Positions 1 through 64,000 of a stretch of DNA of 64,000 nucleotides are shown here, one piece after another (position 1 is the first letter of the stretch; each line of letters begins with the position of its first letter). Source of the stretch: Hyphomicrobiaceae bacterium. GTDB taxonomy: Bacteria; Pseudomonadota; Alphaproteobacteria; Rhizobiales; Hyphomicrobiaceae. The notes beneath the pieces are model-generated. The model did no database searches and was not told where the DNA came from. It saw only the letters and a program-made list of their open reading frames with translations. The stretch spans positions 1 to 64,000 of the forward strand of contig JAJFHG010000064.1 in assembly GCA_021775735.1 (NCBI GenBank), read 5' to 3'. The position numbers and the translations under genes are program-made.

Positions 1-963
1 AATGAAGCCCTGGCTGAAACCTTTGAATGGTTGGCAGAAGACGGTGCGCGGCTGTTTATCGATGGTCCCGTTGGGCAAGCGATGGTGCGCCAATCTCTTG
101 AGACTGGCGGGCATCTCACCGCGCGAGATTTGAAGGACTACAAAGTGCAGCGGCGTCAACCGTTGCGACAGGCGTTTCTCGACGCTGAGGTTGATCTTAA
201 TCCAGCTCCTGCCGCCAGCGGGCCGTTAATCGCATTCTCGTTGGCGCTTTTGTCGGGGCTTGAACGCGATGTGCGGTGCGCGCCTGCTACTCTGGCTGAT
301 GTGATGGCGCGCACAAATGCTGTCCGTGCAGCATTCAATGACGTGTCCGATCAGATTTTGGAGGAGGTTGTTCGCCAACACCTCGAGGAGATGAGACAAC
401 ATCCCTCCGCACCACGCGGCACAACACATATCAGCGTCATTGACAGGCAAGGTAACGCGGCGGCGGCCACGGTTTCCAATGGCGAAGGCAATGGCACTAT
501 GGTTGGCGATCATGGGTTCATGCTCAACAATATGTTGGGCGAGGAGGATCTCAATCCCGATGGATTTAACGTGTGGCGGCCAGGTGTGCGCATGTCGACG
601 ATGATGGCGCCGACTTTGGTGACGGCAAAAGACGGTAGTGTCATCGCTTTGGGGTCTGGTGGATCAAACCGCATTCGGTCTGCGGTGATGCAGGTGATTC
701 TGGGCTTGTTAGATCATGATCTCAGCGCAGATGATGCGGTCAGCGCGCCACGTCTACACGTTGAAAAGTGTGGCAACCTAAGTTTTGAAGCACAGTTTTC
801 TGAAAGCGCGCAAAAAGCACTTCTTGACGCCTATCCCAATGCGCGCATCTGGCCGGAACCCAATATGTTCTTCGGTGGCGTGCATGTGGCGCGTCGTTTG
901 CGCGATGGTGTGTTCGAAGGCGTTGGTGATGCACGCCGCGCTGGCCATGCCGTTATCGTCTAG
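1..963 (+). CDS. ggt: Gamma-glutamyltransferase, C-terminal part (5' end cut by window edge)
   Basis: The reading frame is already open at base 1, so this is the 3' part of a larger gene. The family cleaves the gamma-glutamyl bond of glutathione and related compounds, usually in the periplasm. Members mature by self-cleavage before a Thr that becomes the nucleophile of the small subunit. Here the segment GTTHISVID (codons near 418-444) carries that Thr, and the conserved NNMLGEEDLNP and GSGGSNRIRSAV stretches of the small subunit follow. The end of the large subunit and all of the small subunit are visible. The next gene, msrA, is convergent 15 bp downstream. Signal peptide and start lie outside the window. 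Family assignment is firm; substrate is not shown. Confidence 0.9.
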   Translation, partial: NEALAETFEWLAEDGARLFIDGPVGQAMVRQSLETGGHLTARDLKDYKVQRRQPLRQAFLDAEVDLNPAPAASGPLIAFSLALLSGLERDVRCAPATLADVMARTNAVRAAFNDVSDQILEEVVRQHLEEMRQHPSAPRGTTHISVIDRQGNAAAATVSNGEGNGTMVGDHGFMLNNMLGEEDLNPDGFNVWRPGVRMSTMMAPTLVTAKDGSVIALGSGGSNRIRSAVMQVILGLLDHDLSADDAVSAPRLHVEKCGNLSFEAQFSESAQKALLDAYPNARIWPEPNMFFGGVHVARRLRDGVFEGVGDARRAGHAVIV

Positions 964-978
964 GTGTTTGCAGGTTTT

Positions 979-1665
979 CTAGCTTCCCTTGTGACCCCAG
1001 AGCCGACGCAGGCGTTGGTCGCGACCGCAACCATAACGGTAGCGCTTATATTTGTATGGTTTCTTGAGATAATAATTTTGATGATTGGCCGGTCCAGGCG
1101 TGAATTTTGATGCCCTGCGGATCTTCACCGCAACCGGCACTTTGAAGCGGCGCGCGACTTTAGCCTTGCTGGCTTTGGCGAGGCGGCGTTGGGTGTTGTT
1201 ATGGACAAAAATGGCGGGCAAATAAGCTGAGCCGCGATCACAGAACTGTCCACCACCATCAACCGGATCAACATTTTTCCAATAATGGTCAAGCAGCTTC
1301 TGGTAGCTGACTTTGGTTGGATCGTAGATGACCTTGACCACTTCGAGATGGCCGGTATTGCCATTGGCTACTTGGCGGTAGGTTGGATTGGGTGTTTTGC
1401 CGCCCATAAATCCGGAAAGTGTTGCGACCACGCCTTTGACCTTGTCAAAGTCACTTTCAACACACCAATAACACCCGGCTGCAAACGTTGCTGTTGCGCG
1501 TGGTTTCGAAGTCTTGCTCTTGATCGCGGCTTCGTCGGCCAAAGCGTGTTGGATCACAAGCGGCGAACTTTGTCCTTCGGGCCAAAACGGCTGACTGACA
1601 AGGGTAAGGGCACCGACAATAGCGGCGAAGGCAAATATGTTGCGCAGCATTTTCAAAATTTCCAT
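979..1665 (-). CDS. msrA: Peptide methionine-S-sulfoxide reductase MsrA, exported
   Basis: Reduces the S-epimer of methionine sulfoxide in oxidised proteins. The 228-residue protein has a hydrophobic N-terminus (about residues 8-22) and an Ala-x-Ala type cleavage site near residue 43, so it should act outside the cytoplasm. The catalytic motif reads GCYWC at residues 64-68, with C65 the expected nucleophile; most relatives have GCFWC. The GHLEVVKVIYDP, DPVDGGGQFCDRG and NHQNYY blocks are typical. A further Cys near residue 214 could be the resolving one. It follows msrB on the same strand, separated by about 80 bp containing a strong hairpin. A second start at 1650 is possible; neither has a clear ribosome-binding site. 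Confidence 0.92.
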   Translation of the reverse strand: MEILKMLRNIFAFAAIVGALTLVSQPFWPEGQSSPLVIQHALADEAAIKSKTSKPRATATFAAGCYWCVESDFDKVKGVVATLSGFMGGKTPNPTYRQVANGNTGHLEVVKVIYDPTKVSYQKLLDHYWKNVDPVDGGGQFCDRGSAYLPAIFVHNNTQRRLAKASKAKVARRFKVPVAVKIRRASKFTPGPANHQNYYLKKPYKYKRYRYGCGRDQRLRRLWGHKGS

Positions 1666-1687
1666 GAGTGCGTGCCGTGAGTGCGGG

Positions 1688-1730
1688 AATGTGGCTGTGT
1701 TGATATGTACGACAACGACACAGCCACATT
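1688..1730 (-). promoter_or_regulatory. 13-bp perfect inverted repeat between msrB and msrA
   Basis: Arms at 1688-1700 (AATGTGGCTGTGT) and 1718-1730 are exact reverse complements with a 17-base loop. The hairpin lies 14 bp past the msrB stop codon and 23 bp before the msrA start. No run of T follows on the coding strand, so it does not look like a full intrinsic terminator. It could be an mRNA-stabilising or attenuating hairpin, or a repressor site. Confidence 0.55.
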
Positions 1731-1744
1731 AAAGGTGATGGGAT

Positions 1745-2257
1745 CTAAGCGTCTTTTTTTGGTTCAAACTTCATCGCTACGCCGTTCATGCAATAGCGTA
1801 ATCCGGTTGGCGCTGGCCCATCCTTAAACACGTGACCCAGATGTCCACCACAACGACTGCAGTGCACTTCGGTGCGCGGATAGACCAATTTGTAGTCTGT
1901 TGAGGTGCCAACAGCACCTTCAATTGGTTTCCAAAAGCTCGGCCAACCGGTACGGCTGTTGAACTTTGTTTTCGAGTCATAAAGGGCTTGATCGCAGCCG
2001 GCACAGTGGTAGGTGCCTGGATCATAGACCTTGTCGAGCGGGCTAGAGCCAGAAGGCTCGGTGCCATGTTTGCGGAGGACATGGAATTGTGTGGGCGATA
2101 AAATGCTCCGCCATTCAGAGTCAGACTTGGTCACTTTGAATGCCTTTCTTCCTTCCTTTGCTCGTGCAGGGGAGACGCTCTTGCCGGTGACGACCTGATG
2201 TAGACCGGCACCAGCTGCAGCGAGGCTGGCAAAACCGAATGCTCGGCGCGTGATCAT
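1745..2257 (-). CDS. msrB: Peptide methionine-R-sulfoxide reductase MsrB with Tat signal
   Basis: Reduces the R-epimer of methionine sulfoxide, complementing MsrA downstream. I place the start at 2257 because AAGGAG lies 7 bases before that ATG; the frame extends further upstream without a comparable site. The 170-residue product begins MITRRAFGFA, a twin-arginine motif followed by an Ala-rich hydrophobic stretch, so export is probably by Tat. Zinc-binding CxxC pairs are at C85/C88 and C133/C136. The catalytic Cys is C156 in RYCMN, where many relatives have RYCIN. Tat export fits a protein that binds its metal before transport. Together msrB-msrA would form a periplasmic protein-repair pair. 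Confidence 0.93.
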   Translation of the reverse strand: MITRRAFGFASLAAAGAGLHQVVTGKSVSPARAKEGRKAFKVTKSDSEWRSILSPTQFHVLRKHGTEPSGSSPLDKVYDPGTYHCAGCDQALYDSKTKFNSRTGWPSFWKPIEGAVGTSTDYKLVYPRTEVHCSRCGGHLGHVFKDGPAPTGLRYCMNGVAMKFEPKKDA

Positions 2258-2446
2258 AAGCGTGCTCCTTGCTCGTTTCACAGTGCCCGTCACAGTACGA
2301 ACCCGATATGCGGATGCTGTAATCGTACCATGATTTGCGGCGTTTCAGTGGTGTCAGGTCAGATTACGCAGATGGCGGCGTAGAAGTTTCAAAAACGCCT
2401 GGAGCATCAATCAACTATTTGTGTGATGACACTTTCTTAATGTGGC

Positions 2447-3160
2447 TCAGATCGCAACACGGACCGAACGATCCAGCTGAATGCCTTTTTCATCTAGCGC
2501 GCAGCGATATGCAATCGCTTCAACGCCCGCTTCGCGCGCTAATGCAAAAGCGTCCGCATAGTCTGGGTCGACGTCGTCCGCCAGAGAGAACCGTTTGGCA
2601 TCGCCGCGTTGGATGAGATAGACCATCACAGCGCGATGTCCTTCGCGTACCATGTCGGAAAGTTCTCTGAGGTGTTTGGCTCCACGGGTTGTGACAGAGT
2701 CTGGAAATTCCGCTGTACCAGTCTTGCGCGATAAGTGAACGTTCTTAATTTCGACGTAGCACCGACCTTTTTTGGGATCCTCAAGCAGGATGTCGATACG
2801 GCTGTTTTGGCCATATTTTACTTCGCGCTTTTGCGTTTCATATCCGGCCAGCGGTTTAACACGCTTGGCTTCAATCGCTTCGGCTACAATTTTGTTGGGA
2901 TGGGCCGTGTTGATGCCAACGAGAATTGGGCCATCGCCCATGTCATTTTCAACCATTTCCCAAGTGTGACGATATTTGCGTGTCGGACTGTCATGCTCAG
3001 AGAGCCAAACGGGAACCCCGTCATGAAGCAGGCCAAGCATAGAACCAGTGTTGGCGCACGAGGCGGTAATTGTTTTGCCGCTGTCAAGTTTGACGTCGGC
3101 GAGAAAACGTTTGTAGCGCTTGATGAGGCGGCCACGAACGAGTGGTGAAGCAAACTGCAT
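2447..3160 (-). CDS. sfsA: SfsA-family protein (sugar fermentation stimulation protein A)
   Basis: The 237-residue product matches the SfsA family along its full length. The N-terminal OB-like half contains RLIKRYKRFLADV and CANTGSM; the C-terminal half carries the nuclease-like signature with SRIDILLE, YVEIKNVHL and FPDSVTTRG. E. coli SfsA was named for an effect on maltose metabolism, but the fold suggests a DNA- or nucleic-acid-linked role, and biochemical function is not settled. I chose the ATG at 3160 because it gives the family's usual length (about 234 residues); the frame is open to 3286 and an ATG at 3175 is an alternative. Transcribed divergently from the next gene. Confidence 0.88.
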   Translation of the reverse strand: MQFASPLVRGRLIKRYKRFLADVKLDSGKTITASCANTGSMLGLLHDGVPVWLSEHDSPTRKYRHTWEMVENDMGDGPILVGINTAHPNKIVAEAIEAKRVKPLAGYETQKREVKYGQNSRIDILLEDPKKGRCYVEIKNVHLSRKTGTAEFPDSVTTRGAKHLRELSDMVREGHRAVMVYLIQRGDAKRFSLADDVDPDYADAFALAREAGVEAIAYRCALDEKGIQLDRSVRVAI

Positions 3161-3346
3161 GGGGTCGCGTTCCATTGTGTCATTTGAATCGTTGCCCTCA
3201 CTACAGCGTAGACGAGTGTACAAAGTCCAGAACAAGGTGTGGCCCAATCTCTTTTTCACCCGGAATTTCGGTTTAATGGTTCCCACACCAACTGGTGCGC
3301 ATTAGGGTGGCTCTAAGTTGGAGACAAAACCTGGCCTGGCAGATAC

Positions 3347-4087
3347 ATGACGACACCTGAAATCACAGCAGCGTTGCTGATCATCGGCGACGAAATCCTG
3401 TCCGGGCGGACCAAGGACAAAAATATCGGCACGCTCGCCGATAGTTTGACCGCGATTGGTATTCGTCTTCGAGAGGTGCGCATCATTGGCGATGAAGAAG
3501 ACGCCATTGTTGAAGCCGTCAATACGTTACGGGAAACACATACGTATGTGTTTACAACGGGCGGCATCGGTCCTACCCATGATGACATCACGGCTGATAG
3601 TCTCGCAAAAGCGTTTGGCGTTTCAATTGATGTAAACCCAACTGTCGCTGAAGAGATGGAAAAAGTTTACGCCCAACGAGGCGTGGAAATGACGCCCGCA
3701 CGATTGCGCATGGCTCGTATTCCCGATGGTGCTGAGTTGGTCCGCAACTCGGTTTCTATTGCGCCGGGCTTTGTTCTTGGCAACGTGATCGTGATGGCCG
3801 GTGTACCGTCGATCATGGCGGCCATGTTTTCAGACGTGGCCCCTCGACTTAAACGCGGTGCCAAACTCTATTCCGAAACTCTCATGGTACGCCGTCCAGA
3901 AGCAGATATCTCAGATCTGTTTGCCGCGCATCAGAAGATGTATCCGGATGTGATCATGGGCAGTTACCCATCGTTTCTGGATGGCAAATTTAAAACCGAA
4001 TTGGTTTTGCGCGCCACAAACGAACAGAACCTGAAAAAAGTGGTTGCTGAGCTGCGTGCCAAACTGGTTGAAAAAGCCCTGATTTAA
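3347..4087 (+). CDS. Molybdopterin-binding (MoaB/Mog-like) protein, CinA N-terminal domain type
   Basis: A 246-residue protein made of the molybdopterin-binding fold found in MoaB, Mog and the N-terminal part of CinA. GDEILSGRTKD is at residues 14-24 and the signature TTGGIGPTHDD at 70-80. It lacks the C-terminal nicotinamide-nucleotide amidohydrolase domain of full-length CinA. Stand-alone versions are common in alphaproteobacteria and are often annotated as competence/damage-inducible protein A or ADP-ribose pyrophosphatase-like. Real substrate is unknown. No molybdenum-cofactor genes are nearby, so the context does not support a cofactor-synthesis role. No strong ribosome-binding site is visible before the ATG. 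Confidence 0.85.
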   Translation: MTTPEITAALLIIGDEILSGRTKDKNIGTLADSLTAIGIRLREVRIIGDEEDAIVEAVNTLRETHTYVFTTGGIGPTHDDITADSLAKAFGVSIDVNPTVAEEMEKVYAQRGVEMTPARLRMARIPDGAELVRNSVSIAPGFVLGNVIVMAGVPSIMAAMFSDVAPRLKRGAKLYSETLMVRRPEADISDLFAAHQKMYPDVIMGSYPSFLDGKFKTELVLRATNEQNLKKVVAELRAKLVEKALI

Positions 4088-4265
4088 AGGCGTTTCAGGA
4101 CGTCCGCGCGGTCAAGTTGTCCGTGCAACAGTTTGACACAGCCCAGGCAACACAATTCTCCGTTTTAGTGCCGCCGACATCATGCCCGCAATGGGCAGGC
4201 GCGTGCTGCCGCGGTTTGAACGGGGGTGGCTCACGCGCTGGGGTAAAAAAACCAGGAGCCATCTT

Positions 4266-5504
4266 ATGCAGTTCTTTAAGCGCGTGCGCGCAATTTTGCG
4301 CGCCACATTACCTGCGTGTGCCTTCATCGTTGTTGCATCGGGGTTGAGCACAACACTTGGTCTGTTTGTCCATGCCGATGTGGCGTACGCTAAAACACCT
4401 GGCAGTACCTATTGTTTTTATGGTCGTTGCCATCGCGTCAAAACGCTTTCTGAAATGCACGCCCTCGTCGGCAAGGACGTGAGCCTCCATTCGTCTCACT
4501 ATGACTCCTGTCATCGAGATCGCTACAACCCGTGTGGTTTGACCTCATCGGGCGAACCGTTCTTTGCTGATCAGGCCGACAACGCGGCAAGCCCGATTTA
4601 TCCCGACGGTACTAAGTTGTTGGTGTGGTCGGCGCAGTCGAAAGAGGCCGCGGTTCTCCGTGTCAACAATGCGGGTCCCTACTGGGGCAATCGTAAACTT
4701 GATGTATCACGCGCGCTTGCCCGCAAGCTCGGTTTTGAACACCGTGGCGTCGCCAAGTTGCAGGTCAGGGTTCTTTCCGCTCCGACGAAGGCAGAGGCAC
4801 GCTACAAACGCAACCGACGCTATGCGAAGGTGCATGGCCCAATCGGAAAATTTGCAAGCCTTGATGAGGCTGAAAAGGGCTTGGCCGTCTTGCTGGCCCC
4901 CGCCAGCGTGACACAGGGCAAAGCCATTGCAGCAGTCCCCCCTGAGTTTGAACAATGGCCGGTGGTTTGGTCTCAGTATGCAGCGTTGGAATGGCCCGTG
5001 GTCGGCGCAATACCAGCCAAATCAAAATCCGCTCCGGTTCAAGTGGCCTCTGTTAATAGCCGTGGTGGTGATGAACCACAGACGGTCGCTAACGCGGCAC
5101 GTTTAACAGTCTGGCCTGTCGTCCAAGGGGTTCAAAAAGCGCGTGATGACACACCATTGGTTCGCCTGGCGCTTGGACAGCCTGTGCGGCGCAAACGGCA
5201 GGCTGTGATCCGCAAGGCCAGAAAAGTACGGTTGGCTGCTTTGAGCTCAAAGCAAAAGCCACGCGCAAAAATGCGCAAGCGTAAAGGCGAAAAGCGTAAA
5301 TCGCAGCGCGCCAAGGTGCGGAAAAAGGGTAACGGTAAGCTCAAGGCCAGAGCCACGCGCAAATCTAAGTCAAAAGCTGTTGCCAAGGTGGCGACGAAAA
5401 CATCAACAAGGCGCGTTGTGCGTCAAGCAAAGCCTGTGGTGACCGTGCGGCCTCACGTTGCGACACGGCAAATTTTACACCGCGCGCTGGGACGCGGTGC
5501 CTAA
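4266..5504 (+). CDS. RlpA-like double-psi beta-barrel protein with a basic C-terminal tail
   Basis: AGGAG 7 bases before the ATG at 4266 fixes the start and gives 412 residues. A signal peptide ends near AYA (residues 40-42). Residues about 100-170 form an RlpA-like double-psi beta-barrel: VLRVNNAGPYWGNRKLDVSR followed by ALARKLGF and GVAKLQVRVL. The family acts on glycan strands in septal peptidoglycan. Canonical RlpA has NDRGP; here it is NNAGP, so catalysis is uncertain. Residues 1-100 have several Cys (C50, C55, C82, C90) that could form disulfides. From about residue 320 the protein is extremely rich in Lys and Arg, with no recognised domain; it might bind an anionic polymer such as the cell wall. 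No SPOR domain was seen. Confidence 0.75.
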   Translation: MQFFKRVRAILRATLPACAFIVVASGLSTTLGLFVHADVAYAKTPGSTYCFYGRCHRVKTLSEMHALVGKDVSLHSSHYDSCHRDRYNPCGLTSSGEPFFADQADNAASPIYPDGTKLLVWSAQSKEAAVLRVNNAGPYWGNRKLDVSRALARKLGFEHRGVAKLQVRVLSAPTKAEARYKRNRRYAKVHGPIGKFASLDEAEKGLAVLLAPASVTQGKAIAAVPPEFEQWPVVWSQYAALEWPVVGAIPAKSKSAPVQVASVNSRGGDEPQTVANAARLTVWPVVQGVQKARDDTPLVRLALGQPVRRKRQAVIRKARKVRLAALSSKQKPRAKMRKRKGEKRKSQRAKVRKKGNGKLKARATRKSKSKAVAKVATKTSTRRVVRQAKPVVTVRPHVATRQILHRALGRGA

Positions 5505-5524
5505 ATCAGACCTGATAAGCTGTT

Positions 5525-7078
5525 TTAGAACCTGATGAGAGATAAACGTCCAAGAAGTGACTTGGATTTCTTTTTCCCATCATCGTTTTTCGCATCAGAC
5601 GTGCTGTTTTCTGCACCCGCTTCAGCCGGTGCCACGGCACCCTCGTCGGAAGCAGCTTCTTGTTCTGGAGCGTCGTCCGCATTGCTGTCTTCGACAGGAT
5701 CCGGTTCAGCGTCCGTATTGTCGGCGACCAGAGAAACGTCTTCGTCAGCGGACTCGATGGCTTCGGGATCGTCTAGACTATCATCGTCCGCCCCCGCGTC
5801 ATCGTCCTCAGTGTCGTCGTCGTCGTTGGCTGCGGTGATGATAAGGTTGTCGTCACTGTCGCAAGCGCTCTCGTCTTGAGGCAGCACTTCTGCGTTTGCG
5901 TCCAGGACCTCTTCATCCTGCACGTCATCACGTGTCTCGGTACTGACGTCGTTGTCGTCAGACGGATCTTGTGCAGTTAAAGTCTCGTCGTCTGCGGTCT
6001 CACCGTCCTCGTCGACATCATCAGCGGTAAGCTCAAGATCAGGTTCGGACACAGGGTCAGATGTTTTAATTTCAACGTCTGATGCTTCAGTTTCATCCGT
6101 TGTGAACGTGGCGGCGATAATCTCTGTTGGCACATCATCTTCGGATAGGTCGTCAGCAACACTTTCCGGCGCGGTCTCTTCTCGCGGCTCAGTTTTTGAT
6201 ACGACGACCAGAGGCTCTGCAATAGGTGGGCTGATAACTGGTGGCACAGCAGAACCAGCTGAGCTCATCTTGCTCCATATGTCGGGTTGCATAGATGTGT
6301 CAGGCTGATTGGATGCGTCATCACGCACTTTACCAATGGCAGCTTCAAGTTCAGGGTCTTTGTGTTCGCTGACGCGGCCTTCAACGGCGCTGTCATGTGC
6401 TTCATGTGCGGGATCGTCTTCAAAGCGATTGATCTGCGGTGCCATCGCCAGTTCGTTTTCGTCGAGAAACAAATCGTAATGCAGTTCCAAAGCATCAAGC
6501 AGCGCTGCTCCAAGATCCATCAACGGACCAGCCGCAATGCGCTTGGCGATCAAGAAGTCTTCACCGACCTCCAGATTTTCGCCAATCACAGGGGCGGGGG
6601 CATCTGGGTCGACAAGGCCGCGTGATCTTAAATAGGCGGGAATGGTATCAGCGGTTGCAAAGTCAATGTCCGTGCTGTCACCACACTCTTCAACGGCATC
6701 GAGGAGGACTGCAGTGCCTGCAATGTAAAGTTTGGCGAGCTGTCGGAAGCGTTTGTCGTCGCGCGCCACGTCTTCAGCCCGTTCGCGCGATTTAAGCACA
6801 CGGATGATGATCGTGTTTTCGAGTTTGCGGATTTCCTCGATGTCGTCGCGAAAGCCATGCTTTTCTTCTGAGATTTTTAATTGTCCCGCACGCCGTGCGC
6901 TATTCCAGGTGAGGCGCGCATTGACGATGTCTTCTGCCGCCGCCAACACCGTATCCAGGTGATCGGCAAGCAGATAGACGGAGGCTGGCGCAGGTTTGGT
7001 GTTGCCACCAGCCCGCGTCAATGCCAGGGCCGGTAGGGTCAGGCCCGCGCCACGTTCAGGATTGGTCTTATCGCTCAT
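5525..7078 (-). CDS. Unknown protein with a long acidic region
   Basis: I do not recognise this 517-residue protein. Residues 1-225 look like a mostly helical globular domain (ADHLDTVLAAAEDIV, IEEIRKLENTIIIRVL, AKRIAAGPLMDLGAALLDAL). Residues about 230-490 are low-complexity and dominated by Asp, Glu, Ser, Thr and Ala, including runs such as NDDDDTEDDDAGADDD. The last 20 or so residues switch to a basic, amphipathic end (KKKSKSLLGRLSLIRF). No signal peptide or membrane segment is present, so a cytoplasmic protein is likely. It lies downstream of nrdJ on the same strand, with a strong hairpin in between. The acidic tract is intact over about 780 bp, which argues that it is translated. Confidence 0.7.
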   Translation of the reverse strand: MSDKTNPERGAGLTLPALALTRAGGNTKPAPASVYLLADHLDTVLAAAEDIVNARLTWNSARRAGQLKISEEKHGFRDDIEEIRKLENTIIIRVLKSRERAEDVARDDKRFRQLAKLYIAGTAVLLDAVEECGDSTDIDFATADTIPAYLRSRGLVDPDAPAPVIGENLEVGEDFLIAKRIAAGPLMDLGAALLDALELHYDLFLDENELAMAPQINRFEDDPAHEAHDSAVEGRVSEHKDPELEAAIGKVRDDASNQPDTSMQPDIWSKMSSAGSAVPPVISPPIAEPLVVVSKTEPREETAPESVADDLSEDDVPTEIIAATFTTDETEASDVEIKTSDPVSEPDLELTADDVDEDGETADDETLTAQDPSDDNDVSTETRDDVQDEEVLDANAEVLPQDESACDSDDNLIITAANDDDDTEDDDAGADDDSLDDPEAIESADEDVSLVADNTDAEPDPVEDSNADDAPEQEAASDEGAVAPAEAGAENSTSDAKNDDGKKKSKSLLGRLSLIRF

Positions 7079-7196
7079 AAGTGTCGGCTCTCAGAACACA
7101 GGGGTGTGGGCCCATCTTCAGAGCCCGTCACATGACACGACTCTTCAGCGATTCGGGCTCTGGTTCACAGGCCTCAAAGCGGTTTTCCAGGTTATC

Positions 7197-7234
7197 CCAA
7201 GCCCGGAAACAGGGGCTTGGAGGCCCCTATTTCC
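7197..7234 (-). terminator. Strong hairpin downstream of the original nrdJ end, with an alternative stem
   Basis: Bases 7205-7216 (GGAAACAGGGGC) pair with 7223-7234 over 12 positions with a single C-A mismatch and a 6-base loop. An overlapping 8-bp stem pairs 7197-7204 with 7213-7220. The two stems share bases and cannot form together. It lies 12 bp past the displaced nrdJ tail copy and ends 118 bp before the start of the acidic-protein gene. No T-run follows on the minus strand, so a classic intrinsic terminator is not shown; a Rho-assisted terminator or an attenuator are alternatives. Confidence 0.45.
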
Positions 7235-7245
7235 TGGCCCTGTGA

Positions 7246-7318
7246 CCTAACTGCACCCACTTGTCGAGCCGCAGGTGTCGCACTTCAGGCAGGTGCCATT
7301 ACGGACCATGGTGAAGTT
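7246..7318 (-). repeat. Left copy of the nrdJ 3' tail (direct repeat, displaced gene end)
   Basis: This 73-bp stretch is 70/73 identical to 8261-8333, exactly 1015 bp away and in the same orientation. Read on the minus strand it encodes the last 22 residues of NrdJ ([20 protein letters not shown] then GCS) and the stop codon. It is separated from the rest of nrdJ by the inserted gene. Differences are at 7265, 7295 and 7298; all fall in third codon positions and leave the protein unchanged. It is either the original host gene end left behind after insertion, or the end carried by the insert. Confidence 0.92.
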
Positions 7319-7323
7319 ATCCC

Positions 7324-8235
7324 TCACCCTATAAGGCCAAGTTCTTCATATGACCGAATGTGTCCATTGATCTCGCCCCATCCACCTGGTTTGCGTATGA
7401 GGTACAAGTCCTTTCGAATTGCATATTCTCGCGTCACTCTCCATTTTTCTGGATCATGTCCTTTGAAGTGTTCTAATTGATCCCACTTCTTGAGAATCCT
7501 AAATGGTATTTGAATACTACGTGAATAGACGGGCGATTGGGGCTGTCTATCGGATACACCACAGGAGCGCTTCAGTTGCGCAATCGCTTTTTCGTGTCTC
7601 ACCCCGACATTGTTTCGTGTTGAGATGTGAAACTCAGCTTTTTGTTTTTCGATCTGCTTGAGAACGTCGGGCGGAGTTTCTTTTCCAACATAACGTTTTT
7701 GCACCGCTTGAAAGCGGTCGAAAGCATGTGTTAACGGCGCATGAAACTTTTCTGCTACTTCCTCAGCGCTATTGCATGAAAGGACTTCGTTAAGAGGCAT
7801 TAAACAGCAAAGTGCAAAAACGTCGGCCTGACGTTCTACACGGCGGTAGGGGACGATACCACTGAGGGTTTCAACTTTGCCGAAGGCTTTCTGTTTTGGC
7901 GCCCCCTTGTGGTCTAAAACAATGTGGCCGACCTCATGAAAAAGTGCGAAGCAAGCCCACCATTGGTTATTTTTCGCAGCTTCTATTGTGGACTGTCGGG
8001 CCACAATTATGCGTTCTGCTACTCGTGCTTCGGCTTTCGCACCAGGCAAATCGTCGTCTGATACAGCTTTGAGCTTAAGCCCATCAAAGAGCTTGCCGTT
8101 TCCGCCGAGACATTCAATAAACTTAAACACATCGGGCCTGGCGACGTTAGCCTGCCCTGCGTACACAAGTAGGCGGTTTACGATAGCATCTATTCCATCG
8201 TCAGCTCTGCCAACGCTTGCCCAATCTTTCGACAC
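7324..8235 (-). CDS. ImmA/IrrE-family metallopeptidase, cargo of the nrdJ-tail cassette
   Basis: A 303-residue protein starting with GTG at 8235; AAAGGA lies about 9 bases upstream. The zinc motif HEVGH is at residues 100-104 (FALFHEVGHIVLDHK). The third ligand is expected in the ERQADVFALCCLMP block (E134 region), which matches the ExxA(N/D)xFAxxLLMP pattern of ImmA/IrrE proteins. Known members cleave or inactivate repressors: ImmA cleaves the ICEBs1 repressor ImmR, and IrrE (PprI) acts on DdrO in Deinococcus. No helix-turn-helix partner gene is beside it. The last 100 residues (WDQLEHFKGHDPEKW onward) are unrecognised and may be the target-binding part. It starts 26 bp after the nrdJ stop on the same strand, so it is probably co-transcribed with nrdJ. 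Confidence 0.87.
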   Translation of the reverse strand: MSKDWASVGRADDGIDAIVNRLLVYAGQANVARPDVFKFIECLGGNGKLFDGLKLKAVSDDDLPGAKAEARVAERIIVARQSTIEAAKNNQWWACFALFHEVGHIVLDHKGAPKQKAFGKVETLSGIVPYRRVERQADVFALCCLMPLNEVLSCNSAEEVAEKFHAPLTHAFDRFQAVQKRYVGKETPPDVLKQIEKQKAEFHISTRNNVGVRHEKAIAQLKRSCGVSDRQPQSPVYSRSIQIPFRILKKWDQLEHFKGHDPEKWRVTREYAIRKDLYLIRKPGGWGEINGHIRSYEELGLIG

Positions 8236-8260
8236 TTAAAACAATCCTTTGTCTAATAGC

Positions 8261-8333
8261 CCTAACTGCACCCACTTGTGGAGCCGCAGGTGTCGCACTT
8301 CAGGCAGGTCCCGTTACGGACCATGGTGAAGTT
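8261..8333 (-). repeat. Right copy of the nrdJ 3' tail (direct repeat, in use by nrdJ)
   Basis: This is the copy that currently ends the nrdJ reading frame, 70/73 identical to 7246-7318. It encodes the Cys-rich C-terminal tail needed for reduction of the enzyme's active site in class II reductases, ending in the nrdJ stop codon at 8262-8264. Identity to the other copy stops abruptly at both ends: at 8260 the insert begins, and beyond 8333 nrdJ continues while the left copy meets the insert. Confidence 0.92.
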
Positions 8334-11300
8334 TTGACATTCCGAGCAGGCAACACCTTCATAGCCCCGCAAGCGGGCTTCGGCGACGCGATCGGCTGAC
8401 GTCCGTTCGGTGCTGACCGGTTCTGCAACCTCGATGTCAGGTTGGAGTGCTGTTGCACCGTCTGTCACGAAGGTGTTGGCATCGCCCGCATCCCCACTGC
8501 GCATTTCTGTTGCAGCGGTTTGCAGGGCATTCGTCTGGGCGTCCGCTTGGGCTTGGAGGTTGGCTTGTGCAGCATGTTCTGCGCTGCGACCGAACTGTAA
8601 AACACCCACATCAGCGCCGCGCATGTAGCCAGAAGATACCAACCGAGAGGCTGCAATTTCGGCAGCCGGTTCTGCATCGGTTGCTTTTTCTGAAGAGCCA
8701 AGACCTGTTCCCGCTATGATTTCGCTTGGATCAACGTGGGCTAGATCGTTGCGTCCAATGTAAGACACGGCCAGCTCACGGAAGATGTAATCCAAGATCG
8801 AGGTTGCGTTCTTGATGGTTTCGTTGCCTTGCACAAGGCCAGCGGGTTCAAAGCGCGTGAACGTAAACGCTTCAACGTATTCATCCAGTGGCACGCCGTA
8901 TTGCAGACCCAGTGAGATGGCGATAGCGAAGTTGTTCATCAATGAGCGGAAGGCAGCACCTTCTTTGTGCATATCAATGAAGATTTCGCCGAGCGTTCCA
9001 TCATCATATTCACCCGTTCTGAGGTACACTTTGTGCCCACCAACGGACGCCTTTTGAGTGTAGCCTTTGCGCCGACCGGGCAACTTCTTGCGTTCTTGAG
9101 CGCGTTCGCGCTCAATAATACGCTCCACGATGCGTTCGGTCAGCACTTGCGTGCGTGCAGCCATCGGCTGGTCTGCATGCAAAGCTTCTGCAGTTTCTTC
9201 CTGAGTGTCCTCATCTTCACCCAGCACCTGCGCGTTGAGAGGCTGCGAGAGTTTAGAGCCATCGCGATAAAGCGCATTGGCTTTCAGCGCCAGACGCCAG
9301 GACAATTGATAGCTGGCTTTGCAATCTTCAACCGTCGCTTCGTTTGGCATGTTGATGGTTTTTGAGATTGCGCCGGAGATAAACGGTTGCGCCGCTGCCA
9401 TCATGTAGATGTGACTATCGACGGACAGATAACGTTGTCCCTTGCGCCCGCAAGGATTAGCGCAGTCGAAGATTGGCAGATGTTCGTCTTTAAGATGCGG
9501 TGCACTTTCCAGCGTCATCGCTCCGCAAACATGCTCGTTGGCAGCTTCTATGTCGTCTTTACTAAAGCCAACATGAGACAGAACATCAAAAGCTGGGTCA
9601 TCGAGTTTTTCCTTGTCGACTTTGAGCGTGTCGGTCAGGAATGCGTCACCCAATGTCCAACGGTTGAACACGAACTTGATGTCAAAGGCCGTTTCCAAGC
9701 CCGATTCAACACTTTTGATTGCATCATCGGTGAAGCCTTTGGCCTTCAAGGTCGTGTGGTTGATGGCTGGAGCTTGTGCCAGCGATCCATGGCCAACCGC
9801 ATAGGCTTCAATTTCAGCGATTTGCATTTCGCTATAGCCAATGCCACGCAACGCCTGAGGGACAGCGCGGTTGATGATCTTGAAGTAGCCACCACCGGCA
9901 AGCTTTTTAAACTTCACAAGAGCGAAGTCAGGCTCAATACCCGTGGTATCGCAATCCATAACCAGGCCAATGGTGCCAGTTGGCGCAATCACTGTAGATT
10001 GCGCATTGCGATAGCCGTGTTCTTCACCGAGATCGACGGCTTTGTCCCAGGCGCGCATGGCGGCTTCAACAAGAAACCGATCCGGGCAGTTGGCATGATC
10101 AAGCGGAACAGGTGCTATCGCAATCTGCTCATAGCCGTCTGGATCGCCATACGATGCGCGACGATGATTGCGCATGACGCGCTTCATGTCTTCAGCGTTG
10201 TTGTCGTAGCCTGGGAACGCGCCAAGCTCTCCTGCCATTTCAGCAGAGGTTGCATAGCTGGTCCCGGTCATGATGGCAGAGATCGCACCGCAAATCGCGC
10301 GCCCTTCATCAGAGTCATAGGCAATGCCGTTCGCCATCAACAGACCGCCGATGTTGGCAAATCCAAGACCAAGGGTGCGGTAGCGATAGGACAGCTCCGC
10401 GATCTGGCGCGATGGGAATTGGGCCATCAGCACCGAAACTTCCAGTGTAATGGTCCAAAGCCGACAGGCATGCTCAAAATTTTGAATGTCAAACGAACGA
10501 TCAGTGCGTTGGAATTGCATCAAATTGAGAGAGGCAAGATTGCACGCCGTATCGTCCAGGAACATATATTCTGAACATGGGTTCGATGCGCGGATCGGCC
10601 CTGATTGCGGGCAGGTGTGCCAGTCGTTGATGGTGGTGTGAAACTGAATGCCAGGATCAGCAGATGCCCACGCGGCATGGCCAATCTGTTCCCATAAGTT
10701 GCGTGCATTGATGGTCTTGGTTGCTTTACCGGTCTTGCGAGAGGTGAGGTTCCAATCGTCGTCGTTTTCGACAGCTTCCAAAAACTCATCCGTAACACGC
10801 ACAGAGTTATTTGAATTTTGACCTGAAACTGTCAGGTAGGCTTCTGAATCCCAGTCGGTGTCGTAGGTTTTAAAGTCGATGTCGGTGTAGCCCTGCTTGG
10901 CGAACTGAATCACACGCAGGATATAATTTTGTGGCACTTGATCGCGGCGCGCTTCTTTAATTGCTCGCTTGAGCGCAGGGTTTTTAGTTGCGTCAAAGCA
11001 ATCACCACCATCTGCTTCACAATTGATACAGGCTTTGATGACCGCCTTCAGACGCTTTTGGCAGATTTTGGAACCGGCAACGAGGGCGGCAACCTTCTGC
11101 TCTTCTTTCACTTTCCAATTGATATAGTCTTCAATATCAGGATGGTCGACATCAACGACCACCATTTTGGCAGCGCGCCTGGTGGTGCCACCAGATTTAA
11201 TAGCGCCTGCGGCACGATCACCGATTTTGAGGAAGCTCATTAGACCCGAGGAGCGACCGCCACCTGACAAGTTTTCATTGGCGCCGCGTAGGCTTGAGAA

Positions 11301-12002
11301 ATTGGAGCCAGTACCAGAGCCATATTTAAACAGGCGGGCTTCGCGTACCCACAAATCCATAATACCGTTTTCGTTGACGAGATCGTCCTCGACAGACTGA
11401 ATAAAGCAGGCGTGTGGTTGGGGATGTTCATAAGCTGATGCGGAGCGGGTCAACTGACCGGTTTCGTGGTCAACATAGAAGTGACCCTGGCCGGGTCCAT
11501 CAATGCCATACGCCCAATGCAAACCCGTATTAAACCATTGAGGGCTGTTTGGTGCTGCCATTTGCATGGCCAGCATGTAGCGCATCTCATCAAAGAATGC
11601 CTGGGCATCGTCTTCCGTTGTGAAGTAATCGCCTTTCCAGCCCCAATAGGTCCAAGTGCCAGCGAGGCGGTCAAAAACCTGGCGCGCATCCTGTTCGCCA
11701 GTTGTTTGCTCATCTTCAGGTAAGTCTTGCTGCAGCGCTTTGTCTGGAACGGAACGCCATAGCCAAGACGGCACTTGCGTTTCTTCAAATTTTTTCAGGT
11801 GATGGGGAACGCCAGCTTTGCGGAAATACTTTTGCGCCAAAATGTCGGCTGCAACTTGTGACCAGTGTTTTGGAACTTCAAAATTTTCCAGTTGGAATAC
11901 AATAGAGCCATCTGGATTTTTGATTTCAGAGGTGGCTTGGCGAAAGGCGATGGTTTCGTAAGGCGAGTGGCCGGCTTTTGTGAAGCGCCGTGTAATTTTC
12001 AT
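8262..12002 (-). CDS. nrdJ: Vitamin B12-dependent ribonucleotide reductase (class II)
   Basis: A 1246-residue adenosylcobalamin-dependent enzyme that makes deoxyribonucleotides, working with or without oxygen. Recognisable blocks include [74 protein letters not shown] and [20 protein letters not shown], in the order usual for the large alphaproteobacterial NrdJ. The C-terminus is Cys-rich ([20 protein letters not shown]), resembling a zinc ribbon plus redox tail. Length is full. The start ATG at 12002 opens [16 protein letters not shown]. Two NrdR-type boxes lie about 330 bp upstream. Its 3' end has been re-formed at the junction with the inserted ImmA/IrrE gene. Confidence 0.97.
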
Positions 12003-12330
12003 TCTTGAGTGTCCCCGGTCGTTCCCGTGATGGTGCCCGCAAGGCGCATGCCTTCAACGGGCCATCAAAGTTTCTGTCTTGCACCAGGCGGGCGATGCCG
12101 CGCGGCACGATTTTTTTTGCTGAAACGCTACTGAATTTTGCCGAAACGCCCTCTGGTCGCGGCCCGCCTAGTGCCCCCCGGCACCTAAATCAGACCAAAA
12201 CCAGGCACCGGCACCTAATCCAACCAGACGGCCAGATCGGCTCTACGAACGCATGTGTGATAGTTACGCCGCACACTCGCTAAGCGACCGTGCAATTCGA
12301 TTTTCAAGGTATGCCGATTCGAATGAGAAA
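12003..12330 (-). other. Long untranslated leader of nrdJ (putative)
   Basis: If transcription starts near the NrdR boxes, nrdJ has a leader of about 300 bases. I looked for the conserved B12 riboswitch box and core and did not find them. Visible features are an imperfect repeat at 12179-12189 and 12209-12219 (CGGCACCTAA, 30 bp apart) and a perfect 12-bp palindrome at 12096-12107 (TGCCGCGCGGCA), followed on the plus strand by eight T after CGA. No convincing reading frame lies here. Leader status is inferred from the distance between the boxes and the start codon. Confidence 0.3.
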
Positions 12331-12378
12331 TCACTACATATAGGGGTAGCAGAGACAACCAACGTCAACATGTAGGGG
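12331..12378 (-). promoter_or_regulatory. Two NrdR-type boxes spaced 32 bp upstream of nrdJ
   Basis: Box 1 at 12331-12346 reads TCACTACATATAGGGG, and box 2 at 12363-12378 reads CGTCAACATGTAGGGG. Both keep the most conserved positions of the published NrdR consensus (CWAnATnTWG in the core). They are 32 bp apart, about three helical turns, which is the usual spacing of NrdR box pairs. NrdR is the ATP/dATP-sensing repressor of ribonucleotide reductase genes. A TTGACG hexamer on the minus strand lies within the pair, consistent with a promoter covered by the repressor. From 12379 to 12654 I see no supported feature. Confidence 0.65.
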
Positions 12379-12654
12379 TGTGTGCAACCTGTGGACCAAC
12401 ATGTCGCAAGTCCCTGAGGTGATTGAATTTCCTGCCTGGGGGGCTGTTTTCAACATCTGTGGGCACGCGATTTTGGTGCCGTGCCGTCGATTTTTTTTTG
12501 ACCCTAATCCGATTCCGGGTGGTCCAGGTGTTGCAAAATCACATCGCGTCGCTGGGTGGCTGGACAGAGGATCGACCAGTGCGATAAGCCAACACCTAGA
12601 GGGCATCGATTTGGTGCCGGAAAATGGCGCTGGCAAGCCTGAGGATAAGCCCAA

Positions 12655-13053
12655 ATGAGCATCATCACCGAACTGTTCAGCTGGTGGGGTGGAAACACCT
12701 GGTCCAACCGCATTTACACCGCTCTGCGCGGGACAAAGGTTGGCGAAGATGATTTTGGTAATTGCTATTATGTGCAGTCAAAGGGTGTTGGCCCGCTTGG
12801 GCAACCACGGCGCTGGGTCATTTATACCGATTTGGCAGAAGCCTCCCGCGTGCCACCGGAGTGGCATAGTTGGTTGCATTATACCACGGATACGCCACCC
12901 GTTGATGACTCCTACGTCGCCAAGCCATGGCAAAAGCCGCATCAACCGAACCGCACGGGCTCACCCGAAGCCTGGCGCCCGCAAGGATCCATTTTAACAC
13001 CGCAATCCCGCCCTAAAGCGACGGGAGACTATACGCCCTGGTCGCCGAAATAA
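12655..13053 (+). CDS. NADH:ubiquinone oxidoreductase accessory subunit, NDUFA12 family
   Basis: The 132-residue protein belongs to the NDUFA12/B17.2 family, a supernumerary subunit of complex I present in alphaproteobacteria and mitochondria. It would bind the peripheral arm at the inner membrane. Diagnostic parts are LFSWWGGNTWSNRIYTALRG, GNCYYVQSKG, RRWVIYTDLAEASRVPPEWH and the C-terminal proline-rich section with SPEAWRPQGSIL and DYTPWSPK. As in many Hyphomicrobiales it is separate from the nuo operon and precedes a DUF2155 gene. Start is the ATG at 12655. Confidence 0.93.
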   Translation: MSIITELFSWWGGNTWSNRIYTALRGTKVGEDDFGNCYYVQSKGVGPLGQPRRWVIYTDLAEASRVPPEWHSWLHYTTDTPPVDDSYVAKPWQKPHQPNRTGSPEAWRPQGSILTPQSRPKATGDYTPWSPK

Positions 13054-13226
13054 GGCGTCTCTTACAGCGTCATATGCGTGTGAACGTGTTTGCATACTTT
13101 GCGATCTAGGACTCAGTGTTGGTGTGCCGCGCCAAGAGTCATGGTATTGATACTGCGTTGTGGTCCGTGTCACGTGTGCGGTGTGTTGAGGCCAACGATG
13201 GTCCGCCTGTAATCCGAGGATTAAAA

Positions 13227-13733
13227 TTGAAGATCACGAGGCACCATGCAGGCAAATGTATCGCACTCGGCTTTTTTGCTGCCGTTTGTGGTGTTGTGGG
13301 GGCGTCGGTCGCTCATGCGCAGAGCCAGCGCATTGAAAATGCGGTTGCAGTTTTTTCTGCCCTCGACAAAGTCACTGCCACCATTGAAAAACTTGAAGTG
13401 CCCATTGGTGAGACGACAGCGTTTGCCGCACTTAAAGTAACGCCACGTGTCTGCTTGACCAGCCCTGCAACCGATCAGCCTAAAACCACGAGCTTTGTTC
13501 AAGTGGAAGAGACACAACTTGATGGGTCTGAATCGCGCATTTTTTCCGGCTGGATGTTTGCTGAAAGTCCAGGGCTCAATGCGGTTGAACATCCTGTGTT
13601 TGATGTCTGGTTGACGGGCTGTAAGGGGCCGGCTTCTCGTGGTGTCGGCAGCCAGGTGAATGCAGGTGACGTTGCAGGTGAAGCCGCTCCAGCCCGCACA
13701 CCGCGTCAACGCCGTCGCCGGATTAGGCGGTGA
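13227..13733 (+). CDS. DUF2155 protein, exported
   Basis: A 168-residue protein of the DUF2155 family, function unknown. I assign a TTG start at 13227 because GAGGA sits 7 bases before it and a signal peptide follows directly (FFAAVCGVVGASVAHAQ, cleavage near residue 31). The frame stays open further upstream, but that part resembles no family member. Diagnostic features are ALDKVTATIEKLEVPIGE, FAALKVTPRVC, IFSGWMFAESPGLNAVEHP and VFDVWLTGC, with two Cys likely to form a disulfide. The last 30 residues are Arg-rich and vary between species. The NDUFA12-DUF2155 order is conserved in relatives, although a functional link to complex I is unproven. Confidence 0.85.
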   Translation: MKITRHHAGKCIALGFFAAVCGVVGASVAHAQSQRIENAVAVFSALDKVTATIEKLEVPIGETTAFAALKVTPRVCLTSPATDQPKTTSFVQVEETQLDGSESRIFSGWMFAESPGLNAVEHPVFDVWLTGCKGPASRGVGSQVNAGDVAGEAAPARTPRQRRRRIRR

Positions 13734-13787
13734 CAGGTGTGGTGCCGACTTTTGTAGACACTGTCTTCACGTGCAGCGGTTGTTGTT

Positions 13788-14984
13788 ATGCCGCCTAGCT
13801 CCACAAACACTCAAATCACGCACGATGTTATCATTTTAGGGGCAGGTGGTGCTGGAATGATGTGCGCAGGCGTTGCCGGCCAGCGTGGCAAACGCGTTGT
13901 AGTGTTGGACCACGCTGACACGCCGGGCAAAAAAATCCTCATCTCTGGCGGCGGGCGTTGCAACTTTACGAATTTGGATGTGCGCCCGACCTGCTACCTG
14001 TCTGCCAATCCGCACTTCGCTAAATCAGCCCTGGCGCGATACACGCCAGAACATTTTATCGCGCTTGTCGATGCGTACGGCATCGCTTGGCACGAGAAGA
14101 CGTTGGGTCAGTTATTTTGCGATGGCTCGGCCCAGCAAATTGTTGATCTATTGCGCGCTGAATGTGCAAAGGGAAACGTTGATTTACGCCTCAACGCTGC
14201 CATCTCTGAGATCACGCACAGCGATGGCGTGTTCCAGGTGGCAAGTGGCGAAGCGCATGTAACCGCACCAGCGTTAGTGCTCGCAACGGGTGGGCCATCG
14301 ATCCCTAAAATGGGGGCTACAGGTTTTGCCTATGAGATCGCCAAGCAATTTGGTTTGGAGGTCCTCGTGCCAAGGCCAGCACTTGTGCCGCTGACGCTTG
14401 GAGGTGAGGCGGCACATTTCAAAGCCCTCTCAGGTGTTGGGTTTGAAAGTGTCGCGCAGGTGGGTAAAACGTCGTTTCGCGACGCCGCGTTGTTCACGCA
14501 TAAGGGTTTATCTGGTCCAGCAATCTTGCAGATTTCATCGTACTGGCAGCCCGGCGCAACCATCACGCTCAACATGGTGCCAGATCAGCCCCAAGATTTT
14601 CTCATTGCAGCCAAGCGGGCGCGTCCGAAAGTCAAGCTACAAACCGCGCTTTCAAGCGTGGTCTCGAACCGTCTTGCAAGCGTACTCGCGGACCAGATTG
14701 GTGAGGCAGAAGACTTAGGCAATCTCTCAGATAAACGTCTTGCCCAGATCACAACTCAGCTGCAAAGTTGGCCGTTCTGCCCAACCGGCAGTGAAGGTTT
14801 TGCAAAAGCGGAAGTGACGGCTGGCGGAATTGCGACAACGGGCCTGTCGAGCAAAACCATGGAGGCCAAACAGGTGCCGGGACTTTATTGCATAGGCGAA
14901 GCGGTTGATGTGACCGGTTGGTTGGGCGGCTATAATTTCCAGTGGGCCTGGGCCAGCGGCTTTGTGGCCGGTGACTCTGTTTAG
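13788..14984 (+). CDS. HI0933/BaiN-type FAD-dependent oxidoreductase
   Basis: A 398-residue flavoprotein. The N-terminal dinucleotide-binding motif is ILGAGGAGMMCAG (residues 16-28). It is followed by GKKILISGGGRCNFTN, the signature of the HI0933-like family, then ATGGPSIPKMGATG and the C-terminal FAD contact block LYCIGEAVDVTGWLGGYN. Relatives are annotated as BaiN, aminoacetone oxidase or NAD(P)/FAD-dependent oxidoreductase, and the natural substrate is not known in most bacteria. Full length for the family. It stands alone between DUF2155 and a small membrane protein on the same strand. Confidence 0.88.
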   Translation: MPPSSTNTQITHDVIILGAGGAGMMCAGVAGQRGKRVVVLDHADTPGKKILISGGGRCNFTNLDVRPTCYLSANPHFAKSALARYTPEHFIALVDAYGIAWHEKTLGQLFCDGSAQQIVDLLRAECAKGNVDLRLNAAISEITHSDGVFQVASGEAHVTAPALVLATGGPSIPKMGATGFAYEIAKQFGLEVLVPRPALVPLTLGGEAAHFKALSGVGFESVAQVGKTSFRDAALFTHKGLSGPAILQISSYWQPGATITLNMVPDQPQDFLIAAKRARPKVKLQTALSSVVSNRLASVLADQIGEAEDLGNLSDKRLAQITTQLQSWPFCPTGSEGFAKAEVTAGGIATTGLSSKTMEAKQVPGLYCIGEAVDVTGWLGGYNFQWAWASGFVAGDSV

Positions 14985-15118
14985 CGATGCTTGTTTATTA
15001 GTCTCAATATCCGTGCCACGTGTTCCCGGAGGAACAGACTGTAACGGGCAAAACAGGTCAGTCTTTCATCAGATGAAACAGGGTTCGCAGTGCGCGCCCT
15101 CTGATGGAGGAAATTGAA

Positions 15119-15379
15119 ATGAACCAGTCTCGATTTTTTGCCTTCGATGCTACGTTTACGGTGACGTACATTGCTGTTTCCGCAGCATTGGCCATTTTGT
15201 CCGCAACGTTGTTATCGTTTCACATGCTGAACGTGGCCTTCACAACTCTGCATTGGTCGGCAGCAGGTTTGAATGTGGCAGGCGCCTTGGTGCTTCCGTT
15301 TGCGCCAAAGCTCTATCGCAAGGTTACGGGCACATCTTATGATTTTGCGCGAGGTCCTGTCATCGGCGAAGAGATTTAA
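15119..15379 (+). CDS. Small membrane protein with two transmembrane segments
   Basis: GGAGG 8 bases before the ATG at 15119 supports this start and an 86-residue product. Two hydrophobic segments at about residues 13-34 and 45-63 point to the inner membrane, with a short loop between them (SFHMLNVAFTTLHWSAAG) and a polar C-terminus (YRKVTGTSYDFARGPVIGEEI). I do not recognise the family. It ends 24 bp before the convergent phosphatase gene. Confidence 0.7.
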   Translation: MNQSRFFAFDATFTVTYIAVSAALAILSATLLSFHMLNVAFTTLHWSAAGLNVAGALVLPFAPKLYRKVTGTSYDFARGPVIGEEI

Positions 15380-15403
15380 CGCAAGCTATCCAATTGTTTT
15401 GGT

Positions 15404-16024
15404 CTACAACCAGCCGCCTTGGCCATCTTTGATGATCAGCACGTTGTCCTGTGGGATGGCTAGCGTTGGAACATCTTGTGTTGGCAGGCCGAGAAGCAAA
15501 GTGTGCAAGCAGCGCACCGTACCGCCGTGGGCGGCGATGATGCTGTCGCGGGTGACCGATTTAAGCCAACTGTCGGTGCGCGCCACCAGATCAGCATAGC
15601 TTTCACCGCCATCCGGGCGCCAGTGGTAGGGGTCCTGGCTGCGGGCGGCTAAACCTTCTGGATCTCGTGTGGGCAACTCGGATTGTAGAACACCTTGCCA
15701 GTGCCCATAAGACAGTTCTTTCAAAGCTGGATCGAGGCGATAGGCATCGGGCTCAATACCGAGCGCGGTGCGCACGATTTCCATCGTCTCTCGCGCGCGG
15801 ACGAGTGGGCTTGCCACAAAATCATGCAACCTCAAGTCCAGGCCGAGTTTGGCTAACGCTTCGCCATTGCGTTTCGATTGCGCACGACCTTTATCATTTA
15901 ACGGGATATCCTCTTGGCCTTGATAGCGTAGCTCTGCATTCCAGTCGGTTTCGCCGTGGCGAATGACATAGAGTGTGATGCCGCTTTTGAGCGTTGGAAC
16001 GTCGAGCCTACCGCCAGCTGCCAT
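15404..16024 (-). CDS. Histidine phosphatase family protein (phosphoglycerate-mutase-like)
   Basis: A 206-residue member of the histidine phosphatase superfamily. The phospho-acceptor motif is IRHGETDWN (His about residue 23). The acid/base block ELSYGHWQGV and the second catalytic His in AAHGGTVRCL are present. Such proteins include phosphoglycerate mutases, cobalamin-pathway phosphatases and broad phosphatases, and the substrate cannot be told from sequence. Its ATG overlaps the fabI stop codon by one base (TAATG), so translation is probably coupled to fabI. Confidence 0.87.
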   Translation of the reverse strand: MAAGGRLDVPTLKSGITLYVIRHGETDWNAELRYQGQEDIPLNDKGRAQSKRNGEALAKLGLDLRLHDFVASPLVRARETMEIVRTALGIEPDAYRLDPALKELSYGHWQGVLQSELPTRDPEGLAARSQDPYHWRPDGGESYADLVARTDSWLKSVTRDSIIAAHGGTVRCLHTLLLGLPTQDVPTLAIPQDNVLIIKDGQGGWL

Positions 16025-16875
16025 TAAGTCCCGCTGCTTTTGTCCACGGTGATGTCCGGTGCGTCTTCGTTCTTCATGCCTTGGACATGATAGCCCGCAT
16101 CAACGTGGTGGATTTCACCGGTGACACCGCGTGAAAGATCGGACAGCAGATAAACGGCGGCGCCACCAACATCGTCAATCGATACTGTGCGGCGCAGCGG
16201 TGAGTTATATTCGTTCCAGCGCAGGATATAGCGGAAGTCAGAAATGCCAGAGGCCGCGAGTGTTTTGATCGGTCCTGCGGAAATTGCGTTGACGCGGACA
16301 TTGTTCTTGCCAAGGTCAGCTGCCAGATAGCGCACACTGGCTTCGAGGGCTGCTTTGGCAACACCCATCACATTGTAATGCGGCATTACTTTTTCAGCGC
16401 CATAATAAGTCAGCGTGATAATGGAGCCGCCATCGGTCATCAGCTTTTCTGCCCGGCGGCTGAGGGCGGTCAGGGAAAAGCAGGAGATCAACATCGTTTT
16501 TGAGAAATTGTCTTCGGTCGTTTCGACATAGCGCCCGCCGAGCTGGTCCTTGTCAGAGAAGGCAATGGCGTGGACCAGAAAATCAATCTTGCCCCACTTG
16601 GCTTCAAGGGCTGAGAAGGTTGCCTCAACAGAGGCTTCATCAGTGACATCACATTCAAGAACAACGTCAGAACCAAGTTGTTCTGCCAGCGGTACAACAC
16701 GCTTCTTGAGAGCTTCACCCTGATAGGTAAGGGCAATGTCTGCCCCTTGATGGGCTAGGCCTTTGGCGATACCCCACGCAATCGACCGGTTGTTGGCAAC
16801 ACCCATAATCAAGCCGCGCTTGCCGGCCATCAATTGGCCTTGGGCCTCACCTGCTGCCGACGCTTGCTCACTCAT
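16024..16875 (-). CDS. fabI: Enoyl-[acyl-carrier-protein] reductase (NADH), FabI
   Basis: Catalyses the last step of each fatty-acid elongation cycle in the cytoplasm. The 283-residue protein shows GKRGLIMGVANNRSIAWGIA, the nucleotide-binding start typical of FabI, and the HAIAFSDKDQLGG stretch. A Tyr/Lys catalytic region follows (YYGAEKVMPHYNVMGVAKAA), and then SAGPIKTLAASGI. The first 15 residues before GQLMAGKRG are an extension; a GAGG 6 bases before the ATG at 16875 supports the longer form. It is the first gene of a two-gene unit with the downstream phosphatase. Confidence 0.96.
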   Translation of the reverse strand: MSEQASAAGEAQGQLMAGKRGLIMGVANNRSIAWGIAKGLAHQGADIALTYQGEALKKRVVPLAEQLGSDVVLECDVTDEASVEATFSALEAKWGKIDFLVHAIAFSDKDQLGGRYVETTEDNFSKTMLISCFSLTALSRRAEKLMTDGGSIITLTYYGAEKVMPHYNVMGVAKAALEASVRYLAADLGKNNVRVNAISAGPIKTLAASGISDFRYILRWNEYNSPLRRTVSIDDVGGAAVYLLSDLSRGVTGEIHHVDAGYHVQGMKNEDAPDITVDKSSGT

Positions 16876-17157
16876 CCTAGCCTCTGTGTTATCTTTAGTG
16901 TTGTTATTGCCAGTGTGCGCCCGTCACGGATTTATGTCACGAGCCCAAGTCAGAAATTCAAGTCTCGCACCTGTGGCGTCAACCAGGATGGTGCGGTAGG
17001 TGGCAGACTACCCGCTAAAGTGGCAGGGCCTGCGCCGGCGCATCCTACACAAATGGCGTGTGAGGTCCAGAACCGCTGGTGTCGCGACCCTTTGGTTGCA
17101 AATTTGAGGTCGGCGGGGGAGGGCTAGGTCTCGGGCGTGTCGGCCTGAGCACGCGGG

Positions 17158-17604
17158 CTACCCTTCCAGGTTCCAGCGCCCATCCTCCAAGCGGCAGGCG
17201 ATGCCTTCGGCCTTGGCTGTCTTGACGCCCTGGGAGACCAGCATGACGAGAAAACGGCAGACGCTACCCTTGGCATTGCGGAACGAGCGGGTTGGCTGCA
17301 CGATGCCGGAAAGCTTGCTCCCAGCCCGACGCCAAACGTAGGTGCCGCCATCGCCAACGTTAGACAGCGCATATTGGACACTCTCAAGTGTCGCTGCGAT
17401 GTCGGTAGTGTTGCGCGGCGCCTTGGCAATGGTCGCTGGGCTATTTTTGCAGATGGGCAGACAGGAGGTGCGGCCATGGTTGAGGCTGGCATCTTCTGCA
17501 TAAGCCTCAGGACTGGTCATCAACGCAGTTGCGACCAAAAAGAATGCCATCACACCGTAGGCGGCATAGGATACAAAACTGGACAAAGAACGCATGACGT
17601 ACAA
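17158..17604 (-). CDS. Exported small protein resembling the COG4520 surface-antigen C-terminal domain
   Basis: A 148-residue product with an N-terminal hydrophobic segment ending near EAYAED (about residue 36), consistent with a signal peptide. The C-terminal half has the pattern of the RT0821/Lpp0805-type surface protein domain: GIVQPTRSFRNAKGSVCRFL, then a Gly-rich turn and GIACRLEDGRWNLEG, with two Cys. Two more Cys near residue 48 (TSCLPICK) could pair. Function unknown; envelope location inferred. The match is to the domain's shape rather than to a specific protein I can name. Confidence 0.65.
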   Translation of the reverse strand: MYVMRSLSSFVSYAAYGVMAFFLVATALMTSPEAYAEDASLNHGRTSCLPICKNSPATIAKAPRNTTDIAATLESVQYALSNVGDGGTYVWRRAGSKLSGIVQPTRSFRNAKGSVCRFLVMLVSQGVKTAKAEGIACRLEDGRWNLEG

Positions 17605-17743
17605 CTCACAACGCTAAACAACAAAACCAACGCGCCTTCAGATCACATGAAGGGCAAGGTCAGTGTGGCCATGAACTGTTAAAAGGTTCTGAAGACCTGT
17701 GCCAAATGTTCTAAAGTCGGCCAAACGTTAAGAAAGGTTCAAC

Positions 17744-18424
17744 ATGTCGAAGGGTCAACAGGCAGATCCTACAAGGGTTCAAGGCATTTCTGGTGAAGAT
17801 TCGGCGGAGGTTGATTTTGCAACCGTCACCGATCCCTTCTCGTTGTTTGAGGATTGGTATCGACAGGCGCAGGCATCTGAGCCCAACGACCCAAATGCAA
17901 TGGCGTTGGCGACTGTTGATGGTACGGGTCTTCCCAATGTGCGCATGGTGTTGTTGAAGGGCATGGACGAAGACGACGCTGGTCCATTACGCGGATTTGT
18001 TTTTTACACCAACCTTGAAAGTGCCAAGGGCATTGAGCTTGCAGCTGATCCCAAAGCCGCGCTCGTATTTCATTGGAAAAGTTTAGGCCGCCAGGTACGT
18101 GTGCGCGGAAAAATAACGCAGGTTTCGGAAGCTGAGGCTGATGCCTATTTTTCCGCGCGCCCGCGTGGTAGTCAGATTGGGGCCTGGGCCTCCGCACAAT
18201 CACGGCCTCTTAAGTCCCGCGCCACACTCGTTGCAGAAGTGGCCAAGGTGACAGCGCACCATGCTGTCGGTGAAATTCCACGCCCACCCCACTGGTCCGG
18301 TTTTCGACTGACACCATCTGAAATTGAATTCTGGCAAGCTGGCACATTTCGCCTGCACGAACGTCGCCAGTTTGTGCGTGTCGGTGATGACGCCCAGTGG
18401 ACGAGCCAGCGGCTGTTCCCGTGA
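17744..18424 (+). CDS. pdxH: Pyridoxamine/pyridoxine 5'-phosphate oxidase
   Basis: FMN-dependent enzyme producing pyridoxal 5'-phosphate in the vitamin B6 pathway. The 226-residue protein shows [23 protein letters not shown] with the FMN-binding Arg/Lys, then [15 protein letters not shown] and [17 protein letters not shown]. The C-terminal signature is [13 protein letters not shown], ending in QRLFP. AAAGG lies 6 bases before the start. An imperfect CtrA-like element (TTAA-N7-TCAA) overlaps the sequence just before the start codon but is weak evidence of control. Divergent from the COG4520-like gene and convergent with the next one. Confidence 0.95.
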
Positions 18425-18540
18425 GGGTGGGACCGTTCGATTAATGTGACAGCGACGGCAGGATTTGGCTCATGTTTTGTGAATTTTGACCGTCAAAGCC
18501 GGCGTCAAAGTGATTGGGTGCACTCAAGGCCTGCGGTGCC

Positions 18541-19332
18541 TTACACCTGCTCAAGCAACGGCAACAATGCTTTCACCATGGTTGGGTTGCCTGCGACCAC
18601 TGAGCCAGTTTCTAGGCTTTTTTCACCACCCGTTGTGTCGACGACAGTGCCGCCGGCTTCACGTACAATCACGTGCCCTGCAGCAATGTCCCAAGGTTGC
18701 AGGTTGCGTTCCCAAAACACATCAAAGCGCCCAGCCGCTGTCCAAGCAAGATCAAGGGCTGCTGAACCTGTGCGACGCACGCCGGAGACCTCGGCCATAA
18801 TGCGCTGGGTTTCTTTAAGAAAATCGGCGTGGCCCTCGCGTCCACGATGTGGAATGCCTGTGGTGACAACGGCATCGGCTAAACTCCGTCGGGAGGCAAC
18901 GCGCAAGCGGCGGCGGTCATTCAAGAACGCGCCTTTACCTTTTTCAGCCGTAAACATTTCATCACTCACCGGATTGTAAATCAGACCTGCAACGATTTGG
19001 CCTTCACGTTCCAGCGCAATTGAAATGCAAAACAGAGGAATGGCGTGCAGGAAGTTTGTCGTGCCATCGAGCGGGTCAACAATCCATTTGTGAGAGGCGT
19101 CCGCCCCTTCAACGATGCCACGTTCCTCCATCAGGAATTGATAGCCGGGACGCGCATGCGACAGCTCTTCAAAGATAACTTCTTCAGCACGAAGGTCGGC
19201 GGCGGACACAAAGTTGGCAGGCCCCTTCACTGAGACTTGAAGGTTTTCGACTTCGCCAAAGTCACGATTAAGTTTGCGGCCAGCCTTGCGGGCTGCATTC
19301 ATCATAACATTCATTAAGGCGGAAGCGGGCAT
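18541..19332 (-). CDS. suhB: Inositol monophosphatase family protein (SuhB-like)
   Basis: A 263-residue magnesium-dependent phosphatase. Metal-binding motifs are MEERG (about residues 68-72), WIVDPLDGTTNFLH (83-96) and the C-terminal WDIAAGHVIVREAGG. E. coli SuhB is an inositol-1-monophosphatase that also binds RNA polymerase and takes part in rRNA antitermination; whether this one does is not visible. Neighbours thiE-like and SEL1 genes lie upstream on the same strand with a 203-bp gap. That gap contains a 9-bp hairpin (19412-19441) that I could not assign. Start may be 19332 or 19314. Confidence 0.9.
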   Translation of the reverse strand: MPASALMNVMMNAARKAGRKLNRDFGEVENLQVSVKGPANFVSAADLRAEEVIFEELSHARPGYQFLMEERGIVEGADASHKWIVDPLDGTTNFLHAIPLFCISIALEREGQIVAGLIYNPVSDEMFTAEKGKGAFLNDRRRLRVASRRSLADAVVTTGIPHRGREGHADFLKETQRIMAEVSGVRRTGSAALDLAWTAAGRFDVFWERNLQPWDIAAGHVIVREAGGTVVDTTGGEKSLETGSVVAGNPTMVKALLPLLEQV

Positions 19333-19535
19333 TAAGAAGGTGTCCAGTGCGGGCCAGGATCAAACGGGTTGGCGCGGTGTAGCCCGGGGCAGGTGCACCG
19401 TCTAGGTCAAACTGCGATAATTCGAAACCGATTTGTCGCAGATAATTTGATCTGTTTGAAAGTGCACTATGCTCGGGCGCTTTTTAATACCTACGTGCTC
19501 ATGCGCTGCATTGGGTATTGCTCGGTCAAATGCGG

Positions 19536-20594
19536 TTACTCAAGAGATGGTCCCGTCTGTCCGATTGATTTTTTTTGCTTGAATATGTCAGCGCCCGCTT
19601 GGGCGGTTTTCAATTGTTTCGGTGTTAACGATGACACCAACTTATCTAAGACATCGTCGGATTTCATGCCCGACGCTTTGGCAATCAGACGCCACTTGGC
19701 GGCTGCCGTAATATCCTTTGGCACGCCGACCCCCTTAGCAAAGACATGTGCCAGGCGATTTTGTGCAGGCGCGAGGCCAGCATTGGCGGCCGCTTTGAGA
19801 TACGGAATGGCTTTTGGTTTATCGATGTTCAAGCCAAATCCCTGGAGCAGGAGAACGGCATAATCAAACTGTGCTTCGGACATACCTTTGCTGGCAGCTT
19901 TGTTGAGCCAGTGCGCTGCATCTGCCGCATCAGGTTTAACGCCATGGCCTGTGCGATACAGTGTTCCCAAATCATATTGAGCAGCAACGATGCCATTTTG
20001 CGCCGCATACTTGATGTGTTGCGCTGCGCGTGTGGGATTTTCCGGCTTGCCTTTGCCGCGCAAGAACATTTGTCCGAGATTGTAGTTGGCAAGAGGGTCG
20101 CCGGTGCGTGCTGCGGTTTCAAAGAGGTGTGCCGCTTTGTCCAGATTCTTTTTAACGCCTGTTCCCGTTGCATACATTTTGCCGAGTTGCACTTGGGCTG
20201 GCGGGTCGCCGAGATCAGCAGCCTTTGTGTAGTGGGTGACAGCTTTCGAAACGTCTATGGGAACACCGAGACCTTGAGCGTAGATCCGCGCAATAAGGGT
20301 ATGGGCCTGCGGGTCATCTTTTGCAGCCGCGGTTTGGGCGAGTTTAAGAGCTGAGAGGTACTTGCCATTGTCAAACGCAATGTAGGCTCTCTCATCACCA
20401 GGCTTTGGCATTTTTTTTGTGCTGACGCGGCCGGCTTTCGACGATGTCGGAGCGGTGTCCCGGCTCAGCGGTGTTTCCGGGCGCAGCCGCTTGTCCGGGT
20501 TCAGCGGCATAATGCCGGTTAGCACAACGCCCGCGCCGAGCATCAGGCCGACACATACAACACCACCAATTAATAAAAGCGTTTTCTTATCCAC
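19536..20594 (-). CDS. SEL1-like repeat protein, membrane-anchored
   Basis: A 352-residue protein starting with GTG at 20594 (AAAGG 6 bases upstream). An N-terminal transmembrane segment (LLLIGGVVCVGLMLGAGVVL) anchors it, with the rest probably in the periplasm. From about residue 75 there are seven or so SEL1/TPR-type helical repeats with the pattern A-x2-L-G-x2-Y-x2-G-x-G-V (IARIYAQGLGVPIDVSKA, LGKMYATGTGVKKNLDKA, LGQMFLRGKGKPENPTRA). Such repeats mediate protein-protein contacts; specific role unknown. It begins 9 bp after the thiE-like stop codon, so the two form one unit. Confidence 0.87.
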   Translation of the reverse strand: MDKKTLLLIGGVVCVGLMLGAGVVLTGIMPLNPDKRLRPETPLSRDTAPTSSKAGRVSTKKMPKPGDERAYIAFDNGKYLSALKLAQTAAAKDDPQAHTLIARIYAQGLGVPIDVSKAVTHYTKAADLGDPPAQVQLGKMYATGTGVKKNLDKAAHLFETAARTGDPLANYNLGQMFLRGKGKPENPTRAAQHIKYAAQNGIVAAQYDLGTLYRTGHGVKPDAADAAHWLNKAASKGMSEAQFDYAVLLLQGFGLNIDKPKAIPYLKAAANAGLAPAQNRLAHVFAKGVGVPKDITAAAKWRLIAKASGMKSDDVLDKLVSSLTPKQLKTAQAGADIFKQKKSIGQTGPSLE

Positions 20595-20603
20595 GTGGTG
20601 CCT

Positions 20604-21299
20604 TTAAGCGGTTTTCTGAGATGTAGTAAAGAGACCGGCCAGCCCGGCGAGCCAAGCCTCAAACAGTGCTCCATCAGTTGAATTGGGAGGCAATGTGGCA
20701 GCGATGAAATCAGCACCGGCTGCCTTCAGTTCAGATGCCTGCTCCGGCGTTGTAATATCAAACGCGACAACCGGGAGTTCAAACATCTGTGCCCACCAAG
20801 CGACCAGGTCGATCTGGCGCGCGCGCGCAGAGTCTTGGTCTTTGAGGTTGGCTGGTACACCAAAGGCAACATAGTCGGCATTTGTCTCCGCGAGGACCAT
20901 CGCATCATGGCGTGATTTTCCAGCGTCAGCACCAATCATCATGGCGCCACCTCCGAGTGCGCGCGCAGCTTCGTAGTCGGCGGCGATGGAGGAACGCCAA
21001 TGCATGTGAACACCATCAGCGCCCACGTCTTGCGCCAACTTTGGGTCATTTGAGACCATGGCTGCAATGTCATGACCTTGGATGTTTTTAATCAGGGCAC
21101 GCAGCGCGTCTTTGTTGCACGTTTCGCCGTCTTGGGTCGCTACAAGTAGGGCTGACACAGGCAAGGTCTTGAGTACCTTGGCTAACCGTTCGGTCTCACC
21201 ATCGAGGTTGCCCAGGTCGTTCACGTTCACGACCAAATAGAGTGCGGCGTGAACCTCTGACTGGGGTGAGGGGGCTGATTTTTGTGTTGTTGTTTGCAT
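20604..21299 (-). CDS. ThiE-like protein (thiamine phosphate synthase fold), possibly not a true ThiE
   Basis: A 231-residue TIM-barrel of the thiamine phosphate synthase family. Supporting motifs are AALYLVVNVNDL near the N-terminus, DVGADGVHMHWRSS in place of the canonical GVHLGQxD, and NADYVAFGVPAN. The canonical phosphate- and substrate-binding GxxxxTxTK segment after the DYxxxGP motif is missing: the sequence goes GVPANLKDQDSARARQ. Similar proteins in Hyphomicrobiales are annotated as thiamine phosphate synthase, but altered active-site residues make thiamine synthesis doubtful. No other thi genes are present and no TPP riboswitch was seen upstream. Divergent from the next gene. Confidence 0.72.
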   Translation of the reverse strand: MQTTTQKSAPSPQSEVHAALYLVVNVNDLGNLDGETERLAKVLKTLPVSALLVATQDGETCNKDALRALIKNIQGHDIAAMVSNDPKLAQDVGADGVHMHWRSSIAADYEAARALGGGAMMIGADAGKSRHDAMVLAETNADYVAFGVPANLKDQDSARARQIDLVAWWAQMFELPVVAFDITTPEQASELKAAGADFIAATLPPNSTDGALFEAWLAGLAGLFTTSQKTA

Positions 21300-21452
21300 T
21301 ATTATCTCAGGGATTCAGTGGCTGGTCTAAGCCGCACACGATACATATTGCAACCCGTCGCCGAAGTGTTGCAGTCTATCTCGAATTTGTCGCATAGGCT
21401 GCGACGGCGCAGTCATATGAGATTGGCTGCACCATCACCCAGGAGACGATGT

Positions 21453-22238
21453 ATGGCAACCGCCGACAACAATGATAGTCGAGACAAAATGGCTTGGTTA
21501 GATCGCGCTGAAAGCCGCTTTTCTGAAGCATGGACTCCTCAGCCTGGTGAATGGGTTGTTTGGGCAGGATTGCCTTTGCTGTTAGCGGCGCTCATCTTAA
21601 CCTTTGCGATCTTTTATCCCGATATTTATGCCACGCGCTTCCTTCCAGAAGGCTATGGCGTGCTTGAGGTTCTTCATTTTGTGCTACCGCTTGTGGCTGG
21701 CGTGATGTGTCTGGCGCTTCTATTTCATCCGACCGTACGCGCAAACGGGATTATCAAGGCGATGACCGTGATTTTTGCCATCGCGTGTATCTATATCGCA
21801 GGCGAAGAGCATAGTTGGGGACAACATTTTTTTGGCTGGTCAACACCAGATGCGTGGAGCGCGATCAATCGCCAGCAGGAGACCAATCTGCACAATACAC
21901 TTGGTATTTTTAATCACACGCCGCAAAAGATTCTCGAATTTGGCATTCTGATTGGTGGCATTATTCTGCCGCTGTGGCGCCACTTCAAAGGCCCGTTCAC
22001 CAATTGGTTCCTGCGCCTTTATGTGCCGTCGCTGGCGCTGATGCCGGTAGCGCTTACCGCAGTCGTGTTCAAAATTATCAAATGGACGTATTCGCATAAT
22101 CTGCTGGAATTCCAGATTATGGCGCGGCCCTCTGAAGCGCTGGAGACCTTCTACTATCTGTTCATTCTGCTTTATGTGATCCTATATTTGCGCCGCATAC
22201 GTGCGCTGGATGCGACGCTCCAGCCATCAGCCGGTTAG
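21453..22238 (+). CDS. Polytopic membrane protein with conserved EEHSWGQ motif
   Basis: AGGAGA 6 bases before the ATG at 21453 sets the start; the frame is open further upstream but without support. The 261-residue product has about six hydrophobic segments. A loop holds AGEEHSWGQHFFGW, then a short stretch and NRQQETNLHN. The combination G-E-E-x-S-W-G-Q plus N-x-Q-x-E-x-N-L-H-N recurs in uncharacterised bacterial membrane proteins, and its acidic, His and Asn residues look like an active or metal site. No function is known to me. Inner-membrane location is clear. It stands alone. Confidence 0.75.
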   Translation: MATADNNDSRDKMAWLDRAESRFSEAWTPQPGEWVVWAGLPLLLAALILTFAIFYPDIYATRFLPEGYGVLEVLHFVLPLVAGVMCLALLFHPTVRANGIIKAMTVIFAIACIYIAGEEHSWGQHFFGWSTPDAWSAINRQQETNLHNTLGIFNHTPQKILEFGILIGGIILPLWRHFKGPFTNWFLRLYVPSLALMPVALTAVVFKIIKWTYSHNLLEFQIMARPSEALETFYYLFILLYVILYLRRIRALDATLQPSAG

Positions 22239-22393
22239 AGGATACTCAGATAGCGGGCTAATGGGGCGCGATCAGCGCGCACGACGCGATGTCCGCGTGT
22301 GCTTTAAAGCGACAGCTGTCAAGAGTGTTGTTTTTTGTGAGGATGATCTGGGGGTGAGCGCCTTTGGTGCCTTGCACTGGATTTCCGTCATGC

Positions 22394-22468
22394 CCTAAAC
22401 TTACCGCGAAACGCCCTATCCTATGGCGGATTAGGCTGGTTTGGCATCAATTTGCCATGAAGTTTAGG
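22394..22468 (+). other. Candidate structured leader upstream of the L,D-transpeptidase gene
   Basis: In the 315-bp gap before the transpeptidase gene, CCTAAACTT (22394-22402) is exactly complementary to AAGTTTAGG (22460-22468). Two small hairpins fit between them: CGCC/GGCG (22412-22415 with 22425-22428) and TGGCA/TGCCA (2242-22446 region: 22442-22446 with 22453-22457). The whole could fold as a three-way junction of 75 bases ending about 85 bases before the start codon. I know no family with this shape; it may be chance or a double operator. The rest of the gap shows nothing I can support. Confidence 0.3.
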
Positions 22469-22553
22469 CAACAGGCGTGCACCGTGTGTTTTGCTCAAGG
22501 TCATGGTAATTGATGACACGTCTGATTAAGCCCTCACATCTGGAGTGATATTT

Positions 22554-24509
22554 ATGGTCACCGTACGCGGCACTCAGCATGCGGCAGCGCTCTTGTTGGG
22601 GCTTGTTTCTGTTTTTTGCGGATCTGCCGTGGCGCAGGTCAATGATACGATTGCCGGGGCGCAAGCCGTCGATGATGGGCCGTTGATGTGGCCTGTGGTG
22701 GCGGACCCCAATATGGACCCCGTTGTCTTTGCCGTGAGCCAGCTGCTTGCTGAGACACGTGTGACCAAGGGCTACCACCCTGATGACGTTGTTGCCCTGA
22801 GCAAGTTTTATAAAGCGCGCATGGATGGGCCGGTCTGGGTTGCAGACAATGGCTATACAGCGCGCGCACGTGCTGCCAAGGCTGAACTTCAAAAGGCGGA
22901 TCACTGGGGCTTGGAAACCAAGCACTATCAATTGCCAACACCGCCAACAGCGAATGCAACGCCCCAGTCTCGTGCAAATGCTGAGTTAGCGGTTGCATTT
23001 GCGGTGCTCAAATATGCGCGTCACGCGCGCGCCGGGCGCGTCAAGCCGTCATCCGTGACACGTATCAACGATTTTCCTGCACCACTAAAAGATGTTGCAA
23101 CCGTTTTAAGCGAACTGGTGCAAAGCGCTGACGTTGCTGCCAGCCTAAGGGCTCTTCACCCAACGCATCCCGAGTTTGAACGTTTGCGCCAGGCGCTGTT
23201 GAAGGCGCGCAGTATTTCAACGATTGAAACCGGTGCATTGCCGAGCGATCAAAAGACCGAGAAAAATGACGTTGCAAAATTAACATTGCCGAAGGGTGAC
23301 GATATCACGGTAGGGATGCAGCATCCTGATGTTCTGTTGTTGCGCCAGAAACTCGCAGTCGAAGCAGACGTTGGGGCCAACTCTCACTACTTTGATGCTC
23401 CGCTTGCTCGAGCTCTGCAGGATTTTCAGATTGAGTCTGGTTTGGTGGCAACAGGAGATTTGGATGCTGAAACAAGAACGCGTTTGAACGCGAAGCTGCT
23501 CACCGCAGAAGAAAGTGCTGACGCTGACATCGCACAAGGTGGCGCAAAGTCCAACAATCGAAAGATCCAGCTGATCCTCAACAATATGGAGCGCTGGCGT
23601 TGGTTGCCTGAGGATATGGGTGCGTTCTACGTCTGGAATAATGTTCCCGAGTTTCGCGCCCGGGTTTTCAAGGGCATAAAAGCTGTGTTCTCCGAGCGAA
23701 TTGTGGTTGGACTTCCGAGCTGGGCAACGCCGTCGTTTATGGCCAACATGAAGTACGTGATCTTTCATCCCTCATGGGGTGTGCCAAATGGCATTAAGAT
23801 GAAAGAGCTCTTACCGCGCTTGAAGCGCGCTCAGCCGCAATCACTGTTCGACTTTTTTGGGGGCACTAGCGGTGGTGGTGCAGCCGTTCTCAGAGCTTAC
23901 AATCTGACCGCCTATCGTAACGGAAAGGTTGTCAACCCAGGCAGCGTCAATTGGAGCAACGTTGACATTCGGAATTACTCGTTTGTGCAACCGCCAGGTG
24001 GAAAAAACCCGCTTGGTAAAGTCAAGTTCCGGTTTCCGAACAAGCACTCCGTTTATATGCACGACACGATTGAGCCGGAGTTGTTTTCCAAGTCACAACG
24101 CGCTTACAGCCATGGTTGCATTCGCGTCCGCAATCCGATTCGCCTCTCTGAAGTTCTACTGGGACACGACAAAGGGTTTTCAGCGGAAGCCGTGCGCCGG
24201 ATGGCGCGCTCCGGGCGTAGCGTTGCTCTTGATCAGGAAATACCTGTTTACGTGACGTATATGACGGCGCGCGTTGATGATGATGGCAAGTTGCAGACCT
24301 ATGGTGACATTTATGGTCGCGACAGTCGCTTGGCGCGTCAGATGGGCCGAACGATGCGGTTTGATGAGCCCAAGGTTGCCAAACCTAAAACAGGTACGAC
24401 ACGCACACGCTCCGCTCGCAAAAAACGCAAGAAGAAGAAAAAGTCGGCCTCAAGCAGCAACCGCTTCCCATCTTCGATGAGCCAGGCGATCTCAGGTCGC
24501 TATAACTAG
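22554..24509 (+). CDS. L,D-transpeptidase with peptidoglycan-binding domain (YcbB/LdtD type)
   Basis: A 651-residue periplasmic enzyme that makes 3-3 cross-links in peptidoglycan or attaches proteins to it. GGAG 8 bases before ATG 22554 supports the start; a signal peptide ends near GSAVAQ (residue 28). An N-terminal scaffold domain (FYKARMDGPVWVADNGYTAR) is followed by a peptidoglycan-binding domain at about 245-310 (PDVLLLRQKLAVEADVG, LARALQDFQIESGL). The YkuD catalytic domain spans roughly 350-560, with catalytic SHGCIRVRNP near residue 520. The C-terminus is Lys/Arg-rich. Domain order matches LdtD/YcbB. Single gene, convergent with fba. Confidence 0.93.
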   Translation: MVTVRGTQHAAALLLGLVSVFCGSAVAQVNDTIAGAQAVDDGPLMWPVVADPNMDPVVFAVSQLLAETRVTKGYHPDDVVALSKFYKARMDGPVWVADNGYTARARAAKAELQKADHWGLETKHYQLPTPPTANATPQSRANAELAVAFAVLKYARHARAGRVKPSSVTRINDFPAPLKDVATVLSELVQSADVAASLRALHPTHPEFERLRQALLKARSISTIETGALPSDQKTEKNDVAKLTLPKGDDITVGMQHPDVLLLRQKLAVEADVGANSHYFDAPLARALQDFQIESGLVATGDLDAETRTRLNAKLLTAEESADADIAQGGAKSNNRKIQLILNNMERWRWLPEDMGAFYVWNNVPEFRARVFKGIKAVFSERIVVGLPSWATPSFMANMKYVIFHPSWGVPNGIKMKELLPRLKRAQPQSLFDFFGGTSGGGAAVLRAYNLTAYRNGKVVNPGSVNWSNVDIRNYSFVQPPGGKNPLGKVKFRFPNKHSVYMHDTIEPELFSKSQRAYSHGCIRVRNPIRLSEVLLGHDKGFSAEAVRRMARSGRSVALDQEIPVYVTYMTARVDDDGKLQTYGDIYGRDSRLARQMGRTMRFDEPKVAKPKTGTTRTRSARKKRKKKKKSASSSNRFPSSMSQAISGRYN

Positions 24510-24574
24510 CGACCGACGCGGGCGTGTGGCTTAATCGTTCAGGGTTGAGTTGGCGCTGAGCTTGGTAAGCCAGG

Positions 24575-25609
24575 CTAAGCCGCTTTTTCTAAGTCCGCTT
24601 TCCATTCGCCACGTGCTGCTAAGCCGTTCATCTTTGCGCGGTGTGCCAAAGCACGTTGGCCAGCGGCCACGTTCTCTTCGCGTCCGCCCCAGGCTTTCAG
24701 CGCTGCCGCTTGCAGAGCGCGACCGTAGGAAAATGTCATCGCCCATGGACGACCTGGCATTTGATTCATGAGCGAGAGGTGCTCGGTTGCTGCCGCATCA
24801 CTTTGGCCACCAGAGAGGAAGGCAATACCAGGCACTGCGCTTGGCACGGTTGCTTTGAGGCATTTCAACGTGCGCTCAGCAACTTCGTTTGCAGACGCCT
24901 GCGTTGGAGACTTCTGGCCAGCAATCACCATGTTGGGTTTTAGAATGATGCCTTCTAGATTGACGCGCGCATCGGCCAATTCACGAAACACGGTGCGCAA
25001 TGTCCATTCGGTGACCTCGTGGCAACGACCGATGTCGTGTGTTGAGTTGGCGCCGTCCATCAGAACTTCTGGTTCTACGATTGGTACGATGCTGGCCTCT
25101 TGGCAGAGGGCCGCGTAGCGGGCTAATGCATGTGAATTGGCTTTGATGCAATTCCAGGATGGCTGGCCATCTGCAATGGTGATGACACCGCGCCACTTGG
25201 CGAAGCGCGCGCCGAGCGCATGATATTCTGCAAGACGTTCTCTGAGCCCGTCGAGTCCTTCTGTGACCGTTTCGCTGTCAGATGTTGGGCCTGCGAGTGG
25301 TTTGGCACCGGTATCAACTTTAATGCCGGGGACTGCAATAGAGGCGCGGATGAGATCGACCAGCGGTGTGCCGTCTTTTGCGTTTTGGCGCAGGGTTTCA
25401 TCATAAAGGATGACACCTGAGATAGCGTTTTCCATCGCATCTTTGGAACGGAACAACATCTCACGATAGTCGCGACGCGTATCGGCGGTGGATTCAACGT
25501 TGATGGAATCAAGGCGTTTCTTAATCGTGCCCGTGCTTTCATCTGCGGCCAGAATACCCTGGCCAGGCTTAACCATCGCTGCTGCAATATCTTCAAGTCT
25601 ATCGGTCAT
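24575..25609 (-). CDS. Class I fructose-bisphosphate aldolase
   Basis: A 344-residue Schiff-base aldolase that interconverts fructose 1,6-bisphosphate with two triose phosphates. It resembles the eukaryotic-type class I enzyme. Typical features are GILAADESTGTIKKRL at the N-terminus, FRSKDAMENAISGVILYDET, ARFAKWRGVI, VPIVEPEVLMDG and the Lys-bearing GIILKPNMVI near residue 225; FLSGGQSDAAATEHL follows. GAGG lies about 9 bases before the ATG. In relatives this gene sits near gap and pgk; here gap is 3.2 kb away on the same strand with unrelated genes in between, and pgk is absent. Confidence 0.94.
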   Translation of the reverse strand: MTDRLEDIAAAMVKPGQGILAADESTGTIKKRLDSINVESTADTRRDYREMLFRSKDAMENAISGVILYDETLRQNAKDGTPLVDLIRASIAVPGIKVDTGAKPLAGPTSDSETVTEGLDGLRERLAEYHALGARFAKWRGVITIADGQPSWNCIKANSHALARYAALCQEASIVPIVEPEVLMDGANSTHDIGRCHEVTEWTLRTVFRELADARVNLEGIILKPNMVIAGQKSPTQASANEVAERTLKCLKATVPSAVPGIAFLSGGQSDAAATEHLSLMNQMPGRPWAMTFSYGRALQAAALKAWGGREENVAAGQRALAHRAKMNGLAARGEWKADLEKAA

Positions 25610-25986
25610 ACCGGTCGCCTCACATCACACGTGTTGTTTGGTGAATCTTATTGCGCCTGAATTAGCGCGTTTTGGAGCGCTTTGCCAAGGGTGGCCCAAC
25701 GGCGGTGCACTTTCGATATGGACTTCAAGGATATTTATCGACCGTCGACCCGCCTTTTCTGGCTTCAGCTTGGATCAACTGACCTGCTCCCATGACCTTT
25801 ATGCTGCTTAAAAAGCTTTTTTTTCCAACAGGCGGTTGGCAAAACAAACGCGTAAACAAGTACTTAGATGAACGCTGTTTGTGAAAATTGGCGACTCGCA
25901 TTACGCCGTTGTGCGAAAAGCGGTCTCATCACCCGTTCTATATGAGGCCAGATTGAAAGCTGACTTTACTCGTGGGGGCACGTGCA
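25610..25986. other. Intergenic region with no gene found
   Basis: This 377-bp gap separates the divergent fba and outer-membrane barrel genes. It must hold promoters for both but I cannot place them with confidence. The only marked feature is a self-complementary AAAAAGCTTTTT near 25810-25821, followed by more T. Confidence 0.35.
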
Positions 25987-26679
25987 ATGGCTGGTAAAAC
26001 TATGATGCACACGGTTGCGCTAAGACTTGCGTCCGTCTGTGTTGCACTCTCGCTGGCTGGGGTTTTGCCCGCAGCGAAAGCGCAGGCGCAAGCGAACGTC
26101 AACAACGGATTTTATTTTGGTATTTTGCTCGCTGGTGTTTTAGCTGAGCAGGATGTCGTGGAAATTTCGGATCCCGGACCACCGCCAACTATTGAGGTGG
26201 GAACGGCTGAATTGGATGCCGTTGGCGGCACATTGGCGATCGGTTTCAGAGCACCCATTGGTGGCAACATCATTGGTGGTATTGAGGGCGATGTCACAGT
26301 TGGTAACTTTGAAGACAATTATGATGGGGACAAATATCACGGCGATTATCTTGCCACCCTGCGCGCCATCTTCGGCATTGAAGTCGGTACCAATACATTT
26401 CTTTATCTGACCGGCGGTATAGCCTTTCTTGACGCCAATTACGTGGGAGATGGGCCAGCACCAGCAATGACAATCGGAGTCGCTGATGAAACGCTCATCG
26501 GTGTTGCTGTTGGCGGTGGTGGAGAATTCAATATCGGTATGGGTGGCGTCAAAATCCGCACCCAGTATCTTTATACCTCGTTTGAGGATTGGAAATTTGT
26601 GAGCAACGGTGAGTACTATGACGTGGAAACAGATGCTCACGTTGCACAGATTGGTTTTGTTGTACCGTTTCCGAACTAA
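25987..26679 (+). CDS. Outer-membrane beta-barrel protein
   Basis: GGGGG 8 bases before ATG 25987 supports this start and a 230-residue product. A signal peptide covers about residues 1-34 (ALRLASVCVALSLAGVLPAAKAQA). The mature part has alternating Gly/aromatic strands such as GIEGDVTVGNFED, YLATLRAIFGIEVG, TFLYLTGGIAFLDANY and VKIRTQYLYTSFEDW, ending with HVAQIGFVVPFPN. The pattern fits the OmpA-like / Omp25-type porin family common in Hyphomicrobiales. Ligands or pore function are not visible. A bidirectional terminator follows. Confidence 0.85.
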   Translation: MAGKTMMHTVALRLASVCVALSLAGVLPAAKAQAQANVNNGFYFGILLAGVLAEQDVVEISDPGPPPTIEVGTAELDAVGGTLAIGFRAPIGGNIIGGIEGDVTVGNFEDNYDGDKYHGDYLATLRAIFGIEVGTNTFLYLTGGIAFLDANYVGDGPAPAMTIGVADETLIGVAVGGGGEFNIGMGGVKIRTQYLYTSFEDWKFVSNGEYYDVETDAHVAQIGFVVPFPN

Positions 26680-26704
26680 CTGCGATTGGCGAAAACAAAC
26701 AAAG

Positions 26705-26739
26705 GCTGCGCAGGTCAATGGACCAAGCGCAGCTTTTTT
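26705..26739 (+). terminator. Intrinsic terminator after the barrel gene
   Basis: GCTGCGC (26705-26711) pairs with GCGCAGC (26727-26733), with an inner GGTC/GACC stem, and six T follow. It sits between two convergent genes and may serve both, though the T-run favours the plus strand. Confidence 0.85.
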
Positions 26740-27286
26740 ATTTGGGCTTGCGCGTCAGCATGGTGAACACAGCATCGAATTGGGCCTTGGGGCCAAGACC
26801 TGGCTGGTTGTGGCCCATGGCGTATTGCCCAATTAGAGAGTGGTAGGCAAGGTGCGCGCGTGCGTTGGCTTCCAGGCTTGAAAAGCCAAGCTCCTGGAAT
26901 AGGTTTTCGGTATAGCCAATGCGTCTGCGATCAATAGTTTTGAGCGTATTGGCGACGGTCTTGTCTGTTGTCGCCCAGGCGCGGATGGCGAGTTCAAGTT
27001 TGCCATTTGATTGCAGAACAATTTCGAACAATGCCCGCAGACGTGTCTTCGCATCACCTCCGCGCCGCTCAACCTCATCAATGATGGCGTGGGTGGCTTC
27101 ACGCTTCCAGAGCGACAGCATTGCGGTGAGCAGCGCCTTGCGGTCCTTAAAATGCCAGTAAAAGCTTCCTTTGGTGACTTTGAGCTTTGCGGCAAGCGGT
27201 TCAACACGTACCGCCTCGAGGCCATCGCGGCTCAACGTTTTAAGCCCAGCCAACACCCAGTCATTTTTGTCTAAACGGTTGCTCAT
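26738..27286 (-). CDS. TetR/AcrR-family transcriptional regulator
   Basis: A 182-residue repressor-type protein. The N-terminal helix-turn-helix is clear: GLEAVRVEPLAAKLKVTKGS followed by FYWHFKDRKALLTAML. The C-terminal ligand-binding part is all-helical and matches no specific ligand class. I choose the ATG at 27286; the frame continues upstream into the operator. Two 20-bp palindromes lie between this gene and the divergent membrane-protein gene, one beginning 7 bp from the start codon, so it very probably represses itself and the neighbour. A minus-strand TTGCGC-17-TATGGT promoter would start transcription almost at the ATG, implying a very short leader. Confidence 0.9.
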   Translation of the reverse strand: MSNRLDKNDWVLAGLKTLSRDGLEAVRVEPLAAKLKVTKGSFYWHFKDRKALLTAMLSLWKREATHAIIDEVERRGGDAKTRLRALFEIVLQSNGKLELAIRAWATTDKTVANTLKTIDRRRIGYTENLFQELGFSSLEANARAHLAYHSLIGQYAMGHNQPGLGPKAQFDAVFTMLTRKPK

Positions 27287-27293
27287 TTGCCAA

Positions 27294-27361
27294 ACCATAC
27301 GCAAGCGTATTGACAAGCGCAACCTGTGTTGTTACAACGAGACCATACGCTACCGTATGGT
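27294..27361. promoter_or_regulatory. Paired TetR-type operators around a divergent promoter
   Basis: Site 2 (27342-27361) is a perfect palindrome: arms ACCATACG and CGTATGGT around 4 bases. Site 1 (27294-27313) has the same left arm ACCATACG, the same 4-base gap and the right arm CGTATTGA with two changes. Between them the plus strand has TTGACA (27310-27315), a 17-base spacer and TACAAC (27333-27338), a near-consensus sigma-70 promoter reading towards the small membrane protein gene. Site 2 covers its start point and site 1 overlaps its -35 element. The layout predicts repression of both genes by the TetR protein. Confidence 0.8.
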
Positions 27362-27429
27362 GGGGAGTACTGCGAATAACTACGATGGCGCACAGGCGCC
27401 TTGAATGAGGCATTGAGGTGGAGGATCAC

Positions 27430-27810
27430 ATGAACGAACTAGCTTTGACACTTGCTGCGTTTTTGTTGTTTGGCACGGGGATTGTGCATTCTGTGCTGGG
27501 TGAACGCAGGTTAATCGGCCCCCTGCTCACACCAGAGAAACGCTCAGGTCTTCTCGAGAACAGCAAATTTGCACGCCAGGTTTTGCGCTTTGCCTGGCAC
27601 TTAACGACCTTGACCCTGTGGGGCTTCGCCGCCATCCTTTCCGGGCTTGCTGTGTCGCCGCCTGGACAGCAGACCGCGACCACGTTGGCTATTATGGCCA
27701 TGATTTGCTTGTTGTGCGCGGTTTATATCTTTGTCACCTCCGGCGCGCGTCATCTGGCCTGGCCAGTTTTTCTGGTGGCTGCCGGCCTTTGTGTGGTGCC
27801 GCTGGTGTGA
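27430..27810 (+). CDS. Small integral membrane protein controlled by the adjacent TetR regulator (predicted)
   Basis: GGAGGA 5-6 bases before the ATG at 27430 is a strong ribosome-binding site, giving 126 residues. Four hydrophobic segments are visible (LALTLAAFLLFGTGIVHSVLG; WHLTTLTLWGFAAILSGLAV; TTLAIMAMICLLCAVYIFVT; LAWPVFLVAAGLCVVPLV). The first loop has a basic GERRLIGPLL and LLENSKFARQVLRF. I do not recognise a named family. A TetR-controlled small membrane protein may belong to a stress or efflux response, which is inference only. Its last 61 bp overlap the end of the convergent DUF6644 gene. Confidence 0.8.
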   Translation: MNELALTLAAFLLFGTGIVHSVLGERRLIGPLLTPEKRSGLLENSKFARQVLRFAWHLTTLTLWGFAAILSGLAVSPPGQQTATTLAIMAMICLLCAVYIFVTSGARHLAWPVFLVAAGLCVVPLV

Positions 27811-28337
27811 GGTGAGATCGCAGGCGCTATCTCTTCAAGTTCTGGTTCAGGAACATAGGCGATCATGCGGCCCGCCGTGATGATCGCCATCCACAGCATG
27901 ATGGAGAAAATCGCGAGCGTTTTTACCGATTTCGGAGGTGCCGTTTGACGATCCCAGTCTTTGAGGTGTGGAAAGACCTGCCGTTGAAACCAGAAAACGC
28001 TCAAGGCTGTGATGCAAAGAAGAGCGACCTTGATTTGAAAGGCGAGGTTCAGCCCGAACGTCACGGAGTCGGATAAAAAGAGCAGGATGCCGCTGATCAA
28101 ATTGATCAGAAAACCAAACCAAACCCATGGCAGGATGTGGTGCGCCAAGTTAAGTAACGACAGATCTCGATGGACGCCAAGCAACCTGAGGTCAAAAACA
28201 AACATGCCGCCGAAAACAAGGCCAAGCCCAAACATGTGGAATGTTTCGAGTATTGGATACGCCCAGGTGGATGAGCGCACAAAGTCGGAAATCGCCAAAG
28301 CCTCAAGCGTTTTGAGCAGCCAGATATAATCCATCAC
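27750..28337 (-). CDS. DUF6644-type membrane protein
   Basis: A 195-residue protein with about five transmembrane segments (YPILETFHMFGLGLVFGGMFV; WVWFGFLINLISGILLFLS; LAFQIKVALLCITALSVFWF; TLAIFSIMLWMAIITAGRMIAYV). The His/Arg-bearing segments (ETFHMFGLG, AHHILPW) resemble heme-binding membrane proteins, but no cofactor is proven. It follows the DUF6152 gene by 4 bp on the same strand; the DUF6152-DUF6644 pair recurs in other proteobacteria. The C-terminal 35 residues (ISPHTSGTTQRPAATRKTG) are polar and lie in the 61-bp overlap with the convergent gene. Start is GTG 28337 (AAGG 7 bases upstream) or ATG 28334. Confidence 0.82.
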   Translation of the reverse strand: MMDYIWLLKTLEALAISDFVRSSTWAYPILETFHMFGLGLVFGGMFVFDLRLLGVHRDLSLLNLAHHILPWVWFGFLINLISGILLFLSDSVTFGLNLAFQIKVALLCITALSVFWFQRQVFPHLKDWDRQTAPPKSVKTLAIFSIMLWMAIITAGRMIAYVPEPELEEIAPAISPHTSGTTQRPAATRKTGQAR

Positions 28338-28341
28338 ATGA

Positions 28342-28734
28342 TTACCTTGGTGAACGACGCATCATGATCGTTTTGCCACCGACAAAGCTGATCAAGCGCA
28401 TGCCAAGTGACGCGCCGCCAGATCGCGCGCGCCAGCCACTCACGCGGACCTTGCGCCCTGACTTTAGTCTGGCGGCGGTCAAGCCTCTGGACCGTGCTTT
28501 CGGGATGCTTTCAGTTTCGACCCGCCACGTGCCGCCACTGGTTTGTACAGAAAAGAAAATATGCGGGTTCTTGTAGCTGACAGAGGTGATCACACCGGAA
28601 ATTGTCACTGGTTTTTTGGGATTATATTTTGTGACGTAGCTGTGATGGGCATCGCTCGTGCCAAGTTGTGCAAAGCCAATCACCACACAACTGCTCATAA
28701 TAGCTGCTGATAAAACGATAAAACGCGAGACCAT
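28342..28734 (-). CDS. DUF6152 exported protein
   Basis: A 130-residue protein with a signal peptide (FIVLSAAIMSSCVVIGFAQ). The characteristic AHHSYVTKYNPKKPVTISGV is followed by ITSVSYKNPHIFFSV, and a small beta-rich domain ends in RKVRVSGWRARSGGASLGMR. The HH near the mature N-terminus could bind metal. Family function is unknown. It forms a tight unit with the DUF6644 membrane protein, suggesting a periplasmic partner of that protein. Confidence 0.85.
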   Translation of the reverse strand: MVSRFIVLSAAIMSSCVVIGFAQLGTSDAHHSYVTKYNPKKPVTISGVITSVSYKNPHIFFSVQTSGGTWRVETESIPKARSRGLTAARLKSGRKVRVSGWRARSGGASLGMRLISFVGGKTIMMRRSPR

Positions 28735-28818
28735 AACACCAGAACCTCAAACTGAAGACAGTTCAAAGTTTGTAGCGCCCGGTTGCGCACTGGGAAAAGA
28801 TGAAACGCTCGCTTTTGG

Positions 28819-28845
28819 CTTGGCGGAGGCAAACTCTCCGCCAAG
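28819..28845 (-). terminator. Hairpin downstream of gap
   Basis: CTTGGCGGAG (28819-28828) and CTCCGCCAAG (28836-28845) form a perfect 10-bp stem with a 7-base loop, 10 bp after the gap stop codon. The following bases on the minus strand are not T-rich, so termination may need Rho, or the hairpin may protect the mRNA end. Confidence 0.55.
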
Positions 28846-28855
28846 TGTGATGCGC

Positions 28856-29863
28856 TTACATCAATTTTGCCATGGCAACGGCTGTGTCTGCCATCCGATT
28901 GGAGAAGCCCCACTCGTTGTCATACCATGACAGTACGCGGACCAAGTTGCCATCCATGACCTTAGTTTGATCGAGATGGAAAATGCTGGAACGGGCGTCA
29001 TGATTGAAGTCCGACGACACGTTTGGCTGATCCGTCGTTCCGAGAATGCCCTTGAGTGCACCCTCAGAGGCCGCTTTTACTGCAGCGTTGATTTCTTCGA
29101 CTGTGGTTTCGCGTTTTGGCACCACCTTAAGGTCCACGACCGAAACATTCGGCGTCGGGACACGTATGGCAACCCCGTCAAGGCGACCATTAAGTTCTGG
29201 CAACACCAGGCCAACGGCTTTTGCAGCGCCCGTTGACGTTGGGATCATAGACAGACCCGCAGCACGTGCCCGGTAAAGATCTGAATGCATTGTGTCGAGC
29301 GTTGGTTGATCGCCTGTGAAGGCGTGGATGGTTGTCATAAACCCTTTGTCGATACCAACAAGGTCATTCAGGACTTTCGCAACAGGCGCCAGGCAGTTTG
29401 TGGTGCACGATGCGTTCGATACGACCAAGTGGTCGTTTGTCAGCTTGTCGTGGTTGACGCCATAGACAACGGTGAGATCAGCACCTGACGCTGGTGCGGA
29501 CACCAGTACACGTTTGGCACCAGCTTCGAGGTGCGCGGCTGCTTTATCGCGTGCTGCGAATATACCGGTGCATTCAAGCGCAATATCAACACCAAGTTCA
29601 CGGTGAGGAAGCTCAGCTGGATTTCTAATTGCCGTCACACGAATGGGACCATTACCGATATCAATCGTATCACCATCAACAGTGACCGTCCCGGGGTAGC
29701 GTCCGTGGACAGAGTCAAAGCGCAGCAGATGGGCGTTGGTTTCAACAGGGCCAAGATCGTTGATGGCGACAACTTCAATGTCTTTTCGCCCGCTCTCAGC
29801 AATCGCGCGCAAAACATTGCGGCCGATGCGTCCAAAACCATTGATCGCAACCTTAACTGTCAT
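28856..29863 (-). CDS. gap: Glyceraldehyde-3-phosphate dehydrogenase, type I
   Basis: Glycolytic and gluconeogenic enzyme of 335 residues. The NAD-binding start is [17 protein letters not shown], the catalytic Cys lies in [13 protein letters not shown], and [32 protein letters not shown] and [13 protein letters not shown] are all present and in order. Ribosome-binding site GGAGG lies 6 bases before the ATG and is fully enclosed in a hairpin (separate entry). In many relatives gap lies between tkt and pgk; neither is present here. It is divergent from the DUF4164-zapA block. Confidence 0.97.
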
Positions 29864-29869
29864 CGCTAT

Positions 29870-29907
29870 CCTCCAAAGGGGCGGTCCGTTGGCGGGCCCT
29901 TTGGAGG
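29870..29907 (-). promoter_or_regulatory. gap: 11-bp hairpin enclosing the gap ribosome-binding site
   Basis: In the gap mRNA, CCTCCAAAGGG (29907-29897) is exactly complementary to CCCTTTGGAGG (29880-29870), with a 16-base loop. The second arm contains the GGAGG that lies 6 bases before the ATG, so the folded form hides the ribosome-binding site. This is the layout of a translational switch (thermometer, protein- or ligand-controlled leader). The same DNA palindrome could instead bind a repressor. Upstream, 29908-30250 has only a weak CCTCC/GGAGG pair at 30065-30084 and no gene. Confidence 0.65.
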
Positions 29908-30250
29908 CGTGCCAGGTGCCGTGTTGTTGGGCAGATTGGCAGACGGGCCAACATACCGTGTCACAGATGTGGCGCCATTAACTTGACGACCGGGTTGCCT
30001 GTCAATGCGGCATCCGTACGAGGCGCAAATCCTGAGCTCTATCGCTCACGGGTGCGATGCACGGCCTCCCTACGGGTGTGGAGGGGAACGGTCGTTCGCT
30101 CGGACCCAATTTTTGTGCCCGCAAGAGGAAGTTATTCGCTGTCATTTGTTGCACAGCGTTTTGAGACCACTTATGTTGGATCCAGCATTCGGAGCTGCCG
30201 CTTATTCAGGCGCGGCGGCTGGACAAAAGTCTTCAGCTAGGATTGGGCTC

Positions 30251-30514
30251 ATGGCTCAGCAGGCAAAGAAAAAAGCCGCGCGCCAAGCCCGGCGTTCTAA
30301 CAATACAACAGCTGGCACCGAAGGTGCGGGCAACACAGGCCTCAAAGCGTCTGATGCCTCGTCCGCTCGCCTGGCCCAGCTCGAGCGTGAGCGCAATGAG
30401 GCTTTGCGCCAATTGGCAGACGCCAACGAGCGGATCAAGCAGCTCGAAGACGCCCAAGAGCAGGTCGTCCATCGAATTGATTGGGTTGTCGATTCGCTTC
30501 ATACTCTGAAGTAG
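30251..30514 (+). CDS. DUF4164-type coiled-coil protein
   Basis: An 87-residue protein beginning MAQQAKKKAARQARRSNN; AGGA lies about 8 bases before the ATG at 30251. The N-terminal 35 residues are basic and disordered-looking. The rest is one long heptad helix (LAQLERERNEALRQLADANE then RIKQLEDAQEQVVHRIDWVV). This fits the DUF4164 family found next to zapA in Hyphomicrobiales. ZapA is a division protein, so a role with the Z-ring is plausible but unproven. Confidence 0.8.
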   Translation: MAQQAKKKAARQARRSNNTTAGTEGAGNTGLKASDASSARLAQLERERNEALRQLADANERIKQLEDAQEQVVHRIDWVVDSLHTLK

Positions 30515-30534
30515 GACGCGCTCTGATTCGAGTG

Positions 30535-30618
30535 CACCGGCTGGTGCCGGTGTGAGCATGTGCGCTCACAGGAGCACGCGGGGATAAGGCGCCCAGGTAC
30601 TTGGACAGGTACTTGGAC
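30535..30618 (+). repeat. Two hairpins and a 12-bp tandem repeat between the DUF4164 gene and zapA
   Basis: CACCGGC/GCCGGTG (30535-30541 with 30546-30552) and TGTGAGC/GCTCACA (30551-30557 with 30564-30570) are adjacent small hairpins. AGGTACTTGGAC then occurs twice in direct tandem at 30595-30606 and 30607-30618, just before a G-run and the zapA start. Role unknown. Confidence 0.5.
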
Positions 30619-30640
30619 TTGGGGGGGGAGGCTCGAGGCA

Positions 30641-30907
30641 ATGGGGCAGGTTGCTGTTTCGCTCAATGGACGAACCTATCGTCTCGCTTGCAACGATGGC
30701 GAAGAGGAACGCTTGCGCACGCTTGCTGATCAGGTGCGCCAGAAGCTCAATACCCTCACCGATGAGTTTGGCCAGGTTGGCGAGACGCGCCTTCTAGTCA
30801 TGGCAGCCTTAATGTTGGCCGATGACCTTTTGGACGCAAAGCCCGAGGGGGCACCGCCGGGCCAAGGCAAACCGGACACAGATGATCCGGCTGAAGACGC
30901 GGCATAA
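30641..30907 (+). CDS. zapA: Cell division protein ZapA
   Basis: An 88-residue ZapA-family protein. ZapA bundles FtsZ filaments at midcell. The family pattern is visible: QVAVSLNGRTYRLACNDGEE, RLRTLADQVRQKLNTLTDEF and the helical LLVMAALMLADDLLDAK. The C-terminal 20 residues are Pro/Asp-rich and variable. Start ATG at 30641 follows GGAGG by about 10 bases. It is followed by 6S RNA and fau, an arrangement conserved across many proteobacteria. Confidence 0.88.
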   Translation: MGQVAVSLNGRTYRLACNDGEEERLRTLADQVRQKLNTLTDEFGQVGETRLLVMAALMLADDLLDAKPEGAPPGQGKPDTDDPAEDAA

Positions 30908-31052
30908 ATCCCGTCTGCCTCGCATGATAACTTGGTAAAGCAACGCGTCTTAATTGCACAGAATTCTCAAACCAGGCGAGTTGGTCCATTGGCCGCGAGG
31001 CGCCGGTCCTGCTTGGTCTCGCTTTTTTCAGATTTGGCTTTTACAATCACGC

Positions 31053-31210
31053 CATGCTGCGGAGTTCGTCAGGAACTCGAATCTCACCGGCCTATACGAT
31101 TTGCCAGGGAGCTGTCCCTGACCGGGGTCGTGGCCTCGGACATATGGCGCCCACCTTACATTTTGTAGGGACCCGGCGAGATCATTACGTTCCAACGGCT
31201 CCGCGGCACT
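31053..31210 (+). ncRNA. ssrS: 6S RNA
   Basis: A roughly 158-base RNA that mimics an open promoter and binds the sigma-70 RNA polymerase holoenzyme. The closing stem GCTGCGGAG (31056-31064) pairs with CTCCGCGGC (31199-31207) over 9 positions including one T-G pair. Internal segments GGGAGCTGTCCCTGACC, GGGTCGTGGCCTCGGAC and ATATGGCGCCCACCT are those of alphaproteobacterial 6S RNAs. The location between zapA and fau is the conserved 6S site. Exact ends are approximate. Confidence 0.9.
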
Positions 31211-31309
31211 CGCCCATCGCCCACCAGCCAACCCGGCTTAAAAGGCCTGGCATCAAACCGAGACCACGAGCTAAGGAACACGCGCGTTAAACCCAGCGTG
31301 GTGCATTCA

Positions 31310-31900
31310 ATGTCGAGCGATGCCTCAATTTCAGACGCCAAAGCGGCCTTGCGCAAAACTGCCAAAGCAGTGCGTAAACAGGCGTCAGCAACACATCGTG
31401 CAACGGCGGCGCAGATGTTTGCCAAATACGGGATAGGTTTTGCAGGTGTTGGCGCACCAGCGATTGTCTCTGGCTACATGCCGATTGGTGATGAAGCGGA
31501 CATTTCTGACTTAATGGAGCACTTGGCGAGAGACGGATTTGGGATTGCTCTGCCTGTTATGGTCGGCAAAGGCAAACCGCTTCAATTTCGCAGATGGCGT
31601 CCTGGAGATGTTCTCGATGAGGTCCAGTGGAGGATTCGCGAGCCTGGAGAAACGGCAGAGATTGTTGCGCCCGATGTCATGCTGTGTCCGCTGCTTGCAT
31701 TTGATGAGGCTGGTTATCGTCTCGGCTATGGTGGTGGTTTTTATGACAGATCCCTGGCTGAGATCCGTGCCGCCAAGCCGGTGATCACAATTGGTATCGC
31801 TTTTGACGAACAAAAGGTCGACGCGGTCCCACGTGACGCGTATGACCAACGTCTGGATTGGATATTAACTCCGTCTGGCGCGCACAAGTTTAGCGCGTGA
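31310..31900 (+). CDS. fau: 5-formyltetrahydrofolate cyclo-ligase
   Basis: Converts 5-formyl-THF to 5,10-methenyl-THF with ATP, rescuing an inhibitory folate form. The 196-residue protein shows LRKTAKAVRKQ near the start, YMPIGDEADIS, and the signature LGYGGGFYDRSL with ATP- and magnesium-binding residues. The C-terminal RLDWILTP is also typical. I use the ATG at 31310; GTG codons at 31298 and 31301 are alternatives and no site is decisive. It lies about 100 bp after the 6S RNA; the two are often co-transcribed in proteobacteria. Confidence 0.92.
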   Translation: MSSDASISDAKAALRKTAKAVRKQASATHRATAAQMFAKYGIGFAGVGAPAIVSGYMPIGDEADISDLMEHLARDGFGIALPVMVGKGKPLQFRRWRPGDVLDEVQWRIREPGETAEIVAPDVMLCPLLAFDEAGYRLGYGGGFYDRSLAEIRAAKPVITIGIAFDEQKVDAVPRDAYDQRLDWILTPSGAHKFSA

Positions 31901-31955
31901 TAAAAGCTGCGTGGCATTTAGCGGTGCATGAGAAGAGAAAAGAAAAGGCTTTTGT

Positions 31956-32783
31956 ATGCGGTTGTTGTTTCTGGGTGATTTGGTAGGGCGTAGTGGACGC
32001 AATGCAGCCATTGAAGCCCTACCAAATTTACGCAAACGCTATGGCCTCGACTTTGTCATTGTTAATGCAGAAAATGCAGCTGGCGGTTTTGGCATCACGG
32101 AAAGTATTCTTGTTGATCTGCTGGACGCTGGTGCCGATGCAGTAACGCTTGGGAACCATGCGTTTGATCAACGCGATGCTCTGGTTTTTATCGAGCGCCA
32201 CCCGCAACTATTACGCCCGCTTAATTTTCCGCGAGGGACGCCAGGGCGTGGTGCTGGTATTTTTGAATCCAAAACAACCGGACAAAATGTGCTGGTAATC
32301 AATGCCCAGGGTCGCGTCTTTATGCCCGAACTTGATTGCCCGTTTCGCGCCATCGACAACGAAGTCACGACCTGTCAGCTAAAGCGCGATTGTGATGCCA
32401 TCTTTATCGACTTTCATGCCGAAGCAACAAGTGAGAAACAAGCGCTGGGCCATTTTCTCGATGGTCGGGTCAGTACCGTTGTTGGCACCCACACCCATGT
32501 GCCAACGGCAGATGAGCGCGTGCTGGCCAAGGGTACGGCCTACATGTCAGACGTTGGTATGTGCGGTGTGTACAACTCAGTGCTCGGGATGAAAGCCGCT
32601 GAACCTGTCAATAGGTTCCTGACCCGGATTAACTCTGAGCGCTTCGAGCCTGAAACCGGTGCCGCCACGATTTGCGGTTTGGCGGTTGAGATCAATGATC
32701 AAACAGGCCTTGCGGTGACCACAAATGCATTGCGGCTCGGTGGCGATTTAGAGCCTACCGAGCCGCTATTTTGGGTCGAGTGA
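31956..32783 (+). CDS. YmdB/TIGR00282-type metallophosphoesterase
   Basis: A 275-residue metallophosphoesterase with all metal-binding motifs: FLGDLVGRSGRNA, VNAENAAGGFGIT, TLGNHAFDQRDAL and GTHTHVPTADER. Bacillus YmdB hydrolyses 2',3'-cAMP and affects RNA turnover and motility; the same chemistry is likely but not shown here. AAAAGG lies 7 bases before the ATG. It follows fau closely and may share its transcript. Confidence 0.9.
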   Translation: MRLLFLGDLVGRSGRNAAIEALPNLRKRYGLDFVIVNAENAAGGFGITESILVDLLDAGADAVTLGNHAFDQRDALVFIERHPQLLRPLNFPRGTPGRGAGIFESKTTGQNVLVINAQGRVFMPELDCPFRAIDNEVTTCQLKRDCDAIFIDFHAEATSEKQALGHFLDGRVSTVVGTHTHVPTADERVLAKGTAYMSDVGMCGVYNSVLGMKAAEPVNRFLTRINSERFEPETGAATICGLAVEINDQTGLAVTTNALRLGGDLEPTEPLFWVE

Positions 32784-32922
32784 GTAGAGATTTTGGCAAA
32801 TCGATAAGAGAACTTAGCTCCCATCGAGAGCATACGACGCACGTTTTACAAACTTCGCGTCACGATGGGCAGTCGTGACTGCGCCGAATAGAACACGATT
32901 CGTGCTCTGAGCGGTACCCTCG

Positions 32923-32947
32923 TTAAGTTTGGTTAATAAAAGGTTAA
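32923..32947. promoter_or_regulatory. CtrA-type box upstream of yebC
   Basis: TTAA (32933-32936), seven bases, TTAA (32944-32947) is an exact match to the alphaproteobacterial CtrA consensus TTAA-N7-TTAA. A third TTAA lies at 32923-32926, six bases before the first half. It lies in the 334-bp gap between the phosphoesterase and yebC, about 170 bp before yebC. Nothing else in that gap could be supported. Confidence 0.4.
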
Positions 32948-33117
32948 CGTGGTTGCTGGCACCACCTATTGTGAGCGGTAGGTTGTGGTGGCACAGGTGG
33001 CTTCCGTTGAGAGGCGGGACGTTGCCTTGACCGGTGAACACGCCTCGGGGCAAAACGAATGCACGCACGCAAAACGAAGTCACGGCAACGTGCAATACCA
33101 ATAGGACCAGACCAGCT

Positions 33118-33867
33118 ATGGCAGGCCATTCCAAATTTAAGAACATCATGCACCGCAAGGGCCGCCAGGATGCAGTGCGGTCTAAACTGTTTGCCAAGCT
33201 GGCGCGTGAAATCTCGGTTGCCGCTAAAATGGGTGGTGGGGATATTGACCACAATCCGCGCCTCAGGCTGGCGGTGCGTTCAGCGCGTGCGGAAAGCATG
33301 CCGAAGGACAATATTGAGCGGGCAATTGAAAAAGCAGTCGGTGGTGATAGCGAGTCCTATGATGCCATTCGCTATGAAGGGTATGGCCCAAGTGGTGTCG
33401 CGGTCATTGTTGAAGCGCTAACTGACAATCGCAACCGGACAGGTGCTGCAGTTCGCGCGGCTTTTGCCAAACATGGTGGCAACCTAGGCGCCACAGGCGC
33501 TGTGTCCCATATGTTTGATCACGTTGGTGAAATTGTTTACCGCCCAGAGGCGGGTAGCGAAGACAAGGTGATGGAGGCGGTGATTGAAGCAGGCGCTGAT
33601 GATGTTGTTTCCAGCGACACCGGACATGTCATCACGTGTAGCTTTGAATCGTTGGCCCAAGTGTCGGGTGCGTTGGAAGAAGCGCTGGGACAAGCTGAAA
33701 GTGCCAAGCCTGTGTGGCGTCCATCATTGACGACCGACGTTGATGAGCAAGCTGCAAGCACATTGTTAAAACTCATCGCAACGCTTGAAGATGAGGACGA
33801 TGTGCAAACTGTGACTGCAAACTTTGAAGTGTCCGACGAAATTCTGGCAAAACTTACCGCAGCCTAA
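33118..33867 (+). CDS. YebC/PmpR-family regulatory protein
   Basis: A 249-residue protein starting [19 protein letters not shown], the unmistakable YebC beginning, with [30 protein letters not shown] and [19 protein letters not shown] following. Family members were described as transcription regulators and more recently as factors that relieve ribosome stalling at proline runs. Its place just before ruvCAB is conserved in many bacteria. Only a weak AGGA precedes the start. Confidence 0.95.
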
Positions 33868-33978
33868 CGGCGTGGATATGGCGTCACTGCATGAGCGCGC
33901 AGTTCCACATATCTCCAAAAACAATGCATATCCCACACCCGAATCAACGAATGTGGTATCGCCGGGTGAGAGGATACG

Positions 33979-34518
33979 ATGGCGAAACCACCACTGCGCA
34001 TACTTGGGATTGATCCAGGCCTACGCTTGACAGGCTGGGGGCTCGTTGACTGTGACGGTCCACGGCTGAGTTTTGTTGCCTGTGGTCACGTTAAATCGAC
34101 GTCTGGTGAACCATTAGCCTATCGTTTGCGTGAATTGTTTGAAGGGCTCTCCAGCACGATTGCAACATTTGGCCCCCGTGAGGCCGCAGTGGAAGAAACC
34201 TTTGTCAATGAAAACGCAAAAGCAACGCTAAAGCTTGGTCAGGCACGCGGCATGGCCTTACTCGCTCCCGCGCTTTCAGGTTTGATCGTCGCCGAATATC
34301 CGCCAAATCTCGTCAAGAAGGCTGTGGTTGGTGCAGGCCACGCGGACAAAAACCAAGTGCAGGCGATGATTGGCTACCTGTTGCCCAAGGCAAAATTTGA
34401 GACGGCTGATGAGGCTGATGCGTTGGCCATTGCAATTTGTCATGCCCACCATCGCCGCCAAAATGTTTTGTTAGAAAAGGCACAAATGGCTCATGCGCCG
34501 AAGGCTGGGGCACGATGA
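33979..34518 (+). CDS. ruvC: Crossover junction endodeoxyribonuclease RuvC
   Basis: Resolves Holliday junctions together with RuvAB. The 179-residue protein has the RNase H-like acidic residues in [14 protein letters not shown] (Asp near residue 12), [20 protein letters not shown] (Glu near 72) and the C-terminal [21 protein letters not shown] lies 5 bases before the ATG. Its stop overlaps the ruvA start (ATGA), so the two are translationally coupled. Confidence 0.96.
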
Positions 34519-35129
34519 TCGGAAAGCTGAAAGGCCTCGTCGATGCTGTTGGCGAAACCCACGCTATTATTGATGTCAATGGTGTTGGTTATGAAGTGCA
34601 ATTGTCTACCCGGACGTTGCGCAATCTCACACCTGGCGATGAGGTAGCGCTAACCATTGATACGCATGTGCGCGATGATGCTATTCGCTTGTTTGGCTTT
34701 CAAAGTGAAGTTGAGCGCAGTTGGTTTCGTACCCTGCAAACAATTCAAGGTGTCGGGGCAAAAGTTGCACTTGGTGTTTTAGGTATCTTACCACCGTCGG
34801 ATCTTGGCCATGCCATCACGCTCGACAATTGGGCGGCCGTGGCAGAAACGCCTGGCGTTGGCAAGAAGCTGGCTCAGCGGATTGTTGCTGAATTGAAGGA
34901 TAAAGCCCCCAATCTTCAGGGCGCAACGATTGCTGGTGGTGGCAGTGTCAGTGATGCCACCGCGTCTGTCGCAAGCGATGCGCAAGCCGAGGCGCTGTCC
35001 GCGCTCAATAATCTCGGCTATAATCCGGCGCAGGCTACAACGGCAGTTGCTAAGGCGATTGAACAGCTTGGGCGTGATGCTGACACCTCAGCTCTGATCC
35101 GCCGTGGACTAAAAGAACTTTCCAGTTAG
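34515..35129 (+). CDS. ruvA: Holliday junction DNA helicase subunit RuvA
   Basis: A 204-residue protein that binds four-way junctions and loads RuvB. Domain I is the OB fold ([44 protein letters not shown]). Domain II holds two helix-hairpin-helix motifs ([19 protein letters not shown] and [20 protein letters not shown]). Domain III, which contacts RuvB, is at the C-terminus ([19 protein letters not shown]). Overlaps ruvC by 4 bases. ruvB is 1.7 kb downstream rather than adjacent. Confidence 0.96.
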
Positions 35130-35140
35130 CGAGGCTCTCA

Positions 35141-35401
35141 ATGCGTTCCCTCTTGAACTTCAATGTTTGGCTTTTGTTCAGTCTCGTCTGGGTTGGGGCC
35201 ATGGCCTATTGGTGCTTTCAGTCCTGGCCGACGCTGCCACTGGATGTCAGCTCCATTGATCCTGAAACATTGAAGATCTTGGAAGGGGCCAAGTGGCGCC
35301 ATCTGACCGAGCATGGCGTGGCCGCGGTGGTGCCGCCAGCGCTCGCCTATGTTGCAGGCCGTCTATTGTGCCGGTTCACTGGTGGCAAAAGTACAAACTA
35401 G
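35141..35401 (+). CDS. Small two-helix membrane protein downstream of ruvA
   Basis: An 86-residue protein with hydrophobic segments at about residues 7-25 (VWLLFSLVWVGAMAYWCF) and 60-76 (VAAVVPPALAYVAGRLL). GAGG lies 6 bases before the ATG and the gene starts 11 bp after ruvA, so it belongs to that transcript. Family not recognised; no evidence for a link to recombination. The 273 bp that follow to the first PilZ gene hold no gene I can support. Confidence 0.75.
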   Translation: MRSLLNFNVWLLFSLVWVGAMAYWCFQSWPTLPLDVSSIDPETLKILEGAKWRHLTEHGVAAVVPPALAYVAGRLLCRFTGGKSTN

Positions 35402-35674
35402 CAGGTCTTCGGAGCCGTTCGGCACATCATCACCAAAGTCTGGCGTTGTGTTCCCTTTTGAGACAAAAAGCTGTGCGGCAACCGTACGGCGCCGCCGGTG
35501 CAGGTCGTCCAGGTACAATGCGGCAAAAAAAATTCATTAAATACATCAAATACATCGCATTTTTGGTTCGGCATTAAGTGAGCATTTAAGGGATTCCTTT
35601 AGCGTTCTAGTCTGGCGCCAAGCAAACCTTCCGTTGGTTGACGCCATCACTGTTTGTCTGAGGAGTTACCGACA

Positions 35675-36046
35675 ATGACGCTGCACCAGCGCGCCAACGC
35701 AGCACCGGTTGATCAACAAACGGCTGAACAACCAGCTGATAGCAAAAAGCCACGGTTTTCTCATCGCAAAAGGGCTGCCTCCGCGGGCATTATCTATGCT
35801 GATACGATCAATGGAGCGGTGCATTGCATTGTGCGTGATATGTCGGTTACGGGCGCGCGTCTGCTGGTCAAAGAATCCAAGTTGGTGCCAAAGAACAAAG
35901 GCCAGCCTGGTTTGCCAACCGAATTTACGCTTAACATTCGCCTCGACCGCGTGGCGGTAAATTGCCGTGTTGTGTGGCAAGAGGGTGATGAAGTTGGAGT
36001 GCGCTTTACATCGGCTCCACGTGTTCTGTCGCGAACATTGCGCTAA
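35675..36046 (+). CDS. PilZ-domain protein 1
   Basis: A single-domain PilZ protein of 123 residues; GAGGAG 9 bases before the ATG at 35675 fixes the start. Both c-di-GMP-binding motifs are present: RxxxR as RFSHR, and DxSxxG as DMSVTG. After these comes the barrel with FTLNIRLDRVAVNCRVVWQE and GVRFTSAPRV. Members act as c-di-GMP-responsive adaptors in motility, envelope or development. It is a close paralogue of the next gene, probably by tandem duplication, and the pair splits ruvA from ruvB. Confidence 0.88.
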   Translation: MTLHQRANAAPVDQQTAEQPADSKKPRFSHRKRAASAGIIYADTINGAVHCIVRDMSVTGARLLVKESKLVPKNKGQPGLPTEFTLNIRLDRVAVNCRVVWQEGDEVGVRFTSAPRVLSRTLR

Positions 36047-36337
36047 GTCCCGTCTAACTCCTTATCCTTACAGTCTCCGTCTTGCACCAATCAGATGAAG
36101 GATTATCTGTTGGTGATGCGAGATATATAAAATTGCAAATTTATCAGTAACGCCTTGTGAACGCTGACAGCGGATTTTGTCCTGCTAGGCACAATTTTAC
36201 ATGCTCTTTGAGATAGTTCTCCGCGACATTAAGCAAAATTTGAAACGAATGATTCACTTCTTGGAGACCAAACTGGCTGCATCTACATTCAATTCGTTTG
36301 TAGCTCTTTTAGAAAGACCAAAAAGGGAGGTTGCGCT

Positions 36338-36694
36338 ATGTCTCAAAGTCAAGTCACGGCGGCCAGTGGTGGGACGTTAACTGACAACGGTGCCGAGCGT
36401 CGCTGGGCACATCGCAAGCCATGTAGTTATCACGCGACGATCAAACGATCGGAAACAGGTACGAATATTGGCTGCTCGATAGTGAACATGTCGACGACAG
36501 GTGCCTGTCTTGAGTTGAAAGACCTGCCGTCAAATACCGAAAGCTGTTTGCATTTGCCAGCGTACTTCACGCTTACCATTCGTGCGGACCGCATGGAAAT
36601 CGATTGCTCGATTGCGTGGCGCAAAGGAGCACAGATTGGTGCTCGTTTTTTGACGGCCCCACGTCCTATGAAAAGGGTCAAAGCAGACTGCTAG
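36338..36694 (+). CDS. PilZ-domain protein 2
   Basis: A 118-residue PilZ protein with GGGAGG 8 bases before its ATG. Motifs are RWAHR (RxxxR) and NMSTTG (NxSxxG, a tolerated variant of DxSxxG), followed by FTLTIRADRMEIDCSIAWRK and GARFLTAPR. Its barrel aligns closely with that of the preceding gene, but the N-terminal 20 residues differ. The 291-bp AT-rich gap before it probably contains its own promoter, so the two paralogues may be expressed separately. Confidence 0.88.
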   Translation: MSQSQVTAASGGTLTDNGAERRWAHRKPCSYHATIKRSETGTNIGCSIVNMSTTGACLELKDLPSNTESCLHLPAYFTLTIRADRMEIDCSIAWRKGAQIGARFLTAPRPMKRVKADC

Positions 36695-36800
36695 CGGCCT
36701 GAGTTTGAGGTGCGGGCGAATGCGTAGTGTCGTTAAGTTTTAGGTGCATTGCAGTGCCTACTATCTTGACGCTTGGCGCAAATAAGCCCACCACAAACCC

Positions 36801-37883
36801 ATGACAGATCGCTTGCTTTCCGCTGCAGCGGGCGAACGTGAAGCTCAGGAGGCTTCCATTCGCCCGCAAACGCTTGATGATTTCATCGGGCAAGAGCAGG
36901 CGTGCGCAAACTTGCGGGTTTTTATTGAAGCCGCGAAAACCCGCAATGATGCGCTTGATCATGTTTTGTTGGTCGGCCCCCCTGGCCTCGGCAAAACAAC
37001 CATGGCGCAAATCGTTGCCAAAGAACTTGGTGTTGGATTTCGAGCAACGTCAGGACCGGTGATCTCTAAAGCTGGTGATCTGGCCGCATTGTTGACCAAT
37101 CTCGAAGAACGCGATGTTTTGTTTATTGATGAGATTCATCGTCTAAATCCGGCTGTTGAAGAAATTCTTTATCCTGCAATGGAAGATTTCCAGCTCGACC
37201 TGATAATAGGTGAAGGTCCAGCTGCGCGATCGGTCCGCATTGATCTGTCTAAGTTCACGCTTATTGGTGCAACGACCCGGTCCGGTCTTTTGACAACGCC
37301 GTTGCGTGATCGTTTTGGTATTCCGATGCGGCTCAGTTTTTACTCAGTGGACCATTTGGAAAAAGTTGTGACGCGAGGTGCGCGTGTTCTTGGTACTGCG
37401 ATGGAACCAGCGGGAGCACGTGAGATTGCACGGCGTGCACGCGGTACGCCGCGTATCGCGGGGCGTTTGCTCCGCCGCGTGCGTGACTTCGCGATTGTCG
37501 CGAAAGCGGAGAAAATTGATGTTGAACTCGCTGATTCCGCTTTGCGCGCGCTTGAGGTGGACAGCGAAGGTCTAGACATGCTCGACCATCGTTATTTGGG
37601 CTGTATTGCTAAGAATTACGAAGGTGGTCCGGTTGGTATTGAAACCATGGCAGCCGCCCTTTCTGAGCCGCGCGACGCCCTGGAAGAAATTGTTGAACCT
37701 TACCTCCTGCAGCAAGGTTTTATTGCTCGCACGCCGCGTGGACGTGTGCTGACACTCAAGGCCTACCGCCATTTAGGCATGCCAAGGCCCGCACGCAACG
37801 CAACGGCTGAGCTGTCATTGTTTGAGGCTGATGGGCCAAGCGATGACGCAAACGGCAATGATGGCAACCAGGGTCAGGCGTAG
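36801..37883 (+). CDS. ruvB: Holliday junction branch migration ATPase RuvB
   Basis: A 360-residue AAA+ motor that drives branch migration with RuvA. It has [20 protein letters not shown], Walker [10 protein letters not shown], Walker [11 protein letters not shown], sensor motif [20 protein letters not shown] with the Arg finger, and the C-terminal winged-helix ([33 protein letters not shown]). The last 25 residues are an acidic variable tail. No clear ribosome-binding site precedes the ATG. It is separated from ruvA by a small membrane gene and two PilZ genes. Confidence 0.97.
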
Positions 37884-37997
37884 TGGGCGCCGTCCTATTG
37901 CTGACGAACTATTTGCGTGATGTCCGGTCTTCTCAAGCAAAAATCATCAGGCTCTGCGGTGCCCAGGAGCGATAAGCAAGGAAAAGGTAGATAGCGC

Positions 37998-38933
37998 ATG
38001 CTCACTCGGCGCCAACTCCTCAAAGGCTTTATTGCAGCCTCCGCTGTTGGAGCAACGATGGGCGGTTATGCACTGGCAGAACCTTTCCGTCTTGCCGTCA
38101 CACGCTACCGTTTAACTCCACCAGGGTGGCCCAAAGGGTTCAAATTCAAGCTTGCGGTTGTCGCGGATTTGCATGCCTGCGAACCCTGGATGAACACAGC
38201 GCGGATTGCACAAATTGTACGGCGGACAAATGCAGTCTCGCCTGACGCAATACTACTGCTGGGTGATTATGTGGTTGGCTATCGGCTGAGCCGCTTAGGG
38301 CGCAAAATGCGACCACAAGATTGGTCTACCCCCTTAAGTCAGTTGTCCGCACCGCATGGTGTGTATGGTGTATTAGGCAATCATGATTGGTGGGATGATC
38401 ATACTGTCCAAGACACGCGCAAGGGACCGCCACGGGTGCAACGTGCCTTGCAAGATGTTGGTATCAGCATGCTTGAGAATGACGCGGTACGTCTTGAAAA
38501 AGACGGTCAAGGTGTTTGGATAACAGGCCTTGGTGATCAGTGGGCGTTTTGGCCGAGAGATCGCAGATGGCGCGGGCGAGGTAAAATTCCCTATGAAGGC
38601 GTTGATGACGTGCAGGCAATGCTGGGTAAAGTCACAACGCAAGATCCCGTGATTACGATGGCCCATGAACCCGATGCGTTTGCGACCATGCCAGACCGCG
38701 TTGCGTTGACCCTTTCCGGTCATACCCATGGCGGCCAAGTCCGCTTTTTTGGCTATGCACCGATTGTACCGTCGCGCTATGGGCGTCGCTACACGTATGG
38801 ACATATCGTGGAGGACAACCGTCATTTGATTGTGTCTGGTGGTCTTGGCTGTAGTGGCTTGCCGGTCCGTTTTGGGTCGCCACCAGAAATCGTTGTTGTT
38901 GAATTGGGATATCAAGAAGGACACGGGGCATGA
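37998..38933 (+). CDS. Tat-exported metallophosphoesterase (YkuE-like)
   Basis: A 311-residue calcineurin-like phosphoesterase. The N-terminus has a twin-arginine motif (LTRRQLLKGF) and a hydrophobic stretch, so it is probably exported or membrane-anchored by Tat. Metal-binding motifs are VVADLHACEPW, LLLGDYVVGY, GVLGNHDWWDDH, TMAHEPDAF and LSGHTHGGQVRF. Related proteins act on lipids or nucleotides of the envelope; the substrate here is unknown. Its stop codon overlaps the ybgC start (ATGA), tying it to the Tol-Pal cluster. Confidence 0.9.
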   Translation: MLTRRQLLKGFIAASAVGATMGGYALAEPFRLAVTRYRLTPPGWPKGFKFKLAVVADLHACEPWMNTARIAQIVRRTNAVSPDAILLLGDYVVGYRLSRLGRKMRPQDWSTPLSQLSAPHGVYGVLGNHDWWDDHTVQDTRKGPPRVQRALQDVGISMLENDAVRLEKDGQGVWITGLGDQWAFWPRDRRWRGRGKIPYEGVDDVQAMLGKVTTQDPVITMAHEPDAFATMPDRVALTLSGHTHGGQVRFFGYAPIVPSRYGRRYTYGHIVEDNRHLIVSGGLGCSGLPVRFGSPPEIVVVELGYQEGHGA

Positions 38934-39442
38934 CGGGGGACGACGCAAACGCGACCAGCACACTGGCAAACTGGCCTGACCTTGCAGGTCGTCTCAGTGA
39001 AGACGGCGAGGGTGGGGATGATGCGCGCAAAGTCCACCGGTTGCCCATTCGCGTCTACTTTGAAGATACCGATGCAGGTGGGGTTGCTTATCATGCGTCC
39101 TATGTGCGGTGGTGTGAGCGGGGCCGCACTGATTTGTTGCGCCTTCTTGGAACAGATGCACGACGCATGATTGATGGCAGTGATTCCCAAGTGCCTGCCG
39201 CATTTGTTGTGCGTCGGATGACATTTGATTTTCAGCGTCCAGCGAAAATGGACGACGTGTTGGAGGTGGAAACCCGGGTTGGAGAGCTGGGTGCGGCAAG
39301 TGTCACCTTGCACCAAAGCGTCGTGTGCGAAGGGCAGGTGCTCTGTGAGGCGGATGTTCTGGTCATCCTGGTGTCCATGGCTGGAAAGCCGCTTCGGATT
39401 AGCGACCGGGTGCGTGCTGAATTTTTGAGCACCAGCTCATAG
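38930..39442 (+). CDS. ybgC: Acyl-CoA thioesterase YbgC, Tol-Pal associated
   Basis: A 170-residue hot-dog-fold thioesterase. The active-site segment is YFEDTDAGGVAYHASYVRW (about residues 44-62), followed by WCERGRTDLLRLLG. The N-terminal 40 residues are an acidic extension. YbgC is the first gene of tol-pal operons in most proteobacteria and has been linked to phospholipid metabolism at the inner membrane. It starts 4 bases inside the end of the preceding gene. tolQ follows after a 295-bp gap in which I see nothing specific. Confidence 0.93.
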   Translation: MTGDDANATSTLANWPDLAGRLSEDGEGGDDARKVHRLPIRVYFEDTDAGGVAYHASYVRWCERGRTDLLRLLGTDARRMIDGSDSQVPAAFVVRRMTFDFQRPAKMDDVLEVETRVGELGAASVTLHQSVVCEGQVLCEADVLVILVSMAGKPLRISDRVRAEFLSTSS

Positions 39443-39737
39443 CGAAGCAGTCCAAAGCTCAAGGTTTATCAAAGCGCTGTATTGTGGGGCCCAGATCAGC
39501 CAAAGCCCTTGTTTTGTCATATTGGATAGCAACAAGTTGTCTCATCCTTGGGGTTTATTGGGCTAAACGAGCTGGGCACCTGCCCGGCATTCGCTTGGCT
39601 TGCGTCTTGTTGCCAACACGTTTATGCGCACAAAACATCTCGGCGGATGACAAAGCGGGCTGAAGCCTGGAAACTAGGCTGTATCGTGTTGCCCGCCTGG
39701 GCACTTAATCTGAACGTATGATGGACTGGCACTTCCC

Positions 39738-40454
39738 ATGGACCCAACAGACTTAACCGCAACCAATATTGCTCCGGCGAGCCACGGCGTCTCATTTGTG
39801 GAGCTGTTTCTAGCCGCGTCGCCGGTGGTGCAGCTTGTGATGTTTGGTTTGCTGCTGGCATCAATTTGGTCGTGGGCCATCATCATTGAAAAGATCTTTG
39901 CGTTTCGGCGTGCGCGCCTTGAAGCAGATCAGTTTGAACAAACCTTCTGGTCCGGCCAGTCGCTTGATGAGCTGTATAATTCACTTGCACGCAGTCCAAC
40001 AATTGCTGTTGCTGCGTTGTTTGTCGCTGCGATGCGTGAATGGAAACGGTCTGTTGAAGGTGACATTCGCGCCCTTGGTGGTATTCAGTTGCGCGTTGAA
40101 AAGGTGATGGACGTGACCATCTCGCGCGAAATGGAACGCCTTGACCGGCGTTTGCTATTTCTTGCAACAGTTGGGTCAACTGCGCCGTTTGTTGGCTTGT
40201 TTGGTACCGTCTGGGGTATTATGACCAGCTTTCAAGCCATTGCGGTTTCGAAAAATACCAGTCTCGCTGTCGTGGCACCTGGTATTGCTGAAGCACTGTT
40301 TGCGACCGCGCTTGGGCTTATGGCGGCGATCCCGGCGGTTGTATTCTACAACAAATTTAGCGCGGACTCTGCGCAAATTTCGCAACGCCTGGAAGCGTTT
40401 GCTGATGAATTTGCAGCTATTGTTTCGCGTCAGATTGATGCCCGTGGGCAATAA
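39738..40454 (+). CDS. tolQ: Tol-Pal system proton channel subunit TolQ
   Basis: A 238-residue inner-membrane protein of the TolQ/ExbB/MotA family. It has three transmembrane helices: near residues 22-45 (FLAASPVVQLVMFGLLLASI), 135-155 (LLFLATVGSTAPFVGLFGTV) and 175-195 (VVAPGIAEALFATALGLMAA). With TolR it converts proton flow into motion of TolA for outer-membrane constriction at division. The conserved GSTAPFVGLFGTVWGIM loop and GIAEALFATALGL helix are intact. tolR follows after 20 bp. Confidence 0.96.
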   Translation: MDPTDLTATNIAPASHGVSFVELFLAASPVVQLVMFGLLLASIWSWAIIIEKIFAFRRARLEADQFEQTFWSGQSLDELYNSLARSPTIAVAALFVAAMREWKRSVEGDIRALGGIQLRVEKVMDVTISREMERLDRRLLFLATVGSTAPFVGLFGTVWGIMTSFQAIAVSKNTSLAVVAPGIAEALFATALGLMAAIPAVVFYNKFSADSAQISQRLEAFADEFAAIVSRQIDARGQ

Positions 40455-40474
40455 CGGCAAACGGATCAGATACA

Positions 40475-40927
40475 ATGGGCGTCAACGTAAAACAAACGCA
40501 GCAGAATAGAGGTCGTCGCCGACGCAGCCGCCGTCACGCGGCGATGAGCGAAATCAACGTCACGCCGATGGTCGATGTGATGCTGGTGCTGTTGATTATC
40601 TTTATGGTTGCAGCTCCGTTGCTCACCGTCGGTGTGCCGATTGAATTGCCGCAATCACAGGGCGAACAACTGCCAAGTTCAAGTAAGGAGCCGCTAACGA
40701 TCTCTGTCGCTGAAAGCGGTGACATATTCATCGGCGAAGCCAAGGTTAAGCTTGATGAGATTGCCGATAAGCTAAAAGCGATCTCAAAAAATGGTGTTGA
40801 CGAGCAGATTTATGTGCGTGGTGACAAGGGTATTTCTTATGGCCGCGTGATGCTGGTGATGGGGCGTATTAGCAGAGGCGGTTTCAAGAAAGTGTCGCTG
40901 GTCACTGAAGTGGAAGAGGGAGGCTAG
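40475..40927 (+). CDS. tolR: Tol-Pal system protein TolR
   Basis: A 150-residue protein with one transmembrane helix (MVDVMLVLLIIFMVAAPLLT, about residues 33-52) carrying the proton-relay Asp in PMVDVMLVL. The N-terminal MSEINVTPMVD block is typical of TolR/ExbD. The periplasmic domain (PLTISVAESGDIFIGEAKV, QIYVRGDKGISYGRVMLVMG) is complete. The first 25 residues are basic (RRRRSRRH). Within the tolQRAB run. Confidence 0.95.
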   Translation: MGVNVKQTQQNRGRRRRSRRHAAMSEINVTPMVDVMLVLLIIFMVAAPLLTVGVPIELPQSQGEQLPSSSKEPLTISVAESGDIFIGEAKVKLDEIADKLKAISKNGVDEQIYVRGDKGISYGRVMLVMGRISRGGFKKVSLVTEVEEGG

Positions 40928-40971
40928 CTGTTTGAGCCAAGAGAGGTTCCTATCCTCAAGCGCAAACAGCT
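40926..40971 (+). promoter_or_regulatory. 9-bp inverted repeat in the tolR-tolA gap
   Basis: AGCTGTTTG (40926-40934) pairs with CAAACAGCT (40963-40971), with an inner GAGG/CCTC pair. It begins within the tolR stop codon and ends 12 bp before the tolA ATG. The only ribosome-binding-like sequence for tolA, GAGAGG at 40941-40946, is inside the loop region, so the fold could control tolA translation. Confidence 0.4.
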
Positions 40972-40983
40972 ACTGATACCAAG

Positions 40984-41988
40984 ATGGTCCACGTTGGCTT
41001 CATCGCTTCGTTTTTGATGCACCTGGCTTTGCTTGGTTGGGCGCTGTGGGGCCTTATGTCGACGCGTGAGTTGAAAGGACCAGCGCCGGTTGCAATCTCG
41101 GTTGCTATTTTAACGCCGTCAGACCTGTTGCGCATCAAAAAGGGTTCTGACACTTCAAAGCATCTTACCGCCAAGGCGAAAGACAAGGCCAAGGACAAGC
41201 CGACGCTGTCCAAAAAGAAAGCCAAAAAACCAAAGCCTGTCACCGCTCCCAAACCGCCAGACCCCATTGCTGAAAAGTTAAAGCAAGCGGCCGCCAAACA
41301 AAAGGCTGAGGAAGCAAAAAAGAAAGCTGACGCGGCAAAGAAAAAAGCTGAAGCTGAGAAGCTGGCGGCGGCCAAACGCAAGAAAGAACTAGAAGCGAAG
41401 AAGAAGGCGGAAGCCAAGAAGGCCGCCGAAGCGAAAAAGAAGGCTAAAGAAAAGAAACGCAAGGCTGCAGAGGCCAAGCGTAAAAAAGAGTTGGCCAAAA
41501 AACGCGCAGCCGAAAAACGCAAACGCGACGCAAAGAAACGCAAGGCGGTAACCGCAGACCGCCTGGCAGCCCTTCTTGATAAAGATCCAACGAAGCGCGG
41601 TGCGCCGCAAACGGGTTGGGACCCAAATACTGACAACACAGGGCCAACCGCAGGTACACGTGATGGTACGGACACCGTTCTTTCCGCACGCGAACAAGAC
41701 TTGTTGCGTGGCATGGTGAAATCGCAATTGAACAACTGTTGGCGTTTGCCCGGTGGTGGTGGTGGTACGGGTATCCCGGCGGTCGAAGTACAGTGGTTTT
41801 TACGCCGGGATGGCAGCCTGCAAGGCGAACCGCGCGTGACCCGAGGTGGAGGCGGTACATTTGGGCGTCTTGCCGAGGAGGCGGCGGTGCGTGCGGTCAA
41901 AACTTGTGCACCGTTTCAGTTGCCGCCAGACAAGTATGAGGATTGGAAAGATATCACGTGGGAATTTGACCCAAGTGAAATGCTATAA
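40984..41988 (+). CDS. tolA: Tol-Pal system protein TolA
   Basis: A 334-residue inner-membrane protein that spans the periplasm to reach TolB and Pal. There is a single N-terminal helix (VGFIASFLMHLALLGWALWG). Then comes a long Lys/Ala/Glu-rich alpha-helical domain at about 60-195, with dozens of AKKKA-type repeats. The compact C-terminal domain (about 235-334) contains LRGMVKSQLNNCWRLPGGGG and a Cys near residue 313. An upstream stop codon leaves ATG 40984 as the only start. The long helical domain is in-frame and intact. Confidence 0.93.
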   Translation: MVHVGFIASFLMHLALLGWALWGLMSTRELKGPAPVAISVAILTPSDLLRIKKGSDTSKHLTAKAKDKAKDKPTLSKKKAKKPKPVTAPKPPDPIAEKLKQAAAKQKAEEAKKKADAAKKKAEAEKLAAAKRKKELEAKKKAEAKKAAEAKKKAKEKKRKAAEAKRKKELAKKRAAEKRKRDAKKRKAVTADRLAALLDKDPTKRGAPQTGWDPNTDNTGPTAGTRDGTDTVLSAREQDLLRGMVKSQLNNCWRLPGGGGGTGIPAVEVQWFLRRDGSLQGEPRVTRGGGGTFGRLAEEAAVRAVKTCAPFQLPPDKYEDWKDITWEFDPSEML

Positions 41989-42110
41989 TCTTCTAAATTC
42001 CTTCGATTCTCTGCCTCGTTTTTGTCGTCGTAGGCTGAAAGTCTCTTGAAACCGCACCTCTTAGAGCAACCTGCATTTGGTTAAACGTAGATGCGTTGAT
42101 CTAGATCAGA

Positions 42111-43451
42111 ATGATAAGCCCCATTGCCATGGCCCACGTTATGTCCCTCACCGCACTGTTACGCATTCTATTGATCACCCTGCTGACGGTCGTGGCGACG
42201 CTCGATGCGTCTGCACAGCTGCGGGGACGACAAACGCAAGGGACGATCGATCCCATTCCTGTGGCACTGCCTGTGTTTTCAGGCGCTGACCCGCAGATGG
42301 CAGCCGCGATTGCGGACGTGATCACGAACGATCTGCAGGGCTCGGGTTTGTTTCGTGCGCTTGATCGGGCCTCGTTCCTTGAGCAGATAGCCAACGTCAA
42401 CCAATTGCCAACGTTCCCGAACTGGCGCCAGATCGGTGCGGATGCGTTGGTCGTGGGCAATGTTGCCTCAGGCCAAGATGGTCGTCTCACCTCAGAGTTT
42501 CGCGTTTGGGATTCGGTATCTGGCAAGCAACTTGCTGGCCAACGATTTTCAACGCGCGCACAAAATTGGCGTCGCATTGGCCATCTTATTGCTGATCAAG
42601 TCTATGAACGTTTAACCGGTGAAAAGGGGTATTTTGATACCCGCGTTGTGTTCATTGACGAAACAGGTCCGAAGAAAAACCGCCGCAAACGTCTTGCGAT
42701 TATGGATCAGGATGGTGCCAATGTGCGCCTGTTGAGCCAAGGTGGCAATTTGGTTTTGACACCGCGCTTTAGTCCGACGCGACAGGAAATTGCTTATACA
42801 CAATACACACAAAGCCAACCGCAGGTCATGTTGTTGGATCTCGTGACCAACAAACGCACAAAGCTTGGTAATTTCCAGGGCATGACCTTTGCACCGCGAT
42901 TTTCGCCTGATGGTCGGCGCATCGTGATGAGCCTGCAAACGGGTGGCAATTCAAATCTGTTTGAGTTCGACATTGCCTCACAACGCAAACGTCAGCTGAC
43001 CAACGCATCCAGTATCGATACCGCACCAAGCTATGCACCCGATGGCAACCGCATTGTGTTTGAATCTGATCGTGAAGGCACGCAGCAAATCTATCTCATG
43101 AATGCAGATGGATCAGGTGTTCAGCGCATCAGTTTCGGTGACGGGCGCTATTCAACGCCAGTATGGTCGCCGCGTGGAGACTACCTTGCGTTTACCAAGC
43201 AACTCGCAGGGCGTTTTTTGATTGGTGTCATGCGCCCAGATGGCTCCGGCGAGCGCATTTTGACAGAGGGCTATCATAACGAGGGCCCAACCTGGGCGCC
43301 CAATGGTCGGGTGTTAATGTTTTTCCGCGAAAGCCCGGGCGCGGGCGGTGGCGCTAAGATCTATTCGGTCGATATCACCGGATATAACGAGCGAGTCGTG
43401 CCAACACCCTCATTTGCCTCTGATCCAGCCTGGTCGCCCCTTCTGAAGTAG
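42111..43451 (+). CDS. tolB: Tol-Pal system beta-propeller protein TolB
   Basis: A 446-residue periplasmic protein. A signal peptide is formed by [20 protein letters not shown] with cleavage near DASAQ. The N-terminal alpha/beta domain ([20 protein letters not shown]) is followed by a six-bladed propeller with repeated motifs ending in [35 protein letters not shown] and [12 protein letters not shown]. TolB binds Pal and TolA. The initiator could be ATG 42111, 42129 or 42141. Confidence 0.95.
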
Positions 43452-43870
43452 ACGCGCCAAGTGCGATACTTGGGGCACGTTGGGGGTAGATTCGGTCTTT
43501 GGTGCGGCGCCAAGAAAACCACAAAAGATCTATATCTTTGAATGACTTGCGAATATTGACTTTGGGCCAGACTGAGCTGTACAGGCGCAAATAAGGCCGT
43601 TGCATTTTCGCATCATTGGGGTTGGAAAACAGTTGGAAAACCACCTCTGTTCTTGATCGACATACCCCATGCCGGTACCCCAATACTCGGCTAGTTGTCG
43701 TCCAGCACCTGGAGTGGATTAGGTGTCTGGAAAAAAGGGCTGATGGCTTTCTCGGTGTGACTTGCGCAAATGCAAGACACAAAGTGCCGGGGAGACAAGG
43801 CTCTCAAGTTACGATAGCTGCTCTGGTTCGATAATTCTTTCTGGTACCAGAAAACATAGGAGAGAAGATT
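43452..43870. other. Intergenic region between tolB and the small lipoprotein gene
   Basis: This 419-bp stretch holds no reading frame I would accept. Visible features are a short CCAAGT/ACTTGG hairpin just after tolB (about 43456-43472), and GTTGGAAAAC repeated at 43621-43630 and 43632-43641. The downstream lipoprotein probably has a promoter here. Confidence 0.35.
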
Positions 43871-43993
43871 ATGAAGGGCGCAATTGTTATCGCCACCGTT
43901 TGTGCAGCAGTTGCTCTCGGCGCTTGCCGTCGTGAAGAGCATGTTCCAATGAAACTCGGCGCTGATGTTCCAGCCGCTGCAGCTATTCGCTAG
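43871..43993 (+). CDS. 40-residue lipoprotein between tolB and pal
   Basis: AGGAGA about 7 bases before ATG 43871 gives a 40-residue peptide. It has a hydrophobic start (IVIATVCAAVAL) and a clear lipobox, LGAC, at residues 16-19, so Cys19 would be lipidated and the mature chain is 22 residues (CRREEHVPMKLGADVPAAAA then IR). A strong intrinsic terminator follows, which marks it as its own transcription unit or the end of the tolB one. Location inside the Tol-Pal cluster suggests an envelope role; the function is unknown to me. Confidence 0.75.
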   Translation: MKGAIVIATVCAAVALGACRREEHVPMKLGADVPAAAAIR

Positions 43994-44046
43994 GAACTTT
44001 TGTTGCATTTTCCCTTAGCTTCGGCTGTGGGAACGGCACGAATCAG

Positions 44047-44090
44047 AAACCGAATCGCCACGCCTTCGCGTGTCGGTTCGGTTTTTTGTT
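44047..44090 (+). terminator. Strong intrinsic terminator after the small lipoprotein gene
   Basis: A 17-position stem (44047-44063 with 44068-44084) has one T-G pair and one mismatch, with loop CTTC. It runs into TTTTTTGTT. This separates tolB and the lipoprotein from pal. A second, weaker hairpin follows at about 44096-44126, and 44127-44357 shows nothing else. Confidence 0.9.
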
Positions 44091-44357
44091 TGTTGGGTTG
44101 AGGGGCATCGGGTTCTACCCCGCAACCAGACCCGGCGGTCCCCACTGATGGGTCCAACGCCAAAAACCCCAAAATGGCCTTGTTTGTGGGCGCTCTGTCG
44201 CAGGTTTAAGGCCTGGATCAGGCAGTGGATTTCGTTGATTGGCCACATTTTGGTGCGCACTCTGGGCCCAGCAAGTGATATGAAGTGCCGCTAGATGCGC
44301 CTGAAGCGTGGCGGCAAACCTGGGGCAGGTAGCCGGTAGGTTGTTGAAGGTGCTCCA

Positions 44358-44897
44358 ATGAAATCTCAGGGGTTTAGTATGGCGGGTTTTCGATCACTCT
44401 ACAGCTTAGGTGCTGCGGCGCTTTTAGCGGCAACGCTTTTGGCTGGCGGTTGTGCCAATAAATCGGCAACAACAGACAGTGCGCAACTTGGGCCAGGTGC
44501 TGGTGCTAACGGTGGTCCGATCACCCCAGGTACACAGCGTGATTTCAGCGTCAACGTTGGTGACCTTGTCTATTTTGCGTCTGACAGTACGTCTTTGACA
44601 CCAGAAGCACAGGCGACGTTGAACAAGCAGGCGCAGTGGTTACGTCAATATCCGCAGTTCACCATTACCGTTGAAGGCCACGCCGATGAGCGCGGCACAC
44701 GCGAATACAACATGGGGCTGGGTGCGCGGCGCGCAACAGCCGTGCGCAACTACCTGACGCGGATGGGCATCCAGGGACGGCGATTGCGGACGATCTCTTA
44801 CGGAAAGGAACGTCCGGTTGCGGTGTGTAACGATATCTCCTGCTGGTCGCAGAACAGACGTGCACAAACCGTACTGAACAACCGCGTTGCTGGCTAA
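44358..44897 (+). CDS. pal: Peptidoglycan-associated lipoprotein Pal
   Basis: A 179-residue outer-membrane lipoprotein. The signal has lipobox LAGGC (Cys near residue 32). The OmpA-type peptidoglycan-binding domain has VYFASDSTSLTPEAQATLNK, VEGHADERGTREYNMGLGAR and RTISYGKERPVAVCNDISC, ending in SQNRRAQTVL. Pal anchors the outer membrane to peptidoglycan and is released by TolB/TolA. ATG 44358 is used; 44379 is possible. Confidence 0.95.
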   Translation: MKSQGFSMAGFRSLYSLGAAALLAATLLAGGCANKSATTDSAQLGPGAGANGGPITPGTQRDFSVNVGDLVYFASDSTSLTPEAQATLNKQAQWLRQYPQFTITVEGHADERGTREYNMGLGARRATAVRNYLTRMGIQGRRLRTISYGKERPVAVCNDISCWSQNRRAQTVLNNRVAG

Positions 44898-45083
44898 CCC
44901 ATATGGCTCGGTAGCCTGCGCGCAAATGGTCTCGCGCCGCCAGTCGTTCGTTTTAACCGACTTGCCGATGTGTAATGCTATCCGCGAGACTTTGGTTTTG
45001 CCAGCAAAGGCCTGCCCCGAGTTGGCCGCAAATAGTGGGCAGGTTGGCCGTCACATTAACAGAGCACGGCGCAGGTTTTTGTC

Positions 45084-46133
45084 ATGTTTTGGCGTCACTT
45101 ATTCTCTGACGACATTCGCTCCTGGCGCGGCCTGTGGCAGGCCAGCTTGGTGTGCGCATGCATTGCGCTCTCGCTCACCGCAACCTCGGTGGCTCCTGTC
45201 TTGGCTTATGATGAGCGTCAAAACCTAGGTCGTACAGACGGTAATGAGGCTGTACTTGGCACGTTTCGCCTTCGCGGGCCGGATCCGATTAGAGACGATG
45301 ACACGGTTGCGCCTAAACGATCTGGGCAGGATGAAGATGATGGTGGTCCTGACACGAGCAGGTACAGCACAGCAGACCTCATGCATATGTTTGCTGATGC
45401 GCGCGCTGCCAATGAGGAAGGTGATGTTGACGAAGCACAACGCTTGTTTGAACGAGTCATCGCTGCCCGTCCAAATAGCGCGCTTGCAGATGCCGCGCGC
45501 AAGGATTTAGCGACGCTCTATCGTGGAGCGGGCCGCAAAAAACAACAGCCCTCTGTGCGTCGTCGTGCGCGGGTCACGCCAAGCCCCTCACGTCGTGTTT
45601 ATGGACCAACCCGCCCGCGTGAACATCAGGCACCGAGCCGTCAACAGGAGCGTAAGCAACGCAGCAGACGTTTGGTGATGTTGGAGCGTCAATTCATTGC
45701 CGACGTTGGGGATCGTATCTTTTTTGCAAAGGGAAGCGCGCAGTTGGGCGCACGTGCGCGTGCTGTTCTCATGGGCCAGGCAGATTGGCTGAAGGCGCAT
45801 CCTGACATTGTCATCACCATTGAGGGACATGCTGACGATGGCGCGGCGGCAAGATCTGAGTCTCATAATTTGTCGCTGGCGCGGGCTGAATCTGTTCGCC
45901 AGGCCCTGATGCGCGAAGGTATTGCCGAAACACGCATTGCCAGCGTGGGACGAGGTCGTGCCAATCCAATTGCAACGTGTTCAAATGCCAGCTGCGCGGC
46001 TCAAAACCGACGTGTGGTGACGGTGATCTCATCGGAGCCGATTCGCATCGTTGGCGAGTCAGATGCGCGTACCGAGGACGGTGCCACTGGTCGGCGAACC
46101 AGGACCTCGCCAAATCGGTCGTTGGCACCGTAA
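45084..46133 (+). CDS. OmpA/Pal-like periplasmic protein, second copy inside the tol-pal cluster
   Basis: A 349-residue protein with an N-terminal hydrophobic signal (LVCACIALSLTATSVAPVLA) and no lipobox. Residues about 90-150 contain a TPR-like pair of helices (LMHMFADARAANEEGDVDEA then RLFERVIAARPNSALADAAR). An Arg-rich linker follows. The C-terminal OmpA domain (about 205-325) has IFFAKGSAQLGARARAVL, ITIEGHADDGAAARSESHNL and RIASVGRGRANPIATCSNAS. The domain is a diverged Pal copy: GHADERGTREYN is GHADDGAAARSESHN. It lies between pal and cpoB, a position not occupied in the standard cluster. Confidence 0.85.
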   Translation: MFWRHLFSDDIRSWRGLWQASLVCACIALSLTATSVAPVLAYDERQNLGRTDGNEAVLGTFRLRGPDPIRDDDTVAPKRSGQDEDDGGPDTSRYSTADLMHMFADARAANEEGDVDEAQRLFERVIAARPNSALADAARKDLATLYRGAGRKKQQPSVRRRARVTPSPSRRVYGPTRPREHQAPSRQQERKQRSRRLVMLERQFIADVGDRIFFAKGSAQLGARARAVLMGQADWLKAHPDIVITIEGHADDGAAARSESHNLSLARAESVRQALMREGIAETRIASVGRGRANPIATCSNASCAAQNRRVVTVISSEPIRIVGESDARTEDGATGRRTRTSPNRSLAP

Positions 46134-46337
46134 AGCCTATTTGCGCCGGATCTTGTGGACCGGTGTCGGGGCTTACCACTAATGCTTACCAAAGCAGCAT
46201 CGCATATGTGTGGCCGACAGACCCTCATCGGCCCCGAATCATGTTTCAAGATGCCATTTCTAAGCCCGCTGGATTTGTCTTGCCGCTTCGTCAAATGTTA
46301 TGAAGTGACGGGGTGTCCAAAGTTCAAAGAGATAGGC

Positions 46338-47411
46338 ATGGTCAAAACCACACCTAAACGTTCGATCATCTGGAGCCGACGATTGGCTTTGTCATTCGTG
46401 ATGGCAGGCGCGGCGCTGGGCCTGACCACACTTCAGGTGTCGTTCGCGCACGCGCAGGCGACCGAAACGTCGCCTGAGAAAACGGCGGCGGCGCAAAACG
46501 CAGATGCCTCGCGCACACAAGCCTTAAGCGTACGCGTTGAAGAACTTGAAGAGCAGATTGTTGATTTACAGGTCGTGATTGGCACACTCGAGTCGCTAGC
46601 AAAAACAGGCGGACAACCCTCTGGAGCAACGTTTACAAACGGTCGTGCCGCTTCTGGTGACGGCGCCAGCAATGCACGTTTGGAAGCCCAAGTCGAAGCG
46701 CTGAGTGTGCAGGTTTCAAAACTCTCTGCAGAGGTCAGCGCGTTGCAACAAGGCCGGGTTGGTCGACCCATCGCCTCCAGACCGACAACACTGGCCCCAC
46801 CTGCCGCGGACGGCTCCGCCAATAGTGCTCCGCAAGGGGCGGCCATTGGTACGGGGTTCGGTGCAACGACGATTGACCCGGTTCAGGTGCCAGATCAGCA
46901 ACCAGATCAGCAACCAGACGCAATCGGCAGTCTAATCCGCGAACCACTTGGTCCGGCAAAAGCCCAGGCCAACCCGCCACCTCAATCGGTGCCTGCCACA
47001 CAACAGCCCAACCCTGTGGCTTCAAGTGAGGCCAAGGCAACCTACGAGCAGGCCTACGGAAATTTGTTGCAGCAAGACTACGCGGCAGCTCAAGCCGGTT
47101 TTCGTGGTTTCTTGCGCAGGTTTCCACAACATGACCTGGTTCCCAACGCACTTTATTGGCTCGGTGAAACCTATTATGTGCAGCAAAATTATACTGATGC
47201 GGCGGAAGCCTTTGACATTGTAACGGCCGCCTATGCGCGTTCGAACAAAGCGCCAGACAGCCAGTTGAAGCGCGGCATGTCGCTTGCAAACCTTGGCAAG
47301 CGTACAGAAGCATGTACTGTTCTCAGGTCTTTGGCGAAGCGCTATCCAAATGCGCCCGCACACGTCAAGTCAAAAGCCGACAGCGAACGCCAACGTGTCG
47401 GTTGCACCTAA
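46338..47411 (+). CDS. cpoB: Tol-Pal system protein CpoB (YbgF)
   Basis: A 357-residue periplasmic protein that links Tol-Pal to peptidoglycan synthesis. It has a signal peptide (LALSFVMAGAALGLTTLQVS to AHAQA), then a coiled coil at about 50-140 (ARLEAQVEALSVQVSKLSAE). A Pro/Gln-rich linker includes a PDQQPDQQPD tandem repeat. C-terminal TPRs are at about 235-357 (YEQAYGNLLQQDYAAAQAGF, NALYWLGETYYVQQNYTDAA, LKRGMSLANLGKRTEACTVL). Start at 46338; the reading frame runs further upstream but without a signal sequence. Confidence 0.92.
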   Translation: MVKTTPKRSIIWSRRLALSFVMAGAALGLTTLQVSFAHAQATETSPEKTAAAQNADASRTQALSVRVEELEEQIVDLQVVIGTLESLAKTGGQPSGATFTNGRAASGDGASNARLEAQVEALSVQVSKLSAEVSALQQGRVGRPIASRPTTLAPPAADGSANSAPQGAAIGTGFGATTIDPVQVPDQQPDQQPDAIGSLIREPLGPAKAQANPPPQSVPATQQPNPVASSEAKATYEQAYGNLLQQDYAAAQAGFRGFLRRFPQHDLVPNALYWLGETYYVQQNYTDAAEAFDIVTAAYARSNKAPDSQLKRGMSLANLGKRTEACTVLRSLAKRYPNAPAHVKSKADSERQRVGCT

Positions 47412-47434
47412 CCTCTAGTTTAGCGTTGCCCGCA

Positions 47435-48913
47435 ATGGTTGATCCAACGTCGCAGGCTGTGTCCAACACCTCCATTTCAGGCGGTATCATCTCAGACGAT
47501 GATATCGTGCACATGCTTGCTCCGTTGACGGCTTTCAAGTCACTGCTGATTGCAGTTTCTGGTGGTGCCGACAGCGTGGCGTTGATGGTGATGGTTCAGC
47601 GGTGGCTTGAAACTGTTCCACATCCCCCAACTGTTGAAGTGGGCACCATTGATCACGGCTTGCGTGCAGGCGCGGCAGAAGAAGCGCAATGGGTTGCAGA
47701 CCAGGCCGGAGCGTTGGGCTTAGCACACACAACAAAATGTTGGAGAGGCGACAAGCCAACTTCAGGGCTTCAGGCTGCAGCGCGGTCAGCACGTTATCGC
47801 CTGTTGCTTGAGATTATCAGGGAGCGCCGAATGGAGGCTCCAGCAGCGATCGTGACAGCGCACACCCAGGAGGACCAGGCAGAAACTGTCGTGATGCGTC
47901 TGGCGCGTGGCAGTGGCATTGATGGGCTCGGTGCGATGGCTGAAAAGCGTGCTCTAAAAGGTGATGGTTTGCCTGTGATGCTCTCGCGCCCCCTGCTTGG
48001 CGTTTCAAAGTGTCGCTTAATCGGGTTCCTCAAATCAAAGCAGCAGACATGGCTGGAAGATCCCTCTAATACGTCGCTTGATTTTGAGCGCATTCGGCTC
48101 AGGCAAGCTATGCCGCAACTTGAAGCGCTGGGTGTGAGTGCAGAGGCATTAGCACGGAGTGCCAACCGCGCACGTCGTGCCCGCTCTGCTTTGGATCACA
48201 TGACGTCTGAATTTCTGGCCGCTCATGTCACACTCTCGAGCGGTGCGCGCGCAGAACTTGATATAGCGACCTTTCGATTGCAACCTGATGAAGTTCAGAT
48301 CCGTATCTTGACCCGGTTGTTATCTGCTTTTGGCGGGGCGTCGCCGAACGCCCGGCTCAGCCAGATTGAAACCTTGCAGGCATGCCTCGCTGATGCCTCC
48401 GGATCGCAATCGGTCACGCTCGGCGGCTGTTTCATTTCAATGCAAATGGGCCGACTTTGGATTCATCGTGAATCGGGCCGGGTTGCGTTGCCCGTTGTTG
48501 ATCTGGTGCCAGGAGAACAGCTTGTATGGGATCAGCGTTTTCGGATTTCTGCGGCACCAGACGAGGCAAACAGCGCGCATACGCTGCAGATCAGGGCTCT
48601 CGATGCTGCGTCATTTGCTGTGATCAGAGGGCATCTTACACCTGAGTACGCCGAGCTCTCCACTGCGGCAGCCCAAACGTTACCTTCATTTTGGTGTGAG
48701 GATCATTTAATTGCCGTTCCAACCCTAAATGTCGGCGAAAAACAGATGTCTCAGATTAATCGCGATAACGTTCAAAAGGATGTGACATCTGGCGAACCCC
48801 CACATGCTGGGGCCAAGGGCTCGGTGAAAGTGCGCCAAAATGGGCATGGGGCTTGCAAAGATCTCGCCCAGGCGGTGTTTATCGGCCTTGCAGAACACGG
48901 TTTTGGGACATAA
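47435..48913 (+). CDS. tilS: tRNA(Ile)-lysidine synthase TilS
   Basis: Modifies the wobble C of the CAU anticodon of an isoleucine tRNA, an essential function. The 492-residue protein has the PP-loop SGGADSVAL (about residues 35-43), TIDHGLRAGAAEEA, TAHTQEDQAETVVMRLARGS, and SRPLLGVSKCRLIGFLKSK. Start at ATG 47435 lies 23 bp after cpoB; no strong ribosome-binding site is visible. The C-terminal 200 residues are poorly conserved, as usual. The order cpoB-tilS-ftsH is typical of Hyphomicrobiales. Confidence 0.93.
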   Translation: MVDPTSQAVSNTSISGGIISDDDIVHMLAPLTAFKSLLIAVSGGADSVALMVMVQRWLETVPHPPTVEVGTIDHGLRAGAAEEAQWVADQAGALGLAHTTKCWRGDKPTSGLQAAARSARYRLLLEIIRERRMEAPAAIVTAHTQEDQAETVVMRLARGSGIDGLGAMAEKRALKGDGLPVMLSRPLLGVSKCRLIGFLKSKQQTWLEDPSNTSLDFERIRLRQAMPQLEALGVSAEALARSANRARRARSALDHMTSEFLAAHVTLSSGARAELDIATFRLQPDEVQIRILTRLLSAFGGASPNARLSQIETLQACLADASGSQSVTLGGCFISMQMGRLWIHRESGRVALPVVDLVPGEQLVWDQRFRISAAPDEANSAHTLQIRALDAASFAVIRGHLTPEYAELSTAAAQTLPSFWCEDHLIAVPTLNVGEKQMSQINRDNVQKDVTSGEPPHAGAKGSVKVRQNGHGACKDLAQAVFIGLAEHGFGT

Positions 48914-49123
48914 AGCGAGGGGGCGTGCATGGTCAGACGCGCGTTTCCAGGACCAGCACGTAAGGAATTAGGAGCGATACGGGGTGTGCGGCTTGGCAAA
49001 GGCAGGCGGCGTACCTATCTTAACCAATTAGAGGCACTGTGCGGCTCTGGTCATCTTGACTGAAGACTGCGCCAAATGACGTGGCGCTCGCTTAAGCCGG
49101 GCGCGATCTCAAGGGACAAACTT

Positions 49124-51058
49124 ATGAATTCGAACTTTCAGAAGCTCGCGATTTGGGTTGCCATGTTGGTGCTCCTGGCCGCGCTCTTCAATATGTTCAG
49201 TGATCGCCCAGATGCGCGCCGTGGCGCTGAGATCAGCTACTCAGAGTTTTTGGCGTCCGTTGATAGTGGCAAAATCACTGAAGTGACGCTGGCTGGTAAC
49301 CGCATCAAAGGTAAATTGCGCGACGGTGGTAAACCGTTCTCCACCTATGCCCCTGAAGACCCCGGCCTTGTCGCGCGCCTGGAAAAAAAGGGCGTAAAGT
49401 TTCAAGCCAAACCATCAGATGACGACGTGCCATCATTCCTAGGTGTGTTGGTCAATTGGTTCCCGATGTTGCTGTTGATTGCCGTATGGATTTTCTTCAT
49501 GCGCCAAATGCAGTCTGGTTCTGGTCGCGCGATGGGCTTTGGCAAATCACGGGCTAAACTCTTAACTGAGCGCCAGGGTCGTGTGACGTTTGAAGATGTT
49601 GCTGGTGTTGATGAAGCGAAAGCAGATCTGGAAGAGATCGTTGAATTCTTGCGCGACCCGCAAAAGTTTCAGCGCCTGGGTGGTCGTATTCCACGCGGTG
49701 CTCTGCTTGTTGGTCCGCCGGGGACAGGTAAGACCTTGATCGCGCGTGCGGTTGCTGGTGAAGCCAATGTACCGTTCTTCACCATTTCAGGTTCTGACTT
49801 TGTGGAGATGTTTGTTGGTGTCGGCGCAAGCCGTGTCCGCGACATGTTCGAGCAGGCTAAGAAGAATGCTCCGTGCATCATCTTCATTGATGAAATTGGC
49901 GCCGTTGGCCGCCACCGTGGTGCTGGTCTTGGCGGCGGAAATGATGAGCGCGAGCAAACGTTGAACCAATTGCTGGTTGAGATGGATGGTTTTGAAGCCA
50001 ACGAAGGCATCATCATCATTGCAGCAACCAACCGTCCGGATGTGTTGGATCCTGCTTTGCTGCGTCCCGGTCGTTTTGATCGCCAGATTACGGTTCCTAA
50101 TCCAGACATCGCAGGTCGTGAGAAAATCTTGAATGTGCATATGCGCAATGTGCCGACGGCGCCTAACGTCAATGCCAAGACCATTGCGCGTGGCACGCCT
50201 GGGTTCTCCGGAGCCGACTTGGCCAATCTTGTGAACGAAGCCGCACTTTTAGCTGCGCGTCGCAATAAACGCCTGGTTACCCAGGCCGAATTTGAAGACG
50301 CGAAGGATAAGGTCATGATGGGTGCGGAACGTCGCTCCATGGTCATGACCGACGAAGAACGTCGCAATACCGCATACCATGAGGCTGGCCATGCGATTGT
50401 CGGTCTCAATGTGCCGTATGATCCATTGCACAAGGTGACGATTATTCCACGCGGTCGTGCGCTGGGTGTGACGATGAACTTGCCTGAAGAAGAACGCTAT
50501 TCACGCACACGCGAATGGTGTGAAGCGCGCATGGCGGTTTTGTTTGGTGGTCGTGAGGCCGAAATTATTCTCGGCGGTCAAAGCAACGTCACAAATGGTG
50601 CAACTGGCGATATCCAAATGGCCACGGGCTTGGCGCGGGCCATGGTGATGGAGTGGGGTATGTCCGACAAGCTTGGACGCGTGCGCTACAACGGTAATGA
50701 ACAGGAAGTATTCTTAGGTCATTCCGTAACGCAAACCACGAACATCTCAGATGACACTGCGGAACTCATTGATTCAGAAATTCGCGAACTGATTACTGCG
50801 GGCGAAGCCAAGGCCAAGCAAATCTTGACCGACAAAATTGATGGCCTGCATGCCGTCTCTAAAGCACTTCTGGAACACGAAACCCTGTCGGGCGACGAAG
50901 TGAAAGCGGTGCTACGTGGTGAAAAAATTATGCGCCCAGAAGACGATGATGGCACAAAGGGCCCAACAGCCTCTGCCGTGCCAGCAGCCGGTGCAGTGAA
51001 GCCGCGCGAGGATCCTGATCCTGACACAGGTGGCATGGAGCCTCAGCCACAGGGCTAG
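49124..51058 (+). CDS. ftsH: ATP-dependent membrane zinc protease FtsH
   Basis: A 644-residue membrane-bound quality-control protease. AAGGGA precedes ATG 49124. It has transmembrane helices near residues 7-23 and 108-126, with a periplasmic domain between them. The AAA module has Walker A GPPGTGKT (197-204), Walker B IFIDE (253-257) and RPGRFDRQI. The zinc site HEAGH is near residue 420. One oddity: after FIDEI most FtsH proteins have Asp (DEIDAVG), but here it is Gly (DEIGAVG, G259, codon GGC at 49898-49900). The catalytic Asp-Glu pair is kept. The C-terminus is a Pro/Asp-rich tail. Confidence 0.97.
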
Positions 51059-51096
51059 TTGCGACCCTCTGGGAGCCAGAAAACAGTACACATTGG

Positions 51097-51132
51097 ACCG
51101 GTGCAGATTCTCTGTGCCGGTTCTTTGCTTTG
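51097..51132 (+). terminator. Intrinsic terminator after ftsH
   Basis: ACCGGTGCAGA (51097-51107) pairs with TCTGTGCCGGT (51111-51121), including two G-T pairs, with loop TTC. It is followed by a broken T-run (TCTTTGCTTT). It divides ftsH from folP. Confidence 0.75.
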
Positions 51133-51192
51133 GTAGATGTGCCGGCGTTGAAACCACTTACACTTTTGGCAAACATGTTCTAAGAGGCGAGG

Positions 51193-52290
51193 ATGCAAAA
51201 TTCGATTTATCTCAGACCTGTTGGTCTCTTCCATCACACCACCGAGCTGCAGATAGCGGACGGCGACGCAGGGTGGCCAGGCCTCAGTCTTTGTGGCGGG
51301 CCGGCAACATTTGCCGCTGTTGAAGTGATTGAGCGCGGTGCGGGTGGCGAAATCTTTCGTCGCATTGTCAGTCTGACGGATCTGTTTGAACGCGATTGGG
51401 GACGCCATAACCTTAGCGTGTCTGAGATTTTAGACGCGATACGTGCGCCGCGGTCGCCGTTGATGGGTTTGCGTATGGATCGCCCGCGCATCATGGGCAT
51501 TGTCAACGTAACGCCAGATAGTTTTTCTGATGGTGGCAAGTGGTCTGATTCCAAAAGCGCAATTCAGCATGCGCTTGAGCTTGCTGAACAAGGCGCGGAC
51601 ATTCTTGATATCGGTGGGGAAAGCACCAGGCCTGGTTCAGATGCTGTTGCCGTTGCCGACGAGTTGGAGCGGGTCATACCGGTGATTAAAGGTCTGCGCG
51701 AGAAAACGGACAAACTGATTTCCGTTGATACCCGCAAATCCCAAGTCATGGCGGCGGCGGCTGAAGCTGGTGCTGATATCTTAAATGATGTCTCGGCGCT
51801 GACATTTGATCCCGAAGCGCTTGATGTTGCGGCAGACACTGGCTTGCCTGTCATGTTGATGCATGCCCAGGGCGATCCCAAAACCATGAACGACAACCCG
51901 CAGTACTCTGATGTGGCATTGGATGTGTACGACTTCCTGGCTGAGCGTATTAAAGCGTGTGCAGATGCAGGCATCGCCAAGGCCAAGCTGATTGCAGATC
52001 CTGGAATTGGGTTTGGAAAGCACCTGCATCACAATATTTCTGTGATGAATGCATTAAGCCTGTATCACGGTCTTGGCGTGCCGATCTTGCTTGGTGCATC
52101 CCGCAAGAAGTTGATTGGCCAGCTGTGTAATGTCGAGGACCCGGAGGCGCGTGTGCCAGGTTCACTGGCGGCAGCTCTTTCAGGACTTGCACAAGGCGTA
52201 CAAATCACGCGCGTTCATGATGTTGCAGAGACGAAGCAGGCCTTTTCCATCTGGCAGGCGGCAAGCTTGGGTAGTGAAGAGCAGGTGTAG
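51193..52290 (+). CDS. folP: Dihydropteroate synthase
   Basis: Joins p-aminobenzoate to the pterin in folate synthesis; the target of sulfonamides. The 365-residue protein has an N-terminal extension of about 90 residues (LRPVGLFHHTTELQIADGDA) seen in other Hyphomicrobiales FolP. The TIM barrel follows, with IMGIVNVTPDSFSDGG, IGGESTRPGSDAV, ISVDTRKSQVMAAA, LIADPGIGFGKHLHHN and LLGASRKK. Active-site loops are complete. Preceded by the ftsH terminator, so it is transcribed separately; followed by a strong terminator. Confidence 0.95.
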   Translation: MQNSIYLRPVGLFHHTTELQIADGDAGWPGLSLCGGPATFAAVEVIERGAGGEIFRRIVSLTDLFERDWGRHNLSVSEILDAIRAPRSPLMGLRMDRPRIMGIVNVTPDSFSDGGKWSDSKSAIQHALELAEQGADILDIGGESTRPGSDAVAVADELERVIPVIKGLREKTDKLISVDTRKSQVMAAAAEAGADILNDVSALTFDPEALDVAADTGLPVMLMHAQGDPKTMNDNPQYSDVALDVYDFLAERIKACADAGIAKAKLIADPGIGFGKHLHHNISVMNALSLYHGLGVPILLGASRKKLIGQLCNVEDPEARVPGSLAAALSGLAQGVQITRVHDVAETKQAFSIWQAASLGSEEQV

Positions 52291-52312
52291 CCGTTTGGCT
52301 TAGGCTAAATTT

Positions 52313-52347
52313 AAGGCCAGGTGTCGAGCACCTGGCCTTTTCTTTTT
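52313..52347 (+). terminator. folP: Intrinsic terminator after folP
   Basis: AAGGCCAGGTG (52313-52323) and CACCTGGCCTT (52329-52339) form a perfect 11-bp stem with a 5-base loop, followed by a T-rich TTCTTTTTC. Confidence 0.92.
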
Positions 52348-52365
52348 CATGTTCGTCGGTGCGTT

Positions 52366-52821
52366 TTACCCGCAATCACCGTAGCGCATGCAGTTGCGCA
52401 TTTTATCACGCATCTTATCTTTCCAATTGGCTGCATCGGTCGACCCATCATCGCCGCCGTGATGTTGACCAGAGCGCCAGCCAAGATCGTAGCCTCTCTT
52501 ATAACCGCGCTTGTAGCCACGCTTGTAGTCAGCCCAGGAGGCGTTTGCTGTCCGGTTGCGACTGTTTCCGTTTAGAAGTTCATCGATGTAGGACGCGTGA
52601 TAGGCGTCTTTGTAACCGTCCTGGTAGCCATGCTTCTGGCCTGCTTTTTTACCGTCGCGATAGCCATTGTTATAACTGGCGCTTCCTGCTTGGGCTGTGT
52701 CGCTGATGGAGACACCGGACACAGTGAAAAGCGTGAACGCAGCAAAAACGATGGCGAGCATCTGGGTGAGGGTGCGGCCAACGTGGCGGTTGCAGTGTGA
52801 AGATAGAGTCTTGGCAGTCAT
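52366..52821 (-). CDS. Exported Gly-Tyr repeat protein
   Basis: A 151-residue protein; GGAGA before ATG 52821 sets the start. It has a signal peptide with the hydrophobic core LTQMLAIVFAAFTLFTVSG and cleavage near AQA (residue 44). The mature part is built on GYxxGY-like repeats: NNGYRDGKKAGQKHGYQDGY, then DYKRGYKRGYKRGYDLGWRS, where YKRG occurs in exact tandem. The N-terminal block is basic; a GDDG stretch follows, and the end is DKMRDKMRNCMRYGDCG with two Cys. No known family recognised. Repetitive Gly-Tyr-Lys sequence suggests a surface or cell-wall-binding role, which is inference. Confidence 0.72.
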   Translation of the reverse strand: MTAKTLSSHCNRHVGRTLTQMLAIVFAAFTLFTVSGVSISDTAQAGSASYNNGYRDGKKAGQKHGYQDGYKDAYHASYIDELLNGNSRNRTANASWADYKRGYKRGYKRGYDLGWRSGQHHGGDDGSTDAANWKDKMRDKMRNCMRYGDCG

Positions 52822-53308
52822 GAGTGTCTCTCCGTTTGAACAATAAATTTGCCCCATGGCCGCCACATTTGCGCCATCAGCCCTGAATGGAGTCTGAGTG
52901 CTGCATTCAGGAGGCATTCATCTGCAGCCTGGAGCCTGAAGCGCGTGATTTCGCTGTATTTCTCGCTTTTGGGACGGACCACCGCTGATGCAACCCCATG
53001 GGTTGTGTAGGATCAGTGGATGCATATGCAGCGCAAAGAGCCTGCGATGCTGTTTTTTAGGGATATCGGCGTATGCTGCGTTGGGTCTTACAATGCACCC
53101 TGGTAGCAAGGTGGTTAAGGACGAGGCAGGCACGTGGCAATGGGCTTTATCTTGCAAGGACAAAACAAAACATAAGTCAGCATATATAACTATACGATGA
53201 CTATCAGGGTTGAGGCAGCGTTTCGGGTGGCAATACAATGCTCCTACAATGCAAGCGCGACAGGCGCTGAAGCCGAAGGGCCGGCTGCAAAACAAACAGG
53301 GACGAGCA
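52822..53308. other. Intergenic region upstream of glmM
   Basis: This 487-bp gap between the Gly-Tyr repeat gene and glmM should hold promoters for both. There is an AT-rich CATATATAACTATACG patch near 53179-53195 that could be a promoter region. No acceptable reading frame or structured element was found. Confidence 0.3.
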
Positions 53309-54667
53309 ATGACACGGCGCTATTTTGGTACGGATGGAATTAGGGGACGGGCAAACAGCCACCCAATGACGGCAGAAATGGCGTTGAAGATTGGTATGGC
53401 TGCAGGCCGCGCGTTTCAGGGCAATGTCGGCGGCAAACGTGTTGCGATTGGCAAAGATACCCGTCTGTCCGGTTATATGCTTGAAGCGGCATTGATGTCC
53501 GGCTTTACGTCAGTGGGCATGGATGTGTTCCTGCTTGGCCCAATGCCAACGCCTGCGGTTGCCATGTTGACCCGTTCACTCCGCGCTGACCTTGGTGTCA
53601 TGCTGTCGGCCTCGCACAATGAATTTGGCGACAACGGCATCAAGCTGTTTGACCCCAAGGGCTATAAGCTCTCAGACGAACGAGAGCTTGAAATTGAAAA
53701 GCTGATTGATTCTGATCCGGCTACGATGTTGGTGGCTGCGGATAAAATTGGTCGTGCAACTCGCGTTGAAAGTGCCCGGCAGCGCTATATCGAATTTGCC
53801 AAGCGAACCTTGCCGCGGGATTTAACACTGGCCGGTCTGCGGATCGTGATCGATTGTGCCAATGGTGCAGGATATAAGGTGGCGCCTGCTGCCCTTTGGG
53901 AGCTTGGTGCTGAAGTCATCACCATTGGTGATGAGCCTGATGGGCGCAATATCAATGAAAAGTGTGGTTCGACGCATCCAGAAGCCTTGATCGACAAGGT
54001 CCAGGAAGTGCGGGCCGATATTGGTATTGCACTTGATGGCGATGCGGATCGCGTGGTGATTGTTGATGAAAAGGGCCAATTGGTCGATGGCGATCAACTG
54101 ATGGCCGTTATTGCAGAGAGCTGGCACCAATCAGGCCGGCTGACGGCTGGTGGTGTTGTTGCGACTGTGATGAGCAACCTTGGTTTAGAGCGTTATCTGA
54201 AAGGCCTTGGCCTTGGCCTTGTGCGCACGCCGGTTGGCGATCGCTATGTCGTCGAGCACATGCGCAAGCATGGGTATAACGTGGGCGGCGAGCAATCAGG
54301 TCACATGGTGCTGTCTGATTTTGCGACGACGGGTGATGGCTTGGTGTCGGCACTACAAGTCTTGTCGTGCGTTGTTGCGCAGGACAAACCGGTCTCAGAA
54401 GTCTGCGCACGCTTTGTGGCATTGCCACAACTGTTGCGCAATGTGCGCTACAGCGAAGGTAAGCCTCTTGAAGATCGCCGTGTGCGTCGGGCCATTGAGG
54501 GTGCGAAAGCCAAGCTTGGTGACAGTGGTCGATTGGTCATTCGCCCTTCGGGAACAGAACCTGTCATTCGTGTAATGGCAGAAGGTGACAATGCCGATTT
54601 GGTTGCTAATGTCGTGGGTGATGTTGTTGCTGCTGTCGAATCTGCGTCTGTGTCTTCGTCTGCTTAG
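53309..54667 (+). CDS. glmM: Phosphoglucosamine mutase
   Basis: Converts glucosamine-6-phosphate to glucosamine-1-phosphate for peptidoglycan and LPS precursors. The 452-residue protein begins [14 protein letters not shown]. The phospho-Ser is in [18 protein letters not shown], the metal site is [10 protein letters not shown], and the phosphate-binding end is [16 protein letters not shown]. Start ATG 53309. Position after folP at the end of the ftsH cluster is standard in this order. Confidence 0.96.
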
Positions 54668-54900
54668 GCGCATTCTGCAGTCCCCAAACAGCTAAAATCT
54701 CAATACTTTGTTAAGACTTTCAGCGCTCGGGCGTGCCGTTTTGCCAGTTTGGCATGTCGGCGTACCAAATCTGTTTCATTTCGTGACACGCATTAAGGCT
54801 CCTTTAAGCCTTGTCGCGCATCCTCTTTCATGAAGCCGCAGAATTTCGCGTTGTTGCGTCCCTGCGAACCGGCGGCGGTCAGATCATGAAAGGGATTACA

Positions 54901-55737
54901 ATGACAACCTCTCGCGTTACTTTTCTGCTTGCCGCAGCGATTGCTATCAGCGCGTTTCCGGCGGCAAGTAACGCTGCCGACCTCGGCGGCTATGGCAACT
55001 TTGGCAGCATCAAGGACATGCCGATGGCTCCGCCCCCTCGCCATCATAGCTTCTACCTCAAGGGCTACATCGGGATGCACAATCACGATGTCGACACCAT
55101 TGACAGCCCACTTTTTGCCAACGGCTTTTTTACAGTCGGGCATACCGACATGAAGTCGGCACCGTTCTTTGGTCTCGGCATCGGTATAGATCGTGGCCGC
55201 TGGCTGCGTTTTGACATCACCGGCGAATATCGCGGCAAGTGGTTGTTCCTCGGACAGGATAGCTACGATGACGGCACTGGTTGTGCAGGCCCTGCAAACT
55301 GCGGCACCAACGAATATACTGCGGACATCGAAGGCTGGGTTGGTCTTGCCAACGCCTACGTTGACCTTGGCACTTGGCGCGGCATCACGCCTTACATTGG
55401 CGCTGGTGTCGGTTTCGGGCACTACACAGTTGAAGGTCTAAAAGACGTCAACGTGCCGGCAAACAGCGTCTTTTTTGCCGAAGATCATTCGGAAACAAAC
55501 TTTGCCTGGGCCGTACATGCTGGCTTCAGCTATGACGTTACGGATCGCGTTACGCTCGACCTCGGCTACCGTTACCTCCACATCGGTGACATCAGCAGCG
55601 GTACCGTAACGGCGTTCGACGGGTCAAGCTCCTATTCGGAAGTCACAATCGAAGACGTTGCTTCGCACGACCTTATGCTGGGCGTCCGCTTTAATCTCGA
55701 CGAGCCAGCGCATGTAATGCCGATTTCTTACAAGTAA
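54901..55737 (+). CDS. Outer-membrane beta-barrel protein (Omp25-like)
   Basis: A 278-residue protein; AAAGGGA lies before ATG 54901. The signal peptide is RVTFLLAAAIAISAFPAASNA, with cleavage before ADLGGYG. Strand-like segments include SFYLKGYIGMHNHDVD, WLRFDITGEYRGKWLF, ITPYIGAGVGFGHYTV, TNFAWAVHAGFSYDVTDRVT and LDLGYRYLHIGDI, ending HDLMLGVRFNL. The mature start and the DLGYRY motif match the Omp25/heat-resistant-agglutinin-like porins of Hyphomicrobiales. Two Cys in DGTGCAGPANCGT could form a loop disulfide. Upstream is a 233-bp gap with a small AAGGC/GCCTT hairpin. Confidence 0.87.
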   Translation: MTTSRVTFLLAAAIAISAFPAASNAADLGGYGNFGSIKDMPMAPPPRHHSFYLKGYIGMHNHDVDTIDSPLFANGFFTVGHTDMKSAPFFGLGIGIDRGRWLRFDITGEYRGKWLFLGQDSYDDGTGCAGPANCGTNEYTADIEGWVGLANAYVDLGTWRGITPYIGAGVGFGHYTVEGLKDVNVPANSVFFAEDHSETNFAWAVHAGFSYDVTDRVTLDLGYRYLHIGDISSGTVTAFDGSSSYSEVTIEDVASHDLMLGVRFNLDEPAHVMPISYK

Positions 55738-56045
55738 GCGGCTCAGGCACGTTTAAGCCCCTTGGGCTTTCCACAAAAACCGGATGAGACCACAACGTGG
55801 TCTCACCCCCAGCACCTCGATCCAAAGCATTAAGTCCATGCCCTGTGGGTGCTGAAAACAAAGTTTCGTTCCTGGTTTTCTGTCTGTGTAGCGTTCGGGC
55901 CGTAGCCCGTCCGGGACATGCGTAAGGGTCATCTCCGACCCGGTGGTCAGTTGACCATTGTGGCGCGCGTATTGGGTTTGCAGGTTTTGCGCCCCAAGCG
56001 TTTCAGTCAGGTGATGTGAATGTCACGTCTAAAGGGACGAAAGTA
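55738..56045. other. Intergenic region between two outer-membrane protein genes
   Basis: Contains a short AAGCCC/GGGCTT hairpin just after the first barrel gene (about 55755-55769). A perfect 9-bp stem TGAGACCAC/GTGGTCTCA follows (55785-55793 with 55797-55805), without a T-run. There is also an operator-like palindrome TGGTCA-GT-TGACCA (55944-55957) about 90 bp before the next start. The first two may end transcription; the third may control the second barrel gene. Confidence 0.45.
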
Positions 56046-56960
56046 ATGAACACGAAATTCCCAACCTTAGCTTTGAGCCTTGGTTTCTTGATGTCTGCCG
56101 CTGGCGGTGCGCTTGGTGAGGGCACATATGTCTATAGCGATGGCTCGACAAAAGACTATATGGCGGGCGTTGCTGTACCAGCACCAATGCCGATCCCGAT
56201 GCAGGAAGCGGAATGGTACTTGCGCCTCGATATAGGCGGCTCATTTGTCGGCAACGTCAGTGTTGGTGTGCTTGGCGGTGGTGTCTTCGCACGTGACGCT
56301 GATGAAATTCCAACTTCGATTTTTGGCGAAGGTGGTTTTGGTTATCGCTACAACAAGAACTTCCGTGTCGACTTCACGTCAAGCTTCCATGATAGCTATG
56401 ATCTTAGCGATCCAGCGACACAAACCTATCAAGCTTCGGTGACTGTGGCTGATCCCGTTAACGCAGGTGAGACCCTGAGAAACGACTATAACGTTGTGCG
56501 GACTGACGACATTGAGATGAAACAGAAGTCGACCAATCTCGTCAATTTCTACTATGACATTGCGAATGAAAGTCGGTTTACACCGTATGTCGGCGCTGGT
56601 GTGGGTGTGACCTATGCCAACATCGAACGCATCACGTCAGAGACTGCAACGTGTTTCCAGGGTTTTGACAGTTTTACAGGAGCACCGGCTGCACTACCGT
56701 GTCACCCCGAAGCAGGCGCTAACACTGTTGTGTCGGCCTCAGCGGAAGAAAAACATGAGTGGTTGTTTAGCGGTGCTCTGATGGCGGGCTTCAGCTATGA
56801 CGTCAATGAATACGTTGCACTCGATGCAGGTTACCGCGTTCTCTATACGCCGGGAACGATAACGCGGTCCGCACCGACAGTGACAGGTGAAAGCAAAGTG
56901 ACTTGGGATGATTTCCTACATCATCAGTTCCGCACAGGTATCCGCTTAAAGATCTTCTAA
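56046..56960 (+). CDS. Outer-membrane beta-barrel protein
   Basis: A 304-residue protein with AAGGGA upstream of ATG 56046. The signal peptide is LALSLGFLMSAAGGALG. Strands follow, such as WYLRLDIGGSFVGNVSVGV, GEGGFGYRYNKNFRVDFTSS, LVNFYYDIANESRFTPYVGA and AGFSYDVNEYVALDAGYRVL, ending with HQFRTGIRLKIF, whose terminal Phe suits BAM-dependent assembly. A loop holds two Cys. It differs clearly from the preceding barrel. A strong terminator follows. Confidence 0.87.
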   Translation: MNTKFPTLALSLGFLMSAAGGALGEGTYVYSDGSTKDYMAGVAVPAPMPIPMQEAEWYLRLDIGGSFVGNVSVGVLGGGVFARDADEIPTSIFGEGGFGYRYNKNFRVDFTSSFHDSYDLSDPATQTYQASVTVADPVNAGETLRNDYNVVRTDDIEMKQKSTNLVNFYYDIANESRFTPYVGAGVGVTYANIERITSETATCFQGFDSFTGAPAALPCHPEAGANTVVSASAEEKHEWLFSGALMAGFSYDVNEYVALDAGYRVLYTPGTITRSAPTVTGESKVTWDDFLHHQFRTGIRLKIF

Positions 56961-56994
56961 GGTTTGCACCACATCTTCGCGGACGTGAAATAAC

Positions 56995-57034
56995 AAAAAA
57001 AGAGGCGGGCTCATTATGGTCCGCCTCTTTTTTA
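56995..57034 (+). terminator. Intrinsic terminator (bidirectional) after the second barrel gene
   Basis: AAAAAAAGAGGCGG (56995-57008) pairs with CCGCCTCTTTTTT (from 57021), with a 12-base loop. The A-run and T-run make it able to work in both directions. From here to 57287 (serC start) there is no gene; a small TCTAA/TTAGA hairpin at 57257-57272 lies just before serC. Confidence 0.92.
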
Positions 57035-57287
57035 TTTGGCCAGCCGCGCACTGTTGGCATTCTAGCGTTGGAGGGAGCATTGTGGCGTGAAGACGTGCAT
57101 GGCCCGCAATCCACGTTGTGTTCGACTTAAGTCATAATGCGCCCAGATCTGCGGCGTTTGGGCTGCACTAAAGGCTGATCCGACTGTTCTGCGATCCTCA
57201 TTGACAGCGGATAGTTCGCGACCTAGACCGACAAAAAGAACAGTACGAAGTCTGTGTCTAAATCTCCTTAGATCGGAACCCTTATTC

Positions 57288-58454
57288 GTGACGCAACAGC
57301 CGCAAAACAAACCGCAGAACCCAAATTTCTCAAGTGGCCCATGTGCCAAGCCCCCGGGCTGGTCGCGGGATTGGCTGGAAAACGCCCTGCTCGGTCGTTC
57401 GCATCGCTCCAAGCCTGGTAAAATGCTTCTAAAGCAGGCAACCGAGAAGACACATGCCTTGCTTGGTTTGCCCGAAGACTATCGCCTTGCCATCGTGCCC
57501 GCTTCGGATACCGGCGCTTTTGAAATGGCGATGTGGTCTCTGCTTGGTGCGCGCGGCGTTGATGTCTTAGCGTGGGAAAGTTTTGGGTCCGGCTGGGTCA
57601 AAGACATTGTTAACCATCTCAAGCTTGAAGACGTGCGCACGTTTGAGGCGGATTATGGATTGCTGCCCGACCTTACACAAATTGATTTTGCACGCGATGT
57701 TATCTTTACCGCCAATGGCACAACGTCGGGTGTGCGGGTTCCGAATTATGATTGGATCCCGTCCAAGCGTGACGGTCTTGTGTTTGCTGATGCGACGTCA
57801 GCTGTATTTGCCCAATCGATTGATTGGCTGAAAACCGACGTTGTCACATTTTCATGGCAAAAAGTTCTGGGAGGTGAGGCCGCTCACGGCATGCTCATTC
57901 TATCGCCAGATGCAGTCGCCCGTCTTGAAACCTACGAGCCAGCTTGGCCGCTGCCCAAATTGTTTCGCATGACCAAAAAGGGCAAGCTTGATGCCGCGCT
58001 TTTTGAAGGTGCCACCATCAACACACCGTCGATGCTGTGTGTCGAAGACTATCTGGCAGCGCTTGCGTGGGTTGAGCGTGTTGGCGGCCTAGATGGACTG
58101 ATGGCGCGGGCAGATAAGAATGCTCGTCTGATCTGGGATTGGATAGACCGCACGGCATGGGTCGCTAATCTCGCAGTTGAGCCGGAAACACGCTCCAACA
58201 CCTCGATTTGCCTGAAGATTGTTGATCCGGACATCGCAGCACGTTCTGACGATGCCAAGGCAGATTTTGCAAAAAAGATGGTGTCTTTGCTTGAGCAACA
58301 CGAGGTCGCTTTTGATATTGGGGCATATAGAGATGCGCCATCTGGACTTCGTATTTGGGTGGGTGGCACAATCGAAAGTGATGATATTGCAGCACTCCTA
58401 CCCTGGCTTGATTGGGCTTTTGAAACTGCAAAAACGGACACGCAAAAAGCATAA
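57288..58454 (+). CDS. serC: Phosphoserine aminotransferase
   Basis: Second step of serine synthesis, PLP-dependent. The 388-residue protein starts at GTG 57288, followed by the family-typical [40 protein letters not shown] and the PLP-Lys region [16 protein letters not shown] are clear. The frame is open about 90 bases further upstream, but that part resembles no SerC. A leader hairpin precedes the start; relatives are known to carry an RNA motif in front of serC, and I could not verify a match by eye. serA follows in the same direction. Confidence 0.94.
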
Positions 58455-58517
58455 TTTTAAGCGCGTGTGGCTCTACCCCCTGCAAAAATGGATGCGATAT
58501 CCAACCGAGGATTACCT

Positions 58518-60098
58518 ATGACTGCTAAAGTGCTTATTGCCGATAAACTCTCTCCTGCTGCCGTCTCTGTCTTTCGGGAGCGCGGCCTGGAAGCTGTTGT
58601 TAAAGTAGGAATGACACCTGATGAGTTGATCGAAGAAGCCAAAGGCTATGATGGCATTGCCGTTCGGTCAGCCAGCACAATTACAGCAGATGTCATTGCC
58701 GAAGCACCAAAATTAAAGGTGGTTGGCCGTGCTGGCATTGGTGTTGACAATATCGACGTCAAAGCAGCAACAGCGCGCGGCATCATTGTGATGAACACAC
58801 CGTTTGGCAACGCAATTACAACGGCTGAACACGCGATCTCAATGTTGATGGCGTTAGCACGCAAAATTCCGGCGGCGGACCGATCGACTCAAGGCGGTCT
58901 TTGGGAAAAATCCAAATTTGTCGGCACAGAAATTTTTGGCAAAACACTTGGCATTATAGGTTGCGGTAACATTGGTGCCATTGTGGCCAGTCGTGCACTG
59001 GGTTTGAAAATGAAAGTGATCGCTTTCGATCCATTTTTGTCGGAAGAACGCGCGATTGACTTGGGCGTTACCAAGGTCGAGCTTGATCAGCTTCTTAAAT
59101 CGGCAGACTTCATTACCTTGCATACACCGTTAAATGACAAGACGCGTAATATCTTGTCGCGTGAAGCATTGGCCACCTGCAAAAAGGGCGTGCGCATTAT
59201 CAATTGCGCGCGTGGCGGGCTTGTAGATGAACTGGCATTAGCTGAAGCCTTAAAAAATGGCCATGTGGAGGGTGCCGCACTGGATGTGTTTGCCAAAGAA
59301 CCAGCAAAAGAAAGTCCGCTGTTTGGATTGGACAACGTGATTTGCACGCCGCACCTTGGCGCCTCCACGGGTGAAGCACAAGAAAACGTGGCTGTGCAGG
59401 TCGCCGAACAAATGTCGGACTATCTCACAACAGGTGCGATCTCAAACGCTATCAACTTTCCGTCCGTGTCTGCAGAGGACGCACCTAAGCTCAAGCCATT
59501 TATAGTGTTGGCCGAGCAGCTTGGTTCATTTGCAGGACAGCTGACAGAAAGGATGATCAAGAAAGTCCGCTTGACGTATCTTGGCGATGTTATCGAATTG
59601 AACACAGACCCTATGACCGCCGCCGCCCTTTCAGGGGTGTTGAAGCCCGTTCTTTCTGACGTGAATATGGTGTCCGCGCCAGCACTTGCAAAAAATCATG
59701 GCATTGAAATTGAAGTCGTCCGGCGTGATCAGGCCAAGCGCCTTGAACGCGAAATCCAACTTACAGTGGTTACCGATGAGTTTGAACGCTCTGTGTCAGG
59801 TACGCTTGGACTTGCCGGCGAACCCCGCTTTATTTCGGTGCGCGATATAGCGATGGATTTTGCCGTTACCGAGCATATGTTGTTTGTGCGCAATTGTGAT
59901 GAACCAGGTCTTATTGGTGCGCTCGGGTCGCTGATCGGCGATGCCGGTCTCAATATCGCGACCCTGAACTTGGGGCGCCAAACGCCGGGTGGAGATGCTA
60001 TTTGCGTTGCAGCCCTTGATGCCCCTGTTTCCGATGCCTTGCTCGAAAAGGTGGTTGCCCTTCCGCAAGTTCTGCGCGCGCGAAGATTGAAATTTTAA
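58518..60098 (+). CDS. serA: D-3-phosphoglycerate dehydrogenase
   Basis: First step of serine synthesis. The 526-residue long-form enzyme has its start at ATG 58518 with GAGGA upstream. The NAD-binding block is GKTLGIIGCGNIGAIVASRA. Catalytic regions are VGRAGIGVDNIDVKAA, INCARGGLVDELALAEAL and TPHLGASTGEAQENVAVQVA, giving the Arg, Glu and His triad. An intervening domain (about 320-450) and a C-terminal ACT domain (about 455-526, HMLFVRNCDEPGLIGALGSL) suggest serine feedback control. 63 bp downstream of serC. Confidence 0.97.
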   Translation: MTAKVLIADKLSPAAVSVFRERGLEAVVKVGMTPDELIEEAKGYDGIAVRSASTITADVIAEAPKLKVVGRAGIGVDNIDVKAATARGIIVMNTPFGNAITTAEHAISMLMALARKIPAADRSTQGGLWEKSKFVGTEIFGKTLGIIGCGNIGAIVASRALGLKMKVIAFDPFLSEERAIDLGVTKVELDQLLKSADFITLHTPLNDKTRNILSREALATCKKGVRIINCARGGLVDELALAEALKNGHVEGAALDVFAKEPAKESPLFGLDNVICTPHLGASTGEAQENVAVQVAEQMSDYLTTGAISNAINFPSVSAEDAPKLKPFIVLAEQLGSFAGQLTERMIKKVRLTYLGDVIELNTDPMTAAALSGVLKPVLSDVNMVSAPALAKNHGIEIEVVRRDQAKRLEREIQLTVVTDEFERSVSGTLGLAGEPRFISVRDIAMDFAVTEHMLFVRNCDEPGLIGALGSLIGDAGLNIATLNLGRQTPGGDAICVAALDAPVSDALLEKVVALPQVLRARRLKF

Positions 60099-60235
60099 CC
60101 AAGGTTTTTGCCTGCGCGGGCGTCTGACTTCTGCTATATGACACACATACAAAAGGTGTCCGCTCATGCGCATGACGTTGGTTGCGCAGGAATGCGGACT
60201 TCTATTAAGCATTCGATTAGAAAGGGTATCTGACT

Positions 60236-61936
60236 ATGCGTTTATCGCTCTTGGTTGCGTGTCTGGGACTTTTTTTTGTTGTGCCCACGGTCTCGGTTCA
60301 AGCAGGCGACGTCGCGTTGTCTTCCCACATTTCCGCTGTCACTGTTTTTCCATCCGGCGCTGAAGTTTCCAGGATGGGCAGTATTAACGTGCAGCAAGGT
60401 CAGCACACGTTGGTGATCAATGACCTGCCTGCAGAGACAATTGCAGATTCAATCCGCGTTACGGCGACAGCAACGGGTGGTTTGGAAATCGGCTCGGTAG
60501 ATGCGCGCACGGTCTTTGTATCTAGTGATGAAGCCGCACGTGCTGATGTGCGCCGCAAGGAACTTGAAGATACACTCAACCGCCTGCGTGATCGTCAGGA
60601 TAATTTGAATGCAGCTATGCAGGCCGCTCAAACCCAAAAAGATCTAATCACAAATTTAGCGCAGCTGCCAACAAGGCCGGCACCTGCAGGCGGCACTGGC
60701 GAGCGAACAGATTGGCGTGAAGTGCTGACCGTGATTGGGACGGCCAGCACAGAGGCCCAACGCGCTCGCTCGGAAGCCAAGCAGCAGTTACGCGATCTCA
60801 AGCAGCAGATTGCCGATACGCGGAAAGAGCTTTCCAAGCTTGCCCCAGCCAAACAGCGACGCACTGAGGTGAAAATTTTTGTTGAAGCTACCGTGCCCCT
60901 CGAAGGCGATGTGGTGGTGCGCTATCAGGTGAGAAATGCCTCCTGGACCCCATTTTATGACGCCCGATTGGCGTCTGGCGGTAAGGCCATTAAGCCCAAG
61001 CTTGAATTTATTCGTCGTGCAACAATCCAACAACGAACCGGGGAAACCTGGAGCCAAGTTGCTGTAACTTTATCGACGACGCGGCCGAAGGCGGGCGCCG
61101 CAGCGCCAAAACTGGAACCAATGACAGTCAATTATAAGCCTGATCCTATTGCGGTCGCTGCAAGAGCACCAAATAAAGAATTAGATGGCTTTGCCGACAT
61201 GGTGCAAGAAAAGGCACAACGCCGTGGCGGTCGTAGCCGTGCGCTTGCCAAACCGATCCGACCCGTTAAAAAACACATGGCCAAAGTAAAGCAAGCGCAG
61301 GTTGTTAACGCGCCATTCCAGGCGCTCTACCAAGTTCCAGGACGGCTAAATATTCCAGCAACGGGTGAAGCTAAGCGTGTCTTGATTGGTCAGGAAACAG
61401 CTGAGCCAAAACTCGTCGTGCGCACTGTGCCAAAACTTGACGCCAAGGCCTATCTTTATGCCAAGTTTGTTGTGCCAGAAGGGTCTCCTGTCTTGCGCGG
61501 GCGTGTTTCCCTATTCCGTGATGGAACGTTTGTTGGTACCGGAACGATGCCGGTGCTGGCATCGGGTGAAGACCATGATCTTGGATTTGGCATAGACGAT
61601 GCCGTGCGCGTGCGCCACTCTATTGAGCAGGAAAAGCGTGGCGAGACTGGATTGATTTCAACTTCAAGCACAGACAATAGAAGCTACAAGATTAGCGTCA
61701 AAAATCTACATGAACGACCAATTGATGTTGAGGTTGAAGATCAAGTGCCGGCCTCAAAGAACGATGAAATTTTGGTCGTTTTTACTGGAAACCTGCAGCC
61801 GACACGCAAAGATATTGATGATCGACGCGGTGTCGTTGGCTGGGATATGCAGTTAGCCCCGGGAGAAGAGCGTGCTTTTTCATTCGGATATCGTGTCACC
61901 TGGCCGTCGAAACGGACTATTCAGTACAGCCGCTAA
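60236..61936 (+). CDS. MuiA-family protein (DUF4140/DUF4139), exported
   Basis: A 566-residue protein with a signal peptide (SLLVACLGLFFVVPTVSVQA). The N-terminal DUF4140 domain (ISAVTVFPSGAEVSRMGSIN, LVINDLPAETIADSIRV) is followed by a coiled coil (about 95-205). The C-terminal DUF4139 region contains RYQVRNASWTPFYDARLASG, WSQVAVTLSTTRPKAGAA and FSFGYRVTWPSKRTIQYSR. Relatives are called mucoidy inhibitor A; biochemical function is unknown. AAAGGG lies before the ATG. It lies between serA and purA, where relatives often have other genes. Confidence 0.88.
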   Translation: MRLSLLVACLGLFFVVPTVSVQAGDVALSSHISAVTVFPSGAEVSRMGSINVQQGQHTLVINDLPAETIADSIRVTATATGGLEIGSVDARTVFVSSDEAARADVRRKELEDTLNRLRDRQDNLNAAMQAAQTQKDLITNLAQLPTRPAPAGGTGERTDWREVLTVIGTASTEAQRARSEAKQQLRDLKQQIADTRKELSKLAPAKQRRTEVKIFVEATVPLEGDVVVRYQVRNASWTPFYDARLASGGKAIKPKLEFIRRATIQQRTGETWSQVAVTLSTTRPKAGAAAPKLEPMTVNYKPDPIAVAARAPNKELDGFADMVQEKAQRRGGRSRALAKPIRPVKKHMAKVKQAQVVNAPFQALYQVPGRLNIPATGEAKRVLIGQETAEPKLVVRTVPKLDAKAYLYAKFVVPEGSPVLRGRVSLFRDGTFVGTGTMPVLASGEDHDLGFGIDDAVRVRHSIEQEKRGETGLISTSSTDNRSYKISVKNLHERPIDVEVEDQVPASKNDEILVVFTGNLQPTRKDIDDRRGVVGWDMQLAPGEERAFSFGYRVTWPSKRTIQYSR

Positions 61937-62081
61937 GCCGATTTTCGCCATCCGCGCTGATTTGGCTTTGATAACGCCAGGAAAGGCTCTAGATCAGCGC
62001 TTTGTCAGCGATATAATAGCGCGCAAAACGTGACTTAGGCCCTGGCTGCCGCCGGGGCCTCATCATGTCGAAGGAACTGAA

Positions 62082-63374
62082 ATGGCAAACGTCGTTGTTG
62101 TCGGCGCCCAATGGGGTGACGAGGGAAAAGGTAAGATCGTTGATTGGCTATCAGAGCGTGCCGATGTTGTGGTGCGCTTTCAAGGCGGTCATAATGCTGG
62201 CCACACACTCGTCATTGATGGCGTGACTTACAAACTATCTCTATTGCCATCAGGCGTCGTGCGCCCTGGAAAAATTGGTGTGATCGGTAATGGCGTTGTC
62301 ATTGATCCGTGGGCTTTGCTGAGCGAGATTGAAAAGCTTGGGCAACAAGGTGTGCACATTACCAGCGAGAACCTTCGCATCGCAGAAAATGCAACGCTGA
62401 TTCTGCCGCTCCATCGCGAGCTTGATATGATGCGTGAAGCAGCTGCTGGGAAAGGCAAAATCGGCACGACGGGACGCGGGATTGGTCCAGCTTATGAAGA
62501 CAAAGTGGGTCGGCGCGCTATCCGTGTGCAGGACCTTAAAAACATCGCGACGCTTGGCTCCAAGGTGGACCGCATTCTGGTGCATCACAACGCGTTGCGT
62601 AAGGGCTTAGGTGAAGCCCTGGTCTCGCCGCAGAAATTGATGGCGGACCTTAAAGAGGTGGCACCCAAGATTCTGCCTTTTATTGATAGCGCTTGGAGCT
62701 TCCTGGATGAGGCGCGTAGGGCAGGCAAGCGGATCTTGTTTGAAGGTGCCCAAGGTGCCCTTCTTGATATCGACCACGGCACGTATCCATTTGTAACCTC
62801 GTCGAACACGGTCGCAGCGCAAGCTGCAACGGGTTCGGGTGTTGGTCCACGTTCTGTCGGGTATGTGTTGGGCATTGCAAAAGCCTATACGACCCGTGTT
62901 GGTGAAGGCCCATTTCCAACTGAACTTGATGATGACGTGGGCAATCGGCTTGGTGAGCGTGGCCATGAGTTTGGCACAGTCACAGGACGAAAACGTCGTT
63001 GTGGTTGGTTTGATGCCGTGCTGGTCAGTCAGGTCTGCAAGGTGTCTGGGATCGACGGCATTGCTCTCACCAAACTGGACGTGCTTGACGGCTTTGAGGA
63101 ACTCAAGGTGTGTGTGGGCTATCGCTGTGAAGGCGAAGACCTTGATCGCTTGCCCGCCGGGCAAAATGCTCAGTCGAAGATTGAGCCAGTGTGGGAAACA
63201 CTAGAGGGCTGGTCGCAATCAACGTGCGGTGCGCGCAGTTGGGCCGACCTACCTGCCCAAGCGGTCAAGTATGTGCGCCGCGTGGAAGAGCTGATCGGTT
63301 GTCCGGTGACCCTGTTGTCAACATCGCCAGAGCGCGAGGACACGATATTGATGCGCGATCCGTTCGCCGACTAG
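62082..63374 (+). CDS. purA: Adenylosuccinate synthase
   Basis: Makes adenylosuccinate from IMP and aspartate in AMP synthesis. The 430-residue protein has the GTP-binding start [69 protein letters not shown] and [15 protein letters not shown] are in the right order. AAGGA lies 6 bases before the ATG. Full length. Confidence 0.97.
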
Positions 63375-63428
63375 ATGAAACCGCTTCCAACAATAGGACT
63401 TGGCTAGGCGGATAAGGTGCACTGCAGC

Positions 63429-64000
63429 TTAGAGGACGTTGCCAAAGATCTGTTTGCAGGCATCTGGATAGGAAGACCAGGTTGTGAGCGCACAGACGTC
63501 GGTTTGCTGCATGAGTTGCACAATATTGGTGTCGAATTTTACAATCCCAGACGTCGCTGATGCAATGTAAATGACGGCGGCTGCCGCTAATGATGCCGCA
63601 AGCGCACGCATGTTGCCAAAATCTTTTGCCGGGCGCGGTGCAATGTGGGCGATCTTCTCGACAGCGAAGCCAGCATCTACGGCCCCCATTGGAAGAAACG
63701 AAGTCGTTACGTCACGATGCACGATGTCGTCCAGGGAGCGCTCAATGTGCATCTCACGCGGCAAGTCGCGCATGGCGAGGTTGTTTAAAGTCGCCGCTGC
63801 TTTATCAATCGCGAGACCCTCAAAAATCAGCTTTTCATCAACAATTATTTCGCTTGCTGTGAAGTCAGGAGCTGTGTCCTCGCTGGCGCTCTCAAGCGGA
63901 ATAAGGTCGGGCTTGAGGGTGAAGGTCGTGTCCTTGATGTCGCGATTCTTACGTGTTTCTCTGGCAAAAGCCGTCAGATGACCTTTTGCCAGCACAGCAG
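63429..64000 (-). CDS. Unidentified protein with one membrane segment (5' end beyond window)
   Basis: The frame is open to the right edge, so the start may lie outside; a GTG at 63995 is the first possible start inside. At least 190 residues are visible. The first part is polar and acidic (TLKPDLIPLESASEDTAPDF, DLPREMHIERSLDDIVHRDV). A single hydrophobic segment follows near residues 129-148 (MRALAASLAAAAVIYIASAT). A short C-terminal part has two Cys (VCALTTWSSYPDACKQIFGN) and would be periplasmic if the N-terminus is cytoplasmic. Family not recognised. Convergent with purA. Confidence 0.72.
   Translation of the reverse strand, partial: AVLAKGHLTAFARETRKNRDIKDTTFTLKPDLIPLESASEDTAPDFTASEIIVDEKLIFEGLAIDKAAATLNNLAMRDLPREMHIERSLDDIVHRDVTTSFLPMGAVDAGFAVEKIAHIAPRPAKDFGNMRALAASLAAAAVIYIASATSGIVKFDTNIVQLMQQTDVCALTTWSSYPDACKQIFGNVL

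Follow-up and report, generated by a model that had tools for sequence, protein, structure and literature searches.

As listed in Table 1, the window (the whole 64,000-nt stretch of DNA that was analysed) contains a TetR-family repressor gene, tetR, and a gene for a small membrane protein, mem, which are divergently oriented and separated by 143 bp. Two operators, op1 and op2, are located inside this gap, the edge of op1 being 7 bp off the tetR start codon. The mem frame begins with the ATG at 27430 behind a GGAGG sequence (27420-27424), and its structure model has four long helices, in agreement with the four-helix protein of 126 residues described in the original prediction. The regulator was also correctly recognised, as TetR matches PF00440, the N-terminal TetR_N helix-turn-helix family (E 1.7e-9; 37.7 bits against a cut-off of 24). 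Among the NCBIfam equivalog models the best match of TetR was 35.5 bits for a cut-off of 265, which gives no subfamily of known function. Two further genes, named DUF6152 and DUF6644 from the letters of the DNA, matched these Pfam families with E values of 4e-14 and 1e-7, respectively. The pair ends inside mem as had been noted, with the DUF6644 frame antisense to the last 61 bp of mem.

Table 1. Features of the tetR-mem locus and its neighbours. Positions are those of the window.
Feature	Position	Strand	Basis or remark
tetR, TetR-family repressor gene, 182 aa	26738..27286	-	PF00440; recognition helix VTKGSFYWHF with K39
op1, operator with one half running into the -35, CCATACGCAAGCGTATTGACA	27294..27313	.	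differs from the perfect site by 2 mismatches
-35 hexamer TTGACA of the mem promoter, overlapping op1	27310..27315	+	direct reading; TTGAC in 11/11 paired loci
-10 hexamer TACAAC, 17-bp spacer	27333..27338	+	direct reading
op2, perfect-arm operator ACCATACGCTACCGTATGGT, immediately 3' of the -10	27342..27361	.	0 mismatches
mem, 126-aa four-helix membrane protein; HSxLGE, RFAWH and RHLAWPVF motifs	27430..27810	+	ORF, alignment, model
DUF6644 membrane protein, neighbour outside the switch	27750..28337	-	PF20349, E 1.1e-7
DUF6152 protein, neighbour outside the switch	28342..28734	-	PF19649, E 4.1e-14

The two operators are of the type ACCATACG-N4-CGTATGGT and bracket the mem promoter, op1 lying over the -35 and op2 just past the -10. 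The site op2 had been called a perfect 20-bp palindrome. This is true of its 8-bp arms, whereas the four central bases, CTAC, fall short of full self-complementarity. The near copy that had been seen beside it is op1, which matches ACCATACGN4CGTATGGT with 2 mismatches where op2 matches exactly. When the window was shuffled with its dinucleotides preserved, 1 of 100 shuffles gave at least two matches at up to 3 mismatches. The promoter TTGACA-17-TACAAC could be read directly at the place predicted for it. A generic promoter scan did not include it in its list, and the -10 hexamer TACAAC is weak by eye, weaker than the -35; the case for the promoter therefore rests on the conserved TTGAC.

A motif search for the regulon, which the original prediction had proposed, was run on the draft genome (3.17 Mb in 76 contigs, 96.7% complete). 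Six places were found at up to 3 mismatches. Those outside the locus, four in number, all had 3 mismatches, so that op1 and op2 were the only sites with 2 mismatches or fewer in the draft genome, and no wider regulon was detected in it. Since the remaining sites all have 3 mismatches, the op1/op2 pair looks like a private, local switch.

Searches for mem relatives covered 150 genomes of the order (7 matched, E 0.001), 385 of the class (8 matched, E 1e-8) and 103 of the family (3 matched, E 1e-8), the query genome being included in each sample. A pattern-limited scan of the genome_contigs collection gave 12 loci, and a search of plasmids gave 1 record. The gene is sporadic among the genomes searched, which suggests horizontal transfer or repeated loss. 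Both genes were found at 11 loci, namely the window (L005), L006, L007, L008, L042, L043 and L054-L058, some of them near copies; L043/L056 and L057/L058 form close pairs on the TetR tree. L053 was left out of the count because a contig end cuts its mem gene. tetR is divergent to mem in all 11, and the TetR proteins of the ten other loci are 41-57% identical to that of the window. The palindromes had been expected upstream of orthologous regulators, and both sites are present in 11/11 tetR-mem pairs. In every pair op1 reads CCATACN6GTATTGAC, where the right arm has become the -35, and op2 reads CCATACGN4CGTATGG; one of the pairs is on a plasmid of Methylocystis sp. MJC1 (L054). In the left arm of op1, base 7 is T and not G in L006 and L043. 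The start-to-start spacing of op1 and op2 is 46-48 bp in nine of the paired loci and 41 bp in two. No pair of op1/op2-type sites was found in the fetched DNA of 16 loci with a distant mem and no match to the window tetR (L009-L011, L044-L052 and L059-L062; seven with a flank of ~1.5 kb only), where a looser operator pattern gave a single match, in L045, far from mem.

Regulator and operator were compared at 50 listed TetR loci, 39 of which had a readable symmetric site, NNATACX...X'GTATNN; 11 loci were dropped because the site was unreadable (L020, L021, L027, L030, L033, L034, L035, L037, L039, L040 and L041). The pattern demands the complement of base 7 and thus passes over asymmetric sites, op1 of L006 and L043 among them; these two loci enter the count by op2. 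TetR proteins with Lys at residue 39 (K39) had CCATACG in 29/29 loci and those with Arg (R39) had CCATACA in 10/10, giving 39/39 concordant loci, several of which are near copies. L066 and L068, found later and outside this count, also have Lys with G. On a TetR tree made with residue 39 masked, the best tree has 4 switches and the well supported branches force at least 2; because the switches are few, a sign test on independent pairs cannot reach significance. In an alignment with PDB sequences K39 falls on a Gln of tetracycline-repressor-type proteins, a residue that touches the operator in those proteins.

The Arg version of the site was also used as a query. Among 199 order genomes, CCATACAN4TGTATTGAC occurred in 7, at one place each, and the reversed pattern in none. 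Every one of these places is next to an R39 TetR, with a gene of the mem superfamily (defined below) opposite; in one case this gene is a fragment of 45 residues where the contig ends. The TetR search had already turned up three of the seven genomes. The four new ones sit among the ten Arg loci, so this search and the covariation overlap. The class sample had the pattern in 0 of 385 genomes and hence gives no data on the residue-39 rule. The pairing of residue 39 with base 7 thus gives one lineage of TetR proteins a simple rule of specificity that can be tested. Neither the CCATACGN4CGTATGG operator nor the K39/R39 pairing was found among the titles and abstract openings listed in the literature searches.

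Two loci depart from this scheme. In L031 (1956-2060) a TetR with the helix KGGFYRRF stands beside TGATACG...CGTATCA sites, the outer bases differing together with helix residues, and a second specificity switch is possible. In L018 (1962-2060) an R39 TetR stands beside 17-bp sites with three centre bases instead of four, which suggests an altered half-site spacing.

A search with TetR only (E 1e-10) found relatives in 47 of 150 order genomes and gave 30 loci. Four were tetR-mem loci already counted, and 15 of the 26 others had a readable symmetric site. Nine of the 15 sites face a small membrane protein (L016, L022-L026, L028, L029 and L038) and six face other genes. The gene in L016 (919-1317) encodes a protein of the LIC_13387 family (NF047765; 53.9 bits against a cut-off of 33), a family that could be tied to the same TetR switch through this locus.

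The op1 pattern CCATACGN4CGTATTGAC was found at 19 places in 17 of 385 class genomes, with 0 for the reversed-pattern control. At 14 of the 19 places a divergent TetR with TKGSFYWHF lies on the left, and 12 of these 14 have op2 at up to 1 mismatch, L074 and L079 being the exceptions. Five of the 14 targets are mem genes with HSxLGE (the window and four already counted); the others are two LHVxGG relatives (L072, L073), a small membrane protein without Pfam match (L065), a DUF3995 protein (L079), glyoxalase-superfamily-like genes (L074, L075) and AMP-binding enzymes (L076-L078). For L065, L074, L076, L078 and L079 these labels come from a Pfam scan, for L075 and L077 from inspection by eye. In L066 and L068 a K39 TetR gene is co-oriented with a UbiD gene (by eye in L068) and lies upstream of it. 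Because unrelated genes are among the targets too (glyoxalase-superfamily, AMP-binding, DUF3995 and UbiD), the operator does not point to one function. L074-L078 give a hint that the TetR lineage senses aromatic or acyl compounds.

The last three op1 places, L067, L080 and L081, had no TetR relative in 1.5-kb flanks and adjoin UbiD-like and molybdopterin-dehydrogenase FAD-subunit genes. These three places agree with a reading in which another regulator uses the palindromes, or they arose by chance, and tetR only happens to be adjacent; TetR genes are common, and divergence from an unrelated gene is frequent among them. We consider this very improbable because residue 39 and operator base 7 covary, in 39/39 loci, and the shuffle control (1/100) and the reversed-pattern control (0) speak against it as well. 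Returning to TetR as the regulator of its own locus, the sites and the covariation point to a palindromic operator at the divergent promoter of tetR itself, by which the TetR family is recognised. That TetR binds both operators and controls mem has strong indirect evidence in these comparisons, and the switch appears well supported as a real, recurrent module of repressor, operator and target.

Exact op1-type sites at UbiD or molybdopterin-dehydrogenase FAD-subunit genes (L066-L068, L080 and L081) were all in genomes of the family f155, with a co-oriented TetR in L066 and L068 only; a trans-acting regulon is possible there.

The pairing was also followed on the TetR tree, which has two large groups with weak support for the split between them (57/82) and a midpoint root placed for drawing. 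One group, with 25 of the 39 rows, faces a mem-superfamily gene in 25/25. Fourteen of these 25 rows were reached through TetR or operator searches, without a search for mem, and a mem-superfamily gene lies across such operators in them. Membership was judged by eye from motifs for L023, L082, L084, L085, L086 and the L028 fragment, and from alignments or a tblastn match to mem for the remaining members.

Synteny of all four genes in relatives had been suggested as a check. tetR and mem with their operators are kept in 11/11 loci, but the DUF pair is present in 0 of the 10 other paired loci within the fetched flanks (~1.5 kb in seven loci, 4 kb in two and 0.66 kb beyond mem in L054). A search of 60 family genomes gave DUF6644 relatives in 16. 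DUF6152 lies beside DUF6644 in 11/11 fetched loci besides that of the window, and mem is absent from 10 of these 11; the lone DUF-pair locus with mem, L090, was taken as the same stretch as L053. The DUF6152-DUF6644 pair was rejected as part of the switch, since it is absent from the fetched flanks of the other paired loci and stands without mem in most of the related genomes examined. The DUF6644 frame has 195 aa in the window versus 162 aa in L053, the nearest relative, where the last 33 codons (27750-27851, ~19 of them antisense to the end of mem) are absent and an extra 286-aa frame lies at the DUF6644/mem junction. The tail is perhaps the scar of an insertion or deletion between DUF6644 and mem. 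At 25972-26679 the window encodes a predicted secreted protein of 235 aa, which is outer-membrane-barrel-like by eye and had no Pfam or NCBIfam match at E 1.

An alignment of 12 mem members, made up of the window protein and those of all but one of the 12 loci from the genome_contigs scan, has H20, E25, R53, W56, H57, R107, H108 and W111 invariant in 12/12. The model of mem has a mean pLDDT of 92.2 and a pTM of 0.76. The Lys+Arg bias is +3 to +7 in 12/12 members and favours, as a prediction, loops 1 and 3 inside, so the conserved polar residues would lie towards the cytoplasmic face. The original prediction had stated that the family of mem is not known, and no Pfam or NCBIfam family above cut-off was found; Pfam and NCBIfam scans of the window mem and Pfam scans of the 12 members gave sub-cut-off matches only. 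A PDB sequence search with the mem profile matched 0 of 177635 sequences at E 10. With the mem model, Foldseek gave 104 matches at E 10 and 0 at E 0.001, these being middling helical-bundle matches, and VIA-align gave Z values up to 8.1, a range that the tool calls common for helical bundles.

Two other sets of proteins resemble mem over most of the length in profile comparisons made from thin alignments, an HGxLGE set (two sequences, 71% identical; probability 97.4%, E 1e-11) and an LHVxGG set (six sequences; probability 82.9%, E 9e-6). In a wider mixed set of 12, which takes in the L016 LIC_13387 protein without demonstrated kinship to mem, H20, W56 and W111 are invariant. It may be that the HSxLGE, HGxLGE and LHVxGG proteins belong to a single superfamily, not described so far, of four-helix membrane proteins that are inducible, have an ancient association with one TetR lineage using a K39/R39 code and perform a membrane biochemistry absent from solved structures. 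We put this forward tentatively, as a proposal with the odds somewhat against it. The mem superfamily gains a likely regulator, operator and promoter, and knowing what induces the switch would be a direct pointer to what the protein does.

Other families were compared with mem. LIC_13387 (NF047765) and DUF3995 (PF13160) proteins are, like mem, small membrane proteins at the same operators (L016 and L079). However, the LIC_13387 model matches the L016 target and not mem, and for DUF3995 there was no PF13160 match and no profile similarity to mem (hhalign 0.3% against three DUF3995 proteins, two of them confirmed as PF13160). No similarity was found between DUF3995 and the LHVxGG set either.

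As for its role, mem could be a small proton-coupled multidrug exporter like EmrE and the SMR family, induced by its substrate through TetR. SMR transporters have four helices, about 110-126 aa and a charged residue in helix 1, and mem shares its size and four helices with them, has E25 and H20 in helix 1 and adjoins a TetR gene. Some SMRs have a dual topology with a Lys/Arg bias near zero, in contrast to mem, whose bias would imply one fixed topology. Moreover, mem lacks an SMR profile match (no SMR family was among the Pfam matches of the 12 members at E 1), and the LHVxGG branch has a residue other than Glu where mem has E25. We consider an SMR-like exporter unlikely.

Our first guess, though rated a little short of even odds, is that mem is an enzyme or a ligand-binding protein embedded in the membrane, with a His/Arg/Glu/Trp site that faces the cytoplasm, and that it acts on a lipophilic or aromatic compound which is also the inducer. 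The eight residues invariant in 12/12 lie towards one membrane face by their helix positions, H20, W56 and W111 persist in the wider set, and the genes that regulator relatives face include UbiD, AMP-binding and glyoxalase-superfamily ones. Against it, no convincing fold match was obtained, and L082, outside both 12-member sets, is without the W56-H57 pair by eye, where others have WQ, WN or WT.

Divergent repressor switches of the TetR/QacR type combine an N-terminal TetR helix-turn-helix with palindromic operators over divergent promoters and a membrane-protein target. The switch studied here has the same parts, and its regulatory logic is ordinary; it differs in that op1 is fused with the -35 and the target family has no name. 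The gene pairing, the two operators, their placement and the specificity read from covariation are documented by sequence evidence, and from them we infer TetR binding, repression, autorepression and release by an inducer. A TetR dimer would bind op1, where it covers the -35 as well as the stretch immediately preceding the tetR start codon, and would also bind op2 at the -10/start region. With both operators filled, RNA polymerase would be excluded and mem would be off, and tetR would probably repress itself through op1. A small, probably hydrophobic effector would bind TetR and release it, which would turn mem on. The product would be a four-helix inner-membrane protein with N and C termini predicted outside and with H20, E25, R53, H57, R107 and H108, along with W56 and W111, towards the cytoplasmic ends of helices 1, 2 and 4. 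By conjecture, it would most likely bind, move or modify the inducer, or deal with membrane damage from it. Repression at op1 and op2, release by an effector and action of mem on the inducer or its damage are together the best explanation of the locus, with a probability of about 0.8.

GFA-type genes were seen near mem-superfamily genes in L044 (4361-4702), L023 (15-362), L024 (3145-3492) and L050 (2554-3060). Such genes occurred in 4 of 100 loci, two of which are near copies; as the 100 loci overlap and many have short flanks, a partnership stays a weak lead. PF04828 was confirmed for two in L044, where the position is directly downstream of mem.
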